The position numbers and the translations under genes are program-made. From Shinella yambaruensis (lineage in GTDB: Bacteria > Pseudomonadota > Alphaproteobacteria > Rhizobiales > Rhizobiaceae): a stretch of DNA of 64,000 nucleotides. The stretch is from positions 1 to 64,000 of the forward strand of contig NZ_JALJCK010000015.1 of the NCBI RefSeq assembly GCF_022899355.1, read 5' to 3'. Below the pieces are notes generated by a model, which saw nothing but the letters and a program-made list of their open reading frames with translations, did no database searches and was not told where the DNA came from. Below are positions 1-64,000 of the stretch, one piece after another (within the stretch, counting starts at the first letter, position 1; each line of letters begins with the position of its first letter).

Positions 1-266
1 TCGACATATTTCGGAAAGCTCGCCACCTCGATCGGCGCGACGATGGTGCTGCGATTGGAGAGCGTCACCACCAGCTCTTCGCCGGCAAGCCGGATCAACG
101 CTTCGCGGATCGGCGAGCGGGACATGTCGAAACGTTCGGCCAGTGTCGTCTCGTCGAGCAGCTGGCCGGGCGGCAGGGTGAGCGCCAGGATTTCGGTGCG
201 CAGCGTGTCGTACACGCTCTTCGAGCCCATGCCACGCACGCGTTTCGCTTCAATTTCCTCAGACAC
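1..266 (-). CDS. GntR-family transcriptional regulator, N-terminal part (3' end outside window)
   Basis: This is the first ~88 residues of a GntR-family DNA-binding protein; the rest lies left of the window. The winged-helix segment is clear: SVYDTLRTEILALTLPPG, then LDETTLAERFDMSRSPIREAL, which is the classic GntR recognition helix. I start it at the GTG at 266 because a good ribosome-binding site (GGAAAGGGACG) sits just upstream; an internal ATG near 233 is the alternative. It is divergent from the hydroxyproline-type operon, so regulation of that operon (as HypR does in Ensifer meliloti) is the natural inference. The ligand-binding domain, probably of FCD type, is not visible. Confidence 0.85.
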   Translation of the reverse strand, partial: MSEEIEAKRVRGMGSKSVYDTLRTEILALTLPPGQLLDETTLAERFDMSRSPIREALIRLAGEELVVTLSNRSTIVAPIEVASFPKYV

Positions 267-338
267 TTAACGTCCCTTTCCGCATTTCGTGCCCATTGGG
301 CCAGAAAATCAGCGTCGCAGCAATCGTAAAATACCCAC

Positions 339-368
339 TTGACTTTGTCGACACGGAGGCGACATAAT
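339..368 (+). promoter_or_regulatory. Putative sigma70-type promoter of the hydroxyproline-type operon
   Basis: TTGACT at 339-344 and CATAAT at 363-368 are separated by 18 bp, a good match to a housekeeping promoter. It points toward the catabolic genes starting at 839 and lies between them and the divergent GntR gene. An 18-bp direct repeat overlaps its spacer and -10 region. Assignment rests on sequence alone. Confidence 0.5.
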
Positions 369-393
369 TCATAAAGTCGACACGAAGACGACA
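347..393. repeat. Two 18-bp direct repeats, putative GntR operator
   Basis: GTCGACACGGAGGCGACA at 347-364 and GTCGACACGAAGACGACA at 376-393 match at 16 of 18 positions and are 29 bp apart (about three helical turns). The first copy overlaps the spacer and -10 box of the promoter at 339-368. Tandem sites on one face of the helix next to a divergent GntR gene suggest a repressor-binding region; this is inference. Confidence 0.5.
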
Positions 394-490
394 GAGAAGG
401 GCTGTAGAAAAACCGGCCGAAGCCGACGGGAACTGCGCTTTCAGCGCTCAAGATTGGGGAAATGCACATGCTTCGAAATGTGATGATGTC

Positions 491-805
491 CGCTTTGCGG
501 TCGACGCCGGCGTGGCGCCGGGGCTTTCCCCCTTCGCGTGCACGACGAGCGTCGTTCTTCCGCAGGCCGTGCTGTGCGCCGCGCCGACGCTCTTGTCCAA
601 TTGCGTCAGCCTCTTCAAGGAAAGAGCTCTCTCGGTGGTCGGCATGGCTGACCTGATGTTCGTCGGTCGGACCATTTCCAACACCACGGCCCGCACCATC
701 GAGGTGCTGACCACCGTCGCCCTTGTCTGCTTCGCCATTGCCTTCCCGCTGACGCGGGCCGTCACGGTCATTGAACAATGCATCCTCAATCGGCTGGCCG
801 CCTGA
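491..805 (+). pseudogene. Remnant of a HisM/GlnP-type amino-acid ABC transporter permease (C-terminal part)
   Basis: The reading frame ending at 805 carries the C-terminal third of a polar amino-acid ABC permease: LSPFACTTSVVLPQAV corresponds to the EAA coupling loop (usually L.RFQTFRRVVLPQAL). It is followed by LLSNCVSLFKERALSVVGMADL, TISNTTARTIEVLTTVALVCFAIAFPLTR and a basic tail. The first membrane segments and the canonical EAAxxxG are gone; the loop reads DAGVAPGLSPFA. The frame stays open upstream but looks non-coding. Hydroxyproline operons of rhizobia normally carry such a transporter, so this is probably the scar of a deleted one. It could still be transcribed as leader from the promoter at 339. 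Confidence 0.65.
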
Positions 806-838
806 CGCGCCCACCCCGATCCTCGAATGGAGACTCTC

Positions 839-1717
839 ATGAAACTCTCAGGCGTCATGCCCGCCCTCGTCACCCCCTTCGATGCCAATGGCCGTGTCGA
901 TTTCAAGGCCTTCGAAAAGCTGCTCACGCATCTGCGCGAGGCCGGGGTAACCGGCTGGGTGCCGAACGGCTCGACCGGAGAATATTTCAGCCAGTCGAAG
1001 GAGGAGCGACGCGATGTTCTCCAGTTCGTCAAGGACTTCGCCAGGTCGGGCGAAACCCTGATCGCCGGCACCAATGCACCGGCCACGCGCGAGGTCATCG
1101 AACAGACCACCATGGCAAAGGACATCGGCTACGACACGGTCCTGCTCGCGTCGCCCTTCTACACCCGCCCGACCCAGGCCGAGCTCATCAGGCACTACGA
1201 GACCGTGCTCGCTGCCGTCGACGTCAATCTCGTGCTTTACAGCTATCCTGCCAAGGACGGGTCGGACATCAGCTTCGAACTGATGGATCACTTCGCCGAC
1301 AATGCGCGCGTCGTCGGCATCAAGGAGAGTTCGGGCGTGCTGCAACGCGCGATCGATATCGCCAGCCGCTACGAGGGCAGGATCCAGCTCGTCTCTGGTT
1401 CTGACGACATCGCGCTCGACTTCATGTTCTGGGGCGCGGAGAGCTGGATATGCGGTCCGGCAAACTGCATGGCAAAGGCCTGCTGCGATCTCGACCGGGT
1501 CTACAGGTCGGGGGATCTCGGCAAGGCCCGGGAGATGATGAAGACCCTTTACCGGGCGATGAACATCCTCGAATCCGGCAAGTTCGTCCAGAAGATCAAG
1601 TACGGCTGCGAATTGCAGGGCCTGCCGGTCGGCGAATGCCGCGCGCCCCTCGGCCCGCTGACGGATGAGGAAAAGGCCGAGTTCCGTGCGGCCATGCAGC
1701 CGATCCTAACCTGGTAA
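839..1717 (+). CDS. DapA-family lyase, probable 1-pyrroline-4-hydroxy-2-carboxylate deaminase (HypD-like)
   Basis: A 292-aa class I TIM-barrel lyase of the DHDPS/NAL family. Family landmarks are visible: GVMPALVTPFD at the N terminus, GSTGEYFSQS (GxxGE motif), Tyr134 in LYSYPAK and the Schiff-base lysine K162 in GIKESSG. In hydroxyproline catabolism this family deaminates pyrroline-4-hydroxy-2-carboxylate to 2-ketoglutarate semialdehyde. The downstream oxidase, semialdehyde dehydrogenase and epimerase support that role; the fold alone would also allow a keto-deoxy sugar-acid aldolase. I start at the ATG at 839 because GGAG lies 7 nt upstream; the ATG at 827 has no ribosome-binding site. Confidence 0.8.
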   Translation: MKLSGVMPALVTPFDANGRVDFKAFEKLLTHLREAGVTGWVPNGSTGEYFSQSKEERRDVLQFVKDFARSGETLIAGTNAPATREVIEQTTMAKDIGYDTVLLASPFYTRPTQAELIRHYETVLAAVDVNLVLYSYPAKDGSDISFELMDHFADNARVVGIKESSGVLQRAIDIASRYEGRIQLVSGSDDIALDFMFWGAESWICGPANCMAKACCDLDRVYRSGDLGKAREMMKTLYRAMNILESGKFVQKIKYGCELQGLPVGECRAPLGPLTDEEKAEFRAAMQPILTW

Positions 1718-1780
1718 GCCGGCGCGGCCGGGCGGATGGGCCGTCCGGCCAACGTGAAGCCTGACGGAGCGAGGATACGC

Positions 1781-3013
1781 ATGACCACCGTGGTTGTCGG
1801 CGCAGGGATCATCGGCACGGCCATCGCCTACGAACTGCAAAAGCGCGGCCGGCCGGTCGTTCTCCTCGACAGGGACGAGGTCGGGCGCGGCGCGTCCTAC
1901 GGCAACATGGCCTCGATTGCCGTGACCGAGTTCATGCCGGCCTCGCGCCCCTCGATCTGGCGGCAGATTCCGGGCTGGATGCTCGATCCGGAGGGGCCGG
2001 TGCGCATTCGCCCTGGCTATATGCCGAAGCTCCTTCCCTGGTTCTTGCGTTTCGTCGCCGCCTCGCGGCCGGGCAAGCTGCGACGTCTCGAAGCCGAGGG
2101 GGCGGTTCTGTGCAGGCGCGTCTATGACGACCTCTTGCCCCTGCTGCGGGAAACGGGACTGGAAGGCGAGTTGACGGAAGAAGGCTGCCTTTCACTCTAC
2201 AGCGACGAGGCGGAGTTCCGTGCCGACCGCGAGCATATCGAAATCCTGGAGCGCTTCGGCTTCCCGCACCGGCGGCTGACGGGCGCGGAGGCGCGTGAAC
2301 TGGAACCGGAACTGTCGGGCAGCATCGGCATCGCCGTGCTCTTCCCCCAGAACCGCAGCCTGCGCGACCCGTTCCGTCTGGTGAACAGACTTGCGCAGCG
2401 CTTCGCCGCGCTCGGTGGTGAAATCCGGCGCGGCGCGGTGGCGGGCTTCGAGCGGTCCGGCCGCATCGCCGCCGTGCGGCTTGCGGACGGCGGTCGCATC
2501 GTCGCCGATGAGGTCGTGATCTCGGCAGGCGCCTATAGCGGCCTGCTTTCGAAAATGCTGGGAGAACCGATGCCGCTGGAGACCGAGCGCGGCTATCATA
2601 CGCAGATCATGTCGCCGGGTATTTCCATGCGCCATTCGATCATCTGGCCGGCCCGGGCGTTCATGGTCACGCCGACGGCGGGCGGCATCCGTGTCGGCGG
2701 GACGGTGGAAATGGCGGGCCTTGATGCCGCGCCCGACTACCGCCGCTCGAAGGTGACCGTGCGCCGGGCGCAGTCGGCGTTGCCGAACCTGCGCTGCGAG
2801 AAATTTTCCGAATGGATGGGCCATCGCCCCGCCTTTCCCGATACTGTGCCGGTCATGTCGGCTTCGGCAAGGACGCCGGGCGTCTTCTATGCCACCGGCC
2901 ACGGCCATCTGGGCGTCACCTATGCTGCGACGACCGCGCGTCTGATGGGCGACCTCATCACCGGTGCAACGCCGCCCGTCGACATGCACCCCTATCGGGT
3001 CGACCGCTTCTGA
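1781..3013 (+). CDS. FAD-dependent D-amino-acid oxidase/dehydrogenase (HypO-like)
   Basis: A 410-aa DadA/DAO-type flavoprotein. The N terminus is a Rossmann dinucleotide-binding motif, VVVGAGIIGTAIAYELQKRG, followed by the acidic VVLLDRD end of strand 2. Near the C terminus, FYATGHGHLGVTYAATTARL is the second FAD contact of this family. In the hydroxyproline route it would oxidise cis-4-hydroxy-D-proline (the epimerase product) to the pyrroline used by the neighbouring deaminase. The start at 1781 has GGAGCGAGG upstream. It lies 63 bp after the deaminase and 36 bp before the aldehyde dehydrogenase, in one operon. Confidence 0.82.
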   Translation: MTTVVVGAGIIGTAIAYELQKRGRPVVLLDRDEVGRGASYGNMASIAVTEFMPASRPSIWRQIPGWMLDPEGPVRIRPGYMPKLLPWFLRFVAASRPGKLRRLEAEGAVLCRRVYDDLLPLLRETGLEGELTEEGCLSLYSDEAEFRADREHIEILERFGFPHRRLTGAEARELEPELSGSIGIAVLFPQNRSLRDPFRLVNRLAQRFAALGGEIRRGAVAGFERSGRIAAVRLADGGRIVADEVVISAGAYSGLLSKMLGEPMPLETERGYHTQIMSPGISMRHSIIWPARAFMVTPTAGGIRVGGTVEMAGLDAAPDYRRSKVTVRRAQSALPNLRCEKFSEWMGHRPAFPDTVPVMSASARTPGVFYATGHGHLGVTYAATTARLMGDLITGATPPVDMHPYRVDRF

Positions 3014-3049
3014 AGGCGGCCGATCAAACTTATCCCATGTGAGGACACC

Positions 3050-4519
3050 ATGCAGAACAAGCTTTTCATCGATGGCCAATGGGTCGCTCCGGCCGACGGA
3101 ACCATGCTCCCGGTGATCGATCCGGCAACCGAAGAGGTCTTCCACCACATCGCCGCCGCCGGCGCGGCGGAGGCCGAGGCGGCCGTGAAGGCGGCCCGCG
3201 AGGCCTTCGACAACGGACCCTGGCCGCGCCTTTCCGGCAAGGAACGCGCAAAATACCTCCGCGCCATGGCGCAGGGCATCCGTGGCCGGCTGCCGGAACT
3301 GGCGCGCATGGAGACCCGCGACAACGGCAAGCCGCTTGCCGAATCCGAATGGGACCTGGCTGATGCCGCCGGCTGCTTCGATTTCTATGCCGATCTTGCC
3401 GAGGAGCTGGATGGCGAGGTGGAAGAGGTGAAGCTGGCGGATGCGCGTTTCGTCTCCAAGGCCGTGCGCGAGCCGCTCGGCGTCGCCGTCGCCATCGTCC
3501 CCTGGAATTACCCGCTGCTCATGGCCTCGTGGAAGGTCGCGCCGGCGCTTGCGGCCGGCTGCACGGTGATCCTGAAGCCCGCCGAAACCACCTCGCTGAC
3601 GGCGCTGGAGCTCGGCGTCATCGCCGAGGCCGCCGGCCTTCCGAAGGGTGTTCTGAACATCCTTTCCGGCAAGGGTTCGGTCGTCGGGCAGGCGCTGGTC
3701 GAGCATCCCGCCGTCGACAAGGTCGCCTTTACCGGCTCGGGGCCGGTCGGCGCGCGCATCATGGCCGCCGGCGCGAAGGACATCAAGCGCGTCAGCCTGG
3801 AACTCGGCGGCAAGTCGCCCTTCGTCGTCTTCGCCGACAGCGATATCGAGAAGGCCGTCGAATGGATCATGTTCGGCATCTTCTGGAACCAGGGCCAGGT
3901 CTGCTCGGCCACGTCGCGGGTTCTGGTTGAGGCCCCGCTCTATCCCAAGCTGCTGGAACGGCTGGTGGAGGAAGCGGGGAAGATCACGATCGGCAACGGC
4001 CTCGACGCCGGCACGCTTCTTGGCCCGCTCGTCAACAAGGGCCAGTACGAGGATGTGCTTCGCCATATCGACCGCGCCGTCGAACAAGGGGCGACCGTCG
4101 CCTGCGGCGGGCGGCATGACGGTTTCGACAAGGGCTTCTGGGTTGCCCCGACGATCCTCACCGGCATGGCGCTCGACAGCGATGCCTGGGTGGAGGAGAT
4201 CTTCGGCCCGGTCGTCTGCATCCGCCCCTTCGAGACGGAGGAAGAGGCGGTCCGCCTTGCCAACGATTCGCGCTTCGGCCTCGCCGCCGCGGTCATGTCG
4301 GCGGACGATGAACGCTGCGAGCGCGTCGCGGCCGCCTTCCGCGCCGGCATCGTCTGGATCAATTGCTCGCAGCCGACCTTCACCGAGGCGCCCTGGGGCG
4401 GCTACAAGCAGTCCGGCATCGGCCGCGAACTCGGCCGTTGGGGCCTCGACAACTATCTGGAGACAAAGCAGATCACCCGCCTCGTCAGCGACGAGCCCTG
4501 GGGATGGTACCTGAAGTGA
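3050..4519 (+). CDS. Aldehyde dehydrogenase, probable 2-ketoglutarate semialdehyde dehydrogenase (HypH-like)
   Basis: A 489-aa NAD(P)-dependent ALDH of normal length. Visible are the cofactor-loop segment VAIVPWNYPLLMASWK, the general base E251 in LELGGKSP, the nucleophile C285 in NQGQVCSATSR and EIFGPVVCI near the C terminus. In hydroxyproline catabolism this step oxidises 2-ketoglutarate semialdehyde to 2-ketoglutarate, feeding the TCA cycle. The closest textbook family is betaine-aldehyde/gamma-aminobutyraldehyde-type ALDH, so the substrate call depends on context. Its stop overlaps the GTG start of the epimerase by 4 nt, indicating translational coupling. Confidence 0.82.
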   Translation: MQNKLFIDGQWVAPADGTMLPVIDPATEEVFHHIAAAGAAEAEAAVKAAREAFDNGPWPRLSGKERAKYLRAMAQGIRGRLPELARMETRDNGKPLAESEWDLADAAGCFDFYADLAEELDGEVEEVKLADARFVSKAVREPLGVAVAIVPWNYPLLMASWKVAPALAAGCTVILKPAETTSLTALELGVIAEAAGLPKGVLNILSGKGSVVGQALVEHPAVDKVAFTGSGPVGARIMAAGAKDIKRVSLELGGKSPFVVFADSDIEKAVEWIMFGIFWNQGQVCSATSRVLVEAPLYPKLLERLVEEAGKITIGNGLDAGTLLGPLVNKGQYEDVLRHIDRAVEQGATVACGGRHDGFDKGFWVAPTILTGMALDSDAWVEEIFGPVVCIRPFETEEEAVRLANDSRFGLAAAVMSADDERCERVAAAFRAGIVWINCSQPTFTEAPWGGYKQSGIGRELGRWGLDNYLETKQITRLVSDEPWGWYLK

Positions 4520-5547
4520 CCTTCGACAAGGCGCTCGATATCCTGCTCGTCCATTGCCAGGGCGAAAGCGGCAATGTCCTCGTCGATGGCGCGCCCGATA
4601 TTCCGGGCGCGACCATCCTCGACAAGATGAACCACCTCAATGAGGTGGACCCGTCGCTGCGTCTCTTCCTGACGCGCGAGCCACGGGCGCAGGTCGTCCA
4701 CACGACAAACCTGCTCCTGCCGCCGACCCGGCCGGATGCCGATGCCGCCTTCATCGTGCTGCAGCCGGACCGCGCCCATCCGATGTCGGGTTCCAACTGC
4801 ATCTGCGTGGTGACGGCGCTGCTGGAAACCGGCCGTGTCGCGATGACGGAGCCGGAAACGGTCGTCCGGCTGGATACGGCAGCCGGGTTGATCGTCGCCC
4901 GTGCACGATGCGAGAACGGCCGCTGCCTGTCGGTCAGCCTCGACAATGTGCCGGCCTTCGTCCAGCAGCTCGATGTCGTGATCGATACGCCGAAATGGGG
5001 GCGGATCACCGGCGACATTGCCTTCGGCGGCGTCTTCTATGCCCAGATCGACGTGGGTCGGGTGGGATTGCGCATCGTGCCGGAGGCGGCCCGGGCTCTG
5101 GCCGAAGCGGGTACGGAGATCAAGGCGCTGCTGGCCAGACAGGTGGCGGTGAACCACCCGGAGATCCCCGGCCTTACCGAGATCGCCTATGTGATGTTCC
5201 GCGACTACCAACCTGACGGCTCCGTCGTCACCTGCACGACGCTGAAGCCGGGCCGGGTGGATCGCTCCCCCTGCGGCACGGGCTCCTCGGCCAACCTTGC
5301 GATCCTGCACGCGCGGGGCCAGGCCAAAACCGGCGACAAGCGGGTTTCGCGCAGCATCATCGGCGGAACCTTCACGGCGGAAATCCTGGGTGAGACGACG
5401 GTCGCCGGTCGTGTCGCAGTGCTGCCGCGCATCACCGGCCAGGGCTACGTCTTCGGCCGCCAGCAGCTGCGGCTCGATGCGCAGGATCCTTTTGCCCGGG
5501 GATTTGCCATGTCGGACACCTGGGGTCCGCAAGTGGGGGAATTATGA
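4516..5547 (+). CDS. Proline-racemase-family protein, probable 4-hydroxyproline 2-epimerase (Ser/Cys variant)
   Basis: A 343-aa member of the proline racemase superfamily (VHCQGESGNVL, HLNEVDPSLRLFLTREPR, VDRSPCGTGSSA). The family uses two acid/base residues. Here the first motif is MSGSN with Ser91 where most members have Cys (MCGH), while the second, C253 in SPCGTG, is intact. Ser/Cys members are known as a subgroup of the family, and epimerase activity on hydroxyproline is the likely job given its neighbours. Trans-3-hydroxyproline dehydratases instead lose the second cysteine to Thr. I use the GTG at 4516, which overlaps the upstream stop (GTGA); the ATG at 4504 is an in-frame alternative adding four residues. 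Confidence 0.75.
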   Translation: MTFDKALDILLVHCQGESGNVLVDGAPDIPGATILDKMNHLNEVDPSLRLFLTREPRAQVVHTTNLLLPPTRPDADAAFIVLQPDRAHPMSGSNCICVVTALLETGRVAMTEPETVVRLDTAAGLIVARARCENGRCLSVSLDNVPAFVQQLDVVIDTPKWGRITGDIAFGGVFYAQIDVGRVGLRIVPEAARALAEAGTEIKALLARQVAVNHPEIPGLTEIAYVMFRDYQPDGSVVTCTTLKPGRVDRSPCGTGSSANLAILHARGQAKTGDKRVSRSIIGGTFTAEILGETTVAGRVAVLPRITGQGYVFGRQQLRLDAQDPFARGFAMSDTWGPQVGEL

Positions 5548-6296
5548 AGCTCTCCGGGCAATCCATCCTCGTGACCGGCGCGACGGGTGCCATCGGGCAG
5601 GCCATCTGCCATGCCCTCGTGGCGGATGGAGCCAATGTCGTCGTGCACTACGGTCGCAACCGCGAGGCCGCGGAAGCACTCGTGAAGAGGCTCGATGGCA
5701 GGGGCTCGTGCGTGTCAGCCGATCTGTCGGATCCGGCTGGACCGCAGGCCTTGTGGGATCAGGCCCTGGCCGTTGCCGGCCGGCTGACGGGCCTGGTCAA
5801 CAATGCGGGTATCCGCTCAGAGGTCGCGATCGATGCGCCCATGGAGGAATGGCAGCGCGTCTGGGCGCGCGAGATGCGGGTCAACTTCCTGTCGACCGTC
5901 GATCTGTCGAAGCTTGCCATTCAGCATTTTCGTGCGCATGGCGGCGGTCGGATCGTCAACATGGCGAGCCGGGCCGGCCAGCGCGGCTACATCTCCGGCG
6001 CCATGGCCTATGGCGCCTCGAAGGCCGCCCTGATCAACCTTACCAAGTCCATCGCGCAGAGCCATGGGCATGAAGGCGTTACCGCGGTCGCGCTGGCGCC
6101 CGGCTGGGTGCGCACCGAAATGGCCGAAGCCTATATCGCCGAGCACGGCGAAGCCGCGGCTTTGGCCGGCATTCCGATCGCCCGGATGGCCGCGCCGGAG
6201 GAGATCGGCGAGATCACCGCCTTTGCCTTCCGTTCCTCACTGGCCTCGCTCAACGGCGCCGTGCTGGATGTGAACGGCGGCAGCTATATGAGGTAA
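5544..6296 (+). CDS. SDR-family oxidoreductase
   Basis: A 250-aa classical short-chain dehydrogenase. It has the cofactor motif VTGATGAIGQAI, NNAG at strand 4, the catalytic Ser in NMASRAG, YGASK with the Tyr/Lys pair and a C-terminal VLDVNGGSYMR. Its ATG overlaps the epimerase stop by 4 nt (ATGA), so it is translated with the operon. Basic HIVHYGRN-like residues after strand 2 suggest NADP preference, which is inference. Canonical hydroxyproline degradation has no SDR step, so its substrate is unclear; it may process a side product or indicate a wider substrate range for the operon. Confidence 0.8.
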   Translation: MKLSGQSILVTGATGAIGQAICHALVADGANVVVHYGRNREAAEALVKRLDGRGSCVSADLSDPAGPQALWDQALAVAGRLTGLVNNAGIRSEVAIDAPMEEWQRVWAREMRVNFLSTVDLSKLAIQHFRAHGGGRIVNMASRAGQRGYISGAMAYGASKAALINLTKSIAQSHGHEGVTAVALAPGWVRTEMAEAYIAEHGEAAALAGIPIARMAAPEEIGEITAFAFRSSLASLNGAVLDVNGGSYMR

Positions 6297-6301
6297 GTCC
6301 C

Positions 6302-7054
6302 ATGCGCTTCAGGAACAGGATTGTCATCGTCACCGGCGCCGCCGGCGGCATCGGAGCTGCGATCAGCACCCGCTTCGCCGCCGAGGGGGCCACGGTCATC
6401 GTCACGGACATGAATGGCGAAGGCGCGGAAGCGACCGTCGCTGAGATCGCGGCCAAAGGTGGCAGCGCGCGTGCGCTGGCCAGTGATATCTCGACGGCCG
6501 AAGGCTGCGGGGCGATCATCGAGAACGTCATCACCAGGGAAGGGCGCATTGATGTGCTCTGCAACAATGCCGGTATCAACCGGCGCGGCAATCTCCTGTC
6601 GCTGACGCCGGAGGACTGGCGGGTGAGCTTCGCGGTCAATGTCGATGCGATGTTCCACCTGTGCCAGGCGGCGCTGCCGCACATGATCGCGGCAGGCGGC
6701 GGCGCCATCGTCAACACGGCTTCCCAATGGGGGCTTCATCCGGCGCCGAACCACATCGCCTACAATGTGACGAAGGCGGCGGTGGCGAGCTTCACGCAGA
6801 ACCTTGCCCGCGACTATGCGCCGGACAGGATCCGCGTCAATGCCGTCTGCCCTGGTGAAATTCATACACCCATGCTGGAGGCGGGCGTGAAGCGCTCCGG
6901 GCGTACCATCGCCGATCTCGACAGGCTTGTGCCGTTCGGCCGCATCGGCAAGCCCGAGGAAGTCGCCGCTCTCGTCGCCTTTCTGGCATCCGACGAGGCG
7001 GCCTTCATGTGCGGCTCGCTGGTGGAGATTACGGGCGCGCAAGCGGTAGCCTGA
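6302..7054 (+). CDS. SDR-family oxidoreductase
   Basis: A second 250-aa classical SDR, 5 bp after the first. It shows VTGAAGGIGAAI, an Asp at the end of strand 2 (VIVTDMNG, suggesting NAD preference), NNAG, the catalytic Ser in NTASQWG and AYNVTK for the Tyr/Lys pair. PGEIHTPM and an LVEITGAQ C terminus fit 3-oxoacyl-reductase-like or polyol dehydrogenase-like subfamilies. It is the last gene of the operon that begins at 839. Two consecutive SDRs with opposite apparent cofactor preference could interconvert a hydroxyl through a ketone; this is speculation. Confidence 0.8.
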   Translation: MRFRNRIVIVTGAAGGIGAAISTRFAAEGATVIVTDMNGEGAEATVAEIAAKGGSARALASDISTAEGCGAIIENVITREGRIDVLCNNAGINRRGNLLSLTPEDWRVSFAVNVDAMFHLCQAALPHMIAAGGGAIVNTASQWGLHPAPNHIAYNVTKAAVASFTQNLARDYAPDRIRVNAVCPGEIHTPMLEAGVKRSGRTIADLDRLVPFGRIGKPEEVAALVAFLASDEAAFMCGSLVEITGAQAVA

Positions 7055-7241
7055 CCGGAAGCGGACCGAAGACCTTCGCCGCTGAGACCGATCGGATCGG
7101 CGGCTCATCCCTTCAAGACCGTCCATGTGCGAGTTGACGATGGCGCGGATATGCCCGGTATCCTCAGCTCCATCCCTCTCCAAAGAGGCTTGGTACAGGA
7201 ATCTCGGCGTCCTTCCATAGTGAAGACCATTCCGAGTTAAT
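7055..7241. other. Intergenic stretch without recognised gene
   Basis: After the last SDR there is a weak stem (CCGATCGG repeats around 7085-7105) without a T tract, so it is a poor terminator candidate. I find no coding signal on either strand here. The promoter and operators of the next operon begin at 7242. Confidence 0.4.
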
Positions 7242-7253
7242 GAGATCGATCTC
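7242..7253. promoter_or_regulatory. Upstream LacI-type operator copy (GAGATCGATCTC)
   Basis: A 12-bp perfect palindrome with central CG, typical of LacI-family operators. It is repeated at 7295-7306 and the two centres are 53 bp apart, about five helical turns, with a TTGACA box between them. The LacI-type regulator encoded at 12217-13284, at the end of the same operon region, is the expected binder. Confidence 0.65.
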
Positions 7254-7261
7254 TTTTTTGG

Positions 7262-7289
7262 TTGACAGGCCGATAAAGCATGATATCTC
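7262..7289 (+). promoter_or_regulatory. Putative promoter of the sugar ABC operon
   Basis: A perfect -35 box TTGACA is at 7262-7267. The -10 is weak; TATCTC at 7284-7289 at 16-bp spacing is the best candidate. The promoter is bracketed by two identical operator palindromes, so repression by looping or blocking is likely. Confidence 0.5.
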
Positions 7290-7292
7290 TCG

Positions 7293-7308
7293 ATGAGATC
7301 GATCTCAT
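7293..7308. promoter_or_regulatory. Downstream LacI-type operator copy (16-bp perfect palindrome)
   Basis: ATGAGATCGATCTCAT is a perfect 16-bp palindrome, 19 bp before the start codon of the binding-protein gene and just downstream of the promoter. The inner 12 bp are identical to the copy at 7242-7253. Its position just after the likely -10 element suggests a direct block of transcription. Confidence 0.65.
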
Positions 7309-7327
7309 TTTCACGGAGGAGAGAAAA

Positions 7328-8287
7328 ATGAGCCGCATCCGTCGCATGGTGATTGCTGCAGCCGTATCCGTGCTTGCCATTGGCGCGCACGCCGCAAATG
7401 CACAGGACAAGCTGAAGATCGCCTTCATTCCCGGCATTGCTTCCGACCCGTTCTTCCTGGCGATGGAAAAGGGCGCCCGCGCGGCGGCTGACAAGCTCGG
7501 CGTCGAACTCGTCTGGCAGGGCAGCGCTTCGGAATACTCGCCGCAGTCTCAGATGCCGTTTGTCGATGCGGCGCTTGCCGACGACATCGATGCGCTCATC
7601 CTCGTGCCGACCGATCCGGACTCGCTGCAGCCGGCCGTCGTGCGGGCGGAAGCCGCGGGCATTCCCGTCATCACCGTCGACACGACGGTCTCCGACCAGG
7701 CCTATCTGACCGCGCATATCACCGGCGACAATGTCGACGGCGGGCGGCAGGCGGCCAAGACGCTGGCGGAGCAGATCGGCGGCGAGGGCAAGGTCTTCAT
7801 CATGTCGGGTTCGCCGGGTGCGACGACCAACACGTTGCGCGAACAGGGCTTCCGTGAGGAGTTGGCCTCGAATTTCCCGAAGATCGAGATCGTCGGCCGC
7901 GAATATGCCAACAGCCAGCCGGCCAATGCGACCTCCGCCGTCAACACCGTGCTGCTGAACCATCCCGATCTCGCCGGCATCTTCGCGATCGACGGCACGA
8001 GCGGTACGGGTACGATCGCCGCACTGCGCAACAACAATGCCGTCGGCAAGGTCAAGCTCGTCGGCTACGACGCCTACAAGGCGCAGGTCGACGCGTTGCA
8101 GGAGGGTGTCTTTACCGCGCTCGTCGCCCAGCAGCCTGCCAAGGAAGCCGAGCTGGCCCTCGAATATGCCAAGGCGAAAGTCACCGGCGAGGGGGCCGAC
8201 AAGATCGAGAAGTCCGTGGTCATTCCGAATGTGGTCATGACCAGGGAGAACTTCGCGGAGACCGGCTCCTCCATGTACTCGGAGTAA
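7328..8287 (+). CDS. Periplasmic sugar-binding protein of a ribose-type ABC importer
   Basis: A 319-aa type I periplasmic binding protein (RbsB/peripla_BP_4 type). A signal peptide is obvious: basic MSRIRRM, a hydrophobic core and cleavage after HAANA. The mature part starts KLKIAFIPGIASDPFF and contains ALILVPTDPDSLQPAV and PVITVDTTV, the hinge-region signatures of sugar-binding members. The start at 7328 follows GGAGGAGAG. It begins an operon with the permease and ATPase. The imported sugar is unknown; the downstream kinase and hexulose-phosphate enzymes point to a hexose or ketohexose. Confidence 0.87.
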   Translation: MSRIRRMVIAAAVSVLAIGAHAANAQDKLKIAFIPGIASDPFFLAMEKGARAAADKLGVELVWQGSASEYSPQSQMPFVDAALADDIDALILVPTDPDSLQPAVVRAEAAGIPVITVDTTVSDQAYLTAHITGDNVDGGRQAAKTLAEQIGGEGKVFIMSGSPGATTNTLREQGFREELASNFPKIEIVGREYANSQPANATSAVNTVLLNHPDLAGIFAIDGTSGTGTIAALRNNNAVGKVKLVGYDAYKAQVDALQEGVFTALVAQQPAKEAELALEYAKAKVTGEGADKIEKSVVIPNVVMTRENFAETGSSMYSE

Positions 8288-8327
8288 GCCGGCGGCCTTC
8301 CCCACGTCCCGCGCGGAGATCTACGAA

Positions 8328-9317
8328 ATGGACATGCAAGGAAAGTTGGCCCGCCTGAAGGCGACCGGCCTGCGGCAGGATGTCGTTCTGTTGCTGCTGT
8401 TCTGCGTGATGGTGCTTGCATTCTCGCTTGCCAATCCCCGGTTCTTCTCGATCCGGGCCATGGCGAACATCCTTCAGGATTTTTCGCCCGTCGTCCTGAT
8501 GGCGATCGGCCAGACCTTCGTGATCGCATCGAGGGGCATCGATCTTTCCGTGGGCTCCGTTCTCGGGCTGGCGGGCGTCTCCATGGCGCTCGTCATCCGC
8601 GCGGCGAACGAGGCGGGCCTCGATCCGTGGCTGGCGATCTCGCTGGGGCTGGCGGTCGCGGTGGGCGTCGGCGTCGTGGCCGGGTTGATCAACGGGATCC
8701 TGATCACCTATTGCCGGCTCGTGCCCTTCGTGGCGACGCTGGCGACGATGGGCGCGGCGGCCGGCATGAGCCTCGTCCTCACCGGCGGCACGCAGATCGC
8801 CGGCGCGCCGAAGGAAGTCATCCTCCTTGGCAACGCCACCTATCTCGGCGCGCTGACCGTGCCCGTCATCGCCGTTTTCGTCATCATCGTGGTCTCCTGG
8901 GCCTTCCTGTCCCGGGCGCGGTTCGGCCGCTGGACCTATGCGATCGGCTCCAATCCCTTCGCAGCCCGCGGCGCCGGGATCGATGTCGAGCGGCATCTCA
9001 TCAAGCTCTATCTGCTTTCCGGTGTCCTGGCGGCGCTTGCCGGCGCGTTCGTCTACTTCCGGCTCGGATCCGGTTCGCCGCTCTCCGGGCGGGGCGGCGA
9101 ACTGAATGCCATCGCGGCGACGGTGATCGGCGGCGTCAGCCTGCTCGGTGGCACCGGCAAACTGACGGGCGTCGTCATTGGCGCGCTGATCACGACGGCG
9201 GTGCTGAGCGGTCTCATCCTGATCGGTGTCCAGCCCAACTGGCAGCAGATCGTCGTGGCAGCGCTCATCGCGCTCGCCGTCGGAATCCAGGGACTTGGCG
9301 CCAGGGGAGGCCGCTGA
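8328..9317 (+). CDS. Ribose-type sugar ABC transporter permease
   Basis: A 329-aa inner-membrane protein of the RbsC/BPD_transp_2 family with about eight to ten hydrophobic segments. Family signatures are IGQTFVIASRGIDLSVGSVLG after the second segment, the cytoplasmic YAIGSNPFAARGAGI loop that docks the ATPase, and the C-terminal IAATVIGGVSLLGGTGKLTG. It would form the homodimeric channel for the binding protein encoded upstream. Its TGA overlaps the ATG of the ATPase gene by one base. Confidence 0.88.
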   Translation: MDMQGKLARLKATGLRQDVVLLLLFCVMVLAFSLANPRFFSIRAMANILQDFSPVVLMAIGQTFVIASRGIDLSVGSVLGLAGVSMALVIRAANEAGLDPWLAISLGLAVAVGVGVVAGLINGILITYCRLVPFVATLATMGAAAGMSLVLTGGTQIAGAPKEVILLGNATYLGALTVPVIAVFVIIVVSWAFLSRARFGRWTYAIGSNPFAARGAGIDVERHLIKLYLLSGVLAALAGAFVYFRLGSGSPLSGRGGELNAIAATVIGGVSLLGGTGKLTGVVIGALITTAVLSGLILIGVQPNWQQIVVAALIALAVGIQGLGARGGR

Positions 9318-10075
9318 TGGAAAACGCTTCCGTTCTCTACGAAGTCCGCGGCGTCGGAAAGCGCTACGGCGGCGTCGTGGCCCTCGACAATGTCGACTTC
9401 ACCCTGCGCGCCGGCGAAGTGGTCGGTCTTGTCGGCGACAACGGCGCGGGCAAGTCGACCCTGGTCAAGGTGCTTTCCGGGGCGCACGAGCCAGACAGCG
9501 GCGAGATCTACCTCGACGGCCAGCGCCGGGTCTGGAAATCGCCGCACGACGCGCTGGAAGCAGGGGTGGAGACGCTCTACCAGGATTCCGGCATCGCGCC
9601 GGACCTCACGGTGGCGGCGAATGTCTTCCTCGGCCGCGAGATCGTGCGAAAGGGCTTTCTCGGCAAACTTGGTTTTCTCGACGAAAAGGCCATGCGCCGC
9701 GATGCCCATGCCGAACTCGAGCGTGTCGGCATTGCCGTGCCGGCGAGCGATCGCCCGGTCGCGCGTCTTTCCGGCGGCCAGCGCCAGGCCGTCGCGATCG
9801 GCCGGGCCGTGGCCTGGGCGAACAAGGTCATCATCCTCGACGAGCCGACCAACCATCTGGGCGCGCGCCAGGCGGGAGAAGTGCTGGAGATCATCCGCCA
9901 TGCCCGCACGAAGGGCTTCGGCGTCATCTTCATCTCCCACACGCTGCCGCATGTGCTGGAGGTGACGGACCGCATCGTCGTGCTGCGCCTCGGCCGGGTG
10001 GTCGCGGACGCTCCGTCCTCCTCGTTCACGCCAGACAGCCTGCTGAAGGCGATCACCGGTCTTGGCCAATCCTGA
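9317..10075 (+). CDS. Sugar ABC transporter ATP-binding protein, single-domain
   Basis: A 252-aa ATPase with Walker A (GDNGAGKST), Q-loop region (LYQDSG), signature LSGGQRQAVAIGRA, Walker B (VIILDEPTNHLG) and the switch histidine in ISHT. It has one ABC domain, as in rhizobial FrcA-type systems, rather than the ~500-aa tandem RbsA form, so two copies would act per transporter. It completes the importer with the two genes before it and is followed 13 bp later by the hexulose-phosphate gene. Confidence 0.87.
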   Translation: MENASVLYEVRGVGKRYGGVVALDNVDFTLRAGEVVGLVGDNGAGKSTLVKVLSGAHEPDSGEIYLDGQRRVWKSPHDALEAGVETLYQDSGIAPDLTVAANVFLGREIVRKGFLGKLGFLDEKAMRRDAHAELERVGIAVPASDRPVARLSGGQRQAVAIGRAVAWANKVIILDEPTNHLGARQAGEVLEIIRHARTKGFGVIFISHTLPHVLEVTDRIVVLRLGRVVADAPSSSFTPDSLLKAITGLGQS

Positions 10076-10088
10076 AGGGAACAGCTCA

Positions 10089-10748
10089 ATGCTGCTGCAA
10101 GTCGCGCTCGACAAGCCCGAGCATCTCGCAATCCTGCCCGCCCTCACGGGCGTCGCCGACATCATCGAGGTTGGCACCCCGCTTCTCAAGCGCTTCGGCA
10201 TCGCCGCCATCACGACGGTGCGCGAAATCTGCCCCGGCGTGCCCGTTCTCGCCGACACCAAGACGGTCGACGGCGGTTCGTTCGAGGCGAACATGGTGTT
10301 CGGCGCCGGCGCGTCCTTCATGACCGTCCTGTCCTGCGCCTCCTCGGCGACGCATGAGACAGTCGGCAAGTGTGCCACCGCCTTCGGCGCGTCCGTCATC
10401 GTCGACACGATCACGGAATCCGGCAAGCCTGTGCTGCTGCCGCCCGATTTCGTTCTGCCGGAAGGTTTTGCCTATGTCGCCGTTCATTCGCCGACGGACG
10501 CCCGCCTCGCCGGCGACAGCTCGACCGGCCATATCGACGCCGTTGCCGCCATGCACGCGCGCGGCTTCCGCGTCTCGCTCGCCGGAGGGATAGGCCCGGC
10601 GACGCTGGAATCGGTCATCGCCGTCAAGCCCGAGATTCTCGTCGTCGGCAGCGCCATCACGGAATCGGAAACCCCTGGAAAGGTAGCATCATGGATCAAG
10701 GAACGGCTCCCGGAACAAGGCCTTGGCTGGCCGTGGGACAAGAAATAG
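10089..10748 (+). CDS. OMP-decarboxylase-superfamily enzyme: 3-hexulose-6-phosphate synthase / 3-keto-L-gulonate-6-phosphate decarboxylase homologue
   Basis: A 219-aa TIM-barrel protein of the HPS/KGPDC family. The conserved acid in IIEVGTPLL, the DxKxxD metal/catalytic set in VLADTKTVDGGSFEANM, the AVHSPTD segment and the phosphate-binding SLAGGIGPATL and EILVVGSAIT are all present. HPS condenses formaldehyde with ribulose 5-phosphate, or the reverse; KGPDC decarboxylates ketogulonate 6-phosphate. The sequence does not decide between them. It precedes and overlaps a PHI homologue by 58 nt, the classic HPS-PHI pair. In a sugar-import operon the lyase direction or a new epimerase/decarboxylase substrate is more likely than formaldehyde fixation. 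Confidence 0.72.
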   Translation: MLLQVALDKPEHLAILPALTGVADIIEVGTPLLKRFGIAAITTVREICPGVPVLADTKTVDGGSFEANMVFGAGASFMTVLSCASSATHETVGKCATAFGASVIVDTITESGKPVLLPPDFVLPEGFAYVAVHSPTDARLAGDSSTGHIDAVAAMHARGFRVSLAGGIGPATLESVIAVKPEILVVGSAITESETPGKVASWIKERLPEQGLGWPWDKK

Positions 10749-11239
10749 GCGAACTGCTCGAACGCATCGACCCGCAGGCCTTCGCCGCCGTCGCCGATGC
10801 CTTCCGCGAGGAAGGGCGCCGGTGGTTCTTCTCCGGCCAGGGGCGCTCGGGGCTTGCCGCCCAGATGGCGGCGATGCGGTTCATGCATCTCGGCAGGCCC
10901 GTGCATTTCGTCGGCGAGGTGACGGCACCTTCCGTGCGCAACGGCGACGGCCTGCTGATCATCTCGGGCTCAGGCGAGACGCCTGTCAGCCTCAGCTACG
11001 CGAAGATCGCCAAGGCCGAGGGGGCCAGGGTGATAACGCTGACGCATAAGCCCAAGGGGACGCTTGCCGGCATCGCCGACGTCGTCCTGCCGGTTCCCGT
11101 GAGCGAGACGAAGCAGTTCGGGGGGAGCCTCTTCGAGCAGGCGTGCCTGCTGCTTCTCGATGCGGTGGTCATGCAACTCGCGTCCGGCATGGCAGACGCC
11201 CACGGGACGATGGCCTATCGGCACACCAATCTGCAGTGA
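10691..11239 (+). CDS. 6-phospho-3-hexuloisomerase-like SIS-domain protein
   Basis: A 182-aa single SIS-domain sugar-phosphate isomerase. FSGQGRSGLAAQMAAMRFMHLG, HFVGEVTAPSVRNGDGLLIISGSGE and ITLTHKPKGTLAGIADVVLPVP align by eye with 6-phospho-3-hexuloisomerase (PHI), which converts D-arabino-3-hexulose 6-phosphate to fructose 6-phosphate. The ATG at 10691 has GGAAAGG 8 nt upstream, giving a 58-nt overlap with the preceding gene; a GTG at 10733 would shorten the overlap to 16 nt. Such overlap indicates coupled translation and perhaps a physical complex, as in archaeal HPS-PHI fusions. Confidence 0.75.
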   Translation: MDQGTAPGTRPWLAVGQEIGELLERIDPQAFAAVADAFREEGRRWFFSGQGRSGLAAQMAAMRFMHLGRPVHFVGEVTAPSVRNGDGLLIISGSGETPVSLSYAKIAKAEGARVITLTHKPKGTLAGIADVVLPVPVSETKQFGGSLFEQACLLLLDAVVMQLASGMADAHGTMAYRHTNLQ

Positions 11240-11246
11240 GCCTCGC

Positions 11247-12128
11247 ATGCACGGTGTCGTAACCATCGGCGATTGCATCGTCGACGAAGTCCGGGCCGAG
11301 GGGCGGGAGCCCGAGCGGTTCGCCGGCGGGGCGGGGCTCAACCTCGCCGCCGGCATCGCACGCCTCGGCCTGACCTCGACGCTTGTCACGCGTGTCGGCC
11401 AGGATCGGGACGGATACTATCTCCTGCGTTATGCGCGGGAGCGTGGAATCCGCATCGTCAACACGCCGACGGTGGATCCGACGGGTGTCGTGAGCTCGAC
11501 CCGGTCGAATGGCGAGCCGAGCTATGCCTTCGCGCCGGCCATGTACCGCCGCCGGATCGCGTTCGGGGTGGAGGCACTGCATGCGCTGTCGAATGCCGCC
11601 GCCGCAGTCGTCAACTCGTATCCGCTGGACAACCCCGCATATGCCGACGATCTGGTGCAGGCCCTTTCCGTCGTGCCGGGCCTGCGGATCGCCGATCCCA
11701 ATCCCCGTCCGCGCTTGATTTCCTCTCTATCCGCCTATCGCCAGGGCTTCGAGACGGTTCTCCGCGTCGCGAACCTCGTGAAGCTCAGCGATGAGGATGT
11801 GCAGCTTCTCTATGGAACGGACTGGCCGTCGGTGGGTGAACATCTGTTCGGCATGGGGGTCGAAACCATCCTGTTCTCCCATGGCGCAAACGGAGCAACA
11901 TTGGCCGACCGGTCGGGCCTTCGTGTCGAGGTTCCGATCGCGAGCAGGCCGGAACCGATCATCGATACGATGGGAGCGGGGGATGCGACGTTGGCAAGCC
12001 TCGTTGCGTCCATCCTGCGAGGCGGCCGGTCGGCCGGCGAGGAGGCCTGGCGGGTGTATCTTGCCGACGCGATGATGGTTGCAGCCGCGACGTGCCGGCG
12101 GGCGGGCGCCGAGCTGGTCCTTCCATAG
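11247..12128 (+). CDS. PfkB-family carbohydrate kinase
   Basis: A 293-aa ribokinase-like kinase. It begins GVVTIGDCIVDEV, has the substrate-binding FAGGAGLNLAAGIARLG and the C-terminal PfkB signature DTMGAGDATLASL with the catalytic Asp in GAGD. It starts 7 bp after the SIS gene, so the kinase, isomerase and synthase/lyase form one expression unit. It would phosphorylate the incoming sugar, making the hexulose phosphate handled by the two enzymes before it. Its substrate cannot be read from sequence. Confidence 0.8.
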   Translation: MHGVVTIGDCIVDEVRAEGREPERFAGGAGLNLAAGIARLGLTSTLVTRVGQDRDGYYLLRYARERGIRIVNTPTVDPTGVVSSTRSNGEPSYAFAPAMYRRRIAFGVEALHALSNAAAAVVNSYPLDNPAYADDLVQALSVVPGLRIADPNPRPRLISSLSAYRQGFETVLRVANLVKLSDEDVQLLYGTDWPSVGEHLFGMGVETILFSHGANGATLADRSGLRVEVPIASRPEPIIDTMGAGDATLASLVASILRGGRSAGEEAWRVYLADAMMVAAATCRRAGAELVLP

Positions 12129-12144
12129 ATTGTGCGCGTCCTCC

Positions 12145-12169
12145 GGCCCCGGTTTTCCATGTCGGGGCC
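12145..12169. terminator. Hairpin after the kinase gene
   Basis: GGCCCCG (12145-12151) and CGGGGCC (12163-12169) form a 7-bp GC stem with an 11-nt loop in the short gap before the LacI gene. No T tract follows, so it may be an attenuating or mRNA-stabilising stem rather than a full terminator. Confidence 0.35.
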
Positions 12170-12216
12170 AATCCATTATGTGATATCGACAGCCGGTCGA
12201 GAAATCGGGACGTGAG

Positions 12217-13284
12217 ATGACGCAGGCACCGAGTGAGAAGGCAGCGAGATTGATCGACGTAGCGCAACGCGCCAAGGTGTCCCGCGCCACGGCCGCCCGC
12301 GCCCTCGGCGGCTACGGCCTTGTCACGCAGGCGACCCGCGAACGCGTCATGGCGGCGGCGGCCGAGCTGAACTACCGGGTGAACGAGCTCGCCCGGTCGA
12401 TGCGATCCGGCCGCTCCCTGACGATCGGCGTCGTCGTCGCCGACATCTCGAACTCGTTCTTCACCAGTGCGATCCGCTCCATCATCGAAACGGCCTCCAA
12501 GGCTGGCTACCAGATACTCGTCCTCAACACGGACGACGACCTCGAGCGTGAGCGTGATGCCGTCAGGGTGCTGATCGAGAAGCGTGTCGATGGGCTGATT
12601 GTCGTGCCGGCCTCGCAGAACGAGACCGAGCATCTGATCGTTCAAAGCGAGCCGGAAGTACCGGTCGTGCTGCTCGACCGGCGGGTCGATTCGCATGAAA
12701 TAGACTTCGTCACCACGGACGATCGCGCGGCCGCGGGCGCGGCGGTCCGGCATTTCGCTGCTGCGGGTCACAAGCGGATCGGTTTGCTGGTGGCCACGGC
12801 CAGTGTCGAAAAGTACAGCCTGACCATGCCCGCCCATGTGGTCGGCACGGTTCTGGATCGCGTGGAAGGGGCGAGGGCTGCACTTGCCGGGCTGGGATTT
12901 GTGACGAAGCCCGAATGGAGCCGCTACTGCCACAGCAGCGTGGAGACCGCACATGAAGCAATGGCCGAGATCCTTTCAGGCCCCGAACCACCGACGGCCA
13001 TTCTCGCCACGAACGAGGAAATGGCCCTGGGCGCGCTGGGAGCGGCCCAAGAACTCGGATTCCAGGTCCCCGAGGATCTCTCGATCATCGCTTTTGACGA
13101 TGCCCCATGGGCTGTCGTGTTCCGGCCGCCGCTGTCCGTCGTAAGACGACCGGTCGCCAAGCTCGGCGCGACTGCGGTGGAACTGTTGCTCAAGAAGATC
13201 GAGGACGGCTCGTATCGGGATTCTCAGGTCCTGGAGGCAGAGCTCGTCGTTCGGCGCTCGGTGGCCGCGCCACCGGGTCGGTAG
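12217..13284 (+). CDS. LacI-family transcriptional regulator of the hexulose-type sugar operon
   Basis: A 355-aa LacI/GalR repressor. The N-terminal HTH and hinge are clear (LIDVAQRAKVSRATAARALGG, NYRVNELARSMRSG), followed by a sugar-binding core (LTIGVVVADISNSFF, VDGLIVVPAS, VVLLDRRVD, TAILATNEEMALGALGAAQELG, IAFDDAPW). ATAARAL replaces the usual TVSRAL of the recognition helix, which may go with the unusual operator. It is the last gene in the same direction as the importer operon and is the best candidate to bind the two GAGATCGATCTC sites at 7242 and 7295. Confidence 0.85.
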   Translation: MTQAPSEKAARLIDVAQRAKVSRATAARALGGYGLVTQATRERVMAAAAELNYRVNELARSMRSGRSLTIGVVVADISNSFFTSAIRSIIETASKAGYQILVLNTDDDLERERDAVRVLIEKRVDGLIVVPASQNETEHLIVQSEPEVPVVLLDRRVDSHEIDFVTTDDRAAAGAAVRHFAAAGHKRIGLLVATASVEKYSLTMPAHVVGTVLDRVEGARAALAGLGFVTKPEWSRYCHSSVETAHEAMAEILSGPEPPTAILATNEEMALGALGAAQELGFQVPEDLSIIAFDDAPWAVVFRPPLSVVRRPVAKLGATAVELLLKKIEDGSYRDSQVLEAELVVRRSVAAPPGR

Positions 13285-13497
13285 GCGCGAAGACTTCGGG
13301 CTTTCGTTGCCGGCAAGCGCTTGAGCGCGGGCTGCTCAGATTTAGCCCTTCTGGACGGTAGGCTTGCTGTGTTTAAGCAGCAGGCAAGGCGCGGCTGACG
13401 GACATGGTTGTTTTCGCGCGGTGCCTGGCCCATTCTACAGTCGTCGCGGCAGTAACATGGCCGGCCGGCGGCCGAGGAACGAGGAGGCGATAACGCG

Positions 13498-13698
13498 ATG
13501 GGCATCCTGCTCCAAGGCGCTGTGGCAGTTGTTTTCTCGATGCTCCTGTTGTTCCTGCTCCTGCTGATCTGGCCGCGCCGCGCGGGCCTTCGCAGGATAC
13601 TGGGCGGCGGCAGTGCCGGCGGGTCGAATGCAGGCGCCTTTGGTGCCTCCCCGGATGGTTGCAGCGGCCACGACAGCGGCGGAGGGGATGGATGCTGA
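13498..13698 (+). CDS. Small single-pass membrane protein with Gly/Ser/Cys-rich tail
   Basis: A 66-aa open frame. Residues 4-25 form a strongly hydrophobic helix rich in Leu and Val, followed by a basic patch (WPRRAGLRR) and a flexible tail containing GCSGHDSGGGDGC. GAGGAGGCG sits about 10 nt before the ATG, and a zinc-ribbon protein gene follows. Tails of this Gly/Cys composition occur in small bacterial membrane proteins of unknown function. I do not recognise a family; coding status rests on the ribosome-binding site, hydrophobic pattern and position. Confidence 0.45.
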   Translation: MGILLQGAVAVVFSMLLLFLLLLIWPRRAGLRRILGGGSAGGSNAGAFGASPDGCSGHDSGGGDGC

Positions 13699-13756
13699 AG
13701 CGGGTTCTTCCGCCAGACCCGTCCGGCTGCCGATGCCCAATCGGACAGAAAGCCCG

Positions 13757-14050
13757 ATGAGACAGCTTTACCATGTCGGCACCTGCCCGCTCTGCAACCA
13801 GGGGCGGCTCTGGCTTCAGAAGAACCTGACGACGTCGGCGATCTATGCGCATTGCGAGGAGTGCGAGCAGGGATACCTGTCTCCGGAGGATATCAAAATC
13901 GCAAGCGGCGGTTTCCTGACCTTGATGGAAGACTATGAAACCGAGGATCCGACCGGCGAGGATGTCGAGAATTCGGTATGGGCCAGGGTGGTGACATTCG
14001 TGCAGTCCAGCGGCACGGGCGCGGCAACACCGAAAGACCCCTCACGTTAA
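13757..14050 (+). CDS. Small zinc-ribbon protein of unknown function
   Basis: A 97-aa acidic protein with two CxxC knuckles about 25 residues apart: CPLCNQGRLWL and HCEECEQGYLSPEDI. The spacing and the QGRLWL/YLSPED context fit a rubredoxin-like zinc ribbon. The C-terminal half is acidic (EDYETEDPTGEDVEN) and then polar. It follows the small membrane protein and is convergent with the esterase gene. The ATG at 13757 is the first before the zinc ribbon in this frame. No function can be assigned. Confidence 0.65.
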   Translation: MRQLYHVGTCPLCNQGRLWLQKNLTTSAIYAHCEECEQGYLSPEDIKIASGGFLTLMEDYETEDPTGEDVENSVWARVVTFVQSSGTGAATPKDPSR

Positions 14051-14121
14051 GTCCGCAATACGCACTTGTCCCGCTTCCAGGAAAGCATAGGCCCTCAGTT
14101 GGACCTACTCGCCTTCTGCAC

Positions 14122-15012
14122 TCAAAGATGTTCCTTGAAGAAATCCAGCACCGCCGCGCGCATGCGCGCTGTTTCGCGGTGACCGATGCCCGTCTCCGTG
14201 AGAAGCGCGAGACGCCCGCGGACGGCGGCGCGGGAATAGGCGGCGGCGGTCTCGCGGAAGGCACGCTCGACGGCGAGCGGCGGGGTCAACCGGTCTTCCG
14301 AGCCGATGCAGATGAGTTGGGGACGCGGCGCGACGCGTCCGGCGATCTCGCCGGTCGAGGTTTCCGCAAGGAGCCCCGGCATGGTGAGGTAGTGGCCATG
14401 CAGGTCATGTGCGCCGGTTCCCACCAGCGTCGCGAAATCGGCGTAGCAGCACAGATGCGCCACCGCGGCGACGCGCGTGTCGAGGGCGGCGAGGAAATAG
14501 GCGAGCGTCGCGCCCATGGAAAGGCCTGTCATGCCGATACGGGCAGGATCGACATCCGGCCGTGCGGCAAGCCAGGTGAGGGCGGCCGCCTGCTCCCCCA
14601 GCATCTGGCCGAACAGTGTCCGCCCCTGCCAGAGCGCCGCCTTGGCTGCCGCGCTTTCCGTCACGCCTGTGCGTTCGCCAAAAGTCGGCATGTCGATGCA
14701 AAGCGTCATGTAACCCTCGCCTGCCAGCACCGGCCCCGGCGGGTCCAGCAGAGCAGGGCGGCCCTCCGTCAATTCGCTGGCGCCCATCTCGTAGCGGTTG
14801 CCGTGGGCGTGGGCATAGAGGATGGCGGGACGCGCCCCTTCGCTTGAGAGCGGCCGGGCCAGCAGCCCCCGCACGGCGGTGCCGTCGGACAGACGGAAGC
14901 GCAGGTGCTCGATAGCATGGTCCTCGTGCGTCTCGACACGGCTTTCCTCCAGCCGCAGCTCGGTTTCGGCAAAGCCGATGAGAGACCGGAGCCGTTCGGA
15001 GGAGATCGGCAT
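14122..15012 (-). CDS. Alpha/beta hydrolase, probable esterase of the pectin-oligosaccharide operon
   Basis: A 296-aa serine hydrolase. The oxyanion region LYAHAHGNRYEMG, the nucleophile elbow GLSMGATLA, a late SEDRLTPP loop for the catalytic Asp and ETGIGHRE for the His make the triad. It resembles acetyl-ester and dienelactone-type hydrolases. It starts 12 bp after kduD in an operon for unsaturated galacturonides, so removing acetyl or other acyl groups from pectin oligosaccharides is the likely role. No signal peptide is visible, implying cytoplasmic action after import. Confidence 0.72.
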   Translation of the reverse strand: MPISSERLRSLIGFAETELRLEESRVETHEDHAIEHLRFRLSDGTAVRGLLARPLSSEGARPAILYAHAHGNRYEMGASELTEGRPALLDPPGPVLAGEGYMTLCIDMPTFGERTGVTESAAAKAALWQGRTLFGQMLGEQAAALTWLAARPDVDPARIGMTGLSMGATLAYFLAALDTRVAAVAHLCCYADFATLVGTGAHDLHGHYLTMPGLLAETSTGEIAGRVAPRPQLICIGSEDRLTPPLAVERAFRETAAAYSRAAVRGRLALLTETGIGHRETARMRAAVLDFFKEHL

Positions 15013-15024
15013 GATAGGGCACCC

Positions 15025-15783
15025 CTACCGGACGAGCCAGCCGCCGTCGACGGGCAGCACCGTGCCCGTGACATAGCCGGAAGCGGGCGAGGCGAAGAAC
15101 AGGACGGCCGTGTCGAGATCGCCGGGACTGCCCCAGCGGCCCATGGGAATGCGGGCGGAGATCTGGGCGCTGCGGTCCGGGTCGCCCCGCAGCGCTTCGG
15201 TATTGTCGGTCGCCATGTAGCCGGGAGCAATGGCATTGACGGTGATGCCATGCGGGGCGAGTTCATTCGCCATCGCCTTGGTGAGGCCGGCAATGCCGTG
15301 CTTGGAGGCCGTATAGGCCGGCACGCGGATGCCGCCCTGGAAGCTCAGCATGGAGGCGACATTGACGATGCGGCCAGGCCGCTTCGTCGCCACCATGTGG
15401 CGGGCCGCGGCCTGTGACAGCCGGAAGGCGGCCTTGAGGTTGACGTCGATGACGCTGTCCCAGTCGTCCTCGGCATAGTCGAGCAGATCGGCGCGACGGA
15501 TGATGCCGGCATTGTTGACGAGAATGTCGATACCGCTGGCCGTCGCGACGGTCTCGGCGATGACGGCGCCGGCATCGAACGGTTTCGAGAGATCGACCGT
15601 CATGGCATGGAAGCGGCGGCCTGCCGCGGCCACCCGCTCAGCCGTCTCCGGCATGGCGGAGGAGCCGAGCGCGACGATATCCGCGCCGGCCCTTGCGAGC
15701 GCCAGCGCCATGGCCTTGCCGAGACCGGTGCGCGCGCCGGTGACGAGCGCGACCTTGCCCGTGAGGTCAAACAAGGTGTTCAA
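15025..15783 (-). CDS. kduD: 2-dehydro-3-deoxy-D-gluconate 5-dehydrogenase (KduD)
   Basis: A 252-aa SDR that closely follows the KduD pattern: FDLTGKVALVTGARTGLGKAMA, NNAGIIRRADLLDYAEDDWD, VNVASMLSFQGGIRVPAYTASKHG with the Ser/Tyr/Lys set, ANELAPHGITVNAIAPGYMATDNTEAL and a VDGGWLVR C terminus. It interconverts 3-deoxy-D-glycero-2,5-hexodiulosonate and 2-keto-3-deoxygluconate in unsaturated uronate breakdown; KduI, the preceding step, is encoded in the same operon. The start appears to be a TTG at 15783 with AAAAGGGG upstream, 13 bp after the ATPase stop. No ATG fits the family N terminus. Confidence 0.88.
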   Translation of the reverse strand: MNTLFDLTGKVALVTGARTGLGKAMALALARAGADIVALGSSAMPETAERVAAAGRRFHAMTVDLSKPFDAGAVIAETVATASGIDILVNNAGIIRRADLLDYAEDDWDSVIDVNLKAAFRLSQAAARHMVATKRPGRIVNVASMLSFQGGIRVPAYTASKHGIAGLTKAMANELAPHGITVNAIAPGYMATDNTEALRGDPDRSAQISARIPMGRWGSPGDLDTAVLFFASPASGYVTGTVLPVDGGWLVR

Positions 15784-15796
15784 GGCGCAGCCCCTT

Positions 15797-16843
<1,047 letters not shown>

Positions 16844-16852
16844 GGAGCCCCC

Positions 16853-17901
<1,049 letters not shown>

Positions 17902-17905
<4 letters not shown>

Positions 17906-18921
17906 TTGCGGCCTCCCTTCTTTTCGGAGCGGCCGAGGCCGAGCTGAAGCAATGTGAGCACGACGAGCACGGCACCCATGAGGATGGAGGCAGCCGCGGC
18001 AAGGCCCGGATTGCGCAGCTGCGCGGCAAAGCCCGTCTCGTAGATATATTGCGTGAGATAGAGCGTGCTGGTGCCCGGCCCGCCGCCGGTCAGGACATAG
18101 ACTTCATCGAAGATCTGCACGGCACGGATGAGGACGAGCACGACGACGACGAGCAGGTTGGGCATCAGGAGCGGCAGCGTGATGCGCCAGAAGGCCCGCG
18201 CCGGACGGGTGCCGTCCATTTCGGCGGCCTCGTAGAGGTCCTTCGGGATCGCTTGCAGGCCGGCGAGCAGGATGAGGGTGTAGAAGCCCATATGCGCCCA
18301 GATCGACACGCCGATGGTGGCGGCGAAGGCCCAGTTGCGGTCGTTGAGCCAGACATGGGGGTCGAAGCCGAGCCCGTAGAGACCGAAATTCAGAAGGCCC
18401 TGACGCTGCAGGATCCACTTCCAGATGAGGCCGACGACGACGGGCGACAGCAGCACGGGGAAGAAGAAGACCGCCCGCCAGAAGCTGCGCGCCGCAAGGT
18501 CACGGTTGAGGATGAGGGCCGTCACGAGCGAGACGAGGATCATCAGCGTGACCTGGAGCACGACGAACCAGGCGGTGTTCTTCACCGCGGTCCAGAACGT
18601 GTCCTCCGCGCAGCTGCCCGGATCGAGATAGCTGCGGCAGTCGAAGAGCCGCGCATATTGCCCGGCCCCGACGAAGGTGCGGTCGGGCAGGAAGAGTGCC
18701 GTGCCTCCGGTCATCGAATAGGCGAAGTTGATGAAGAAGGGCAGCAGCACGAAAATACCGAAGATCAGCATGTTCGGCATCAGGAAGAAGGCCGCCATGC
18801 CGCCGATGCCGGTCGCCCGCTGCAGCCAGCGCAACGGCGCATCGAGAATGCCCATGAGGAAATGTATCGGCGCCATGACAAGCGCGCCCAGGCTGGATTT
18901 GCCGGAATTGTGCGTTCTCAT
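17902..18921 (-). CDS. MalF-type ABC transporter permease
   Basis: A 339-aa CUT1 permease with six helices and the coupling loop DLYEAAEMDGTRPARAFWRITLPLLMPNL. A periplasmic stretch with two cysteines (FDCRSYLDPGSCAEDTFW) follows the first helix. I choose the ATG at 18921, which has GGGAGGGACAG upstream, rather than a longer frame. It is 214 bp downstream of the binding-protein gene and overlaps the second permease by 4 nt. Confidence 0.86.
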
Positions 18922-19135
18922 TCTGTCCCTCCCATGCCGGCGAGATCGCCCGGCGGCGGTAAGGCCGGGCTCCATCTGCGGCGAGCGGCGGGGGAGGCGC
19001 CCCGCCGCAGATGGCGGCCCATGCCGCCGGCATCGCGTATCCGCGCCTGTCCTGCCGGCGGCGCTCCGTTCCGGTCCTCAAGCATTCCCGCATTTCCTCG
19101 AATCGCGAAAAGGCTCTAACGCTTTTGGAAGTGCC
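18922..19135. other. Intergenic gap inside the transporter operon, with a possible rhizobial repeat relic
   Basis: No gene is visible. A GC-rich stem around 19010-19030 (GGCGGCCCATGCCGCC) follows, and the stretch 19081-19138 contains CGAAAAGGCTCTAACGC and related AT/GC-mixed sequence resembling intergenic repeats common in Rhizobiaceae. Such stems can set the binding-protein to permease mRNA ratio; this is inference. Confidence 0.35.
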
Positions 19136-20404
19136 CTAGAGGCCGGAATCCTTCACCTTGGCGGCGATATCCGCGTCGATGCGGGTGAAGGCTTCCTCCA
19201 CCGGCATTTCGCCGGCCGCCGCCTGGCTGATGCGCGTGACCATGGCGCCGTAGAACGTATCGGACCAGAACCAGCCCGGCAGCTTCTGCGCGAGATCGGA
19301 GAGCGAGCCCGTGGCGGCGACGAAGGCATTGAGTGCCTCCTTGGCCTGCGCGTCGTCAGTCTTGAAGTCGAGCCCCTTGGCGAGCAGTCCCTTGTGCGCG
19401 GGCAGGAACAGCGTGCGCTCGGAGAATTCCTTCACGATGTCCTCGCGGGCGAGGTAGTCCATGACCTTGGCCACTTCCGTCGGGTTCTTGGTGTATTTGA
19501 TGGCCACCAGGCCCGCGCCGCCCGGCATGCCGGTGCAGTTGACAGGTCCGCAGGGGCTGCCCGTCGCCACCCAATCGAAGTTCGAGCCGATCTTCGTCGA
19601 GAAGTTCGGCACCTGCCAGGAGCCGGAATAGTAGTAGACGAGCTGGCCGTTGATGAAGTCGTCGGCGGCCGCGCGGTAGGTGGAACCGGCCGCGGAGACC
19701 CAGACGTCCTTGCTCATCGTGCCGTCCTCGATCCAGCCGATGAATTTCTTCAGGAAGTCCTTGGTGCCCTGGTCGAGGGGAGCCGGCTTGCCATCGGCGC
19801 CGATATAGTTCGCGCCATAGGAAAGGACCGGGCCGGTCAGGCGGTGGCCGGAGCGGTCGAGCGCCATGGCAAAGGGCACCTGCTGGTTCTCGGCGACCGC
19901 TTTTGCGGCTTTTGCCCAGTCGTCCCAGGTGGCATCCTTGCCGGGAATGGCAACGCCTGCCTGCTCGAACAGCGTCTTGTTGGCAAAGCCGCCGGCGAGC
20001 GTGATCTGCGTCATGAAGCCGGAAATCTGGCTGGAGCCGTCAGGGCGCATCCAGTCTGCCTGCGCACCGAAATTCTCGTCCCAGTAGGCGGCGTCCGCGA
20101 CGAGCGGACGCAAGTCCAGCCAGTGCTGGCTCTGTGCCTTGAGGTTGGTGACACGGGCGATGTCGGGGCCGTCGCCGGCTTCGAGCTGCACCGGGAGCTG
20201 CTCGCGCACGACGCTGTAGGAGACGTTGTCGAGGATGACGTTGATCCCCGGATTCTCCTTCATGAAACGGTCGACGAGATCCTTCAGGACCTCGCCTTCG
20301 ACGCCGTCGGAATACCACATGATGCGCACGTCGCCGGCCAGCGCCGACGTGGATGCCAGAAGCCCGGCGGCGAGCGCCGCCAGAATGGTCTTGGTCTTCG
20401 TCAT
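19136..20404 (-). CDS. Extracellular oligosaccharide-binding protein of the CUT1 importer
   Basis: A 422-aa MalE/UgpB-type binding protein. The signal peptide is MTKTKTILAALAAGLL followed by cleavage after ALAG. The mature start, DVRIMWYSDGVEGEVLKDLVDRF, and later MTQITLAGGFANKTLFEQAGV and FINGQLVYYYSGSW are typical of this family. A CGPVNC pair could form a disulfide in the periplasm. It lies 77 bp after the 827-aa protein gene and should capture unsaturated or acetylated galacturonide oligomers, judging by the operon. Confidence 0.87.
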   Translation of the reverse strand: MTKTKTILAALAAGLLASTSALAGDVRIMWYSDGVEGEVLKDLVDRFMKENPGINVILDNVSYSVVREQLPVQLEAGDGPDIARVTNLKAQSQHWLDLRPLVADAAYWDENFGAQADWMRPDGSSQISGFMTQITLAGGFANKTLFEQAGVAIPGKDATWDDWAKAAKAVAENQQVPFAMALDRSGHRLTGPVLSYGANYIGADGKPAPLDQGTKDFLKKFIGWIEDGTMSKDVWVSAAGSTYRAAADDFINGQLVYYYSGSWQVPNFSTKIGSNFDWVATGSPCGPVNCTGMPGGAGLVAIKYTKNPTEVAKVMDYLAREDIVKEFSERTLFLPAHKGLLAKGLDFKTDDAQAKEALNAFVAATGSLSDLAQKLPGWFWSDTFYGAMVTRISQAAAGEMPVEEAFTRIDADIAAKVKDSGL

Positions 20405-20481
20405 GGTCGTTCTCCTCCTAGAGACGGGCCTCCCGCCCGCCATGTTCCAAACCGCCTGCCTCATGCAGGCGGGCATGCCGG

Positions 20482-22965
20482 CTATGCTGCCGATAGCATT
20501 GTCGTCGTGCCGGCGACGGTGAATGTCCCGGGCACGATGGTGCGGCCTTCCGCCTCGGTGGAACCGTCCGCGCGGAACCGTACGGCGCCATATTGGGGGT
20601 CATCGATGACGAACGTGCCGTCGGCGTCCTCATGTACCGTAAGGGCGGAGAACCATCCTTCGACGGAGGCGAGGTCGGAGGCCTCGCACACGCGTATGAT
20701 CCACCTTGTCTTGCGGCCGCGCTGGCGCAGCTCCACATTGGCCGAAGGCCCTTCCTTGACGCTCTCGAAGGGTGCGCTGCCCTTGAGGAACAGAGCACCG
20801 GCGCCGCTGCGGGCAAGCGCGATGTTGCCGACAATGCGGCTCTCGTCGAACTCGGCGACCGGGAACCAGGCGTGGCTGAAGTCGGCCTGTTCGTCGACCG
20901 TGGTGAAATCCAGCACGGCAAGCCCGCGATACTGGTGGGTGCGGGGAACGGCGCCGCAGCCGCCCCAATAGGACGGACGGCCGTAGCCGAACTGGATCGT
21001 CTCGCCGGGATGGTTGATCCAGACGGCCGCTTCCGGGCTTTTGCCGAGGCGCAGGTGCAATACCGTTTCCTGGTAACCCCATTCGTTCCAGCGGTAGTGC
21101 GCGGTCGAGCCCATGGCGAAGGCACGTCCCTTGTAGTGATAGAGCGCGGCGAAGCGGTTCTCGCCCTGCGAGAAGCACCATTCCTGGTGCGCCTCGGCCT
21201 GATGGTTGGCGATTGCGGAGAACTCCTCGGGCACGACGAGGCCGTGGTCGCGCAGGCAGACGGCGAGCTGCGGCAGCGCATGGACGCGCCGGCCATACCA
21301 GCCGCGGCGCCAGAGCAGGCGCGCGACGGCGGAGAGCTCCAGCGAGCGGCCGGCGCAGAGCGTATGCTCGTAGGAACGCCCCTGCGCGGCGGTGACCATG
21401 CCGTGATGGGCCGAGCGTGCGATGATCTCGCAGAGCCGGACGATGCCCTTTCTGGCGCGCTCGGCGATGTCGGCATCGGGGGCGAGGGCGGCAAGCGCCG
21501 TCAGGCCCTTGAGATCGATCGGGAAATAGGGGGCGGAGTTGAACTCCGCCATCTCCCAGGCCTCGAAATGGTCGAGCCAGGCACGCACCCGGGCCGCGCC
21601 GACGGCCCGCTGCTCGGCCCCCTTGCGGCCGGAGCGAACGAAGGTCGCTTCGGCATGCAGGTCGCCGGCGAGATAGGCCGACGTGTGGAAGAGCAGCGCG
21701 TGGTTTTCGGAGAAGTACCACTGCACGTCATTGCCCGGCTCGTCCATCCAGTAGCGGAAGCCGAGGATGGCGGCGTCGATGCGTTTGCGGGTCGCTTCGC
21801 CGATATCGCCACCCCAGGCGATACGCGACCAGATGAGCGGCACCAGCGAGAAGTCGGCGCAGTCGTGGCAATCCTCGATGGAGGGCAGGATCTCCTCGAT
21901 CATCGTGTCGGTATCCACCCCGCCGCGTCCGCTCGCGAGCCGCGCGAAGGCGCGTACCGTATCCCGCTCGGAAAATTCCGAGATTTCATCGAGGGTTTCC
22001 GTGATGCGGGCGGCAAGCGAGGCGGGCGCCTCGCCCTGGCGCTTCGCATGGCAGATCTCCACGCCAATCGAGCGGGCCGCGACGAAGCCGTCCGCGTCGA
22101 GCGTCACGCGGAAATGCCGGAAATCGGCGGGCAGGGCGCTGGAGGAGCCGACGAGCAGGCGGGTTTCACCGGCCCGCAGCGTGAAGCCGTAGTCGAAGCG
22201 CTCGGTGGACATGAAATCGCCCTCGACCGCGACATCGACCGTGACGTCCATCGGCAGCGGCGCGGCGAAGATCAGCGTCATGTCGCCGTCGAAATAGGCC
22301 GGCCGGTCGAAATGCATGCCGTCGAGAGCCGCTTCCACCGCATCCGCCGCTTCGCCGGGGCAGGGCACCGGCACGGCGACCGCGGCCTCCGGGCCGGAGA
22401 GGTAGTCGAGCTGGATGAAATAGCGGGCATCGCGCTCGGCGAGATCGTCGAAGAACAGGGTGACCTCGTTGAGACCGGCCTTCAGCGGCAGGTCGAACTC
22501 GGCCTTGGCTTCGAGATTGCGGCTGTAGGGCGCCATCCAGCCGGCTTCCGCGCCGTTGAGGAGGAGCACTGCGCCGCCGCAGGTCCCGAGGCGCACCCTT
22601 GCCGTGCCGGCGACGGCCGCCTCGATGAAGGTCCGCGCCCAGGTGGCAAGGCGTGTCGGGCGGAACCAGAAGCCGGAAAGATCGAGCCGTGGCGAGCCGA
22701 AGGGCAGCCACCAGCGCGCGGCATGGAACGTGCCGCGCACATCCGGCCGCGCATCGCGATAACGCTCGGCGAAGATGGTGCGGCAGGGATATTCGTGCGG
22801 AATGAAGTTCTTGTGCTTCGTCAGGAAGAAGAAGGGATCCATCTCGCCCTTCATCGGCTGGTCGGGCACGTCGAAGCGCTCCCCGGCTGTCATGCCGAGC
22901 TGCCAGTAGCGGATGGCGTCGCCCGCCGCGAGAGGCTTCTTCATATGGAAGGTCGTATCGGTCAT
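20482..22965 (-). CDS. Large protein of the pectin operon, candidate carbohydrate-active enzyme of unassigned family
   Basis: An 827-aa protein with no signal peptide. Residues ~95-190 look like a jelly-roll domain of the GH2/PA14 sort (VRLGTCGGAVLLLNGAEAG, LKAGLNEVTLFFDD). The middle (~300-600) is helical, with aromatic-acid patches such as DVQWYFSENHALLFHTSAYLAG, MAEFNSAPYFPIDL and AHQEWCFSQGENRFAALYHYKG, suggesting an (alpha/alpha) toroid. The rest is beta-rich. This layout recalls polysaccharide lyases and unsaturated-uronyl hydrolases. It overlaps kduI by 4 nt, so a cytoplasmic hydrolase or lyase on imported rhamnogalacturonan fragments is plausible. I do not recognise the family. Confidence 0.7.
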   Translation of the reverse strand: MTDTTFHMKKPLAAGDAIRYWQLGMTAGERFDVPDQPMKGEMDPFFFLTKHKNFIPHEYPCRTIFAERYRDARPDVRGTFHAARWWLPFGSPRLDLSGFWFRPTRLATWARTFIEAAVAGTARVRLGTCGGAVLLLNGAEAGWMAPYSRNLEAKAEFDLPLKAGLNEVTLFFDDLAERDARYFIQLDYLSGPEAAVAVPVPCPGEAADAVEAALDGMHFDRPAYFDGDMTLIFAAPLPMDVTVDVAVEGDFMSTERFDYGFTLRAGETRLLVGSSSALPADFRHFRVTLDADGFVAARSIGVEICHAKRQGEAPASLAARITETLDEISEFSERDTVRAFARLASGRGGVDTDTMIEEILPSIEDCHDCADFSLVPLIWSRIAWGGDIGEATRKRIDAAILGFRYWMDEPGNDVQWYFSENHALLFHTSAYLAGDLHAEATFVRSGRKGAEQRAVGAARVRAWLDHFEAWEMAEFNSAPYFPIDLKGLTALAALAPDADIAERARKGIVRLCEIIARSAHHGMVTAAQGRSYEHTLCAGRSLELSAVARLLWRRGWYGRRVHALPQLAVCLRDHGLVVPEEFSAIANHQAEAHQEWCFSQGENRFAALYHYKGRAFAMGSTAHYRWNEWGYQETVLHLRLGKSPEAAVWINHPGETIQFGYGRPSYWGGCGAVPRTHQYRGLAVLDFTTVDEQADFSHAWFPVAEFDESRIVGNIALARSGAGALFLKGSAPFESVKEGPSANVELRQRGRKTRWIIRVCEASDLASVEGWFSALTVHEDADGTFVIDDPQYGAVRFRADGSTEAEGRTIVPGTFTVAGTTTMLSAA

Positions 22966-23798
22966 TTCAGGTCAGCCACGGGTACGGGAGAAACGTCGTT
23001 GTATTCCTGGTTCTCGCCGGTCATGCCCCAGACGAAGGCATAGGGACCGGTCCCGGCGCCCATGTGGACCGACCAGGCGGGCGAGAGCACCGCATCGCCA
23101 TTGGCGACGACGAGATGGCGGGTTTCCTCGGGCCGGCCCATCACATGCAGCACGCGGTCTTCCGGGGCGAGGTCGAAGTAGCAGTAGGCCTCCATGCGGC
23201 GCTCGTGCAGGTGGGGCGGCATGGTGTTCCAGACGCTGCCCTCGGCAAGGTCGGTGATGCCCATGAGGAGCAGGCAGGAGGGCGAGACCTCGGGATGGAT
23301 GTACATCGCGAGCCGGCGCTTGTTGGAGCGGCGCATCTCGCCGAGATCGAGGGCCTTGGCTTCCTTGCGGGTGATCAGCCGGTGTGGGAAACCGGCGCCG
23401 GCAGGCACGGAGTTCATGTAGAAGCGGGCCGGTGCGTCCGCCGAAAGGCTGGAGGCGGTGATCTCTTTGGCACCCCGGCCGACATAGAGCACGTCGCGGT
23501 TCTCCAGCGTGAAGCGCTGGCCGTCCACCTCGATCGTGCCCGTGCCGCCGAGATTTGCGATGCCCATTTCGCGGGCGGACAGCAGGTAAGCCGTGCCGAT
23601 ATCCTCGCCGGAGCCGAAGGTGAGGCTCGTCGTGACCGGCATCGCGCCGCCAAGGATGAGGCGATCGACATGGGTATAGGTGAAGTTGACCCGGTCGGCG
23701 GCAAAGAGGTCCGTCATCAGGAACGCGTCGCGCAGGCGCTGCGTGTCGTAGCCCTTCACGTCATCCGGCGCCGCGCCGTAGAGTACCTTCATCGTCAT
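22962..23798 (-). CDS. kduI: 5-dehydro-4-deoxy-D-glucuronate isomerase (KduI)
   Basis: A 278-aa cupin, the exact usual length of KduI. Recognisable are LRDAFLMTDLF, YTHVDRLILGGAMP, the HRLITRKEA segment, the metal-binding WNTMPPHLHERRMEAYCYFDL and SPAWSVHMGAGT near the C terminus. It isomerises 5-keto-4-deoxyuronate, the spontaneous product of unsaturated uronate, to the hexodiulosonate used by KduD. It overlaps the gene before and the gene after by 4 nt each, so the three are translationally coupled. Confidence 0.93.
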   Translation of the reverse strand: MTMKVLYGAAPDDVKGYDTQRLRDAFLMTDLFAADRVNFTYTHVDRLILGGAMPVTTSLTFGSGEDIGTAYLLSAREMGIANLGGTGTIEVDGQRFTLENRDVLYVGRGAKEITASSLSADAPARFYMNSVPAGAGFPHRLITRKEAKALDLGEMRRSNKRRLAMYIHPEVSPSCLLLMGITDLAEGSVWNTMPPHLHERRMEAYCYFDLAPEDRVLHVMGRPEETRHLVVANGDAVLSPAWSVHMGAGTGPYAFVWGMTGENQEYNDVSPVPVADLK

Positions 23799-24895
23799 GC
23801 TGCCTGTCCTTCTCTGTCGACATGTTCCAGCGCCTCGGCAAGGCAGAGGATCGCCAATGCCTGGCCGTAGCCGGTCGGCTGGATCGGGATGTCCTTGTAA
23901 AACTGGAGATCGTGGCCCATGCGCGTGCCGTAGGAGACGTTCAGCACCGTGCCGCTTTCATCGATATTGCGCATCACCGCTTCGAGCGCCTTCATGCCCG
24001 CCGCGCGCCAGGCCGGCGTTCCGAGGCCGAGGCGATAGCCCTTGAGCAAGCCGTAGCCGATGCCGGCGGTCGCCGAGATTTCCTCGTAGGAGGAGGCGTC
24101 GTCCAGCAGCGTGCGCCAGGCGCCGGACGGCGCCTGGAGGGCGAGAAGGGCATCGACCTGCGCGACCAGCACGCCCTCGAGGAATTGCCGCACCGGGCGG
24201 TCGAGTTCGGCGAGGTCGAAAAGGTCGAGCACGCCGGCGGTGATCCAGGCGTTGCCGCGCGCCCAGCGGGCACGGGCGAAATTGTGCCGGCCGTCGAAGG
24301 TCCAGCCGTGGAACCAGAGGCCGGTCTGGGGGTCGGCAAGGTAGCGCGCATGCACGAGGAACTGGCGCGAGGCTTCGTCGACGAGCTCGCGCCGGCCGCT
24401 GGCCTGCCCGTAGGAGGCCAGGAACAGCGCGACCATGTAGAGCGTGTCGTCCCACAATTCGTGGTCGTTGATCTTGTCCGAGACGTGGTGCTCGAAGCCG
24501 CCTTCCGGCGTGCGGCCCATGTCCGACAGGACGCGGTTCGCCCAGGCGTCGAGCACGGGTTGCCAGCGGGGATCGCGTGTCTTCGCCCAGAGCAGGGAGA
24601 GCCCGAGCATGGGCGCGGTCGTGTTGACGTTGAGCCCTGGCAGGCCGGCGGCGATCTGGGTGTAATACCAGTCCTCCACCAGCGTGCGCAGGTCTTCGCG
24701 GCCCGTCAGCAGCCAGAGCCGCACGAGACCATAGAGGCCGACGCCCTGGGGCCATTCCCAGCTGTCGAAACTGATGTAGTCACCGGCCGTGCCGTCGAGG
24801 TTCGGTTCATGAAAACGGCCGCTGTGCCTGAGGCCGGTCATGCCGGCGACAAGGCGATCGAGTCCGGTGCTGATGTCATGGCCGGTCAGGCCCAT
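23795..24895 (-). CDS. Unsaturated rhamnogalacturonyl hydrolase, GH105 family
   Basis: A 366-aa (alpha/alpha)6-barrel hydrolase. Family motifs are SWEWPQGVGLYGLVRLW, NVNTTAPMLGLSLLWA, HELWDDTLYMVALFLASYG with the catalytic-acid candidates D149/D150, WFHGWTFDGRHNFARARWARGNAW and SSYEEISATAGIGYGLLKG. GH105 enzymes hydrate and release the 4,5-unsaturated uronic acid from the non-reducing end of rhamnogalacturonan fragments left by lyases. No signal peptide, so it acts after import. The ATG at 24895 follows GGGAGGAG and is the first gene of the operon, divergent from a LacI regulator. Confidence 0.88.
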   Translation of the reverse strand: MGLTGHDISTGLDRLVAGMTGLRHSGRFHEPNLDGTAGDYISFDSWEWPQGVGLYGLVRLWLLTGREDLRTLVEDWYYTQIAAGLPGLNVNTTAPMLGLSLLWAKTRDPRWQPVLDAWANRVLSDMGRTPEGGFEHHVSDKINDHELWDDTLYMVALFLASYGQASGRRELVDEASRQFLVHARYLADPQTGLWFHGWTFDGRHNFARARWARGNAWITAGVLDLFDLAELDRPVRQFLEGVLVAQVDALLALQAPSGAWRTLLDDASSYEEISATAGIGYGLLKGYRLGLGTPAWRAAGMKALEAVMRNIDESGTVLNVSYGTRMGHDLQFYKDIPIQPTGYGQALAILCLAEALEHVDREGQAA

Positions 24896-25005
24896 GGCGC
24901 TCCTCCCTGCGGTCACCGATGGACGATTTAGGGTGGATAATGCATGGTGATTTTTCTTGCGCAATCTGAAAATTTTTCTCATGACTGGTGCGAGAGAGGT
25001 GGCCG
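24896..25005. promoter_or_regulatory. Divergent promoter/operator region of the pectin-oligosaccharide operon
   Basis: A 110-bp gap between two divergent genes must hold both promoters. It is AT-rich around 24950-24985 and contains the 8-bp palindrome TTGCGCAA at 24957-24964, flanked by T-rich and A-rich arms (ATTTTTC...TGAAAAT). A centre with CG and such arms fits a LacI-family operator for the regulator at 25006. The arms are not in perfect register. Confidence 0.45.
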
Positions 25006-26052
25006 ATGACTGTCAAACCCCTGCCCGGAAAACGCGGAAAGAAGAGCAAGAAGGTTCGGCTGGAGGATATTGCCGCGCGCTGCGGCGTTTCGCTCAGCAC
25101 CGTTTCGCGGGCTTTGGCGGGGGAGAAGGGCGTGCGGCCGGAAATCCGCCAGCAAGTGCTGGAAGCGGCGAAGACGGCGAATTATGTCGTGCCGACGGCC
25201 GTTGCCGGACAGAAGGTCATCCTTGCCGCTTCCAGCGCCGCGATGATCGACTATGTGCGCAACCAGTTCACGCTCTACGTGCTGGACGGGCTGAAAGAAC
25301 GGGCGCAGGCGCTCGGCCTCGAGATCATCACGCGACCGATCGCCGACAAGAGCGAGGAGCTGTCGCTGCTCAAGGAGGCGAAGGATGATCCGGAAATCCT
25401 CGGCCTGCTCTTCCTCACCGTCGACGACGAGGCGCTGCTGGCGGCAACGCGCGGCTTCGAAAAGCCCGTCGTGCTGCTCAATGGCGACGATCCCTTCATG
25501 CGGCTTTCGAGCGTGACCCCGTGCAACCGGTCGAGCGCGCGGCTTGCCGCCGATCACCTGATCGGTCTTGGCCACGAACGCATCCTCTTCTTCATGCGGC
25601 CCGGCCGCCGCACCATCGAGCGGCGCTACGAGGGCTGGCGCGATGCGCTGCTTCATCACGGCCTTCCCGCCGATCCCGATCTCGTCGTGCCGGTCGACGA
25701 CTGGCTGCCGGAGCTGGCGACGCAGGCCATCGTCTCGCGCATCCGGGCGCGCGGGCTGGATTTCACCGCGGTGCTCGCCGCTGGCGACAGCCTTGCCGTC
25801 GGCGCCATGATGGGCGTGCAGCAGGCGGGCTATGGCGTGCCGAAGGACGTCTCCGTCATGGGCATGGACGACCTGCCGCAGGCCGCCTTCCTCAATCCGC
25901 CGCTGACGACCATGCATATTCCCATGCGCGAAATCGGCTCGGCGGCGCTCGATCTCCTGCGCGACAGCCTCGGCGGCCTGCCGTTCCCGCCGCGCCGGCT
26001 GGAGCTTGCCTGTCATCTGGTCGAGCGTTCGTCGACAGGGCCGGCCGCTTGA
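25006..26052 (+). CDS. LacI-family transcriptional regulator of the pectin-oligosaccharide operon
   Basis: A 348-aa LacI/GalR protein. A basic N-terminal extension (KPLPGKRGKKSKK) precedes the HTH VRLEDIAARCGVSLSTVSRALAG. The core contains GLLFLTVDDEALLAA, SVTPCNRSSARLAADHLIGLGHERI, VLAAGDSLAVGAMMGVQQAG and SVMGMDDLPQAAFLNPPLTTM. I use the ATG at 25006 with GAGAGAGG upstream. Divergence from the GH105/kduI/kduD operon makes that operon the target; the inducer would be a Kdu-pathway intermediate or unsaturated oligomer. Confidence 0.85.
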   Translation: MTVKPLPGKRGKKSKKVRLEDIAARCGVSLSTVSRALAGEKGVRPEIRQQVLEAAKTANYVVPTAVAGQKVILAASSAAMIDYVRNQFTLYVLDGLKERAQALGLEIITRPIADKSEELSLLKEAKDDPEILGLLFLTVDDEALLAATRGFEKPVVLLNGDDPFMRLSSVTPCNRSSARLAADHLIGLGHERILFFMRPGRRTIERRYEGWRDALLHHGLPADPDLVVPVDDWLPELATQAIVSRIRARGLDFTAVLAAGDSLAVGAMMGVQQAGYGVPKDVSVMGMDDLPQAAFLNPPLTTMHIPMREIGSAALDLLRDSLGGLPFPPRRLELACHLVERSSTGPAA

Positions 26053-26090
26053 GGCTCCGGGCGTGTCATGCGCAAGGCGGAGGGGGCCTC

Positions 26091-26105
26091 ATCTCCTAGG
26101 GGGAT
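26091..26105. promoter_or_regulatory. CCTAGG-centred operator candidate, copy 1
   Basis: ATCTCCTAGGGGGAT is an imperfect palindrome 63 bp before the aminotransferase-family gene. A second copy, ATCCCCTAGGTGGAT, lies at 29520-29534 in another promoter of the same cluster; the two match at 13 of 15 positions. The LuxR-type regulator between them is the likely binder. Confidence 0.55.
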
Positions 26106-26168
26106 GGCGAGGCATGGCGGAAAGCGGCACACAGGGGCGACAACAGCGTTCTGCAAAGGGTGCCGCCC

Positions 26169-27404
26169 ATGACTGCCTATCCGATCGACCTGATCCGCGC
26201 CTCCTTCCCCGCTCTGGAGAATTCCCGCACCGCCTATCTCGACAACCCGGCGGGAACGCTTGTTCCAAGAACGGTCATCGCGGCCGTGGCGGATGCGATG
26301 GCGACGGCGTCGGCCAATCTCGGCGGACGGTTCGCCGCCTCCCAGCGGGCGGATGCCGTCTGGCGCGCGGCGCACGAGGCGGCGGCGGAGTTCGTCAACG
26401 CCGCTTCCTGGCAGGAGATGGTGATCGGCCCGAACATGACGACGCTGGCCTTCCAGATGGGCCGGGTCATCGGCAAGACCTTCTCGCCGGGCGACGAGAT
26501 CATCGTCACCCGCATGGACCACGAGGGCAACGTCTCGCCCTGGCTTTCCATGGCCGAGGAATACGGCCTGGTGGTCAAGTGGCTGCCGTTCAACACGGAA
26601 AGCTGGCGCATCGAGCCTGAAGACCTTGCTGCTCTTCTCACGCTGCGCACAAGGTTCCTCGCGCTCAACTATGCCTCCAACATGACCGGCAGCATCAACG
26701 ACGTCGCCGCGCTGACGGCGATGGCGCGGGCGGCGGGTGCGCTCGTCTGGATCGACGCGGTGCAGCTTGCGCCGCATCGCCTGCCGGACGTGCAGGCGAC
26801 CGGCTGCGATTTCCTCGTCTGCTCGTCCTACAAGTTCTTCGGCCCGCATCTCGGCGTGCTGTGGGGACGCGGCGACCTGCTGCGGGCGCTGCCGCCGCAC
26901 CGCGTGCGCTGCCAGAGCGACGACATTCCGGATCGCTTCTGCACCGGCACGCCGCAGACCGAGCTTCTGGCAGGCCTGACGGCGACGATCGACTATCTCG
27001 CCTCGGCCGGGGAGGCGACCGGCAGCACGGGCACGCGGCGCGAGAAGATGGCGGGCGCCTACCAGGCCTTCGATGCCTATGAAGCAGGCCTCACGCGGCG
27101 GCTGATCGGCGGGCTGACGGCGCTGCCGGGCATCCGGCTGATCGGCATCGCCAACCCCAATCTCTTTGCCCATCGCGTGCCGACGATCTCCTTCACGCAT
27201 GAGCGCGTCTCCACCCATCGCTTCGCCGATGCCCTGGCCGCCGAGGACGTCAATGTCTGGTCCGGGCACAATTACGCGCTGGAGCCGGCGCGCCATCTCG
27301 GCCTTTCCGAGGAGGAAGGGGTGGTCCGCATCGGCATCGCCCATTACAACTCCGTCGAGGAGATCGAGCGCACGCTTGCGGCAATCGACAAGCTTGTCGC
27401 TTAA
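26169..27404 (+). CDS. Class V aminotransferase-fold PLP enzyme (cysteine desulfurase-like)
   Basis: A 411-aa PLP protein of the cysteine-desulfurase-like branch (TIGR01976 type). It has AYLDNPAGTLVPRTV, EMVIGPNMTTLAFQMGR, ITRMDHEGNVSPW, LNYASNMTGSINDV and the PLP lysine in LVCSSYKFFGPHLGVLWG. The family is not shown to make Fe-S sulfur; no suf or isc gene is near and a conserved active-site cysteine loop is not evident. With an amino-acid importer and a second PLP enzyme nearby, a catabolic lyase or transaminase role is more likely. A putative operator lies 63 bp upstream. Confidence 0.78.
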   Translation: MTAYPIDLIRASFPALENSRTAYLDNPAGTLVPRTVIAAVADAMATASANLGGRFAASQRADAVWRAAHEAAAEFVNAASWQEMVIGPNMTTLAFQMGRVIGKTFSPGDEIIVTRMDHEGNVSPWLSMAEEYGLVVKWLPFNTESWRIEPEDLAALLTLRTRFLALNYASNMTGSINDVAALTAMARAAGALVWIDAVQLAPHRLPDVQATGCDFLVCSSYKFFGPHLGVLWGRGDLLRALPPHRVRCQSDDIPDRFCTGTPQTELLAGLTATIDYLASAGEATGSTGTRREKMAGAYQAFDAYEAGLTRRLIGGLTALPGIRLIGIANPNLFAHRVPTISFTHERVSTHRFADALAAEDVNVWSGHNYALEPARHLGLSEEEGVVRIGIAHYNSVEEIERTLAAIDKLVA

Positions 27405-27464
27405 GCCGGGGTGTCGTAAGGCGTATAAGTAATCGTTTTCCTTGGGAATCTTGCAGATGGCCCC

Positions 27465-28286
27465 ATGACAGAAACCGCCGCCGCCAGTTGGATCGCGCCC
27501 TTTGCGCATGCGCTCGACCGCTACGACCAGCCCGATAGCGTGCCGGCGCTTCTGGCGGCGATCGGTTCGGTCGCCCGGTTCCATCTGGCCCTGTCGGTCG
27601 TGCACCGCAAGAACGGTGGCCCGAGCTATGTCTTCGACACGTTCTCGGGGCCGCGGGCCAAGCGCGCGGTGCAGCTCTTCATCGCCGGCACCTATCTGCT
27701 CAACCCCTTCTACAATGCCTATCTCGCGGGCCTTCCCGCCGGGGTCTACCTGATGCGCGATCTCGCGCCCGACGATTATCTCGGTTCCGATCTCTATCGC
27801 GGTCTCGACATCCGCCGCCACGAGGACGAGGAACTAGGCTACCGTACGCATGGCTGGCCTGAGGGTATGGAGGAACTGCTGATAGCCATAGAGCTGCCGA
27901 ACGGGGACATGGCGGAGATCAGCCTGTCGCGCATCCGCAGCGAGGGCGGCTTCGACGCGGCGTCCATCGCCCGGCTGCGCGAGGCGCATCCGATGATCGC
28001 CGCAATCTTCCGGCGACTCTGGACACATCTTTCACGCAACGAGAATGCACCGCAGGCGCGTCCGATCGATCACCTCTTCAGCGATTTCGGCCGTGATCTC
28101 CTAAGCCCCCGGGAACGGGAAGTGGCCCTCCTCATCCTGAAGGGCCATTCCAGCGAGTCGATCAGCTATCACCTGGGCATTTCGATCGCGACGGTGAAGA
28201 CCCACCGCCAGAAGCTTTACGCGAAGCTCAATCTGTCCACGCAGCAGGAACTGTTTTCGACGTTTCTGCGCAGCCTCAACCTTTGA
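27465..28286 (+). CDS. LuxR-family transcriptional regulator
   Basis: A 273-aa regulator with a C-terminal LuxR/GerE HTH (LLSPREREVALLILKGHSSESISYHLG, then IATVKTHRQKLYAKLNLSTQQELFSTFL). The N-terminal ~190 residues have no recognisable receiver phosphorylation site or acyl-homoserine-lactone motif and may bind a small ligand. It sits between the two PLP-enzyme/transport units that share a CCTAGG motif, so it probably controls both. A strong hairpin terminator follows its stop. Confidence 0.82.
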   Translation: MTETAAASWIAPFAHALDRYDQPDSVPALLAAIGSVARFHLALSVVHRKNGGPSYVFDTFSGPRAKRAVQLFIAGTYLLNPFYNAYLAGLPAGVYLMRDLAPDDYLGSDLYRGLDIRRHEDEELGYRTHGWPEGMEELLIAIELPNGDMAEISLSRIRSEGGFDAASIARLREAHPMIAAIFRRLWTHLSRNENAPQARPIDHLFSDFGRDLLSPREREVALLILKGHSSESISYHLGISIATVKTHRQKLYAKLNLSTQQELFSTFLRSLNL

Positions 28287-28318
28287 GGCGGGGCGAACAG
28301 GCTCGCCCCCCGCCTTTT
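28287..28318. terminator. Rho-independent terminator between convergent genes
   Basis: GGCGGGGCGA, a short loop, then TCGCCCCCCGCC form a long GC stem (28287-28314) followed on the plus strand by TTTT. It closes the LuxR-type gene and lies 5 bp before the end of the convergent aminotransferase gene, whose transcript could use the stem too. Confidence 0.75.
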
Positions 28319-28322
28319 CCTT

Positions 28323-29435
28323 TCAACCCTTCAGGCTGTCGCGGATCGCGGCGGAGATGGCGGCGAGGCCCTTGCGCAGCTCGTCCTCGGTGGGCCAGGC
28401 ATAGCCGATGCGGAAATGCCGGTCGTCCTGCTCGAACCAGCTGCCGCGGCCGACATAGGCCTGGTGGCGGCTGTAGAGGCTTTCGTGGAAGCCGGCGAGA
28501 TCGACATTGGCCGAGGGCACGATGCGCGGGAAACAGACGCAGCCGCCCGACGGCTCGACCCATTCGACGAGCGGTTCTGAGGCAATCCAGTCCTTGACGA
28601 TGGCAAAGGCGCTGGCGATGCGGGCATTGTTGTAGGCGAGCCATTCGTCACGCTGGCTGAGCGCGACATAGGCGATGTATTCATCCACCGTGCTGCCGGA
28701 AATGCCGATCTGCTCGCGTGCGGCGAGGAAGGTTTCCATGAGGTCGGCATCGCGCGTGATCAGCCAGCCGATGCGGATGCCGGGAATGCCGTAGGTCTTG
28801 GAGAGCGAAGAGACACTGATCACCCGGTCCGACAGGCTTGCGGCAACCGGCAGCATCGGCCCCGAGGTCATCTCGCGATAGGTCTCGTCGAAGAGGAGGC
28901 GCGTGCCCTTGCGCTCGACCAGCGCCACCAGCGCCCTCATCTCGTCCTCGGAGATCATCACCCCGGTCGGATTGTGCGGATAGGTGACGGAGACATATCT
29001 GGTCTCGGGCCGGATCGCCGCCTCGATCGCCTCGAGGTCGAGGCGATAGCCGGCCTCGAAGGTGAGGTCTACGATGCTCATGTCCGCGCCGATGGTGCGT
29101 GGCGTTTCGAGGTTCGTGGCATAGTTCGGGCGCACCACGACGATGTGGTCGCCGGCCTCGATCATCGAGGTCGCGATGATGAAGAGCGCGCCTGCTGCGC
29201 CGGCGGTCACGAGCACGTCGTCGGCCGCAAGGCCTTCCCCCGTGCCGGCGATCAGGCCGCGCAGGTCCGGCGCGCCGCGATGGTCACCATAGCACAGGAG
29301 GATGTCGTCCAGCTTCAGTTTCAGCTCGCCGAGGCGCCGGTCGGCGACGGAGCTTTCCGAGAGGTTGTAGCGGATCGTGTCGTAGCCGAGCTGTTCGGGC
29401 GATTCCAGCTCGATGGGCATGCGGACATATTTCAT
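28323..29435 (-). CDS. Class I/II (fold type I) aminotransferase
   Basis: A 370-aa PLP-dependent aminotransferase. It shows TAGAAGALFIIATSMIEAGD, VVRPNYATNLETPRTIGA, VTYPHNPTGVMIS, LLFDETYREMTSGP and the PLP lysine in SVSSLSKTYGIPGIRIGW; the C terminus has HFRIGYAWPTEDELRKGL, where Arg would bind the substrate carboxylate. It is divergent from the polar amino-acid importer, with the second CCTAGG motif between them, so it likely deaminates the imported compound. Substrate unknown. Confidence 0.82.
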   Translation of the reverse strand: MKYVRMPIELESPEQLGYDTIRYNLSESSVADRRLGELKLKLDDILLCYGDHRGAPDLRGLIAGTGEGLAADDVLVTAGAAGALFIIATSMIEAGDHIVVVRPNYATNLETPRTIGADMSIVDLTFEAGYRLDLEAIEAAIRPETRYVSVTYPHNPTGVMISEDEMRALVALVERKGTRLLFDETYREMTSGPMLPVAASLSDRVISVSSLSKTYGIPGIRIGWLITRDADLMETFLAAREQIGISGSTVDEYIAYVALSQRDEWLAYNNARIASAFAIVKDWIASEPLVEWVEPSGGCVCFPRIVPSANVDLAGFHESLYSRHQAYVGRGSWFEQDDRHFRIGYAWPTEDELRKGLAAISAAIRDSLKG

Positions 29436-29519
29436 GGGGCTCTCCTCTGGCCTGCATGTGACAGGGCTAGATCAACCGCGCGTCACATTCCATCCTCCCC
29501 GAGGGTGATGACGGCCATC

Positions 29520-29534
29520 ATCCCCTAGGTGGAT
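29520..29534. promoter_or_regulatory. CCTAGG-centred operator candidate, copy 2
   Basis: ATCCCCTAGGTGGAT lies between the divergent aminotransferase (29435) and binding-protein (29622) genes. It matches the copy at 26091-26105 at 13 of 15 positions. A further inverted repeat, ATGTGAC (29456-29462) and GTCACAT (29482-29488), is in the same promoter region. Confidence 0.55.
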
Positions 29535-29621
29535 TTCCTCGCCCTTCCGCCCGGCGCATCGTTCCCCATCGGCGGAGTGAGGACCGTCGCAAGGACTGAC
29601 CTAACAAAGAAGGGGAATGCC

Positions 29622-30434
29622 ATGAAATTCATGACCGGTCTGTTGTCTGCCGCAATCGTCGGCCTGGCGGTTGCCATGCCTGCCCAAGCCGAAACGCTGC
29701 GCGTCGGCATGGAATGCACCTACGCGCCCTTCAACTACCGCACGCCCGAGGGCGAGATGGCGGGCTACGACGTCGACGTCGCCAAGGGCATCGCCGAGCG
29801 CATCGGTGTCGATCTCGACTATGTCTGCCAGGAATGGGACGGCATGATCCCGTCGCTGCTTGCCAACAAGTTCGACCTCATCGTCGCCTCCATGTCGATC
29901 ACCGAGGAACGCAAGCAGAAGATCGACTTCTCGATCCCCTACCGCGTTTCGGTCGGCCGCATCCTCGGTTCGAAGGAAGCGGGCCTCAAGCTGTTCGACG
30001 AGGCCGGCAAGCCGATCCCCGATGCCTTCAACGGCTTGCGCTTCGGCGTGGAGCGCGCCTCGACCTATGCGAAATGGGTGGAAGCCAAGCTGCCGGGTGC
30101 CGAGATCTCCCTTTATGACGGCGCCCAGCCGATGCTGCTCGACCTGCAGAACGGCCGCATCGACATCGCCATCACCAACCCGATGAAGGCCTATCTCGAC
30201 TTCCTCAGCAAGGAGAACGGCGCCGGCTTCGAATTCGTCTCGCCGCCGATCGACGAGGCCGAGTATTTCGGCCCGGGCGTCGGCGTCGGCCTGCGCAAGG
30301 GCAATGACGAGCTGCTCGTCAAGATCGACAAGGCGCTGGACGAGATGATCAAGGACGGCTCTCTCGAAAAATACAGCCTGAAATACTTCCCCTTCTCCAT
30401 CCATCCGTCGAACTGGAAGGGTGTCGGCCAGTAA
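29622..30434 (+). CDS. Polar amino-acid ABC transporter substrate-binding protein
   Basis: A 270-aa family 3 solute-binding protein. After a signal peptide (MKFMTGLLSAAIVGLAVAMPAQA) the mature protein reads ETLRVGMECTYAPFNYRTPEGEMAGYDVDVAKGIAERIG, the standard start for lysine/arginine/histidine or opine binders. IVASMSITEERKQKIDFSIPY contains the Arg-facing ligand loop. The start at 29622 follows AAGAAGGGGA. It leads an operon of two permeases, an ATPase and a phosphatase-family gene. Confidence 0.88.
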   Translation: MKFMTGLLSAAIVGLAVAMPAQAETLRVGMECTYAPFNYRTPEGEMAGYDVDVAKGIAERIGVDLDYVCQEWDGMIPSLLANKFDLIVASMSITEERKQKIDFSIPYRVSVGRILGSKEAGLKLFDEAGKPIPDAFNGLRFGVERASTYAKWVEAKLPGAEISLYDGAQPMLLDLQNGRIDIAITNPMKAYLDFLSKENGAGFEFVSPPIDEAEYFGPGVGVGLRKGNDELLVKIDKALDEMIKDGSLEKYSLKYFPFSIHPSNWKGVGQ

Positions 30435-30500
30435 GCATGACCTCCGGGCGCCGCGCCTGGCGCGACGCCCGATCTCGCATGAAGATTACGGAGGTATAGC

Positions 30501-31196
30501 ATGTCGGTTCTCGACGGCTGGTGGGACGACTTCTTCTTCGGCCTGATGACGGTGTTGCAGGTCTTTTTCGTGGCCCTGGTGATTGCCGTCGCCTGCGGGC
30601 TGCTCGGCGCCTCGGCCAAGCTTTCCAAAAGCCGCATCCTGCGTGCCATCGCCCAGGCCTATACGGTGGTGTTCCGCGGCGCTCCCGAGCTCCTGGTGCT
30701 GCTGCTCTTCTATTTCGGCATGGCCATCACGCTCACCTCGATCGTGCAGGCCTTCGATCCCTCGGTGAAATTCATCGATCTTCCGCCGTTCTGGGCCGGC
30801 TCCATCGCGATCGGCCTGATCGTCGGGGCCTATATGACCGAGACCTTCCGCGGCGCCTTCCTCGGCGTCGACCGCGGGCAGATCGAGGCCGCGCGGGCGC
30901 TCAGCCTCAAGCGCCACCAGATCTTCCGCTATGTGCGCCTGCCGCAGATGTGGCGGCTCGCCTTGCCGAACTTCGGCAATCACATGCTCTCCATCATGAA
31001 GGACACGGCGCTCGTCTCCATCATCGGGCTGGAAGAAATCCTTTTCGTCGCCAAGATGGCGAACTCGCTCATCCACCGTCCCTTCCTGCTCTACATGACC
31101 GTCGCCCTGATCTACCTCGCGATGACGACGGTGATCACCTTTGCCGTCGGCTGGCTGGAGCAGCGTGCCAATCGCCACCTGAGAGGTGCCCGATGA
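30501..31196 (+). CDS. Polar amino-acid ABC transporter permease (HisQ-type)
   Basis: A 231-aa inner-membrane permease. [20 protein letters not shown] is the family signature at the second helix, and [35 protein letters not shown] is the EAA coupling loop. The C terminus is basic ([11 protein letters not shown]). Its stop overlaps the start of the partner permease by 4 nt. It would form a heterodimer with that protein in the inner membrane. Confidence 0.88.
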
Positions 31197-31885
31197 GCTT
31201 CGACCTCTCGCTGATCGCCGTCAGTCTTCCGAAGATCCTGCAAGGCCTCGGGCTGACGCTCAACCTGCTCGCCGTCTCGACCCTGTTCGGGCTGATCCTG
31301 GCCGTCGGAATCCTGCTGATGCGGCTGTCGCGCCGGGCCTGGCTGATCTGGCCGGCCAAGGCCTATATCTACTTCTTCCGCGGCACGCCGCTGCTCGTGC
31401 AGCTCTTCGTCATCTATCACGGCCTGCCGCAGTTCGGCTTCATCAGGCAGAGCGTGCTCTGGCCGCTCCTGCGCGAGCCCTACTGGTGCTCTGTCATCGC
31501 GCTGTCGCTCAACACGGCGGCCTATGTCTCGGAAATCCTGCGCGGCGGCGTGCTCGGTGTCGACAAGGGCCTCATCGAGGCGGGCAAGGCGCTCGGCCTC
31601 AGCAAGTTCCAGCGCACGAGCCGCATCACTGCCCCCCTCGCCGTCAGGCTGGCGCTTCCGGCCTACAGCAACGAGATTGTCTCGATGCTGAAGTCCACCG
31701 CGCTCGCCTCCACCGTCACGCTGATGGAAATGACGGGCGTCGCCCGCACCATCGTGGCCGACACCTTCGCCCCATACGAGATCTTCATCGCCGCGACGAT
31801 CATCTACCTCGTGCTCGTCTGGATCATCCAGACCGGCTTCACGCTGGTCGAGACCTACGCGAACCGCCATGTGAGAAAGACCTGA
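31193..31885 (+). CDS. Polar amino-acid ABC transporter permease (HisM-type)
   Basis: A 230-aa permease with [25 protein letters not shown] near the first helices and the coupling loop [49 protein letters not shown] split over the cytoplasmic face. [25 protein letters not shown] resembles the end of the decayed permease at 491-805, giving an intact reference for it. Its last base overlaps the ATG of the ATPase gene. Confidence 0.88.
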
Positions 31886-32622
31886 TGGCCGATATCATTG
31901 TCCTCGAAAAGATGAACAAGTTCTACGGCACCTATCACGCGCTGAAGGATGTCGATCTCACGATCGCCAAGGGCGAGAAGGTCGTGGTTTGTGGCCCCTC
32001 GGGCTCCGGTAAGTCCACCATGATCCGCTGCATCAACCGGCTGGAAGAGCATGACAGCGGGCGCATCGTCGTGGGCGGGCAAGAGCTGACCGACGACGAG
32101 AAGAAGATCGATCTCGTCCGCCGCGAGGTCGGCATGGTGTTCCAGAGCTTCAACCTTTTCCCGCACATGACCGTGCTGGAGAACCTGACGCTCGCGCCGC
32201 GGCTGGTGCGCAAGATGGCGACGGGGGAGGCCGAGGCGATCGCCATGAAATACCTCACCCGCGTGCGCATCCCCGACCAGGCGAACAAATATCCCTCCCA
32301 GCTTTCGGGCGGCCAGCAGCAGCGCGTCGCCATCGCCCGGGCGCTGTGCATGAACCCGGAGGTGATGCTCTTCGACGAACCCACCTCCGCGCTCGATCCG
32401 GAGATGATCTCCGAAGTGCTCGACGTGATGACCGACCTCGCCCGCGAGGGCATGACGATGGTCTGCGTGACGCACGAGATGGGTTTTGCCCGCTCGGTCG
32501 CCGACCGCATCGTCTTCATGGACCAGGGCGAGATCGTCGAGGTCTCCACCCCCGCCGAATTCTTCGCAGCCCCGAAATCCGAGCGTGCCCGCACCTTCCT
32601 CGGCCAGATCCTCGCCCATTGA
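31885..32622 (+). CDS. Polar amino-acid ABC transporter ATP-binding protein (GlnQ/HisP-type)
   Basis: A 245-aa ATPase with Walker A (GPSGSGKST), Q loop ([17 protein letters not shown]), signature [15 protein letters not shown], Walker B ([15 protein letters not shown]) and switch His in CVTHEMGFA. These are hallmarks of the polar amino-acid group. It completes the importer that starts at 29622 and is followed 8 bp later by the phosphatase-family gene. Confidence 0.9.
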
Positions 32623-32630
32623 GAAGCACC

Positions 32631-33413
32631 ATGACCGATCATACCGAAACCTTCCTCGCCTTTGCCCAGGCGATCGCCGACAGCTCCCGCGCCCTGCTTC
32701 TGGCGGCGACCGAAGAAGCGCCCCGCGTCGACCTCAAGCAGGATGCGAGCTTCGTCACCGCAACCGACCGGGCCGTGGAAGCACGTCTGCGCGAACAGAT
32801 TCGCGCGGCCTTTCCCGATCACGGCATCATGGGGGAGGAATATGGCAGCGAGCGGCTCGACGCCGAATTCGTCTGGGTGCTCGACCCGATCGACGGCACG
32901 GCGGCCTGGGTCGCCGGCATTCCTGTCTATGGCACGCTGATCTCGCTGGCGCACGGCGGCAAGCCCCTGCTCGGCGTCATCGATCTCCCGGCGACGGCCG
33001 AGCGCCTCACCGGCATTTCCGGGCAAGGTGCGTGGCATAACGGCAAGCCGATCCGCTGCCGCAAAGGCACGGCCCTCGCCGACGCCTACATGACCTCATC
33101 GAATCCCCGCTTCATTCCCGAAGCCGACCGCGCGCCTTTTGCGCGTCTCGACGGGGCCGTGCAGTTCACCCAGTACGGCGGCAGCTGCTACAGCTATGCC
33201 TGCCTTGCCCGCGGCCGCACGGACCTTGCCGTCGATGCCGGGTTCGACGCCTATGACCTCTTTGCCCCCACCGCGATCATCGAAGGCGCCGGCGGCGTCG
33301 TCACCGACTGGCAGGGCGGCCCGCTCGACCTCGGCTGGCGGGGCTGCGTCATCGCGGCCGGTGACCGGGCGCTCCATGAAAGCGCGCTCGAGGCGCTCGC
33401 CGTAAGGGAATAA
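32631..33413 (+). CDS. Inositol-monophosphatase-family phosphatase (histidinol-phosphatase-like)
   Basis: A 260-aa Mg-dependent phosphomonoesterase. The metal-binding motifs are complete: GEEYG, WVLDPIDGTAAWVAGIPVYGTLIS and, near the C terminus, AYDLFAPTAIIEGAGGVVTDW. Members hydrolyse inositol, histidinol or nucleotide 3'-phosphates; HisN-type enzymes are the closest in look (YGGSCYSYACLARG). Placement at the end of an amino-acid importer operon suggests the imported substrate or an intermediate carries a phosphate, or that the operon handles a phosphorylated amino compound. Confidence 0.8.
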   Translation: MTDHTETFLAFAQAIADSSRALLLAATEEAPRVDLKQDASFVTATDRAVEARLREQIRAAFPDHGIMGEEYGSERLDAEFVWVLDPIDGTAAWVAGIPVYGTLISLAHGGKPLLGVIDLPATAERLTGISGQGAWHNGKPIRCRKGTALADAYMTSSNPRFIPEADRAPFARLDGAVQFTQYGGSCYSYACLARGRTDLAVDAGFDAYDLFAPTAIIEGAGGVVTDWQGGPLDLGWRGCVIAAGDRALHESALEALAVRE

Positions 33414-33556
33414 GCACCGTTTTTCACGCCGGCCTGCCCGGGCCTCACGCTGGACCATCCGCTTTCGGCGGGCCGCACCGGTCTGATGAATCGCTGGAAG
33501 CGATGACGGGGTATGTCCCTTCCAATGGAGCTTTGCCATACGGCGGAGCGGGGTCG

Positions 33557-33862
33557 TTAAATCCCCGACCCGTCAAGCTGCTGGGCGTCGTCGCCTTCCC
33601 AGGGGGAGGGCACGGAGGCACGGCTGAGATTGGCCGAGGGCATCGGCATCCAGCACTTCAGCTCCGGCTCGGCATATTCAATGATACGGCCGGGAGAGGA
33701 ATCCGACGCGCGCCAGCCTTCCGCGCCGAACTGATCGCCATTCGACCAGTAGGCGACGTCAACTTCCGCAGGCCCCTGTTCGGACGGGCGGACTGTGACG
33801 AGGATCCGGCTCCCGTCCTTCGGCGCACCTGCCATATGGCGCCACCGGTCTGGCTCGTCCAT
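33557..33862 (-). CDS. Small DUF551-like protein
   Basis: A 101-aa protein of a type common in rhizobia. It has an N-terminal WRHMAGAPKDGSRILV block, then VAYWS, GWRASD and a CWMPMPSA block; the Trp...APKDG...W.P.P pattern is that of DUF551-like domains, whose function is unknown. The ATG at 33862 has GGAGGAAAA upstream; a longer in-frame start is less likely. The acidic C terminus (SPWEGDDAQQLDG) looks disordered. Confidence 0.65.
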   Translation of the reverse strand: MDEPDRWRHMAGAPKDGSRILVTVRPSEQGPAEVDVAYWSNGDQFGAEGWRASDSSPGRIIEYAEPELKCWMPMPSANLSRASVPSPWEGDDAQQLDGSGI

Positions 33863-34007
33863 CGTTTTCCTCCTGCCTTGCCACGGATCGAAGTGTCGCC
33901 TTGCCATCGAAAGCGGTCAACCCCATTCTTATGCGCCCAAAAACCAGTTGCAATATGAAATCAGTCAAACTAGCTTGGATCGGCTTTTCAAGGAAAAGGA
34001 GGCGGAT

Positions 34008-34538
34008 ATGGCCAAGCTCGTGTTCGGAATGAACCAGTCCCTGGACGGCTATGTCGACCATATGGCGTTCGGGCCGGACCGCACGCTCTTCCGCCATTTC
34101 ATCGAGGAGGCTCGGGGGCAGGCGGGCAGTGTGTACGGCCGCCGAATGTATGAGATCATGCGTTACTGGGACGACGATCATCCCGAATGGGATGCAGAGG
34201 AACAGGCCTTCGCGGCGGCATGGCGGAACCAGACGAAATGGGTCGTCTCGCGCTCGTTGGCGTCTGTCGGCCCCAATGCCATTCTTGTTCAGGGCGATCT
34301 CGAGGGTGCGATCCGTGCGTTGAAGGCCGAACACGACGGGGAGATCGAAGTTGCCGGCCCGGACCTGGCGCAAAGCCTTACCGAACTCGGCCTGATCGAC
34401 GAGTATCGAATCTACCTGCACCCCGTCGTGCTTGGTCACGGCAAGCCGTATTTCGCCGGGCCCCGGCCGCCGCTCCGCCTTCTGACCCATGAGCGGATAG
34501 GTGAGGACGTGATCAGGCTGACCTACGTTCCTGCCTGA
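34008..34538 (+). CDS. RibD C-terminal/DHFR-like reductase family protein
   Basis: A 176-aa protein of the dihydrofolate-reductase-like RibD-C family (YyaP/YwjB type). It starts KLVFGMNQSLDGYVD, continues VYGRRMYEIMRYWDDDHPEW, TKWVVSRSL, IEVAGPDLAQSLTELGLIDEYRIYLHPVVLGHGKPYF and ends in a beta strand. The family binds NADPH in some members, but the reaction is unknown. GGAAAAGGAGG lies 8 nt before the ATG. It is a monocistronic gene facing the Ntn hydrolase gene. Confidence 0.8.
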   Translation: MAKLVFGMNQSLDGYVDHMAFGPDRTLFRHFIEEARGQAGSVYGRRMYEIMRYWDDDHPEWDAEEQAFAAAWRNQTKWVVSRSLASVGPNAILVQGDLEGAIRALKAEHDGEIEVAGPDLAQSLTELGLIDEYRIYLHPVVLGHGKPYFAGPRPPLRLLTHERIGEDVIRLTYVPA

Positions 34539-34597
34539 TCGGTCCCGACTGCCGGCGCTTTAATCCCTCTACGGTTGTCGGCTCGGCCATGTTCTGA

Positions 34598-35665
34598 TCA
34601 CCGCGGCCCAAGGAACGTAAATGGTTGGCTGTCCTTGAACTGATCGTTGACCATTCCGGAATGGATATGGCTCTGGTTCGGACCGAGGTCGAGTTTCCTT
34701 ACCGTTCCCGTTTCTCTCGACAGATCCAGCTTCGTGAGGTCGATCCAGAATACGTTCGGCGTCACCGCGGATTCAAAGAAGTAGAGTCTGCGCTTGTGGT
34801 CGACGACCGTCCGCCAGCGTGTCGAGGAAATGTTGGGCTGGTCGGGCGTGGTGATGCCGTAGGGGACGGAGACGTTGCGGATCACGCTGAAGACGCTTGC
34901 GATCGCCTCGACGGCGTCTTCGCTTTTCGGGATGGCGTTCACATAGAACGAGGCACGCGCGAACCTGTCCGACGCGCGGTTCGTGCCGGGCAACATGACG
35001 GTCCCGCCGATCTGCTTCCAATATGCGTTGAGGGCCAGTTGCTGGTCGAAGACCGGCGAGTTTGTCATCACCTGATAATCGCGGCTGTGATGGATGACCT
35101 GCCTGCCGTCGATATATTCGATGATCGCGCTGTCGCCGCTGCCATCCGAAAGCGAGAGATGCAGCGTTGCCAGCCGCTCTTCTCCCGGCACAGTGTCGGT
35201 GACGATGGTGAAGGGGTTTTTCTCCAGCGTGGCGACAGCCTCCTCGACGGTCGCGAAATTGTCGAGGACATATTGTGCCCAGGCGGCAAGCGACAGGGCG
35301 GGCGACGTGCCGTCATAGGCCGGATAGTCGGATTCGACGAGCCACAGCACATTGGCTACGAGGCCCGCCTCGTTCATTCCGTCGGTCGTGGAAATATCGT
35401 AGCCCGAAGCGATGACGCTGCCATATTTCGAGGTCCACTTGACGGAATTCGGCCCGGCCTGCCCGGTGCGCTCCATGCCGCGCGGGAATATCCAGAGGTT
35501 TGTTCCGACATCGGTTTTCCAGTCCATGGAGCGTGCCGTGATGACTTGGCCGCCGGCACCATGGTAGACGAAACGCGTGCAGGCCTGCGCGGCCGGTGTC
35601 GTCAGCATGGCGGTGGAAAGCAGGATGGCGGCGCAGGTGGCCGAAAGCGACGTCCGCAAGCGCAT
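34598..35665 (-). CDS. Periplasmic linear-amide C-N hydrolase (choloylglycine-hydrolase/penicillin V acylase family)
   Basis: A 355-aa Ntn hydrolase. A signal peptide ends in TTPAAQA and is followed directly by CTRFVYHG; signal cleavage would expose the N-terminal Cys nucleophile that defines this family. Further family motifs are ARSMDWKTD, ISTTDGMNEAGLVANVLWL, AQYVLDNFATVEEAV and a late ITTPDQPNISSTRW. It should cleave amide bonds such as those of acyl-amino acids, penicillin V or acyl-homoserine lactones in the periplasm. The ATG at 35665 has GGAGGAC upstream. It is divergent from an exported amidohydrolase. Confidence 0.83.
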   Translation of the reverse strand: MRLRTSLSATCAAILLSTAMLTTPAAQACTRFVYHGAGGQVITARSMDWKTDVGTNLWIFPRGMERTGQAGPNSVKWTSKYGSVIASGYDISTTDGMNEAGLVANVLWLVESDYPAYDGTSPALSLAAWAQYVLDNFATVEEAVATLEKNPFTIVTDTVPGEERLATLHLSLSDGSGDSAIIEYIDGRQVIHHSRDYQVMTNSPVFDQQLALNAYWKQIGGTVMLPGTNRASDRFARASFYVNAIPKSEDAVEAIASVFSVIRNVSVPYGITTPDQPNISSTRWRTVVDHKRRLYFFESAVTPNVFWIDLTKLDLSRETGTVRKLDLGPNQSHIHSGMVNDQFKDSQPFTFLGPR

Positions 35666-35798
35666 CGGTTGTCCTCCGTTCCGCGATCGGGAATGCAACC
35701 TATACTAGGAGATCGTGCTTGTTGGAGGAAGTCAAATCGGCTTAACTGGTCGGCAGGCATTTGACCGGCCGCATACCGGGAAGGTGGGAGGGGATATC

Positions 35799-37256
35799 TT
35801 GGCGTTTCGTTTCGGAGACAAGTATCGCCACCTTGTCCATGGTGGTGCATGCGCCTGTCATGGCCAGCAGGCCGGGCAGCTTTTCGCGCGCATAAACGAA
35901 GGCCTGTCGCGCCGTTCCGTCCTGAAGGGCATCGCGGCCAGCCTTGCAGCCCCGGCGCTTGGTGCGGTGAGCCCCGCTTTCGCGCAGGCGCCCGCAAGGC
36001 CCGTACGGCTGCAAAACGTCAATATTTTCGATGGAAAGAGCAGTACGCTCCTGCAAGGGTGGGACGTGCTTGTCGAAGGCAATCGCATCAAGGCGCTGGT
36101 CCCGGTCGCGGATGCCGTTTCCGATGTGCAGGTGATCGATTGCGGCGGGCGCACATTGATGCCCGGCATGATCGACGCCCACTGGCATTCCATCCTCGCC
36201 GGCATCTCCCAGGTCGCTGCCATGACAGCGGATATCCCCTATGTGCATCTCGTTGCCGCGCAGGAAGCCGAGCGCACCGTGCTGCGCGGTTTCACGACGG
36301 TCCGGGATGTCGGGGGACCTGCCTTTGCCTTGAAGCGGGCCATCGACGAAGGCCGCATCGCCGGCCCTCGCATCTATCCCGCCGGCGCCATGATCTCGCA
36401 GACGTCCGGTCACGGCGATTTCCGCATGCGGACGGACCTGCCCCGTACGGCGCAAAGCGATCTCAGCGTGGCCGAGCGGGCGGGCATATCGGCCATCGCC
36501 GATGGCGAAGCCGAAGTGCTGCGCCGGGTGCGCGAGCAGCTCATGCTCGGCGCCAGCCAGATCAAGATCATGGGCGGTGGCGGCGTTGCCTCCGCCTTCG
36601 ATCCGATCGATGCGCTCCAGTATTCCGATGCCGAAATGCGGGCGGCGGTTTCGGCGGCGGCGGATTGGGGCACCTATGTGTGCATTCATGCCTATACGTC
36701 CGCTGCCATCCGCCGCGCCCTCGACTGCGGCGTCAAGTCGATCGAGCACGGCCAGCTTGCCGACGAGGAGACGGTCAAGCGTATCGCGGGGGCCGGGGCA
36801 TGGTGGAGCATACAGCCCTTTCTCGCGGACGAGGATTCGAACAGCTATCCCTCGCCGGAACAGCGCGCCCATCAGCAGCAGATCGCCGATGGAACGGCGC
36901 GCGCTGTCGAGCTCGGGCGCAAGCATCAGGTGAAAATGGCGCTTGGAACCGATATTCTCTTCAGCCCGAAGGGGACTGCGACGCAGGGCCGGCAACTCGC
37001 CAAGTTTGCGCGATGGTATGACAATGCCGACGTGCTGCGGCTGCTGACCAGTGGGAATGCGGAGCTTGCCGGCCTTTGCGGGGCACGCAATCCTTACCCG
37101 GCAAAGCTCGGCGTCATCGAGGCCGGCGCTTATGCCGATCTGCTGGTGGTCGACGGCGACCCGCTCCGGGACATTGCGCTGATCGCCGATCCCGACCGCA
37201 CGCTTGTGATGGTGATGAAGGATGGGCGTATCCACAAGAACACGCTGCCGGCGTGA
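35799..37256 (+). CDS. Tat-exported metal-dependent amidohydrolase (imidazolonepropionase/prolidase-like)
   Basis: A ~485-aa amidohydrolase. A twin-arginine signal, SRRSVLKGIAASL, ending near AFAQA, comes after a 35-residue N-terminal segment containing HGGACACHGQQAGQLF. The TIM-barrel metal site is visible: MIDAHWHS (HxH), IKIMGGGGVA, CIHAYTSAAIRRALDCGVKSIEHG and ALGTDILF. I place the start at a TTG (35799) because GGGAGGGG lies 6 nt upstream; the GTG at 35715 has a poorer context. Related enzymes hydrolyse Xaa-Pro or acyl-lysine dipeptides. The neighbouring Ntn hydrolase suggests a shared amide or peptide substrate. Confidence 0.75.
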   Translation: MAFRFGDKYRHLVHGGACACHGQQAGQLFARINEGLSRRSVLKGIAASLAAPALGAVSPAFAQAPARPVRLQNVNIFDGKSSTLLQGWDVLVEGNRIKALVPVADAVSDVQVIDCGGRTLMPGMIDAHWHSILAGISQVAAMTADIPYVHLVAAQEAERTVLRGFTTVRDVGGPAFALKRAIDEGRIAGPRIYPAGAMISQTSGHGDFRMRTDLPRTAQSDLSVAERAGISAIADGEAEVLRRVREQLMLGASQIKIMGGGGVASAFDPIDALQYSDAEMRAAVSAAADWGTYVCIHAYTSAAIRRALDCGVKSIEHGQLADEETVKRIAGAGAWWSIQPFLADEDSNSYPSPEQRAHQQQIADGTARAVELGRKHQVKMALGTDILFSPKGTATQGRQLAKFARWYDNADVLRLLTSGNAELAGLCGARNPYPAKLGVIEAGAYADLLVVDGDPLRDIALIADPDRTLVMVMKDGRIHKNTLPA

Positions 37257-37268
37257 GAGGAGGCTTGC

Positions 37269-38114
37269 TTGAACAGATTGGCTGCTGCCGTTTTCCTGAC
37301 GTTGTGCGCCGCGCCTGTCGCCCATGCTGCGGATGATCTTCCCGGGATGGCGACCGATCCGGCTGCGGGTGCAGCCGGGCACCCGGGCTGGGCGCTGCAG
37401 GTGACGCCTTATCTGTGGGCCACCGGTATCGAGGGGGATATATCACCCTTCCGTCGCGCGCCGACCCTTCACGTCGAGAAGTCCTTCTCCGATGTGATGG
37501 ACGATTTCAATTTCGGAGGGTTCATCAATATCTGGGGACGTCACGACAACTTCGTCCTTTCCGGCGATATCATGTATGTCGATACGACGGAGAGTCACGC
37601 GACAGGCCCGCTGGCGGCTTTCCAGATTCCCGGGCTGGGCAGGATACCGGCAGGGGCGAGCGTCGATGCGGATGTCGATACGCAGGAGTTCATGGCGACG
37701 CTGCAGGGCGGCTACCGCGTCCTCGACACGCCGGAGTTCACCCTCGACGCCCTCGGCGGTGCACGCTTCTGGTACATTTCCAATGACGTGTCGGTCACGG
37801 CACGCCATCCGCTGATCGGGACGGTCACCGCCAGTCACGAAGAGAGCTTCGGCTGGGTGGATCCGATCATCGGTGCCCGCCTGTTTGTCAGCCTGACGGA
37901 CAAGCTCTCGCTGCACGGGCAGGCCGATATCGGCGGCTTCGGTGCGGGATCCGACCTCACCTGGTCCGTATTGGCGACGGTGAACTACACGTTCACCGAC
38001 AACTTGTCCGTTTCGGCCGGGTATAAGGTTCTGGACGTCGATTATAAACATGACGGCCATGTCTTCGACACGCGCCTCAGTGGCCCCGTGCTCGGCCTGA
38101 CCTACCGGTTTTAG
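37269..38114 (+). CDS. Predicted outer-membrane beta-barrel protein
   Basis: A 281-aa exported protein. The signal peptide LAAAVFLTLCAAPVAHA is followed by alternating beta strands, such as WALQVTPYLWATGIEGDIS, FGGFINIWGRHDNFVLSGDIMYVD, FMATLQGGYRVLD and DNLSVSAGYKVLDVDYKHDG. It ends in an aromatic residue (LGLTYRF), the usual beta-barrel assembly signal. The start is a TTG at 37269 after GAGAGGAGG, 12 bp after the amidohydrolase, so they are co-transcribed. It resembles hypothetical porin-like proteins of rhizobia; function unknown. Confidence 0.72.
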   Translation: MNRLAAAVFLTLCAAPVAHAADDLPGMATDPAAGAAGHPGWALQVTPYLWATGIEGDISPFRRAPTLHVEKSFSDVMDDFNFGGFINIWGRHDNFVLSGDIMYVDTTESHATGPLAAFQIPGLGRIPAGASVDADVDTQEFMATLQGGYRVLDTPEFTLDALGGARFWYISNDVSVTARHPLIGTVTASHEESFGWVDPIIGARLFVSLTDKLSLHGQADIGGFGAGSDLTWSVLATVNYTFTDNLSVSAGYKVLDVDYKHDGHVFDTRLSGPVLGLTYRF

Positions 38115-38199
38115 ATCCGGAGGCCGCAAGGCAGACAAGCACACGCGGATCTTCGCCAGGGATGAAATGCCTGTCCCCGGGCAGATGTCGGGCCGCATG

Positions 38200-38220
38200 G
38201 GCGGCGCGAGGCGCGCCGCC
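38200..38220. terminator. GC hairpin between convergent genes
   Basis: GGCGGCGCG and CGCGCCGCC form a perfect 9-bp stem with an AGG loop. It lies between the outer-membrane protein gene and the convergent aldehyde dehydrogenase gene. There is no T tract on either strand, so efficiency is uncertain. Confidence 0.4.
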
Positions 38221-38242
38221 TCCGGCAATCAGCTTTCAGATA

Positions 38243-39748
38243 CTAATCCAGATTGACCCAGACGGACTTCGTCTGCGTGTATTGGGTGAGGGCTTCGAGG
38301 CATTTGTCGCGGCCGTTGCCGGTCTGCTTGTAGCCGCCCCAGATCGAGGTCATGTCGCCGTGGTCGAAGCAGTTGACCCAGACCACGCCGGCCTCGATGT
38401 CGCGGGCGAAGCGGTGCGCCTTGGAAATGTCGCGCGTCCAGACCGAGGCGGCAAGGCCGTAGATCGAATCGTTGGCGATCCCGATGGCATCATCGATCCC
38501 GTCGACCGGGATGATGGCGGCGACGGGGCCGAATATTTCTTCTCGGGCGATACGCATGCCGTTGTCGACGCCGGTGAAGAGCGTCGGCTCGACATAGGCG
38601 CCTGCCGGCGCGGGGGTGAATGTGCCGCCGCCGAAGCGCAATGCCGCGCCTTCCTTTCGGCCGATGTCGATATAGTCCAGGACACGTTTCTGGTGCGAGG
38701 CGGTGACAAGCGGGCCGATGGTCGTCGACGGATCGAGCGGATCGCCCAGCACGAAGTTTTCCCGGGTGCGGGCGGTGAAACGCTCGACGAAATCGTCGTG
38801 GATGCTCTTTTCGACCAGGATGCGCGAACCGGCATTGCAGACCTCGCCCTGGTTGCCGTAGATGCCGTTGACGGCATAGGTGACGGCGGTGTCGAGGTCG
38901 TCATAGTCACCGAGCACGATCTGCGGGGTCTTGCCGCCGCACTCCGTCGAGACGCGCTTCATGTTCGACTGGCCGGCATAGATCATCAGGAGCTTGCCGA
39001 CCTCGGTTGAGCCGGTGAAACCGATCTTGTCGACGTCGTCGTGCAGCGCCAACGCCTTGCCGGCCTCCTCGCCGAGCCCGTGCACGACGTTGAGCACGCC
39101 CGCCGGCCCGCCGGCCTCGATGAAGAGTTCGGCCAGCAGGTTGGCCGACAGCGGCGATTGCTCGGCCGGCTTCAGCACGACGGCGTTGCCGGTGGCGAGC
39201 GCCGGGCCGAGCTTCCAGGCGGCCATCATCAGCGGATAGTTCCACGGCACGATGAGGCCGACGACGCCGAGCGGCTGGCGCAGGATGTAGTGCAGCGCAT
39301 TCGCCGCCGTCGCCGTCACCGCGCCCTCGATCTTGTCGATCGTCTCGGAGAAGAACTTCAGCGACATGACCGAGCCGGGAATGTCGATGTTCATCATGTC
39401 CATCACCGGCTTGCCCATGTCGAGGCTGTCGAGCACGGCGAATTCCTCCGCATGCGCCTCGACGAGGGCGGAGAATTTTTCCAGCACCGCCATCCGGGCG
39501 CGCGGGTCCATGCGCGACCAGACGCCGGAGCGGAAGGCCTTGCGCGCGGCGGCGACGGCCCGGTCGATTTCGGCCGCCCCGCCGCGCGCGACCTCGGTGA
39601 TGGTTTCGCCGGTCGCCGGATTGATCGTCGGAAAGGTGCGCCCATCGGCGGAAGCGACATAGGCCCCGTCGATGAAGTGTTGCGTGCGGAATGTCAGCGA
39701 TCCGGCCTTGCTGCGCCAGAAGTCACGGGTGTAGGTCGAGGCGTCCAT
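38243..39748 (-). CDS. Aldehyde dehydrogenase, PuuC/gamma-aminobutyraldehyde-dehydrogenase-like
   Basis: A 501-aa ALDH with normal domains: VGLIVPWNYPLMMAAWK, the general-base Glu in STECGGKTPQIVLGDYDD, the nucleophilic Cys in NQGEVCNAGSR, EEIFGPVAAI and the C-terminal GGYKQTGNGRDKCLEALTQYTQTKSVW. It resembles gamma-glutamyl-gamma-aminobutyraldehyde or aminobutyraldehyde dehydrogenases. It is the last gene of an operon with a Pot-type importer, so oxidation of the aldehyde formed from an imported polyamine is a sound inference; no matching oxidase or transaminase is in the window. GGGAGAAC precedes the ATG. Confidence 0.83.
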   Translation of the reverse strand: MDASTYTRDFWRSKAGSLTFRTQHFIDGAYVASADGRTFPTINPATGETITEVARGGAAEIDRAVAAARKAFRSGVWSRMDPRARMAVLEKFSALVEAHAEEFAVLDSLDMGKPVMDMMNIDIPGSVMSLKFFSETIDKIEGAVTATAANALHYILRQPLGVVGLIVPWNYPLMMAAWKLGPALATGNAVVLKPAEQSPLSANLLAELFIEAGGPAGVLNVVHGLGEEAGKALALHDDVDKIGFTGSTEVGKLLMIYAGQSNMKRVSTECGGKTPQIVLGDYDDLDTAVTYAVNGIYGNQGEVCNAGSRILVEKSIHDDFVERFTARTRENFVLGDPLDPSTTIGPLVTASHQKRVLDYIDIGRKEGAALRFGGGTFTPAPAGAYVEPTLFTGVDNGMRIAREEIFGPVAAIIPVDGIDDAIGIANDSIYGLAASVWTRDISKAHRFARDIEAGVVWVNCFDHGDMTSIWGGYKQTGNGRDKCLEALTQYTQTKSVWVNLD

Positions 39749-39769
39749 GCTTGTTCTCCCTTCCATGGA

Positions 39770-40558
39770 TCAGGATCGCTCCCGCTCGCGCAGAAGCGTG
39801 ACCGAGAGGACGATGAGGACGAAGGACACGGCGACGATCACCGTGCCGATGGCGTTGATCTCCGGCGTGATGCCGCGCCGGAGCGTCGAATAGATGTAGA
39901 TCGGCAACGTCACCTCGCGCCCCGTCAGGAAATAGGTGACGGGGATCTCGTCGAAGGAGAGCGTGAAGCAGAGCAGCGCCGAGCCGAGGACAGCGCTGCG
40001 GATGCTGGGAAGCGTGACGTGGCGGAAGGTCTCGAAGGGCGTGGCGCCGAGATCGGCGGAGGCCTCGAACTGGCGGCGGTTGATCTTGGCAAGCCGCGCC
40101 ATCACCTGTGAGACGACGACGCCGAGCAGCGCCGTCGCATGACCGATCACCACCGCCGTCAGGCTCTGCGGGATGCCGATCTGCTTGTAGAAGTTCAACA
40201 TGGCGATGCCGGTGACGATGCCCGGCAGGCTGAGGGGCAGGAGGATGACGTTCTGGAACAGCCGCTTGCCGGGAAAGTCGTAGCGGTCGAGCGCGAGCGC
40301 CGCCGTCACGCCGATGACGACGGAAAGCGCGGTGGCGAAAAGGGCAACCCACAGGCTGTTGGCGAGCGCCCGGAGCATCTGTGCATTGGCGAGGAAGGCC
40401 TCGTACCAATGCAGCGTGAAGCCCGCGAGCGGGAAGGAGGTCACCTTGCTGTCGTTGAAGGAGAAGATCACCAGCATGACGATCGGCAGGTAGAGGAAGG
40501 TGAGGACGCCGAGGCTCACCCCCACCATGCCCTTCTGCCACCATCTCAAGCGCAGCAT
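39770..40558 (-). CDS. PotC-type ABC transporter permease
   Basis: A 262-aa permease with six helices and the coupling-loop region ARLAKINRRQFEASADLGATPFETFRHVTLPSIRSA. The N terminus (WWQKGMVGVSLGVLTFLYLPIVMLVIFSFNDS) and the segment SFDEIPVTYFLTGREVTLPIYIYS are typical of spermidine/putrescine permeases. It lies 10 bp after its partner permease and 21 bp before the aldehyde dehydrogenase. Confidence 0.88.
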   Translation of the reverse strand: MLRLRWWQKGMVGVSLGVLTFLYLPIVMLVIFSFNDSKVTSFPLAGFTLHWYEAFLANAQMLRALANSLWVALFATALSVVIGVTAALALDRYDFPGKRLFQNVILLPLSLPGIVTGIAMLNFYKQIGIPQSLTAVVIGHATALLGVVVSQVMARLAKINRRQFEASADLGATPFETFRHVTLPSIRSAVLGSALLCFTLSFDEIPVTYFLTGREVTLPIYIYSTLRRGITPEINAIGTVIVAVSFVLIVLSVTLLRERERS

Positions 40559-40568
40559 GCCCGCCTCC

Positions 40569-41435
40569 TCAAAGGTCGATCCGGCCGGCCCGGTCGAGGC
40601 GGCTGGAGAGTTGCAGGAGGATCAGCACCAGCGCGAGAACGAGCGTCGCCAGCGCGGAGCCGAGCGGCCAGTTGAGCGCGGCGCCGAACTGCGTCTGCAG
40701 GAGGTTCGCCACCATCGTCCCGTCCGGCCCGCCGACGAGCACGGGAGCGACGAAATCGCCGAAGGACAGGCAGAAGGTCATGGTCGCCCCCGCAACGACG
40801 CCGCCGAGCGACAGCGGAAAGATCACTTTCCAGAAGGTCATGAACGGCCCGACGCCTAGGTCTTCCGAGGCTTCGAGAAGGCGGCGCGGAATGTTGTCGA
40901 GCACGGTGAAGAGCGGCATCACCATGAACGGCACGAAGATATAGACGAGCGTCACCACCATGGCGGTCTGGTTGTAGAGGAAGATATCGAGCGGCGCGGA
41001 GACCAGGCCGGTGGAGACGAGCAGCGAGTTCAGCGCGCCATCCGTGCCGAGGATGATCTTCCACGTATAGGCGCGCAGCAGGTAGGACACCCACAAGGGC
41101 ACGATCACCGACATGTAGAGGAGGTTGCGCACCTTCTGCGAGCGGATGGTGAAGACGAGGAAGTAGGCGAGCGGATAGCCGAGCAGCAGCGCGCAGACGG
41201 TGACGAGGGCGGCGATCTTCAGCGTGCGCAGGATGACGGTCGTGTATTGCGGGTCGGCGAGGATCTGCGCGTAGTTGCCGAACTGGAAATCCGGATAGAA
41301 CAGCGGAAACTGCCGCGTCCAGAAGCCCACCGCCACCATGATGGCATAGGGCACGACCATCAGCAGCAGCACCCAGGCGAGCGGCAGCGAAAACAGGGCG
41401 GCAAAGCCCGGGAAGGTGCGGCGCGTCAACGTCAT
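40569..41435 (-). CDS. PotB-type ABC transporter permease
   Basis: A 288-aa permease. IVPLWVSYLLRAYTWKIILG is the hallmark of PotB/PotH proteins, and the coupling loop RRLLEASEDLGVGPFMTFWKVIFPLSLGGV follows. SFGDFVAPVLVGGPDGTMVANLLQ is also family-typical. Its start overlaps the ATPase stop by 4 nt. A CCTAGG hexamer inside the gene (40856-40861) falls in the coding sequence and is not an operator candidate. Confidence 0.88.
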   Translation of the reverse strand: MTLTRRTFPGFAALFSLPLAWVLLLMVVPYAIMVAVGFWTRQFPLFYPDFQFGNYAQILADPQYTTVILRTLKIAALVTVCALLLGYPLAYFLVFTIRSQKVRNLLYMSVIVPLWVSYLLRAYTWKIILGTDGALNSLLVSTGLVSAPLDIFLYNQTAMVVTLVYIFVPFMVMPLFTVLDNIPRRLLEASEDLGVGPFMTFWKVIFPLSLGGVVAGATMTFCLSFGDFVAPVLVGGPDGTMVANLLQTQFGAALNWPLGSALATLVLALVLILLQLSSRLDRAGRIDL

Positions 41436-42541
41436 TTGCCGCCTCCCGCATCAAAGACCATCACGTCGTCCGGATCGATATGCACGGCAAGGCGGCTGCC
41501 GGCGGAAACCGTTGCCGGAAGCGCCGTGCGGGCGAGTTCGGCGAAGAGCGGTTTTCCGCCCCCCTCCGGCGCAAGTTCGATCCGCAGGCAGTCGCCATGG
41601 AAGAGCCGTTCCATGACGATGCAATCGAGAGCATTCGCGGCCCCTGTCTCCGGGCGTGCCGCCATCATCCGCTCCGGCCGCACGCCGAGGGTTACGCGGC
41701 TTCCCGTCGTCGCCCCTGCGGCTTCCCGGCGCCGGCTGCGCAGCGTGGCGCCGTTGACAAGCCGGAAGGCACATACATCGCCCTCGCGACCCAGCGCTTC
41801 GGCCTCCAGCAGGTTTGCCGCGCCGATGAAATCGGCGACATAGGGCGTTGCCGGATGGTCGTAGAGATCGGTCGGCGAACCGATCTGGGCGATGCGGCCC
41901 TCCCGCATCACGACGATGCGGTCGGAAAGGGCGAGCGCTTCGGTCTGGTCGTGCGTGACCATCAGGAAGGTGATGCCGAGTTCGCGGTGCAGCCGCTTCA
42001 GCTCCACCTGCATGCCCTCGCGCAGCTTCACGTCGAGCGCCGAAAGCGGTTCGTCGAGCAGCAGGACGCGCGGGCGGCGTACGACGGCGCGCGCCATGGC
42101 GACCCTCTGGCGCTGGCCGCCCGAAAGGGCGCCGGGCCGGCGGTCCGCCATGCCTTCCAGCCCGACAAGGGCCAGTGCCTCGGCGACGCGCCGCCGCCGC
42201 TCCGTCTTCTCCAGGCGGCCCGAGCGGACGGAGAGGCCGTAGCCGATGTTCTCCGCCACGCTCATGTGCGGGAAGAGCGCGTAGTCCTGGAACACCGTGT
42301 TGACCGGCCGGCGATAGGGCGGGCTCTCCGTCACGTCCTGCCCTGCAATGGCGATGCGGCCGTCGCTTGCCTGCTCGAAGCCGCCGATCAGCCGCAGCGT
42401 CGTCGTCTTGCCGCAGCCGGAGGGGCCGAGCAGGGTGACGAACTCCCCCTCGGCGATGGCAAGGTCGGTCTCGTGAAGGGCGACGAATGCGCCGTATCGT
42501 TTCGCAACGCCGTCAAGCGCCACAATCGGGCTGGAGGTCAT
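41432..42541 (-). CDS. PotA-type ABC transporter ATP-binding protein
   Basis: A 369-aa ATPase with Walker A (GPSGCGKTTTLRLI), Q loop (VFQDYALFPHM), signature [14 protein letters not shown], Walker B (VLLLDEPLSALDVKL), switch His in VTHDQTEAL and a C-terminal TOBE domain (LGVRPERMM). This is the polyamine/opine/iron transporter branch. It is 75 bp downstream of the binding-protein gene and overlaps the first permease. Confidence 0.9.
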   Translation of the reverse strand: MTSSPIVALDGVAKRYGAFVALHETDLAIAEGEFVTLLGPSGCGKTTTLRLIGGFEQASDGRIAIAGQDVTESPPYRRPVNTVFQDYALFPHMSVAENIGYGLSVRSGRLEKTERRRRVAEALALVGLEGMADRRPGALSGGQRQRVAMARAVVRRPRVLLLDEPLSALDVKLREGMQVELKRLHRELGITFLMVTHDQTEALALSDRIVVMREGRIAQIGSPTDLYDHPATPYVADFIGAANLLEAEALGREGDVCAFRLVNGATLRSRRREAAGATTGSRVTLGVRPERMMAARPETGAANALDCIVMERLFHGDCLRIELAPEGGGKPLFAELARTALPATVSAGSRLAVHIDPDDVMVFDAGGGK

Positions 42542-42616
42542 CGGGTCCCCGCGTCGTGTGAACTGTCTCGTGCAACCGCGGAAAGCGCCGCCCGTCGCGA
42601 CGCTTTCCGCCCGGCC

Positions 42617-43675
42617 TTACGGAGCCGCCTTCACGGCGTTCCAGGTCTCGAGATACTTGTCGAGACGCGCCGGCTGCTGCCACATGACGAGGCTCTTGAC
42701 GAACTCGACATTGTCGACCTGCCGCTCCTTCTTGAGCGCATCGCTCATGCAGCCCTGGACGGCCTTCGGGTTGACCGGGAAATAGCCGGTGGCCTCGGCG
42801 AGACCGCACTGGCCGTCGGCCGACTGCATGAAGCTCATGAACTTGTAGGCGCAGTCCTCGTTCGGCGAATCCTTCACCAGCATCATCGAATCCATCCAGC
42901 CCTCGGCCTTCTCCTTCGGTGTGAATTCGACGACCTCGAAGCCCTTCTTGAGGTTGTTGACATCCTTGCTGGTCAGACCCGTCCAGGCGTTGGAGACATA
43001 GACCTCCTGGTTGGCCATCAGCTCCGTCAGCTCGCCGGCCGATGCCCAGTATTTGCGGATCAGCGGCTTTTGTTCGATAAGCTTGGCCTTCACGGCCTCC
43101 AGCTGCTCGTCTGTGAGGTCGAAAACGTTGTCGTAGCCAAGGTAGCGCGCTGTCCAGTAGAGCGCGGACTTGTCGTCCCACAGCGAGATCTTGCCCTTCA
43201 GTGCTGGGTCGAAGAGGACGGAAATGGAATCCGGCGTGGCTGCGAGCTTGTCCGGGCGGTAGATCAATGAGACCGAGCCCCAGATCAGCGGCACGGCCCA
43301 GGTCTCGCCATCGGCCACGACGTCGCTTTCCTTCGAGAATTCCGGATAGATGCCGTCGAAGCCCTCGACCTTCGCCGTGTCGATCGGCGCGACGAAACCG
43401 GCCAGCCGCAGCATCGGCACGGTGTCCAGCGAGGGGGTGATGACATCGTAGACGCCGCCACCGGCGGCAAGTTTGGCGGCGAAATCATCGTTCGAGCCGA
43501 CATAGGAGGCCGTTACCTTGCAGCCCGAGGCCGCCTCGAACTTCGAGATGAAGCCATCGACGGCATAACCTTCCCAGGTGAGGTAGTTGAGTTCGGCAGC
43601 CCGGGCGGCCAGCGCCTGCGGCAGGAGGCTTGCGGCGGCAAGGGCGAGAATTGCGGATCTGCGCACGATCGACAT
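42617..43675 (-). CDS. PotD-type periplasmic substrate-binding protein
   Basis: A 352-aa binding protein. A signal peptide ends at LAARA; the mature part begins AELNYLTWEGYAVDGFISKFEAASGCKV, the standard PotD/PotF opening. VPLIWGSVSLIYRPDKL and SNAWTGLTSKDV line the ligand cleft in this family. It also has Cys residues (EDCAYKF, GQCGLAEA, QGCMSDA) that could pair in the periplasm. Polyamine is the family ligand, but some members bind GABA, opines or amino-aldehydes. It is 27 bp after the AAA+ regulator gene. Confidence 0.87.
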   Translation of the reverse strand: MSIVRRSAILALAAASLLPQALAARAAELNYLTWEGYAVDGFISKFEAASGCKVTASYVGSNDDFAAKLAAGGGVYDVITPSLDTVPMLRLAGFVAPIDTAKVEGFDGIYPEFSKESDVVADGETWAVPLIWGSVSLIYRPDKLAATPDSISVLFDPALKGKISLWDDKSALYWTARYLGYDNVFDLTDEQLEAVKAKLIEQKPLIRKYWASAGELTELMANQEVYVSNAWTGLTSKDVNNLKKGFEVVEFTPKEKAEGWMDSMMLVKDSPNEDCAYKFMSFMQSADGQCGLAEATGYFPVNPKAVQGCMSDALKKERQVDNVEFVKSLVMWQQPARLDKYLETWNAVKAAP

Positions 43676-43702
43676 GTGTGTTCCCCTTCATGTCTTTGTT
43701 GG

Positions 43703-45103
43703 TCATCTCGTCCGCTTCGTCTTGCGGACGAGGGTGGCGATATCGATACCGAGCGCCTTGGCGGCGCTTCTCTTGCTTCCATGCTCTGCGATGGATTTTT
43801 CCAGGACCCAGCTTTCGAAGGCCTGCACCAAGTCCCGGAAACTCGCCGGCGCGGTCTCCCCGCCGCTGGCCGAGGGAGCGGGGGAAGGACGCGGCGCGGC
43901 ATCCGGGGCCACGATGAAATGTTCGGCGAGCGCAATATCCTCGGTGCTCGCCGCCGCGCGCTCGAGGATGTTGGTCAGCTCGCGCACATTGCCCGGATAG
44001 GCATGGGCGGCGAGCCGCTTCGTGAAGGCCGGGGAAAGCTGCAAGGCCGGCGTGCGCCCGGCATTCAGCCTGCGCAGGACATGTGCCGTCAGCGCGGTGA
44101 CGAGCTCCGGCTGGTCGCGCAGCGTCGGCAGCTCCAGCGTTACGACGGCGATGCGGTAATAAAGGTCGCGGCGAAAAGCGCCGCTCTCGATCAGGTCCGG
44201 CAGCCCGGCATTGGTGGCGGTGACGAGGCTGATGCGCGCCTTGCGCCGCTGCATCGAGCCGAGGCGGCTGAAAGTCTGGCTTTCGAGAAAGGCGACGAGC
44301 TTCATCTGGGAGACGGGCGAAAGATCCGTCACCTGGTCGAGGAAGAGCGTGCCGCCATCGGCGGCCTCCACGAAACCGAGCTTGCCGCGCGTCGACGTAT
44401 CCAGCGCCGAACCCGGCTCGATGCCGAACATCTCCGCGTCGAACTGCGCGTCGGCCAGCATGCCGCAATTGACATGCACGAAGGGCGGGGCGTCGGGTGC
44501 GCCGGCCTTGCCGATGAAGCGGGCAAGCTCCGTCTTGCCCGTTCCGGTTTCACCGGTCAGGAGAACGGCGCTACCGCGCTCGATGGCGGTCGCCGCCCGG
44601 CGGGCGATGGTGCTGAGACGCGGCGTAAGAAGGGGACCGCCGCCGCCAGCGGCCGGCAGCGGCTCGGCCTCGAAGCGGAAATGGTCACTGCGCTCGTAGC
44701 CGCGGTGATGCCGGCCGGTCTCGCGCATCGTCAGAAGCGCGCCATAGGCGCCGCCGTCCGGGGTCCGCAGGATGCCGATCGAGGCGGTGACATTGCGCTG
44801 CGAATTGAGCGTGCCGGAGACCTCGATGCGCTTGAGCTGCCGCAGGGCGCTTGCGAGCTTCTGCACCAGGGTGCCGGCGGTCTTGGCGTGTTTTGCAAGG
44901 TCCGAGCCGACGAGGTCGCCGCGCGCGAGGTTGAGCAGCAGTTCGAGCTTGCCGTTGACGAGCTTGATGGTTCCGTCGGTTTCCAGAAGGGCGACGCCAT
45001 CGGGAAAGGCGTCGAGGAACGCGCCGAACTGCGGCTCGTCGATGAAGGCGGGGCGGAGGCGCCGCTGGCCGGGGGCGGTAAGGTCGTTGGCGTAGAATTT
45101 CAC
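43703..45103 (-). CDS. Atypical AAA+ enhancer-binding-type regulator (PAS-AAA+-Fis HTH), lacking GAFTGA
   Basis: A 466-aa regulator. Residues ~22-100 form a PAS domain (FLDAFPDGVALLETDGTIKLVN), then an AAA+ domain with Walker A (GETGTGKTELA) and a C-terminal Fis-type HTH (SKRSAAKALGIDIATLVRKTK). The sigma54-contact loop GAFTGA is replaced by GSALDT at 231-236. The Walker B motif reads FLDQV, with Gln257 where the hydrolytic Glu should be. It therefore probably does not activate sigma54 and may act as a TyrR-like repressor or activator. The GTG start overlaps the PAS-protein stop (GTGA). Confidence 0.8.
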   Translation of the reverse strand: MKFYANDLTAPGQRRLRPAFIDEPQFGAFLDAFPDGVALLETDGTIKLVNGKLELLLNLARGDLVGSDLAKHAKTAGTLVQKLASALRQLKRIEVSGTLNSQRNVTASIGILRTPDGGAYGALLTMRETGRHHRGYERSDHFRFEAEPLPAAGGGGPLLTPRLSTIARRAATAIERGSAVLLTGETGTGKTELARFIGKAGAPDAPPFVHVNCGMLADAQFDAEMFGIEPGSALDTSTRGKLGFVEAADGGTLFLDQVTDLSPVSQMKLVAFLESQTFSRLGSMQRRKARISLVTATNAGLPDLIESGAFRRDLYYRIAVVTLELPTLRDQPELVTALTAHVLRRLNAGRTPALQLSPAFTKRLAAHAYPGNVRELTNILERAAASTEDIALAEHFIVAPDAAPRPSPAPSASGGETAPASFRDLVQAFESWVLEKSIAEHGSKRSAAKALGIDIATLVRKTKRTR

Positions 45104-46269
45104 GAAATGGCCTCCTGCGTGGAACCCCGCGCCCTGCGGCGGCTCTTGCGCCGGGCGGTCAGCACATAGCGGCGCATCTCGCCTTCGATGCGTGCGGCCC
45201 GGAAGCGCCAGACATCCCGGCTTGCATCGGCGGCGATGACGGCAAGGTCGCACTCGCCGTCGCTGTCCTCGCCGGCAAGGGCCGCCTGCCGGAGCTTGTC
45301 GAGGGCGTGGCGCGTTTCGATGAACTGCTGCAGCGGGCGACCGAGAACCTGTTCGGCGGTGCGTCCCCAGACGCTTTCCGCCGCCGGATTGGCTGCCAGG
45401 AGCAACCCGTCCTCGGAGATGACGAGGATCGGATCCGGGACGGCGCTCAAGATGTCCTGCATCGTGTCGGCGCGGTCGGCGAGCTGCTGCTCACGCTGGC
45501 GGTGCGCACCGATGTCGCGCGTCGTGCCCCAGAGGCGCACGAGGAAGCCGTCCTTGATCGCGGCACGGAAATCGTTCTCGACCAGCATCTCGCTGTCGTC
45601 ATGCCGGCGGTCGACGGCGGCGGCGCGGTCGAGCCGGTAGCCGGCGCGCACGAGATCGCGCACCATGCGGCGGTTGATCTCGGTTGCGGGGAAATAGCGC
45701 GAGACCGGCTGGACGTTGAAATCGAGCCCCTCGGGCACGCGATAGAGCCGCGCCATCGCCTCGTTGCAGGCACGCCACCGGCTCTGGTTGGAGAAGATGC
45801 GCTCGACGATCTCGTCTTCGGCCAGTGCGGTATCGACCGGCTCGAGGAATTCGATGCACCAGCAGGCCTCCGTCGCCGCGCCGATCATTTGTGAAAGGAT
45901 CTCCACGCGCTCGGCAAGCTCTGGTCCGATGCCGAGCACGCTTTCCGGCAGCGGCTGCTTGATGACGGCGATCCCGCGGGCCGGATCGGGAACCACGGTG
46001 GCGATCATGGGGACTTCGCTATATTGCGGCGAATTCACCCAGACGGCGAGCCCGGAGGCGAACGGCTGGCCTTCGCGGGCGAGGCCGCGCAGCATCTGTG
46101 CCGAGGTGCTGCTGTAGATGCGCTCCAGCGGCAGGCTTTCCTTTTCCTCGAGCGAGATGGCGAGTTCGCGCGCTTCCGCCGCGTTGACGGCGCAGATACG
46201 GCCGTCGCCGTCGATCCAGTCGACCAGCAGGGCGTCGAAATGGGCGGTGCCTGGCACATGTATCTTCAT
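45100..46269 (-). CDS. PAS-domain sensor-like protein without output domain
   Basis: A 389-aa soluble protein. A C-terminal PAS domain is clear (MQDILSAVPDPILVISEDGLLLAANPAAESVWG, then QVLGRPLQQFIET), and the middle (~130-260) looks like a second PAS fold (SNQSRWRACNEAMARLYRVPEG, LVRLWGTTRDIGAHR). The N terminus begins VDWIDGDGRICAVNAAEARELA, a possible third. No kinase, GGDEF, HTH or membrane segment is present. Overlapping start/stop with the AAA+ gene suggests the two proteins work together, the PAS protein sensing the signal for the regulator. It is the first gene of the Pot operon. Confidence 0.75.
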   Translation of the reverse strand: MKIHVPGTAHFDALLVDWIDGDGRICAVNAAEARELAISLEEKESLPLERIYSSTSAQMLRGLAREGQPFASGLAVWVNSPQYSEVPMIATVVPDPARGIAVIKQPLPESVLGIGPELAERVEILSQMIGAATEACWCIEFLEPVDTALAEDEIVERIFSNQSRWRACNEAMARLYRVPEGLDFNVQPVSRYFPATEINRRMVRDLVRAGYRLDRAAAVDRRHDDSEMLVENDFRAAIKDGFLVRLWGTTRDIGAHRQREQQLADRADTMQDILSAVPDPILVISEDGLLLAANPAAESVWGRTAEQVLGRPLQQFIETRHALDKLRQAALAGEDSDGECDLAVIAADASRDVWRFRAARIEGEMRRYVLTARRKSRRRARGSTQEAIS

Positions 46270-46601
46270 TCTTCATCCCGATCCGAAGGAAACCCTCATC
46301 GCGAGGGCCGCGCCAGAAGACACGGGCAATCCCGTCACAATCGCAGCCGGAAGCAACCCTTAATCGAAAGGGAAGCGAGAAAATGCGCCGGAATACCTTC
46401 GGAAATGCGCAGAACTGCAGCATTCGCTGCGGTGTTGCGCAATGTCGCAGTCCCGCTCAACGCGCTCTGTCCGGCCGCACAGATTGAATGCAGGACATTA
46501 CTGACAAGCACGTCGCCGCAGCGGCCGCGATATCCCGAGGCCGCCAGTCCCCTCGGCCCCGCCTTTGAAGACGAGGGTCTGACGGTGCTGGACAAGCAAG
46601 G
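46270..46601. other. Intergenic region upstream of the PAS gene, with a dyad element
   Basis: About 330 bp without a convincing gene on either strand. It should hold the promoter for the PAS/AAA+/Pot operon. A 21-bp near-palindrome at 46404-46424 (arms AATGC.GCAG and CTGC.GCATT) and a GCAGC...GCTGC repeat (46417-46430) overlap each other and could be the operator for the Fis-type regulator. I find no convincing sigma54 promoter. Confidence 0.4.
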
Positions 46602-46640
46602 TGTAACACTATAACACAGCATTGTTACGTTATTACATTA
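46602..46640 (+). promoter_or_regulatory. AT-rich inverted-repeat region, possible Zur box
   Basis: Just before the AztD-like gene, GTAACA (46603-46608) and TGTTAC (46623-46628) form a perfect inverted repeat, overlapped by ACTATAACACA and TGTTACGTTATTACA. The AT-rich TATAACA/TGTTA character fits Fur/Zur-family sites of alphaproteobacteria. Zinc control of an AztD homologue is expected; the exact box is not certain. Confidence 0.4.
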
Positions 46641-46652
46641 ATAGGAGATTGC

Positions 46653-47882
46653 ATGTTCCGCTCCGGTTCCGGCGTCCTTTTCGCCACCACCATCCTCGCG
46701 ACCCTCACCTTTCCATTGGCAGCCCATGCCGAAGAAGAGCAGAAGGAGACCTGGCGGCTGTTCGTCGCCGATCACACCCAGCCCGTGGTTCGCGCCATCG
46801 ATCTGGGCACGGACAAGGAAATCGGCCGCTTCGACCTGACTGGCTATGCCGCGCTGTCCCTGAGCGACACGGGACGCACGGTTTTCGCCGTCCAAGGTGA
46901 CCAGAACGTGGTCCACGCGATCGACACCGGCATTGCGCTCTCGGACCATGGCGAACATCGGGACATCGAGATCACGGAGCCACGGCTTCTTGAAACGACG
47001 ATCACCGGCGAGAAGCCCGGCCATGTGGTGGCCCATGGCGATGATCTCGCAGTCTTCTACGATCGCGGCGGCAAGTTCGACCTCCTCCAGGAAAGTGCGC
47101 TGCTGGAAGGCAAGGCGGACCTGAAGCCCTATGACACGACTGCCGCGCATCACGGCGTCGCTGTCCCGATGGGCAACCACCTCCTCGTCTCCGTGCCGAA
47201 CATGGAGGCGACGGTTAAGGAAGGCGAACTGCCGCCCCGCCTTGGCCTGCGCGTACTGGACAGGGACGGCAGGCAGGTGGGCGATGTCGCGACCTGCACG
47301 GGCCTGCATGGAGAAGCGGCTTCGGCGCGCCTGGTGGCTTTCGGCTGCGCCGAGGGCGTACTCGTTGCCCGCCCGGGGGGCATGGATGGCCCGAAGCTGG
47401 AAATGCTCGCCTATGGCGGCACGCTGCCGGAGGGCAAGGTATCCACCCTGCTCGGCGGCACCTCCATGCAGTTCTTTCTGGGGAACTATGGAGAAGACAA
47501 GGTCGTCCTCATCGACGCCGATGCCAAGGAACCCTACCGCCTCGTCGAGCTGCCGCTTCGGCGGGTCGATTTCATCCTCGATCCCGCCAAGCCCCGTAAC
47601 GGCTATATCCTGACAGAAGACGGCAAGCTCCATCTGCTGGACGTCGTGGATGGCGTGATCACCAGATCCGAGACCGTCACCGAGCCCTACAGCAAGGACG
47701 GGCATTGGCGCGACCCGCGCCCGCGCCTGGCGGTTGCCGGGAACCATATTGCGATTACCGACCCGCGCAAGAGCCTGGTGCGTCTCGTCGATCCAGAGAC
47801 ATTGAAGGAGACCCGCACCATCGCTGTCGAAGGGCAGCCCTTCGCGATCGTCGCCGCCGGCGGATCGGGCGCGTCTCACTGA
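46653..47882 (+). CDS. aztD: AztD-like periplasmic zinc metallochaperone
   Basis: A 409-aa exported beta-propeller. A signal peptide ends at AAHAEEEQ; repeated blade motifs follow (VVRAIDLGTDKEIGRFDLTGYAALSLSDTGRTVFAVQ, NVVHAIDTG, LVDPETLKETRTIAV). Histidine-rich spots DHGEHRDIE, TAAHHGVAVPM and a Cys pair (CTGLHGEAASARLVAFGC) fit zinc binding and a disulfide. In Paracoccus, AztD passes zinc to the AztC binding protein of the AztABC importer. Here no aztABC is adjacent, so it is an orphan in this window. ATAGGAG precedes the ATG. Confidence 0.78.
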   Translation: MFRSGSGVLFATTILATLTFPLAAHAEEEQKETWRLFVADHTQPVVRAIDLGTDKEIGRFDLTGYAALSLSDTGRTVFAVQGDQNVVHAIDTGIALSDHGEHRDIEITEPRLLETTITGEKPGHVVAHGDDLAVFYDRGGKFDLLQESALLEGKADLKPYDTTAAHHGVAVPMGNHLLVSVPNMEATVKEGELPPRLGLRVLDRDGRQVGDVATCTGLHGEAASARLVAFGCAEGVLVARPGGMDGPKLEMLAYGGTLPEGKVSTLLGGTSMQFFLGNYGEDKVVLIDADAKEPYRLVELPLRRVDFILDPAKPRNGYILTEDGKLHLLDVVDGVITRSETVTEPYSKDGHWRDPRPRLAVAGNHIAITDPRKSLVRLVDPETLKETRTIAVEGQPFAIVAAGGSGASH

Positions 47883-47898
47883 GCCCATTTTGCGGGTG

Positions 47899-47924
47899 GG
47901 AGTGCCGGCTGGTGCCGGCACTCC
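47899..47924. terminator. Strong hairpin between convergent genes
   Basis: GGAGTGCCGGC and GCCGGCACTCC form a perfect 11-bp stem with a TGGT loop, 17 bp after the aztD stop and before the convergent kinase gene. No T tract follows, but position and stem strength suggest a bidirectional transcription stop. Confidence 0.6.
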
Positions 47925-48023
47925 GTCAAGGGACAGGCTTCGCCGGGCCTGCTGACCGCCATTTCCAAGATCGACAGGCCGAGTCCGTGTTGTATCGCAG
48001 TCGCATCCACCGTCACCGTCCGG

Positions 48024-49046
48024 TCAGGTGCCGCTGCGCGGCCCCCAATGCCGGGCAAGCGAAAGACATTCGCGCCAGAACAGCATGGCCCCCGTCGTCG
48101 ATACGCTGCGCAGCGAGACGGCGGCGGCGGCGTGGGCGAGTTCGAGGCATTGGACCAGGGGCCACTCCTCGTGAAGGCCGTAGAGCATGCCGGCCGCAAA
48201 GGCGTCGCCCGCACCGTTCGCGCCCCTGATCTCCGCCTCCGGAATGGCGACCGAGGGCAGGATCGCGCTTTCTCCCGTGCGGGTGATGGCGATGGCGAAG
48301 GCGGGGCAGTGCACGGTCACCAGTTTCAACGCGCCGCGCTGCAAGACGGCATGTGCGGCGCGCAGGCAGGCGTCCTTGTCGGATGTGCCGTCCAGGATGG
48401 TCTCGACACCGGCGATCGCCCCGATCTCCATGTCGTTGACGATCAGGAAGTCGAGATGCGGCAGGCAGGGTGCGACGAGCCGGGCCATCAGGCCGCGGTC
48501 GATGCTCGCCAGCTCCAGGTTGGTCTGAAGCCCTGCCGCGCGTGCCTTCTTCAACACCGCCACCCAGCCGTTCGGCTCGTCTTGCCAGGGCGCGTCGAGA
48601 ATGCGGTGCACGCCCGGCAGACCGAGATGCAGGTAGCGCATGCGCGTTTCGGAAAAGTCGAAATGGTCCGGCGTCAGCAGCGCCCCGGTTCCGGCGTGGA
48701 AGATGTGGGTGCGCCGATGCGAGCGCAGCGAGACATAGGCGTCGCAGAATTGCGTGGCGGCGTCGGGCGTCACCGCCATCCGGCGCGTGTCGATACCCGC
48801 TGCGGCGGCCGTCTCCCTGAGGTAGCGACCGTCGTCGTCATCCCCGACGAGGCCGATCGTCTCGACGGGGATACTCGGATCGAGGCGTTTGATGTCGAGT
48901 GCCAGGTTGCAGCTCGAACCGCCGCCGTGGCGCTCCTCCTCGAAGAGCTCGGCGAGGCCGTCCTCGCCCGGCCAGTGGCTGACCGTGCGATTGTAGTCCG
49001 CGCACCAGGTTCCGCCGGTGAGGATGCCCCGCCGTCCGCCCGTCAT
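48024..49046 (-). CDS. PfkB-family carbohydrate kinase
   Basis: A 340-aa ribokinase-family kinase. It shows ILTGGTWCADYNRTV, the glycine-rich substrate loop RHGGGSSCNLALDIKRL, LDFLIVNDMEIGAIAGV and the C-terminal signature GANGAGDAFAAGMLYG with the catalytic Asp. Its start overlaps the aldolase stop by 4 nt (ATGA). With the aldolase and ribose-type importer it should form a route of import, phosphorylation and retro-aldol cleavage. The sugar is unknown. Confidence 0.83.
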   Translation of the reverse strand: MTGGRRGILTGGTWCADYNRTVSHWPGEDGLAELFEEERHGGGSSCNLALDIKRLDPSIPVETIGLVGDDDDGRYLRETAAAAGIDTRRMAVTPDAATQFCDAYVSLRSHRRTHIFHAGTGALLTPDHFDFSETRMRYLHLGLPGVHRILDAPWQDEPNGWVAVLKKARAAGLQTNLELASIDRGLMARLVAPCLPHLDFLIVNDMEIGAIAGVETILDGTSDKDACLRAAHAVLQRGALKLVTVHCPAFAIAITRTGESAILPSVAIPEAEIRGANGAGDAFAAGMLYGLHEEWPLVQCLELAHAAAAVSLRSVSTTGAMLFWRECLSLARHWGPRSGT

Positions 49047-50074
49047 CTGCTCTCTTCCGGCTTGAGCACGGCTTCCGTGACGACGTTGTCTGCGGAGAGA
49101 TCGCGCAGCGGCTTGATCCCGTCCCTGGAAAGGCTCGCGTGATAGGCCTTCACTGCCTCCGACGGAGAGATCGACCCGGACGCGACCTCACGCATGAAAC
49201 GCACCATCGCCAGCGGATCCTCGGCGAGGTTGATCTTGCGCCCGAACAGCGCGACGCGGGCGCCGAACCGTTCGGCCTGGTGGAGAAGCTCGAAGCAGTC
49301 ACGCGTCGTGCCCGCGCCACCGCCGAGGACGCCGACGATGACACTCGGATCATAGGCGGCGAGCTCGTCCAGCGCCTTGGCGCCGTTGAACGGGATTTTC
49401 AGGAACTGTGGCCGGTCCGCCTTGGTGACACCGGCGAGGCAGCGCATCAACACGTCGTTGACGTAGTGTGGAACCAGCTCGGGATCGATGCCGCACGCCA
49501 CATTTGGATTGAACACTTCGAGGAAGTATTTGAAATTGTTGCGTGCCGCATCCTCGCGGAACCAATGGAAGGCTTCCAGCGCCTCATAGTCGCGGTCGAG
49601 ATCGTTGTTGAAGGTGATGGAATAGAGGCCGAGATCCGTACCCGTTATCGGCGCGCCGGGCGCGGGATCGATCGTGCCGGTGGCGACGCGCGAAAGCGAG
49701 GCCGTGCGGAACGGACGCGAGGGCTGTTTTGAATAGGTCGCGCCGCGGCAGACCCAGACGTCCGTCGTGTCGTTGGCGCGGATCGCCGGCTTGACGGCGC
49801 TGCCCCTGAAGACGCCCATATCCTTCAGCGCCTCCATGTTGGAGGCGGAGGTGAGCATGATGTCGACGATGTCCTGCTCGACGATGGCGCGGATGTTCTC
49901 CAGGAATTCCGGGCGGGTATAGTGGCGCGACCAACTGCCGTCCTTCGCGCGCTTCGGCCCGCAGGAGGTGATGGACGGCCCCATGTCGCCGTCCTTGGCG
50001 TCGGCGATGATGAAATCGCTGCGGGTGTAGTTTCCGGCGCGGATGCGCGCGAGCTTCTGGTCGAGGCGGTACAT
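49043..50074 (-). CDS. Class I aldolase (DeoC/LacD/FbaB superfamily)
   Basis: A 343-aa TIM-barrel protein. LKIPFNGAKALDEL carries the likely Schiff-base lysine. VIVGVLGGGAGTTRDCFELLHQA and VALFGRKINLAED are the phosphate-binding ends of strands 7 and 8, as in class I aldolases of phosphorylated ketoses. The N terminus (DFIIADAKDGDMGPSITSCGPKR) resembles uncharacterised aldolases paired with PfkB kinases. It would cleave the phosphorylated sugar from the overlapping kinase gene into a triose phosphate and an aldehyde. Confidence 0.72.
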   Translation of the reverse strand: MYRLDQKLARIRAGNYTRSDFIIADAKDGDMGPSITSCGPKRAKDGSWSRHYTRPEFLENIRAIVEQDIVDIMLTSASNMEALKDMGVFRGSAVKPAIRANDTTDVWVCRGATYSKQPSRPFRTASLSRVATGTIDPAPGAPITGTDLGLYSITFNNDLDRDYEALEAFHWFREDAARNNFKYFLEVFNPNVACGIDPELVPHYVNDVLMRCLAGVTKADRPQFLKIPFNGAKALDELAAYDPSVIVGVLGGGAGTTRDCFELLHQAERFGARVALFGRKINLAEDPLAMVRFMREVASGSISPSEAVKAYHASLSRDGIKPLRDLSADNVVTEAVLKPEESR

Positions 50075-50097
50075 GTCTTGCTCCGTTCGGGACAGGG

Positions 50098-50865
50098 TCA
50101 GGCGGTTGCCGCGCCGGTCATGATGGCGACGACGTCGTTCATGGAATGGGTTTTGGGGGTGACCACGGCCGCGCGCCGGCCAAGGCGCATGATGTGGATG
50201 CGGTCGGCGATGTCGAAGACGTTCGGCATGTTGTGGCTGATCAGGGCGACGGGCAGGCCGCGGTCGCGGATCGAGCGGATGAGCTCCAGCACCTGCCCCG
50301 TCTCGCGCACGCCGAGCGCCGCGGTCGGCTCGTCCATGATGACGAGCTTGCGGGCAAAGAGCGCCGCGCGCGCGACGGCGACGCCCTGCCGCTGGCCGCC
50401 CGACAGCGACTCCACCGGATTGTCGATCGCCGGCAGGCGGAACTTCAGCTCGCCCATGGCGCGGCGGGCCTCCTCGCGCATGCGCGTCTTGTCGAGGCGG
50501 CGGAAGAGGCGGCCGAGCAGGCCCGGCGCGCGCAATTCGCGACCGAGGAAGAGATTAGCGGCGATGTCGAGCGCAGGAGCGACGGCGAGGTCCTGGTAGA
50601 CCGTCTCGATGCCGGCATGGCGCGCGTCGAGCGGCCCCTTGAAATGCACCGGCGCGCCATCGAGCAGGATGTCGCCGCTGGTCGGGTGCACGGCTCCGGT
50701 CAGTGTCTTGATGAGCGTCGACTTGCCGGCGCCATTGTCGCCGACGACGGCGAGGATCTCGCCGGCGCGAAGCTCGAAGTCGACGCCGTCGAGCGCGGTG
50801 ACATGGCCGTAGGTCTTCACCACGTTGCGCGCTTCGAGAACGACATGCGGGGGATTGTCGGCCAT
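50098..50865 (-). CDS. Sugar ABC transporter ATP-binding protein, single-domain
   Basis: A 255-aa ATPase with Walker A (GDNGAGKSTLIKTL), Q loop (VYQDLAVAP), signature LSGGQRQGVAVARA, Walker B (LVIMDEPTAALGV) and switch His in ISHNMPNVF. One ABC domain only, as in FrcA-type systems and the other ribose-type importer of this window. Its ATG shares a base with the permease stop (TGATG). Confidence 0.88.
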   Translation of the reverse strand: MADNPPHVVLEARNVVKTYGHVTALDGVDFELRAGEILAVVGDNGAGKSTLIKTLTGAVHPTSGDILLDGAPVHFKGPLDARHAGIETVYQDLAVAPALDIAANLFLGRELRAPGLLGRLFRRLDKTRMREEARRAMGELKFRLPAIDNPVESLSGGQRQGVAVARAALFARKLVIMDEPTAALGVRETGQVLELIRSIRDRGLPVALISHNMPNVFDIADRIHIMRLGRRAAVVTPKTHSMNDVVAIMTGAATA

Positions 50866-51866
50866 CAGCTCTTCCTCCGGGACATCTGGTCGAGCGCGAC
50901 GGCGATGATGACGAGGATGCCGGTCACGAGATCCTGCCAGAGCGGGTCGATGCCGGCAAGCGTCAGGCCGTTGCGCAAAACGCCGACGATGAGCGCGCCG
51001 ATCAATGTGCCGATGAGCCCGCCGCGCCCGCCGAACAGGCTGGTGCCGCCGATCACCACGGCGGTGATGGAATCGAGGTTGGCGCTCTGCATGGCGTTCG
51101 GATCGGCATTGGGAATGCGCCCGAGCGCCAGCCAGGCGGCGATGCCGTAGATGAGGCCGGCGAGCACATAGACCGAGAGCAGGTGGCGGCGCACCGGAAT
51201 GCCGACGAGGCGGGCGGCCTCGGCATTGTTGCCGATGGCATAGGTGTGCCGGCCCCATTTCGTCTGGTTCAGGAGATACCAGACAGCGGCGTAGAGCGTG
51301 AACATGATCAGCACGCCATAGGTCAGCACGAAGCCGCCGAGCTTCATCGTGTTGCCCGTCCAGGCGAGGAAGGGGTCACGCACCGGAAAGGCGCCGCCTT
51401 CCGAGATCAGCCGCAGCGCGGCGGTCAGGATGCCGAGAATGCCGAGCGTGACGATGAAGGGCGGCAATCTCAGGCCGGACACGAGGCCGCCCGCCGCAAG
51501 GCCGGCAGCCGTGCAGAGCAGGATGGCAAAACCCATGGAGAGCACGGGATCGTAGCCCAGATTGACCAGCTTGCCGGCGACGATGGTGCCGAGCACGCAG
51601 ATGGCGCCCACGGCAAGGTCGATGCCGGCGGTCAGGATCACCAGCGTCTGGCCGATCGCCAGAACGCCGATGATGACCGTCTGCTGCAGGATGATCGACA
51701 GGTTGTGCGTGGCGAGAAAGCGGGGATTGGTCAGCGCGAAGATCACGCAGAAGCCGAGAAGGACCAGAAGCGGGCCCACCGAGGGCGTCCCCAGGATGCG
51801 GGCCTTCAGGCTCCGCGGCGTCTCGGCGTCGGAAACGGTGGCTGTGTTCATGGGCATCCCGTGCAT
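50865..51866 (-). CDS. Ribose-type sugar ABC transporter permease
   Basis: A 333-aa RbsC-family permease with about eight to ten helices. AIGQTLVILTAGIDLAVGAICVLG, the cytoplasmic YAIGNNAEAARLVGIPVRRH and LDSITAVVIGGTSLFGGRGGLIG are diagnostic. The exact start is uncertain: ATGs at 51866, 51857 and 51851 all lie in frame with weak ribosome-binding sites. It sits 78 bp after the binding-protein gene. Confidence 0.87.
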   Translation of the reverse strand: MHGMPMNTATVSDAETPRSLKARILGTPSVGPLLVLLGFCVIFALTNPRFLATHNLSIILQQTVIIGVLAIGQTLVILTAGIDLAVGAICVLGTIVAGKLVNLGYDPVLSMGFAILLCTAAGLAAGGLVSGLRLPPFIVTLGILGILTAALRLISEGGAFPVRDPFLAWTGNTMKLGGFVLTYGVLIMFTLYAAVWYLLNQTKWGRHTYAIGNNAEAARLVGIPVRRHLLSVYVLAGLIYGIAAWLALGRIPNADPNAMQSANLDSITAVVIGGTSLFGGRGGLIGTLIGALIVGVLRNGLTLAGIDPLWQDLVTGILVIIAVALDQMSRRKS

Positions 51867-51944
51867 CAGGTTTTGCGCGGCCGGTCGCCCGGTCGGGACC
51901 GCGGCGGCGCGTGGCCACGCACGGTCCCGCCGGGAGGTAGAGGA

Positions 51945-52958
51945 TCAGTCACCCCAGCAGTTTTCAAGGCCCCAGGCGGTGTCCTTCGATTCCAGGCCCT
52001 CGACCGGCTTGTCGGTGATCAGGAAGGAACCGGTGTTGACGAACCCACTCGGCTTCTTGCCGGAGGCCGCATATTCCACCACCGCGTCGACGCCCATGGA
52101 GGCCATCTTGTAGGGGAACTGCATCACGGTTGCGGCGATCTTGCCATCCTTCACGTCGCGCACGCCGGCGCAGCCGCCGTCGATCGAGGTCAGCATCACG
52201 TCGGCCTCCTTGCCGAAGGATTTCAGCGCGGCATAGGCGCCGGCCGCGGCCGGCTCGTTGATCGTGTAGACGGCGTTGATGTCGCCGTTCTTGGAGAGCA
52301 GGTTCTCCATGCCGACCTGGCCCTTGTCCTGCGCGCCGTTGGTGATGGCCGCGCCCGCGATCGACGGGTCACCCTCGGCGATGCCGAAACCCTTCAGGTA
52401 GCCGTCATGGCGGAAGGTGTCGACCGTACCGCCGGGCGTGCCGTCCAGCATGGCGACGACCGCCTGCTTGTCGCCCATCGCCTTGCGGGCATAGGCGCCC
52501 TGCTGCACGCCGGCCTCGAAATTGTCCGTGGCGAACGTGGCGTCGACGGCGTCGGCCGGGTCCGTCGCCGTGTCGAGCGCGATGACGAGCACGCCGGCCT
52601 CGCGGGCCTTCTTGATGACGTCGAGCATGCCGGACGAGTTGTTCGGCGTGACCAGGATGCCCTTGGCTCCTGCGCTGATCAGGTCCTCGATCGCGGCGAC
52701 CTGGCCCTCGTTGTCGCCGTCGAACTTTCCGGCGCGGGCGATCAGCTTGACGCCTTTCTCCGCGGCGCGGGCCTCGGCGGCCTGGCGCATCTTGACGAAG
52801 AACGGATTGACCTCGGTTTTCGTGACGAGGCCGATGATGACCTCCTCGGCGGTGGCGGAGCCTGCGCCAAGGGCAAGGCCGAGGGCGAGCCCGGCGGCGG
52901 CAAAACCGGTCCGCATGGCGGTGGAATATACGGATGCGCGAATGCGATGAAGCGACAT
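51945..52958 (-). CDS. Periplasmic sugar-binding protein of a ribose-type ABC importer
   Basis: A 337-aa type I binding protein. A rather long signal peptide ends near GSATA and the mature protein reads EEVIIGLVTKTEVNPFFVKMRQAAEARAAEKGVKL, then GILVTPNNSSGMLDVIKKAREAGVLVIALDTAT, closely FrcB/RbsB-like. GGGAGGATTCC precedes the ATG. It heads an operon continuing through permease, ATPase, aldolase and kinase. Fructose-like or pentose ligands are typical for the closest relatives, but the partner aldolase is not standard for either. Confidence 0.87.
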   Translation of the reverse strand: MSLHRIRASVYSTAMRTGFAAAGLALGLALGAGSATAEEVIIGLVTKTEVNPFFVKMRQAAEARAAEKGVKLIARAGKFDGDNEGQVAAIEDLISAGAKGILVTPNNSSGMLDVIKKAREAGVLVIALDTATDPADAVDATFATDNFEAGVQQGAYARKAMGDKQAVVAMLDGTPGGTVDTFRHDGYLKGFGIAEGDPSIAGAAITNGAQDKGQVGMENLLSKNGDINAVYTINEPAAAGAYAALKSFGKEADVMLTSIDGGCAGVRDVKDGKIAATVMQFPYKMASMGVDAVVEYAASGKKPSGFVNTGSFLITDKPVEGLESKDTAWGLENCWGD

Positions 52959-53364
52959 GGAATCCTCCCAAATCCGACGATGCCGTAGAGCCCCTCCGGC
53001 TCTTTTGGCGGGCACGGCCTCTCCTCAAAGGCCGCAGGGATTAGCGCATCTCTTTTGGATGAAGTCAAATGGCTATTGCTTATCTTTTGTAAATTTCTAT
53101 CCAAAATTAAATCCGCGATACCGAGGGGGCGGTTTCCGGGCGACGCGCAACGTTCTTTTTTCCGCCCAGACCAACCTTTCGCTCTCGACCTTGGCCGGCA
53201 TGCCCCGCTACGCCGCGCTTTGCGGGATCAGGCGGCGCCGCACAGGCGCATATATAACGGTGATCTTATGTACATCGCCATGCATAAGTTCTCATGACGG
53301 TGGAACTGCGTGCTTTATCTCATGCGCCTTTGTCGCTAAACCGGTCTGAAAACAGGAGTTTTGC
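52959..53364. promoter_or_regulatory. Divergent regulatory region with A/T-rich palindromic motif
   Basis: A 406-bp region between the importer operon and the divergent ROK gene, with no convincing gene of its own. It is markedly A/T-rich at 53050-53110. TTTTGGAT (53053-53060) and ATCCAAAA (53099-53106) are exact inverted repeats, and TTTTG-N12-CAAAA (53085-53106) forms a 22-bp NagC/Mlc-like palindrome. These are good ROK-operator candidates. A TTATGTACATCG/ATGCATAAG stretch near 53265-53290 may belong to the ROK promoter. Confidence 0.5.
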
Positions 53365-54609
53365 ATGGTGCGCGGGGACGAGGGGCACGACAGAACAACG
53401 CTTGATGGCGCGGGGGGCATCCTTTCGCTGATCGCGACGGGCGCTGCCGCCTCGCGGGCCGAGCTGCTTGCCGCCTCCGGCCTGTCACGCGTGACGGTGA
53501 CGCAGCGGCTGAACGCACTGCTTGCGAGCGGCTTGGTGCGCGAGACCGAAAAAACCCTGCCGAGCGGCGGCCGGCCGACCCGGGTGCTGGCGATCAACCC
53601 GGCGAGCGGCTTTCTGCTCGTCGCCAATATCGGCGAGACGCACATCCACCTCGCCGCCATGGACCTGACGCCGGCGATCCTTTCCCAGACGACGCTGCCC
53701 TTTTCCGTGGCGAGCGGGCCTGAGGCGACGCTGGCGCAGATCGGCGACGCTTTCGCTATCCTGACGGCGGAAACGGAAAAGACGCACGGCTTCTTCCTCG
53801 GCATCAGTCTCAGCCTGCCGACACCGGTCGATTTCAAGCGGGGCTGCGTCGTCGGCCCCTCGGTCCTGCCCGGCTGGGACGAGTTCGACATCATCGGCCG
53901 CCTCAAGGCGCGATTCGATGTACCTGTCTATGTCGAGAACGACGTGAACCTGATGACGATCTGCGAGCACAAACGCCGCGTCCCGGCGGTCGACGACATG
54001 CTCTTCGTGAAGGTCGGCACGGGCATGGGCAGCGGCATGATCGCCGGCGGGCGGCTCTTCCGCGGTGCGCAAGGCGCAGCCGGCGATATCGGCCACATCC
54101 AGTTTCTGTCCGATGACGCGCCGCTCTGCCGCTGCGGCAAGTTCGGCTGCGTGGAGGCGCGCGCCGCCGGCTGGGCGATCGCCCGCGATCTTTCGGCCCG
54201 CGGCTTTCGCGCCGAGACCGCCCGCGACGTGATCGACCTCGTCGAGCAGCGCAAGCCTGAAGCGCTGATGCTGCTGCGGGCCGCCGGCCGCACGATCGGC
54301 GAGGTCATCTCCGACGTCGTCAGCATCATCAATCCGAGCCTGATCGTCATCGGGGGCACCCTGGCGCGGGGTGGGGACCTGATGCTGTCGGGTATCCGCG
54401 AACTCGTCTACCAACGCTGTCTTCCCCTTGCCACCCGCGACCTTTCCATCGTGCTTTCCACGGTGCGCGAGGACGGCGCGCTGTTCGGCGCGGCGCATTT
54501 GCTGCTGGACGACCTTTTCGCTTCGGCAAAGGCTGACCGCTTGCTGGAGCGTTATGACTTTGCCCGGCAACGGCACGTTCCGGCGCCAAAAAGGCGGCAA
54601 TCGCTCTGA
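53365..54609 (+). CDS. ROK-family transcriptional regulator (NagC/XylR-type)
   Basis: A 414-aa ROK repressor. The N-terminal winged helix is ASRAELLAASGLSRVTVTQRLNALLASGLV. The ROK sugar-kinase-like core has VYVENDVNLMTI, FVKVGTGMGSGMIAGGRLFRGAQGAAGDIGHI and the zinc-binding CRCGKFGCVEARA (consensus CxCGxxGCxE), and ends INPSLIVIGGTLARGGDLML. Divergent from the kinase/aldolase importer operon, which it probably represses until the sugar binds. It might also influence the sulfoquinovose operon behind it, but nothing in sequence shows this. Confidence 0.86.
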   Translation: MVRGDEGHDRTTLDGAGGILSLIATGAAASRAELLAASGLSRVTVTQRLNALLASGLVRETEKTLPSGGRPTRVLAINPASGFLLVANIGETHIHLAAMDLTPAILSQTTLPFSVASGPEATLAQIGDAFAILTAETEKTHGFFLGISLSLPTPVDFKRGCVVGPSVLPGWDEFDIIGRLKARFDVPVYVENDVNLMTICEHKRRVPAVDDMLFVKVGTGMGSGMIAGGRLFRGAQGAAGDIGHIQFLSDDAPLCRCGKFGCVEARAAGWAIARDLSARGFRAETARDVIDLVEQRKPEALMLLRAAGRTIGEVISDVVSIINPSLIVIGGTLARGGDLMLSGIRELVYQRCLPLATRDLSIVLSTVREDGALFGAAHLLLDDLFASAKADRLLERYDFARQRHVPAPKRRQSL

Positions 54610-54675
54610 CAGGTCCGGATATCCAGAAGCGTTCGCTCGAACCGTCTGGCCCCGTTAAACCTGGACCAGAGAAGC

Positions 54676-54920
54676 CTACCGGGTTGAAAGACGACAGGGT
54701 ATTGCATGAAATAGATCACCATCCCTTCCTCCGGGATTCTGGATGTTGCTGGCGACGTCGTCAACGTCCGTCTCGACCCAGTCGTAGCGGCCGGCGAAGG
54801 AAAGCACCCAGTTGTCGATCCTGACCTGGTCCTGCGCATAGAGGCCGACCTGGGTCTGGAAGACAGTCTCCAGGCTATCGGCAGAGGGGTTTCCGGCCCT
54901 CGTTGAAAGCGCTTCTTGCG
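54676..54920 (-). pseudogene. Fragment of a TonB-dependent (ferrichrome-type) receptor
   Basis: One minus-strand frame contains QTQVGLYAQDQVRIDNWVL followed by SFAGRYDWVETDVDD, an unmistakable piece of a FhuA-like beta barrel, with no plug domain, no signal peptide and no remaining barrel. About 80 codons of an expected ~700 survive. It lies right after the aldehyde dehydrogenase stop, in a different frame. The parent gene has been deleted or rearranged, which marks a junction between the ROK locus and the sulfoquinovose operon. Confidence 0.65.
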
Positions 54921-54953
54921 AGCCGGAAAGAGATGCTTGCGCTGCCGCGATGA

Positions 54954-56423
54954 TCAGAGCCCGGCGACGCAGACATATTTCAGTTCGAGAAAGCCCTCGA
55001 TGCCGTATTTGGAGCCCTCGCGGCCGAGGCCGGACTGCTTGATGCCGCCGAAGGGTGCCATCTCGTTGGCGATCATGCCCGTGTTGACCCCTACCATGCC
55101 CGCCTCCAGCGCCTCGGCGACGCGGAAGACGCGCGCCATATCCTTGGCGTAGAAATACGAAGCGAGGCCATATTCGCTGTCGTTGGCCATGGCGATCACG
55201 TCGTCCTCGTCCCTGAAGGTGATGATCGGGGCAAGCGGGGCGAAGGTCTCCTCGCTCGCGACCTTCATCGCCTGCGTGACGCCGGCAATGACGGTCGGCT
55301 CGTAGAAGGTGCCGCCGAGGGCGCTGCGCCTGCCGCCGGCCAGGAGCCGGCCGCCCTTTTCCAGCGCGTCGGCCACATGCTCCTCCATCTTGGCCACCGC
55401 CTTCTCGTCGATCAGCGGCCCCTGCGTGGTGCCGGCCTGCGTGCCGCGGCCGAGCTTCAGTCCCGCGACCTTGGCGAGCAGCTTTTCCGTGAAGGCTTCG
55501 GCCACGTTCGACTGCACATAGATGCGGTTGGCGCACACGCAGGTCTGGCCGGCATTGCGGAATTTCGAGATCATCGCGCCCTCCACGGCCGCATCGAGAT
55601 CGGCATCGTCGAAGACGATGAAGGGCGCGTTGCCGCCAAGCTCCAGCGACAGGCGCTTGATGCCGTCGGCGGCCTCCTTCATCAGCCAGCGGCCGACGCC
55701 GGTGGAGCCGGTGAAGGTGATCTTCGCGACCTTCGGGTTGTGGCAGAATTCCGCACCGATCGGCCGCGCCTCGCCGGTGACGACGGAGAAGACGCCCGCC
55801 GGGACCCCGGCCCGCTCGGCGAGCACGGCAAGCGCAAGCGCGGAGAGCGGCGTCTGTGAGGCGGGCTTCAGCAGCATGCTGCAACCGGCGGCAAGCGCGG
55901 GTCCCGCCTTGCGGGTGATCATGCCGTTCGGGAAGTTCCAAGGCGTGATGGCGGCACAGACGCCGACCGGCTGCTTCAAGACCATGATGCGCTGGCCGGC
56001 ATTGGCGCCGGGAATGATATCGCCGTCGATGCGCTTGGCCTCTTCGGCGAACCATTCGAGATAGGCGGCGTTCGAGACCACCTCGCCCCTTGCCTCCGCC
56101 AGCGGCTTGCCCTGCTCCGAGGAGAGGATCAGCGCGAGGTCGTCGGCATTGTCGAGGATGAGCTGGAACCAGGCTTTCAGCACCGTGGCGCGCTCCTTGG
56201 CCGTGCGTTTCGCCCAGAGTTTCTGCGCGACGTCCGCCGCATCGATGGTGGCGGCGACCTCTTCCCGCGAGAGCGAGGGCACATCGGCGATCGGCGACCC
56301 GTCGAAGGGATCGGTGACGGCGAAGGTGCGGCCATCGGCGGCCGGGACCCAGCGTCCGCCGACAAAGGCCTTGTCGGCAAGCAGGCTCGCATCCTTGAGC
56401 GCGGTTTTGAGCGGGTGCGTCAT
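54954..56423 (-). CDS. Aldehyde dehydrogenase, probable sulfolactaldehyde dehydrogenase (GabD-like)
   Basis: A 489-aa ALDH of the succinate-semialdehyde-dehydrogenase type: CAAITPWNFPNGMITRKAGPALAAG, the base Glu in LSLELGGNAPFIVFDDADLD, the nucleophilic Cys in NAGQTCVCANR and EETFAPLAPI. In the sulfo-Entner-Doudoroff pathway this enzyme oxidises 3-sulfolactaldehyde to 3-sulfolactate for export. GabD relatives fill this role in Pseudomonas putida SQ1. It is last in the operon, overlapping the exporter gene by 4 nt, which supports the assignment over GABA metabolism. Confidence 0.8.
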   Translation of the reverse strand: MTHPLKTALKDASLLADKAFVGGRWVPAADGRTFAVTDPFDGSPIADVPSLSREEVAATIDAADVAQKLWAKRTAKERATVLKAWFQLILDNADDLALILSSEQGKPLAEARGEVVSNAAYLEWFAEEAKRIDGDIIPGANAGQRIMVLKQPVGVCAAITPWNFPNGMITRKAGPALAAGCSMLLKPASQTPLSALALAVLAERAGVPAGVFSVVTGEARPIGAEFCHNPKVAKITFTGSTGVGRWLMKEAADGIKRLSLELGGNAPFIVFDDADLDAAVEGAMISKFRNAGQTCVCANRIYVQSNVAEAFTEKLLAKVAGLKLGRGTQAGTTQGPLIDEKAVAKMEEHVADALEKGGRLLAGGRRSALGGTFYEPTVIAGVTQAMKVASEETFAPLAPIITFRDEDDVIAMANDSEYGLASYFYAKDMARVFRVAEALEAGMVGVNTGMIANEMAPFGGIKQSGLGREGSKYGIEGFLELKYVCVAGL

Positions 56424-57190
56424 GAAATATCTCCGAAAAGCTTGAGAAAGGCGGGACCGGCAAGGGAGATGCCGGAGAGGAAAAGCAGGCAGAAGGCGAC
56501 GCGCCGGAGCCCCATCGGCGTCAGCGGCGGCGGATAGCGTCGGGCGAGCAGCGTGAAGGCCATGACGACCGGAATGCAGAGCAGCCCCCACCAGAAGGAG
56601 GCGGACGGCATGTTGCCGGCAAGCCCGACAAGCACCAGGCGCAGCAGGCCGTTGACGGCGAAGATGGCGACAAGCGTCTCGCGGATGGAGACGGCTCGCA
56701 GCGGCTGGCGGTAGAAATGATAGACCAGCGGCGGGCCGGCGGTGGAGAACAACCCGCCCATGACGCCGGCGATCGCGCCGAAGAAGACGAAGGAGCCCGG
56801 CCCAGAGGGGGTTGCGAACGGCGTGGGGCGAAGGAGAAGCTGGAGGCTGGAGAGGATGATGATCGCGCCCAGCACCAGCTTCAGCCAGTCGAGCGAGGCG
56901 GCGAGCAGCAGGCCGAGCAGCCAGTAGCCGAGAACGAGGAAGGCGAGGCTGACGAAGATGACGAGCAGGAATTCGCGCCGGGCGATATCCCGCCAGCCCT
57001 TTGCCAGCACCTGCGTCGCATTGACGAGCCCGAGGATGCCGACCAGCACGGCCGCATCCGGCAGCGGCACGACGCCGGTCAGCCCCACGCCGCCCATCAT
57101 CAGCAGGCCGAGCGCGAAGCCCGTCAGCGTCTGCACATAGGAGGCGCCCGCCGCAAGCAGCAAGAGGACGACGAGGCTCGCCGTGTCCAT
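56420..57190 (-). CDS. TauE/SafE-family membrane exporter, probable sulfolactate exporter
   Basis: A 256-aa membrane protein with seven to eight hydrophobic helices. It has the TauE/SafE features: VQTLTGFALGLLMMGGVGLTG near the N terminus and GAIAGVMGGLFSTAGPPLVYHFY at the internal repeat. The family exports sulfite, sulfoacetate and other organosulfonates. Placed between the sulfolactaldehyde dehydrogenase and the sulfoquinovosidase, export of 3-sulfolactate is the expected role. It is 2 bp after the sulfoquinovosidase stop. Confidence 0.82.
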   Translation of the reverse strand: MDTASLVVLLLLAAGASYVQTLTGFALGLLMMGGVGLTGVVPLPDAAVLVGILGLVNATQVLAKGWRDIARREFLLVIFVSLAFLVLGYWLLGLLLAASLDWLKLVLGAIIILSSLQLLLRPTPFATPSGPGSFVFFGAIAGVMGGLFSTAGPPLVYHFYRQPLRAVSIRETLVAIFAVNGLLRLVLVGLAGNMPSASFWWGLLCIPVVMAFTLLARRYPPPLTPMGLRRVAFCLLFLSGISLAGPAFLKLFGDIS

Positions 57191-57192
57191 AA

Positions 57193-59184
57193 TCAGAGCG
57201 TCCCGATACCCGCGAAAAGGTCCGCCTGCGCCGCATCCTCGCGGTAGAACACGGCCGGCTGGCCGAGCGCGGCGGCGATGGTTACTTCACGGCCGCCTTC
57301 GTGCGTCTCGCCGCTCCAGACATGCACCCAGTTCGCGCCCTTCGGCAGGTAGACGGTGCGTTCCTCCTCGCCCGCCTTCCAGACGGGGGCGACGAGCAGG
57401 TCCGCGCCGTAGAGATAGGCGTCCTGGATGGCATAGGTGGCGCGGTCGTGCTCGTGGTGCAGGAAGAGCGGGCGCTGGACGGGCAGGCCCGTTTCGGCCG
57501 CTTCCGAGGAAAGCGCCTTGAGGTAGGGTGCAAGGTGCACGTAGATCGCCGTCATGCGGGCGAAATGGGCGAGCACCGCCTCGTCCTGGTCGATCTGCAC
57601 GTTATCGCGCGGGCGGTTGCCCTCGTGGCTGCGCATGACGGGCGTGAAGGCCGCCATCTCGGCCCAGCGCATCAGCAGTTCCGGCGTGCGGACATTGCCG
57701 AAGAGGCTGGTATAGCCGCCGATATCGGAATGGTGATAGGCATTGCCGAGGAGGCCGGAGGAGAGCGCGCCGGAGATGACCGTGACGAGACCGTCATGGC
57801 GCGAGAAATCCACCGACTGGTCGCCGCCCCACAGGAGCGGGCAATGGGCCTGCACGCCGGTATAGCCGGCGCGCATGAAGAACAGCGTGTCGCCCGTCTT
57901 GCCGCGGCTTTCCACCGCCTTGGCGTTCACCTCGGCCCAGAGCGTCGGCCAGGCATTGTGCATCAGCTTGGCGTCGACGCCATTCGAAAGCTTCACGTCG
58001 ATCGGCAGGTATTCGCCGAAATCCGCCATCCAGCCGGAGAGGCCGAAATCCAGCATGTTCTGGCCGATCACCCGCTCGGCGAACCAGGCAGCCGCGGCCG
58101 GATTGGTGAAATCGACCACGCCGCAATCGAACTCGCCGAAATCGACCAGCGCGGTCTTGCCCTCGGCATCCGTCGCGAAATAGCCGCTCGCTTCCGCCTC
58201 CGGGAAGAGCGAGCCGTCGACGCACAGATAGGGGTTCACATAGCCGAGGAAGCGGATGCCGTCGTCGGCAAGCTCCGCGATCTTCTGGCGCAGGTGCGGA
58301 TAGCGCTCCTCGTTGCCGACCCAGTCCCAGAAGAGGCGCGCGCCGAACGTGGTGTGGCGCAGCCCCACCCAGTCCTCGCACCACAGGCCCGAAACCTTCA
58401 CGCCGGCGGCGCGCATCTTCTCCAGCCGCTCGAACGAGCCCTTGCCGTCCTTGAGGCCGATGATCGCGCCCTGGTAGACCCAATCCGGCAATTGCGGCTG
58501 GCGGCCGAAGCGCAGCGAGAGTTTGCCGACGAGATCGCGGAAGGTGGCGGCGGCGAAGAATTCGATACGCTCCGGCACTTCCCAGACTTCCACCTCGTGA
58601 AAACCGTCGCGGCGGAAGTCGAAGACGGCATAGGCGGTCGTATCGACATGCAGCGCATAGCGCCGGGAGGAGATGTAGGTCGGCTGTGGATAGTTGGTGT
58701 TGTAATAGTCGCCGCCGGCCTTGCCGGTCACGTCGGACTGGAAGGTGATCTCCGTCGTCTTGTCGCGGCCGACGCCGGGTTCGGAGGTCCAGAGCGGGAA
58801 GCGGCGGCCCCGCAGGTCGAAATAGGACATCTGCTCGCCGCCGCCCCAGACATGCTCGTCCTTCTCCGCGACGGTGCGCAGCCAGAGGCGGTTGACGGAG
58901 GCATCGGGCGCTTCGAGCCGCAGGTTGTCGCCCTCCACCTTGAGGATGAGGCGCACCGGCTGGCCGGGCGCATTGGAAAGACGGATCGTCTCGCCTTCGA
59001 TCTCGGCATGGGCGAGCGCCACGCGCTCCACCACATAGTCCTCGATATCGAAATTGCCGCGATACATGTCCATGCGCTCCTCGCCGCGGCCGGCGAAGAG
59101 GGCGGGATTTTCCGCGCTGTGGCTGAGGATCTTGCGGCCATCGAGGGAAAGCGTGAAGCCGCTGGCGGTCTTTTCGAGGAGCAT
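57193..59184 (-). CDS. Sulfoquinovosidase, GH31 family
   Basis: A 663-aa alpha-glycosidase without signal peptide. The nucleophile D388 is in WMADFGEYLP and the acid/base D455 in LLWGGDQSVDF. The sulfonate-binding set of the KERWY class is present: Lys in IIGLKDGK, Glu in WCEDWVG, Arg in FGARLFWDW with its Trp, and Y491 in HSDIGGYTS. As I recall it, the Agrobacterium sulfoquinovosidase has its acid/base and Tyr at these same numbers. It releases sulfoquinovose from sulfoquinovosyl glycerol, a plant and cyanobacterial sulfolipid product, in the cytoplasm. Confidence 0.92.
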   Translation of the reverse strand: MLLEKTASGFTLSLDGRKILSHSAENPALFAGRGEERMDMYRGNFDIEDYVVERVALAHAEIEGETIRLSNAPGQPVRLILKVEGDNLRLEAPDASVNRLWLRTVAEKDEHVWGGGEQMSYFDLRGRRFPLWTSEPGVGRDKTTEITFQSDVTGKAGGDYYNTNYPQPTYISSRRYALHVDTTAYAVFDFRRDGFHEVEVWEVPERIEFFAAATFRDLVGKLSLRFGRQPQLPDWVYQGAIIGLKDGKGSFERLEKMRAAGVKVSGLWCEDWVGLRHTTFGARLFWDWVGNEERYPHLRQKIAELADDGIRFLGYVNPYLCVDGSLFPEAEASGYFATDAEGKTALVDFGEFDCGVVDFTNPAAAAWFAERVIGQNMLDFGLSGWMADFGEYLPIDVKLSNGVDAKLMHNAWPTLWAEVNAKAVESRGKTGDTLFFMRAGYTGVQAHCPLLWGGDQSVDFSRHDGLVTVISGALSSGLLGNAYHHSDIGGYTSLFGNVRTPELLMRWAEMAAFTPVMRSHEGNRPRDNVQIDQDEAVLAHFARMTAIYVHLAPYLKALSSEAAETGLPVQRPLFLHHEHDRATYAIQDAYLYGADLLVAPVWKAGEEERTVYLPKGANWVHVWSGETHEGGREVTIAAALGQPAVFYREDAAQADLFAGIGTL

Positions 59185-59195
59185 GGTGAAAACCT

Positions 59196-59963
<768 letters not shown>

Positions 59964-60848
59964 TCAGCGGGCTGGGTTGAACAGGGGCCGGGCGAGGCCG
60001 GCGACGTTGGTGCGCATGGAGAAGAGCGCGCCGGAGAGCGGGTATTCCGTCAGTTCCTCGTCGGGCCGGCCGATGGAGGCGCTGGTGCAATAGAGCGTCT
60101 TCAGGTCCGGCCCGCCGAAGGCGATCATGGTCGGGCATTTCGCCGGGACCGGATATTCGGCGAGAAGTTTTCCGTCCGGCGCATAGCGCTGCACCCGGCC
60201 GCCCTCGAAAAGCGCCGTCCAGTAGCAGCCCTCGGCATCGACCGCGCCGCCATCCGGCCGGCCCTTGTCGGTCTCGCTGCCGAAGCGGGCGAAGACCTGC
60301 CGGTTCGTTGCCTCGCCCGTCGCGGCATCGTAGTCGCAGGCATAGAGCGTGTAGCGCAGCGTGTCGGAATGATAGAGCCGCCGCCCGTCCGGCGAGAAGG
60401 CGACGCCGTTGGAGGTGAGCAGTCCTCCGGCGAGGCGCGCCAGGCCGCGCCTGTCGTAGCGGTAGAGGCTGGCAATGCCCTTCTCGCGCGTCTCGTCCAC
60501 CGTGCCGGCGATGAAGCGGCCGACCGGATCGACGCCGCCGTCGTTGAAGCGGCTGATCGCCTGGTCCTCGGGATTGTCCGCGAGCTTCCTCAGTAGCTTG
60601 CCGTCCGCATCGATGAGCCAGAGGCCGGAGCGCAGGCCGGCGATAAAACCGCCGCCCTCGGCAAGGCCGATGCAGCCGACCTCCTCGGGCAACTCCATCG
60701 TGCGGAGCGCACCCGTCGCCGGATCGTGGCGGTGGATGCGGCAGCGCTTGATATCGACGAAATAGAGCGCCTGTTCGGCGACCGACCAGAGCGGGCATTC
60801 GCCGAGCGCGGCCGAAAAATCGAGGACGGGGGCGAAAGCGTGCTGCAC
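59964..60848 (-). CDS. SMP-30/gluconolactonase-family lactonase, probable sulfogluconolactonase
   Basis: A 294-aa six-bladed propeller. The metal ligands of the SMP-30 family are visible: Glu in ALGECPLWSVAEQALYFVDI, Asn in ISRFNDGGVDPVGRF, Asn in GLLTSNGVAFSPDGRRLYHSDT and Asp in GRPDGGAVDAEGCYWTALF. It should hydrolyse 6-deoxy-6-sulfogluconolactone to sulfogluconate, the second step after sulfoquinovose dehydrogenase, encoded 9 bp downstream. Other aldonolactonase activity cannot be excluded by sequence. Confidence 0.86.
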   Translation of the reverse strand: MQHAFAPVLDFSAALGECPLWSVAEQALYFVDIKRCRIHRHDPATGALRTMELPEEVGCIGLAEGGGFIAGLRSGLWLIDADGKLLRKLADNPEDQAISRFNDGGVDPVGRFIAGTVDETREKGIASLYRYDRRGLARLAGGLLTSNGVAFSPDGRRLYHSDTLRYTLYACDYDAATGEATNRQVFARFGSETDKGRPDGGAVDAEGCYWTALFEGGRVQRYAPDGKLLAEYPVPAKCPTMIAFGGPDLKTLYCTSASIGRPDEELTEYPLSGALFSMRTNVAGLARPLFNPAR

Positions 60849-60858
60849 GGCCCTGCCC

Positions 60859-61662
60859 TCAGTAAGCTGCCATCGGCGTGGCCGGGGCCTTCTCGACGCC
60901 CTTCATCTGGCCGAGCCATTCGCTGGCGCGGCCGGTCATCAGGGCGATGTCGGAGGCGATGGCGGCGAAATCGTAGCCGTAGCCGATGAAGCGCTTCACC
61001 ATGTCCGGGTTCGGGCCGACGATGCCGACCGGCTTGCCGGCCGCATGCGCGTCCTTCGCGGCCTTCTCGATCAGCGCCTGCACCTCCGGATGGGCGATGT
61101 TGCCGATATGGCCCATGGCGGCGGAGAGGTCGCCCGGGCCGACGAACAGCGCGTCGATGCCCTCGACGGCGGCGATCTCCGGCAGGCGCTCGATGGCCTC
61201 CGGCGTTTCGAGCTGCACGATGGTGCAGATGTCGTCATTGGCGGATTTCAGGTAGTTCGGGATCGTGCCGAAGCGCGAGCCACGATGGACGGCCGCGACG
61301 CCCCGGATGCCATGCGGCGGATAGCGCGTATAGGACGCGGCGGCCTTGGCCTCCTCGGCATTCTGCACGAAGGGCAGCATGACGGTGCGCGCGCCGGCAT
61401 CGAGCGCGCGCTTGACCAGCACCTGGTCGTTCCAGGCAAGCCGCACCACGGCGTCGGCCGGCGTGCAGCCGATGGCGCGCAGGATATGGGCGAGATCGGT
61501 GAACTCGACCGGCACATGCTCCATGTCGACCACGAGGAAATCGAAGCCGCCATAGCCGAGGGCTTCCGCCGTCGCGGGGGCTGCGGCCATCAGCCAGGTG
61601 CCGAGCGGGGTGGCGCGCGAAGCGTCGCCGAGCCAGGACTTGAAGGGGTTGTTGCTGCTCAT
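60859..61662 (-). CDS. HpcH/HpaI-family aldolase, probable KDSG aldolase
   Basis: A 267-aa class II aldolase of the HpcH/HpaI family: GTWLMAAAPATAEALGYGGFDFLVVDMEHVPVEF, VMLPFVQNAEEAKAAA, RYPPHGIRGVAAVHRGSRFG, IVQLETPEAIERL (metal Glu) and DALFVGPGDLSAAMG (metal Asp). It would split 2-keto-3,6-dideoxy-6-sulfogluconate into pyruvate and sulfolactaldehyde, the step that gives the cell its carbon. This assigns the operon to the sulfo-ED route, since sulfo-EMP uses a different aldolase and a kinase that are absent here. Confidence 0.85.
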   Translation of the reverse strand: MSSNNPFKSWLGDASRATPLGTWLMAAAPATAEALGYGGFDFLVVDMEHVPVEFTDLAHILRAIGCTPADAVVRLAWNDQVLVKRALDAGARTVMLPFVQNAEEAKAAASYTRYPPHGIRGVAAVHRGSRFGTIPNYLKSANDDICTIVQLETPEAIERLPEIAAVEGIDALFVGPGDLSAAMGHIGNIAHPEVQALIEKAAKDAHAAGKPVGIVGPNPDMVKRFIGYGYDFAAIASDIALMTGRASEWLGQMKGVEKAPATPMAAY

Positions 61663-61673
61663 GGGTCTTTCCC

Positions 61674-63407
61674 TCAATAGATCGGCGGTTCGGGCACGGG
61701 CTGCGTGCCGGTCAGGAAGTCGAAATCGCAGCCCTCGTGCGCCTGGCTGACATGGCGCTGGTAGAGGGCGGCGAAGGAGCGTTCGTAGATGGGGGCGGTC
61801 GGCTTCCATTCGGCGCGGCGGCGAGCCAGCTCCTCCTCGGAAACGCGCATGTTGATCGTGGCGGCGGCGACGTCGAGTTCGATCAGGTCGCCGGTCCTCA
61901 CCAGCGCCAGCGGCCCGCCGACGGCGGCTTCCGGCGAGACGTGCAGGATGCAGGTGCCGTAGTGGGTGCCGCTCATGCGCCCGTCGCAGATGCGCACCAT
62001 GTCGCGCACGCCTTGCTTCAGGAGCTTCTTCGGGATCGGCAGGTTGCCCCATTCCGGCATGCCGGGCGCGCCGACCGGGCCGGCATTGCGCAGGACGATC
62101 ACCGTGTCCTCGGTGATATCGAGGTCCGGGTCGTCCAGCGTCCGGTTCATGGTGCGCGGATCGTCGAAGACGATGGCCGGGCCGACATGCTTCAGGAACT
62201 TCGGGTTGGCGGCGGAGGATTTCATCACCGCGCCGTTCGGCGCGAGATTGCCGCGCAGCACTTCCAGCGTCTTGCCGCGCGCAAGCGGCACGACGGGATT
62301 GTCCTCGCCGCGGATAACCTCGTCGTTCCAGCAGTCGGCGTCGGCGATGTTCTCGCCGAGCGTCCGGCCGTTGACGGTCGGCCGGTCGAGCTTCAGGTGC
62401 CGCGACAGCTTTTTCAGCATCGCATTGACGCCACCGGCGAAGTAGAAATCCTCCATGAGGTATTCGCCGGAGGGGAAGACATTGGCGACGACCGGCACCT
62501 TGCCGGCCATCTCCGCCATGTCGTCCAGCGTCAGCGATACGCCGACGCGCTTTGCCATGGCGATGAGGTGCACGGCCGCGTTTGTCGAGCCGCCGAGCGC
62601 CATGTAGGCGACGAGGCCGTTGAGGAAGCTGTCGCGGTCAAGGATCTTCGAGGGCTTCAGGTCCTCCCAGACCATGTCGACGATGCGCGCGCCGCAGGCG
62701 GACGCCATGCGCGAATGGCCGGAATCGACGGCAGGGATGGAGGAGGCGCCGGAGAGCGTCATGCCCATCGCGTCGACGATGGAGGTCATGGTGGAGGCGG
62801 TGCCGATGGTGTTGCAGGTGCCGGGCGAGCGCGTCATGCGGCTTTCGAGGTCCACCCAGTCCTCGCGGGTGATGTTGCCGGCGCGCAGCTCGTCCCAGTA
62901 TTTCTTGGTATGGGTGCCGGCGCCGGTCTTGATGCCGCGCCACTGGCCGTTCGACATCGGCCCGGCGGGGCAGAAGATCACCGGGATATCCATCGAGAAG
63001 GCGCCCATCAGCAGCGCCGGGGTGGACTTGTCGCAGCCGCCGAGGAGGACGGCGCCGTCGATCGGGTGACAGCGCAGCAGCTCCTCGCATTCCATGGCGA
63101 GGAAATTGCGGTAGAGCATGGTGGTGGGCTTCACCATGACCTCGCCGACGGAGATCGCCGGAAGCTCGACGGGATAGCCGCCCATCTGCCAGACGCCGCG
63201 CTTGACGGCCTCGGCCCGGTCGCGCAGATGCGCATGGCAGGGGCTCATCTCGCTCCAGGTGTTGATGATGCCGATCACCGGCCGGCCCATGAACTCCTCG
63301 CGGCGCATGCCCATCTGCTGCGTGCGCTGGCGGTGCGCAAAGGCCCGCATGTCGTCGGCGGCGAACCAGCGCTGGCTGCGCAGTTCGGAAAGCTCGCGTT
63401 TCGTCAT
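61674..63407 (-). CDS. IlvD/Edd-family dehydratase, probable sulfogluconate dehydratase
   Basis: A 577-aa Fe-S dehydratase. Cluster and metal motifs are present: NTWSEMSPCHAHLRDRA, GAVLLGGCDKSTPALLMGA, TRSPGTCNTIGTASTMTSI, SGHSRMASACGARIVDMV and, late, GRMSGTHYGTCILHVSPEAAVGGPLALV. The sequence is of the sugar-acid dehydratase branch. In this operon it would dehydrate 6-deoxy-6-sulfogluconate to the keto-deoxy acid used by the aldolase. It overlaps the upstream permease gene by 4 nt. Confidence 0.87.
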   Translation of the reverse strand: MTKRELSELRSQRWFAADDMRAFAHRQRTQQMGMRREEFMGRPVIGIINTWSEMSPCHAHLRDRAEAVKRGVWQMGGYPVELPAISVGEVMVKPTTMLYRNFLAMECEELLRCHPIDGAVLLGGCDKSTPALLMGAFSMDIPVIFCPAGPMSNGQWRGIKTGAGTHTKKYWDELRAGNITREDWVDLESRMTRSPGTCNTIGTASTMTSIVDAMGMTLSGASSIPAVDSGHSRMASACGARIVDMVWEDLKPSKILDRDSFLNGLVAYMALGGSTNAAVHLIAMAKRVGVSLTLDDMAEMAGKVPVVANVFPSGEYLMEDFYFAGGVNAMLKKLSRHLKLDRPTVNGRTLGENIADADCWNDEVIRGEDNPVVPLARGKTLEVLRGNLAPNGAVMKSSAANPKFLKHVGPAIVFDDPRTMNRTLDDPDLDITEDTVIVLRNAGPVGAPGMPEWGNLPIPKKLLKQGVRDMVRICDGRMSGTHYGTCILHVSPEAAVGGPLALVRTGDLIELDVAAATINMRVSEEELARRRAEWKPTAPIYERSFAALYQRHVSQAHEGCDFDFLTGTQPVPEPPIY

Positions 63408-64000
63408 CCCTTGATCCCCCCGGCGGTGAGGCCCGAGACGACGCGCTCCTGGAAGATGACGATCAGCACGGCGACCGGAACAATGCCGACGACGAGGGCG
63501 GCGGAGATGACCGGCCAGGGGAAGGCGAACTCACCCTGGTAGAGCTGGATGCCCACGGGCAGCGTGCGCAGCGCCGGATTGGAATTGAAGGACAGCGCCA
63601 GCAGGAACTCGTCCCAGGCATTGACGAAGGCGAGGATGCCCGCGGTGAAGACGCCCGGCGCGCAGAGCGGCACGACCACCTTGAAGAGCGCGCCCATCCG
63701 CGTGCAGCCGTCGATCATCGCGGCGTTCTCCAGATCGCGCGGGATGCCCTCGAAGAAGGAGACCAGCATCAGCGTGCAGACCGGCAGCGAGAGTACCGTA
63801 TAGGGCAGCACCAGCGCGATCCAGGTGTTGAGCAGGTTCAGCGTCCTCATGATCTCGAAGAGCGGCACGAGCAGCGTCACCAGCGGGAAGGTCGAGACCG
63901 CGATGATCAGCGACAGGATGAGGCCGCGGTAGCGCAGGTTCAGCCGCGCCAGCGCATAGGCCGCCAGCACCGAGACGAGCAGCGTCAGGCAGGTGGAGAG
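63404..64000 (-). CDS. MalG-type ABC transporter permease, C-terminal part (5' end outside window)
   Basis: At least 198 residues of a CUT1 permease. The coupling loop is clear: GIPRDLENAAMIDGCTRMGALFKVVVPLCAPGVFTAGILAF, followed by NAWDEFLLALSF and the last helix. The N-terminal helices lie beyond the right edge. Four-base overlap with the dehydratase gene puts the transporter in the sulfoquinovose operon, as in rhizobial sulfo-ED loci, where an ABC importer takes up sulfoquinovose or its glycerol glycoside. The other permease, binding protein and ATPase should lie just outside. Confidence 0.85.
   Translation of the reverse strand, partial: LSTCLTLLVSVLAAYALARLNLRYRGLILSLIIAVSTFPLVTLLVPLFEIMRTLNLLNTWIALVLPYTVLSLPVCTLMLVSFFEGIPRDLENAAMIDGCTRMGALFKVVVPLCAPGVFTAGILAFVNAWDEFLLALSFNSNPALRTLPVGIQLYQGEFAFPWPVISAALVVGIVPVAVLIVIFQERVVSGLTAGGIKG

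Follow-up and report, generated by a model that had tools for sequence, protein, structure and literature searches.

The 16.7-kb unit at positions 54954-71701 of the Shinella yambaruensis contig, whose first 64,000 nucleotides are the window analyzed here, very likely serves the uptake and breakdown of sulfoquinovose (SQ) glycosides via the sulfo-Entner-Doudoroff (sulfo-ED) pathway, and is probably plasmid-borne. Few organosulfur compounds are as abundant as SQ. What is unusual in this unit is the addition of a GH188-type enzyme and a second, divergent binding protein to the standard rhizobial SQ gene set. Whether a GH31-type and a GH188-type sulfo-ED operon have merged here, so that one LacI regulator governs two mechanistically unrelated sulfoquinovosidases and two binding proteins feed one importer with SQ glycosides of both linkages, alpha and beta, or of different substitution, is to us an evenly balanced question; if they have, GH31 and GH188 are not simply alternatives and can divide labor.

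In the proposed route, the binding proteins SBP1 and SBP2 would deliver SQ glycosides to a single ABC importer, and SQ would be freed by the alpha-specific GH31 enzyme and likewise by the oxidoreductive GH188 enzyme, whose family is reported as active on both alpha and beta linkages. SQ would then be oxidized, the lactone opened, and the acid dehydrated; splitting of the keto acid would yield pyruvate along with sulfolactaldehyde, whose oxidation would give sulfolactate, which would probably leave via TauE.

Gene content and layout

Within the window, seven genes and one cut permease gene lie on the minus strand, at the places given in the initial annotation. Structure matches and residues identify a predicted sulfolactaldehyde (SLA) dehydrogenase (ALDH, PF00171; 54954..56423), a predicted GH31 sulfoquinovosidase (57193..59184), and a predicted SQ dehydrogenase of the SDR family (59196..59960). 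Family matches, with roles assigned from context, point to a predicted sulfogluconolactone lactonase (SGL, PF08450; 59964..60848), a predicted KDSG aldolase (HpcH/HpaI, PF03328; 60859..61662), and a predicted sulfogluconate dehydratase (IlvD/Edd, PF00920; 61674..63407), so that one cluster holds candidates for all five enzymes from SQ dehydrogenase to SLA dehydrogenase. Between ALDH and GH31 lies a TauE/SafE family exporter, probably for sulfolactate (PF01925, 52 bits; 56420..57190). The genes are as tightly packed as the initial annotation had it, with gaps of 11, 10, 3, 11, and 2 nt counted from the dehydratase downstream, and 4-nt overlaps between permease and dehydratase and between TauE and ALDH. 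All seven proteins score above the curated Pfam cut-offs, and the three submitted to a solved-structure search (GH31, SDR, and ALDH) were all matched, which excludes chance.

ABC permease G, at 63404..64000 in the window, is cut by the window end and has its start codon at contig position 64258. The parts expected past 64000 are all present on the contig: a second permease (64262-65197), the SmoF-like binding protein SBP1 (65278-66513), the importer ATPase (66554-67630), and a divergent LacI regulator (67832-68911), whose true start may be internal to these coordinates, since LacI is annotated as shorter (1041 nt) in Shinella sp. WSC3-e. The gene set read from the window was thus not wrong, but it was incomplete, as a GH188-type enzyme and a second SmoF-like binding protein, SBP2, lie out of its view beside LacI (69082-71700).

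GH188 enzyme, second binding protein, and operator-like sites

The protein beside LacI is a predicted GH188-type NAD-dependent sulfoquinovosidase, with 53% identity to ArSqgA (8qc3) over 359 residues. It keeps the catalytic and sulfonate-binding residues K107, Y136, R166, K172, E189, H193, and H321 of ArSqgA; the residue printed as Glu163 corresponds to Val in our numbering, with an adjacent Glu conserved. The Shinella enzyme thus resembles the SqgA described in PMC10755693 in these side chains and differs at L170, where the usual Leu is replaced by Lys; the contact at this position is made through the backbone in ArSqgA.

SmoF is by a wide margin the nearest solved relative of both SBP1 (705 vs. 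234 bits for the next) and SBP2 (536 vs. 213 bits). In a phylogenetic tree, SBP2 groups with a protein of the relative genome G227 (support 100/99), outside the group of SBP1 and SmoF, on which ground we rejected SBP2 as a recent local duplicate of SBP1. The GH188 enzyme groups with its G227 counterpart as well, and the G227 pair sits in a sulfo-ED operon with no GH31 in the surrounding 20 kb or, among the candidates scored, in the genome. No maltose-type permeases of its own adjoin SBP2, which would presumably use the main importer.

The 12-mer ATAATAGCGCTA occurs in four copies in the whole genome, all in two divergent promoter regions, and its reversed control in none, which suggests one regulon. 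Probably one LacI-type repressor controls both transcription units via the TAGCGCTA palindrome, a pairing of regulator and site that we propose from sequence alone. Among the loci drawn from the best 80 of 590 GH31 relatives, 22 sulfo-ED loci have LacI, and 18 of them carry the 8-mer core no more than 450 nt from it (the exact core is absent there in the other four); elsewhere the core accounts for eight sites in 1.38 Mb of loci. This recurring palindrome may mark SQ regulons and could be useful for finding them.

It is possible, though unlikely, that the GH188/SBP2 pair came along as a passenger when an operon was broken up and has no part in SQ use here, as SBP2 lacks its own permeases, the loci that hold the pair's closest relatives have no GH31, and the GH188 enzyme carries Lys for L170. 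Against this, both reading frames are open over their full length, the only other genome copies of the operator 12-mer belong to GH188/SBP2, and the pair lies inside the homologous unit of Shinella granuli and Shinella sp. HZN7. A functional pair within one SQ unit is the reading we prefer, and such a compact, apparently co-regulated unit with both GH31 and GH188 makes possible a direct test of substrate range, that is, whether GH188 and SBP2 widen the SQ glycosides used to beta-linked ones or to other aglycones.

Distribution among relatives and plasmid setting

We fetched 80 GH31 loci, a non-random sample comprising the best of 590, of which 63 reach at least 20 kb. The 12-gene order is identical in eight of these 63, most of them from rhizobia, and the operon itself is therefore an ordinary member of the published kind. 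The contig is homologous to S. granuli and HZN7 from 54954 to 71701 but not beyond either end; identity to S. granuli is uneven along the unit (81-98% by 500-base windows). A repABC-type RepA scores above cut-off on the same contig, and the unit is plasmid-located in three Shinella records, from which we infer that the contig is probably a plasmid.

GH31 and GH188 sulfoquinovosidases are described as complementary in distribution, and GH188 clusters as lacking GH31, in the 2023 GH188 paper (PMC10755693), whereas the Shinella unit holds both. In our family and class draws, this genome alone had both among the candidates scored (at most the best five GH188 and three GH31 per genome, so that genomes may be missed). 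With this genome left out, the two families would fail to overlap with a probability of 0.003 in the family draw; for the class draw the figure is 0.80, but there GH31 is too rare (4/385) to tell anything. Kinship is ignored in both figures. In searches of selected genomes, where all listed candidates of either family were scored, 50 genomes, including many Rhizobium, had close relatives of the GH31 enzyme, and of these only S. granuli had GH188; exceptions holding both also occur in some Shinella and Burkholderiaceae. Loci were built for 30 of the 97 GH188 places.

The two families have also been reported together, as YihQ and SqgA, in rumen genomes such as Neosphaerochaeta fermentans (2026; PMC13219744). 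There the genome is a MAG with a sulfo-transketolase route, whereas the Shinella unit has sulfo-ED enzymes, a further binding protein, and operator-like sites common to its two transcription units. The Agrobacterium GH31/SmoF cluster, which we take to be a sulfo-SMO cluster, has a GH31 enzyme, permeases, and a binding protein closely related to ours, but its loci (L014-L017) showed no ED enzyme of the kind that the Shinella unit has. Sulfo-SMO in Agrobacterium is also described in PMC13372026, which links a 13C-labelled Shinella ASV to sulfo-ED through reference genomes and whose passages on the subject mention no second sulfoquinovosidase in Shinella, such as this unit carries. The sulfo-ED pathway of R. 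leguminosarum SRDI565 (Li et al., 2020, as cited in PMC12890257), which yields sulfolactate and pyruvate from SQ, is alike, compared by description, in the enzyme types of the route.

Substrate and pathway assignment

The enzyme activities and the exported product discussed here are predictions. The best structure matches of the GH31 protein are 5ohs/5ohy (about 1250 bits), which we take to be the A. tumefaciens sulfoquinovosidase, and the E. coli enzyme 5aed is also among the matches. The KERWY residues on which the initial annotation relied do align, ungapped against 5ohs/5ohy, as K245, E270, R283, W286, and Y491, and 8r56 carries Q, Q, R, W, and Y in the same columns; D455 and D388, presumably the catalytic pair, are also kept. 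The SDR best matches 9gwu, a solved SQ 1-dehydrogenase (312 vs. 228 bits for the next), and keeps nine of ten PpSQDH residues, R154 being Asn. The ALDH best matches 8c54 (906 vs. 673 bits), which we take to be RlGabD of R. leguminosarum, with W162, N163, F164, R171, E261, R289, and C295 at the same positions; among them are Cys295 and Glu261 as well as Arg171 and Arg289, which have been proposed as the sulfonate pair.

The solved-structure matches of GH31, SDR, ALDH, SBP1, SBP2, and GH188 favor SQ, and with nearly all checked residues kept, they bear out the original sulfo-ED reading. Counted against the proposal as a whole are the SDR and GH188 substitutions, SBP2 without its own permeases, the four loci lacking the exact core, Xsc in the genome, and the NCBIfam names, by which the dehydratase is an L-arabinonate dehydratase (922 bits against a cut-off of 882) and the ALDH belongs to the succinate-semialdehyde dehydrogenase subfamily (685 bits against 646).

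Sulfofucose, the C4 epimer of SQ, is a very improbable substrate, although the dehydrogenase, lactonase, and aldolase families are common to both routes and candidate clusters for a sulfofucolytic ED pathway occur in rhizobia. The dehydratase is of PF00920, the family of the SQ route, rather than of PF13378/PF02746, the families of the sulfofucose route; moreover, the cluster has GH31, and the E. coli and A. tumefaciens GH31 enzymes are inactive on PNP sulfofucoside (PMC12421959). We therefore rejected sulfofucose, and the nearest solved relative of the SDR, together with the PF00920 dehydratase, speaks against another sugar-acid pathway. A non-sulfonated substrate (L-arabinonate or a plain glucoside), after these NCBIfam names and 'alpha-glucosidase' for GH31, is scarcely credible and was rejected given the sulfonate-binding residues in GH31, SDR, and ALDH and given that the unit combines sulfoquinovosidases of two unrelated families with a pair of SmoF-type binding proteins.

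With SQ as the substrate, the product would be sulfolactate. A profile search of the genome for PF04295 gave as its sole hit a 509-aa protein, which from its length and layout we take to be altronate-dehydratase-like; that search therefore found no SuyB, and sulfolactate breakdown by SuyAB was rejected. The genome does encode Xsc, which could mean that sulfolactate is broken down further and not exported. Export by TauE is the probable fate, with TauE/SafE present in 21 of 29 ED-core loci vs. two of 34 other GH31 loci (best 80 of 590).

Sulfoquinovose operon and its predicted enzymes

The initial annotation had placed seven genes and a cut permease of a sulfo-Entner-Doudoroff (sulfo-ED) operon for sulfoquinovose (SQ) at the end of the window, and these were recovered at the same places, separated by 2-11 nt or, in two cases, overlapping by 4 nt. 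The seven proteins belong to the Pfam families Aldedh, TauE, GH31, SDR, SGL, HpcH/HpaI and ILVD_EDD. Contig C6, whose first 64,000 positions form the window, comprises 141,582 bases of a 6.87 Mb genome and, with its numbering continued past 64000, the components sought beyond the window are all present: after permease G (63404-64258, minus strand) come permease F (64262-65197, minus), a SmoF-like binding protein, SBP1 (65278-66513, minus), an ABC ATPase (66554-67630, minus) and a divergent LacI regulator (67832-68911, plus), whose real start is possibly further in. The solved structure closest to SBP1 is SmoF (7nbz, 705 bits; next 234).

The sulfonate-binding residues predicted for the GH31 protein also align. 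It matches 5ohs/5ohy, which we take to be the A. tumefaciens sulfoquinovosidase, gap-free at ~1250 bits, and carries K245, E270, R283, W286 and Y491 (in what is presumably the numbering of the KERWY motif), as well as D455 and D388. The next structures, 8r56, 6pnr and E. coli YihQ entries, score 736-883 bits, and the remaining chains among the matches listed at most 157; the KERWY columns of 8r56 read Q, Q, R, W and Y. The SDR protein is closest to 9gwu (312 bits; next 228), which is named sulfoquinovose 1-dehydrogenase and taken to be that of P. putida, and the predicted sulfolactaldehyde dehydrogenase (ALDH) to 8c54 (906 bits; next 673), deposited as succinate semialdehyde dehydrogenase and presumably RlGabD. 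Nine of ten SQ dehydrogenase residues named in the available text of PMC12133307 are kept, the exception being R154, there described as making a water-mediated contact and here Asn; all seven ALDH residues checked from the accessible part of PMC10599462 are present. The dehydratase falls in PF00920, which separates the SQ route from the sulfofucose route according to the portion consulted of PMC12421959. By contrast, the NCBIfam name for it is L-arabinonate dehydratase, at a score above cut-off, and the ALDH is classed there with the succinate-semialdehyde subfamily; we take both as simply the nearest curated names.

As the annotation had noted, the pathway has already been described, in P. 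putida SQ1 and R. leguminosarum (PMC12890257, available text), and a 13C-labelled Shinella ASV was linked to sulfo-ED in 2026 (PMC13372026, available text). We fetched 80 GH31 loci, the best of 590, and 63 of them spanned 20 kb or more. The ED core (IlvD, HpcH and SDR) is present in 29 of the 63 and the full 12-gene set in eight, in identical order in all eight. The operon proper, with its 12 genes, is therefore ordinary, since loci of relatives hold its genes in the same order. TauE occurs in 21 of the 29 ED-core loci versus 2 of the 34 others (L063 and L065, both with lactonase, SDR and ALDH matches), a distribution consistent with participation in the ED route, where sulfolactate is its probable substrate. 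At L050 (Elstera litoralis), two IlvD-like matches are present and a lactonase match is absent from the cluster; the lactonase is also missing in Elstera according to the accessible part of PMC13372026. Elsewhere in the genome that contains C6, a sulfoacetaldehyde acetyltransferase (Xsc; G000:C22:217900-219639) scores 1021 bits against a cut-off of 676, and other organosulfonate metabolism is therefore probable.

A GH188 gene and a second binding protein

Beyond LacI lies a predicted GH188 sulfoquinovosidase (69082-70197, minus), for which the top structures are 8qc2 and 8qc3 (~405 bits), followed by 8zn9 (356), other Gfo/Idh chains reaching at most 81 bits. The former two are SqgA enzymes, founders of GH188 (PMC10755693, available text); identity to 8qc3 is 53% over 359 residues, and the protein retains seven ArSqgA side chains to which that paper gives a part in catalysis or in contacts with the sugar or sulfonate. 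L170, reported in 96.0% of GH188 (PMC11465081, accessible part), is replaced by Lys in Shinella (this genome, S. granuli, WSC3-e and HZN7); other listed GH188 loci have Leu or Met. Divergent to GH188 is a second SmoF-like protein, SBP2 (70453-71700, plus), with 62% identity to SBP1 and SmoF as its closest structure (536 bits; next 213). Because the ABC genes after SBP2 encode a BMP-type transporter, and other genes take their place in HZN7, SBP2 seems, from gene content, to lack dedicated permeases. We hypothesize a division of labour between GH31 and the GH188/SBP2 pair. In another genome (G057, locus L149), two neighbouring SBP1-like matches lie in an otherwise canonical operon, perhaps another way to two binding proteins.

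The operator-like sequence ATAATAGCGCTA has four copies genome-wide: before the ATPase (67675-67686, plus), at the LacI start (67848-67859, plus), before GH188 (70291-70302, minus) and before SBP2 (70408-70419, minus). Its reversed control has none genome-wide. These sites suggest that both transcription units may form one regulon. Of the 22 ED loci that have LacI, 18 carry the 8-base core no more than 450 nt from it, Paraburkholderia L062 and L066 among them, versus eight sites elsewhere in 1.38 Mb. The core is also found upstream of the GH188 genes in G002 and G227 of the family draw. S. granuli and HZN7 each have three core copies in the two promoter regions, the site before SBP2 being inexact.

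Rarity and origin of the combination

With up to five GH188 and three GH31 candidates scored per genome, both families were found together in this genome only, among 394 genomes of the family (GH188 in 96, GH31 in 21) and among 385 of the class (29 and 4). The family draw included seven further genomes of the genus, and neither enzyme family was found in any of them. GH188 accompanies the nearest GH31 genes in 2 of 80 genomes (S. granuli, one of 50; Paraburkholderia sp. C35, one of 30). Plasmid records with both come from Shinella sp. WSC3-e, WSD5-1 and HZN7, P. caribensis and B. multivorans. On the Paraburkholderia caribensis plasmid (L158) the two lie in one cluster, GH188 as two tblastn pieces, perhaps through a frameshift; on that of Burkholderia multivorans (L159) they lie within one sulfo-ED cluster, together with annotated glycerol kinase and glycerol-3-phosphate dehydrogenase genes, as would suit growth on sulfoquinovosyl glycerol. 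The representative GH188 clusters shown in PMC10755693 are described there as lacking a GH31 enzyme. Coexistence of the families is already published, since the accessible part of PMC13219744 reports two rumen genomes and one described MAG carrying both. In the accessible passages on GH188, SqgA and Shinella, which mostly exclude subscription journals, we found no case of GH31 and GH188 standing together in a sulfo-ED unit or sharing operators.

SBP2 clusters with the G227 protein (support 100/99). For GH188, the Shinella proteins join those of G002 and G227 (96/94), while 27 further GH188 proteins of the family lie in a separate group. In G227, a divergent SBP2/GH188 pair heads an operon that also encodes an ATPase, permeases, a dehydratase, an aldolase and an SDR, and GH31 was found neither in the 20 kb fetched nor in that genome. 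The likeliest history is that the pair from a G227-type operon was added to a GH31-type operon. The 27 proteins of the separate group are those of L094-L120; an ED dehydratase or aldolase was found in none of 15 wider stretches around such GH188 genes (L134-L148).

Borders and probable plasmid setting of the unit

By blastn, S. granuli aligns across 54954-71701 at 91.6%, the match ending at the ALDH stop and one base beyond the SBP2 stop. Both ends are identical in HZN7 plasmid pShin-01, with a break within the ATPase gene, and genes outside the unit differ there. Plasmid pdSHIWSC3 of Shinella sp. WSC3-e matches at 97% over 27 kb, extending past the unit on the SBP2 side. C6 encodes a RepA of repABC type, above the family cut-off. 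Below the ALDH gene, a frame at 54676-54900 ends in a stretch resembling a TonB-dependent receptor fragment; the corresponding place in WSC3-e holds a short gene (294 nt) annotated 'TonB-dependent receptor'.
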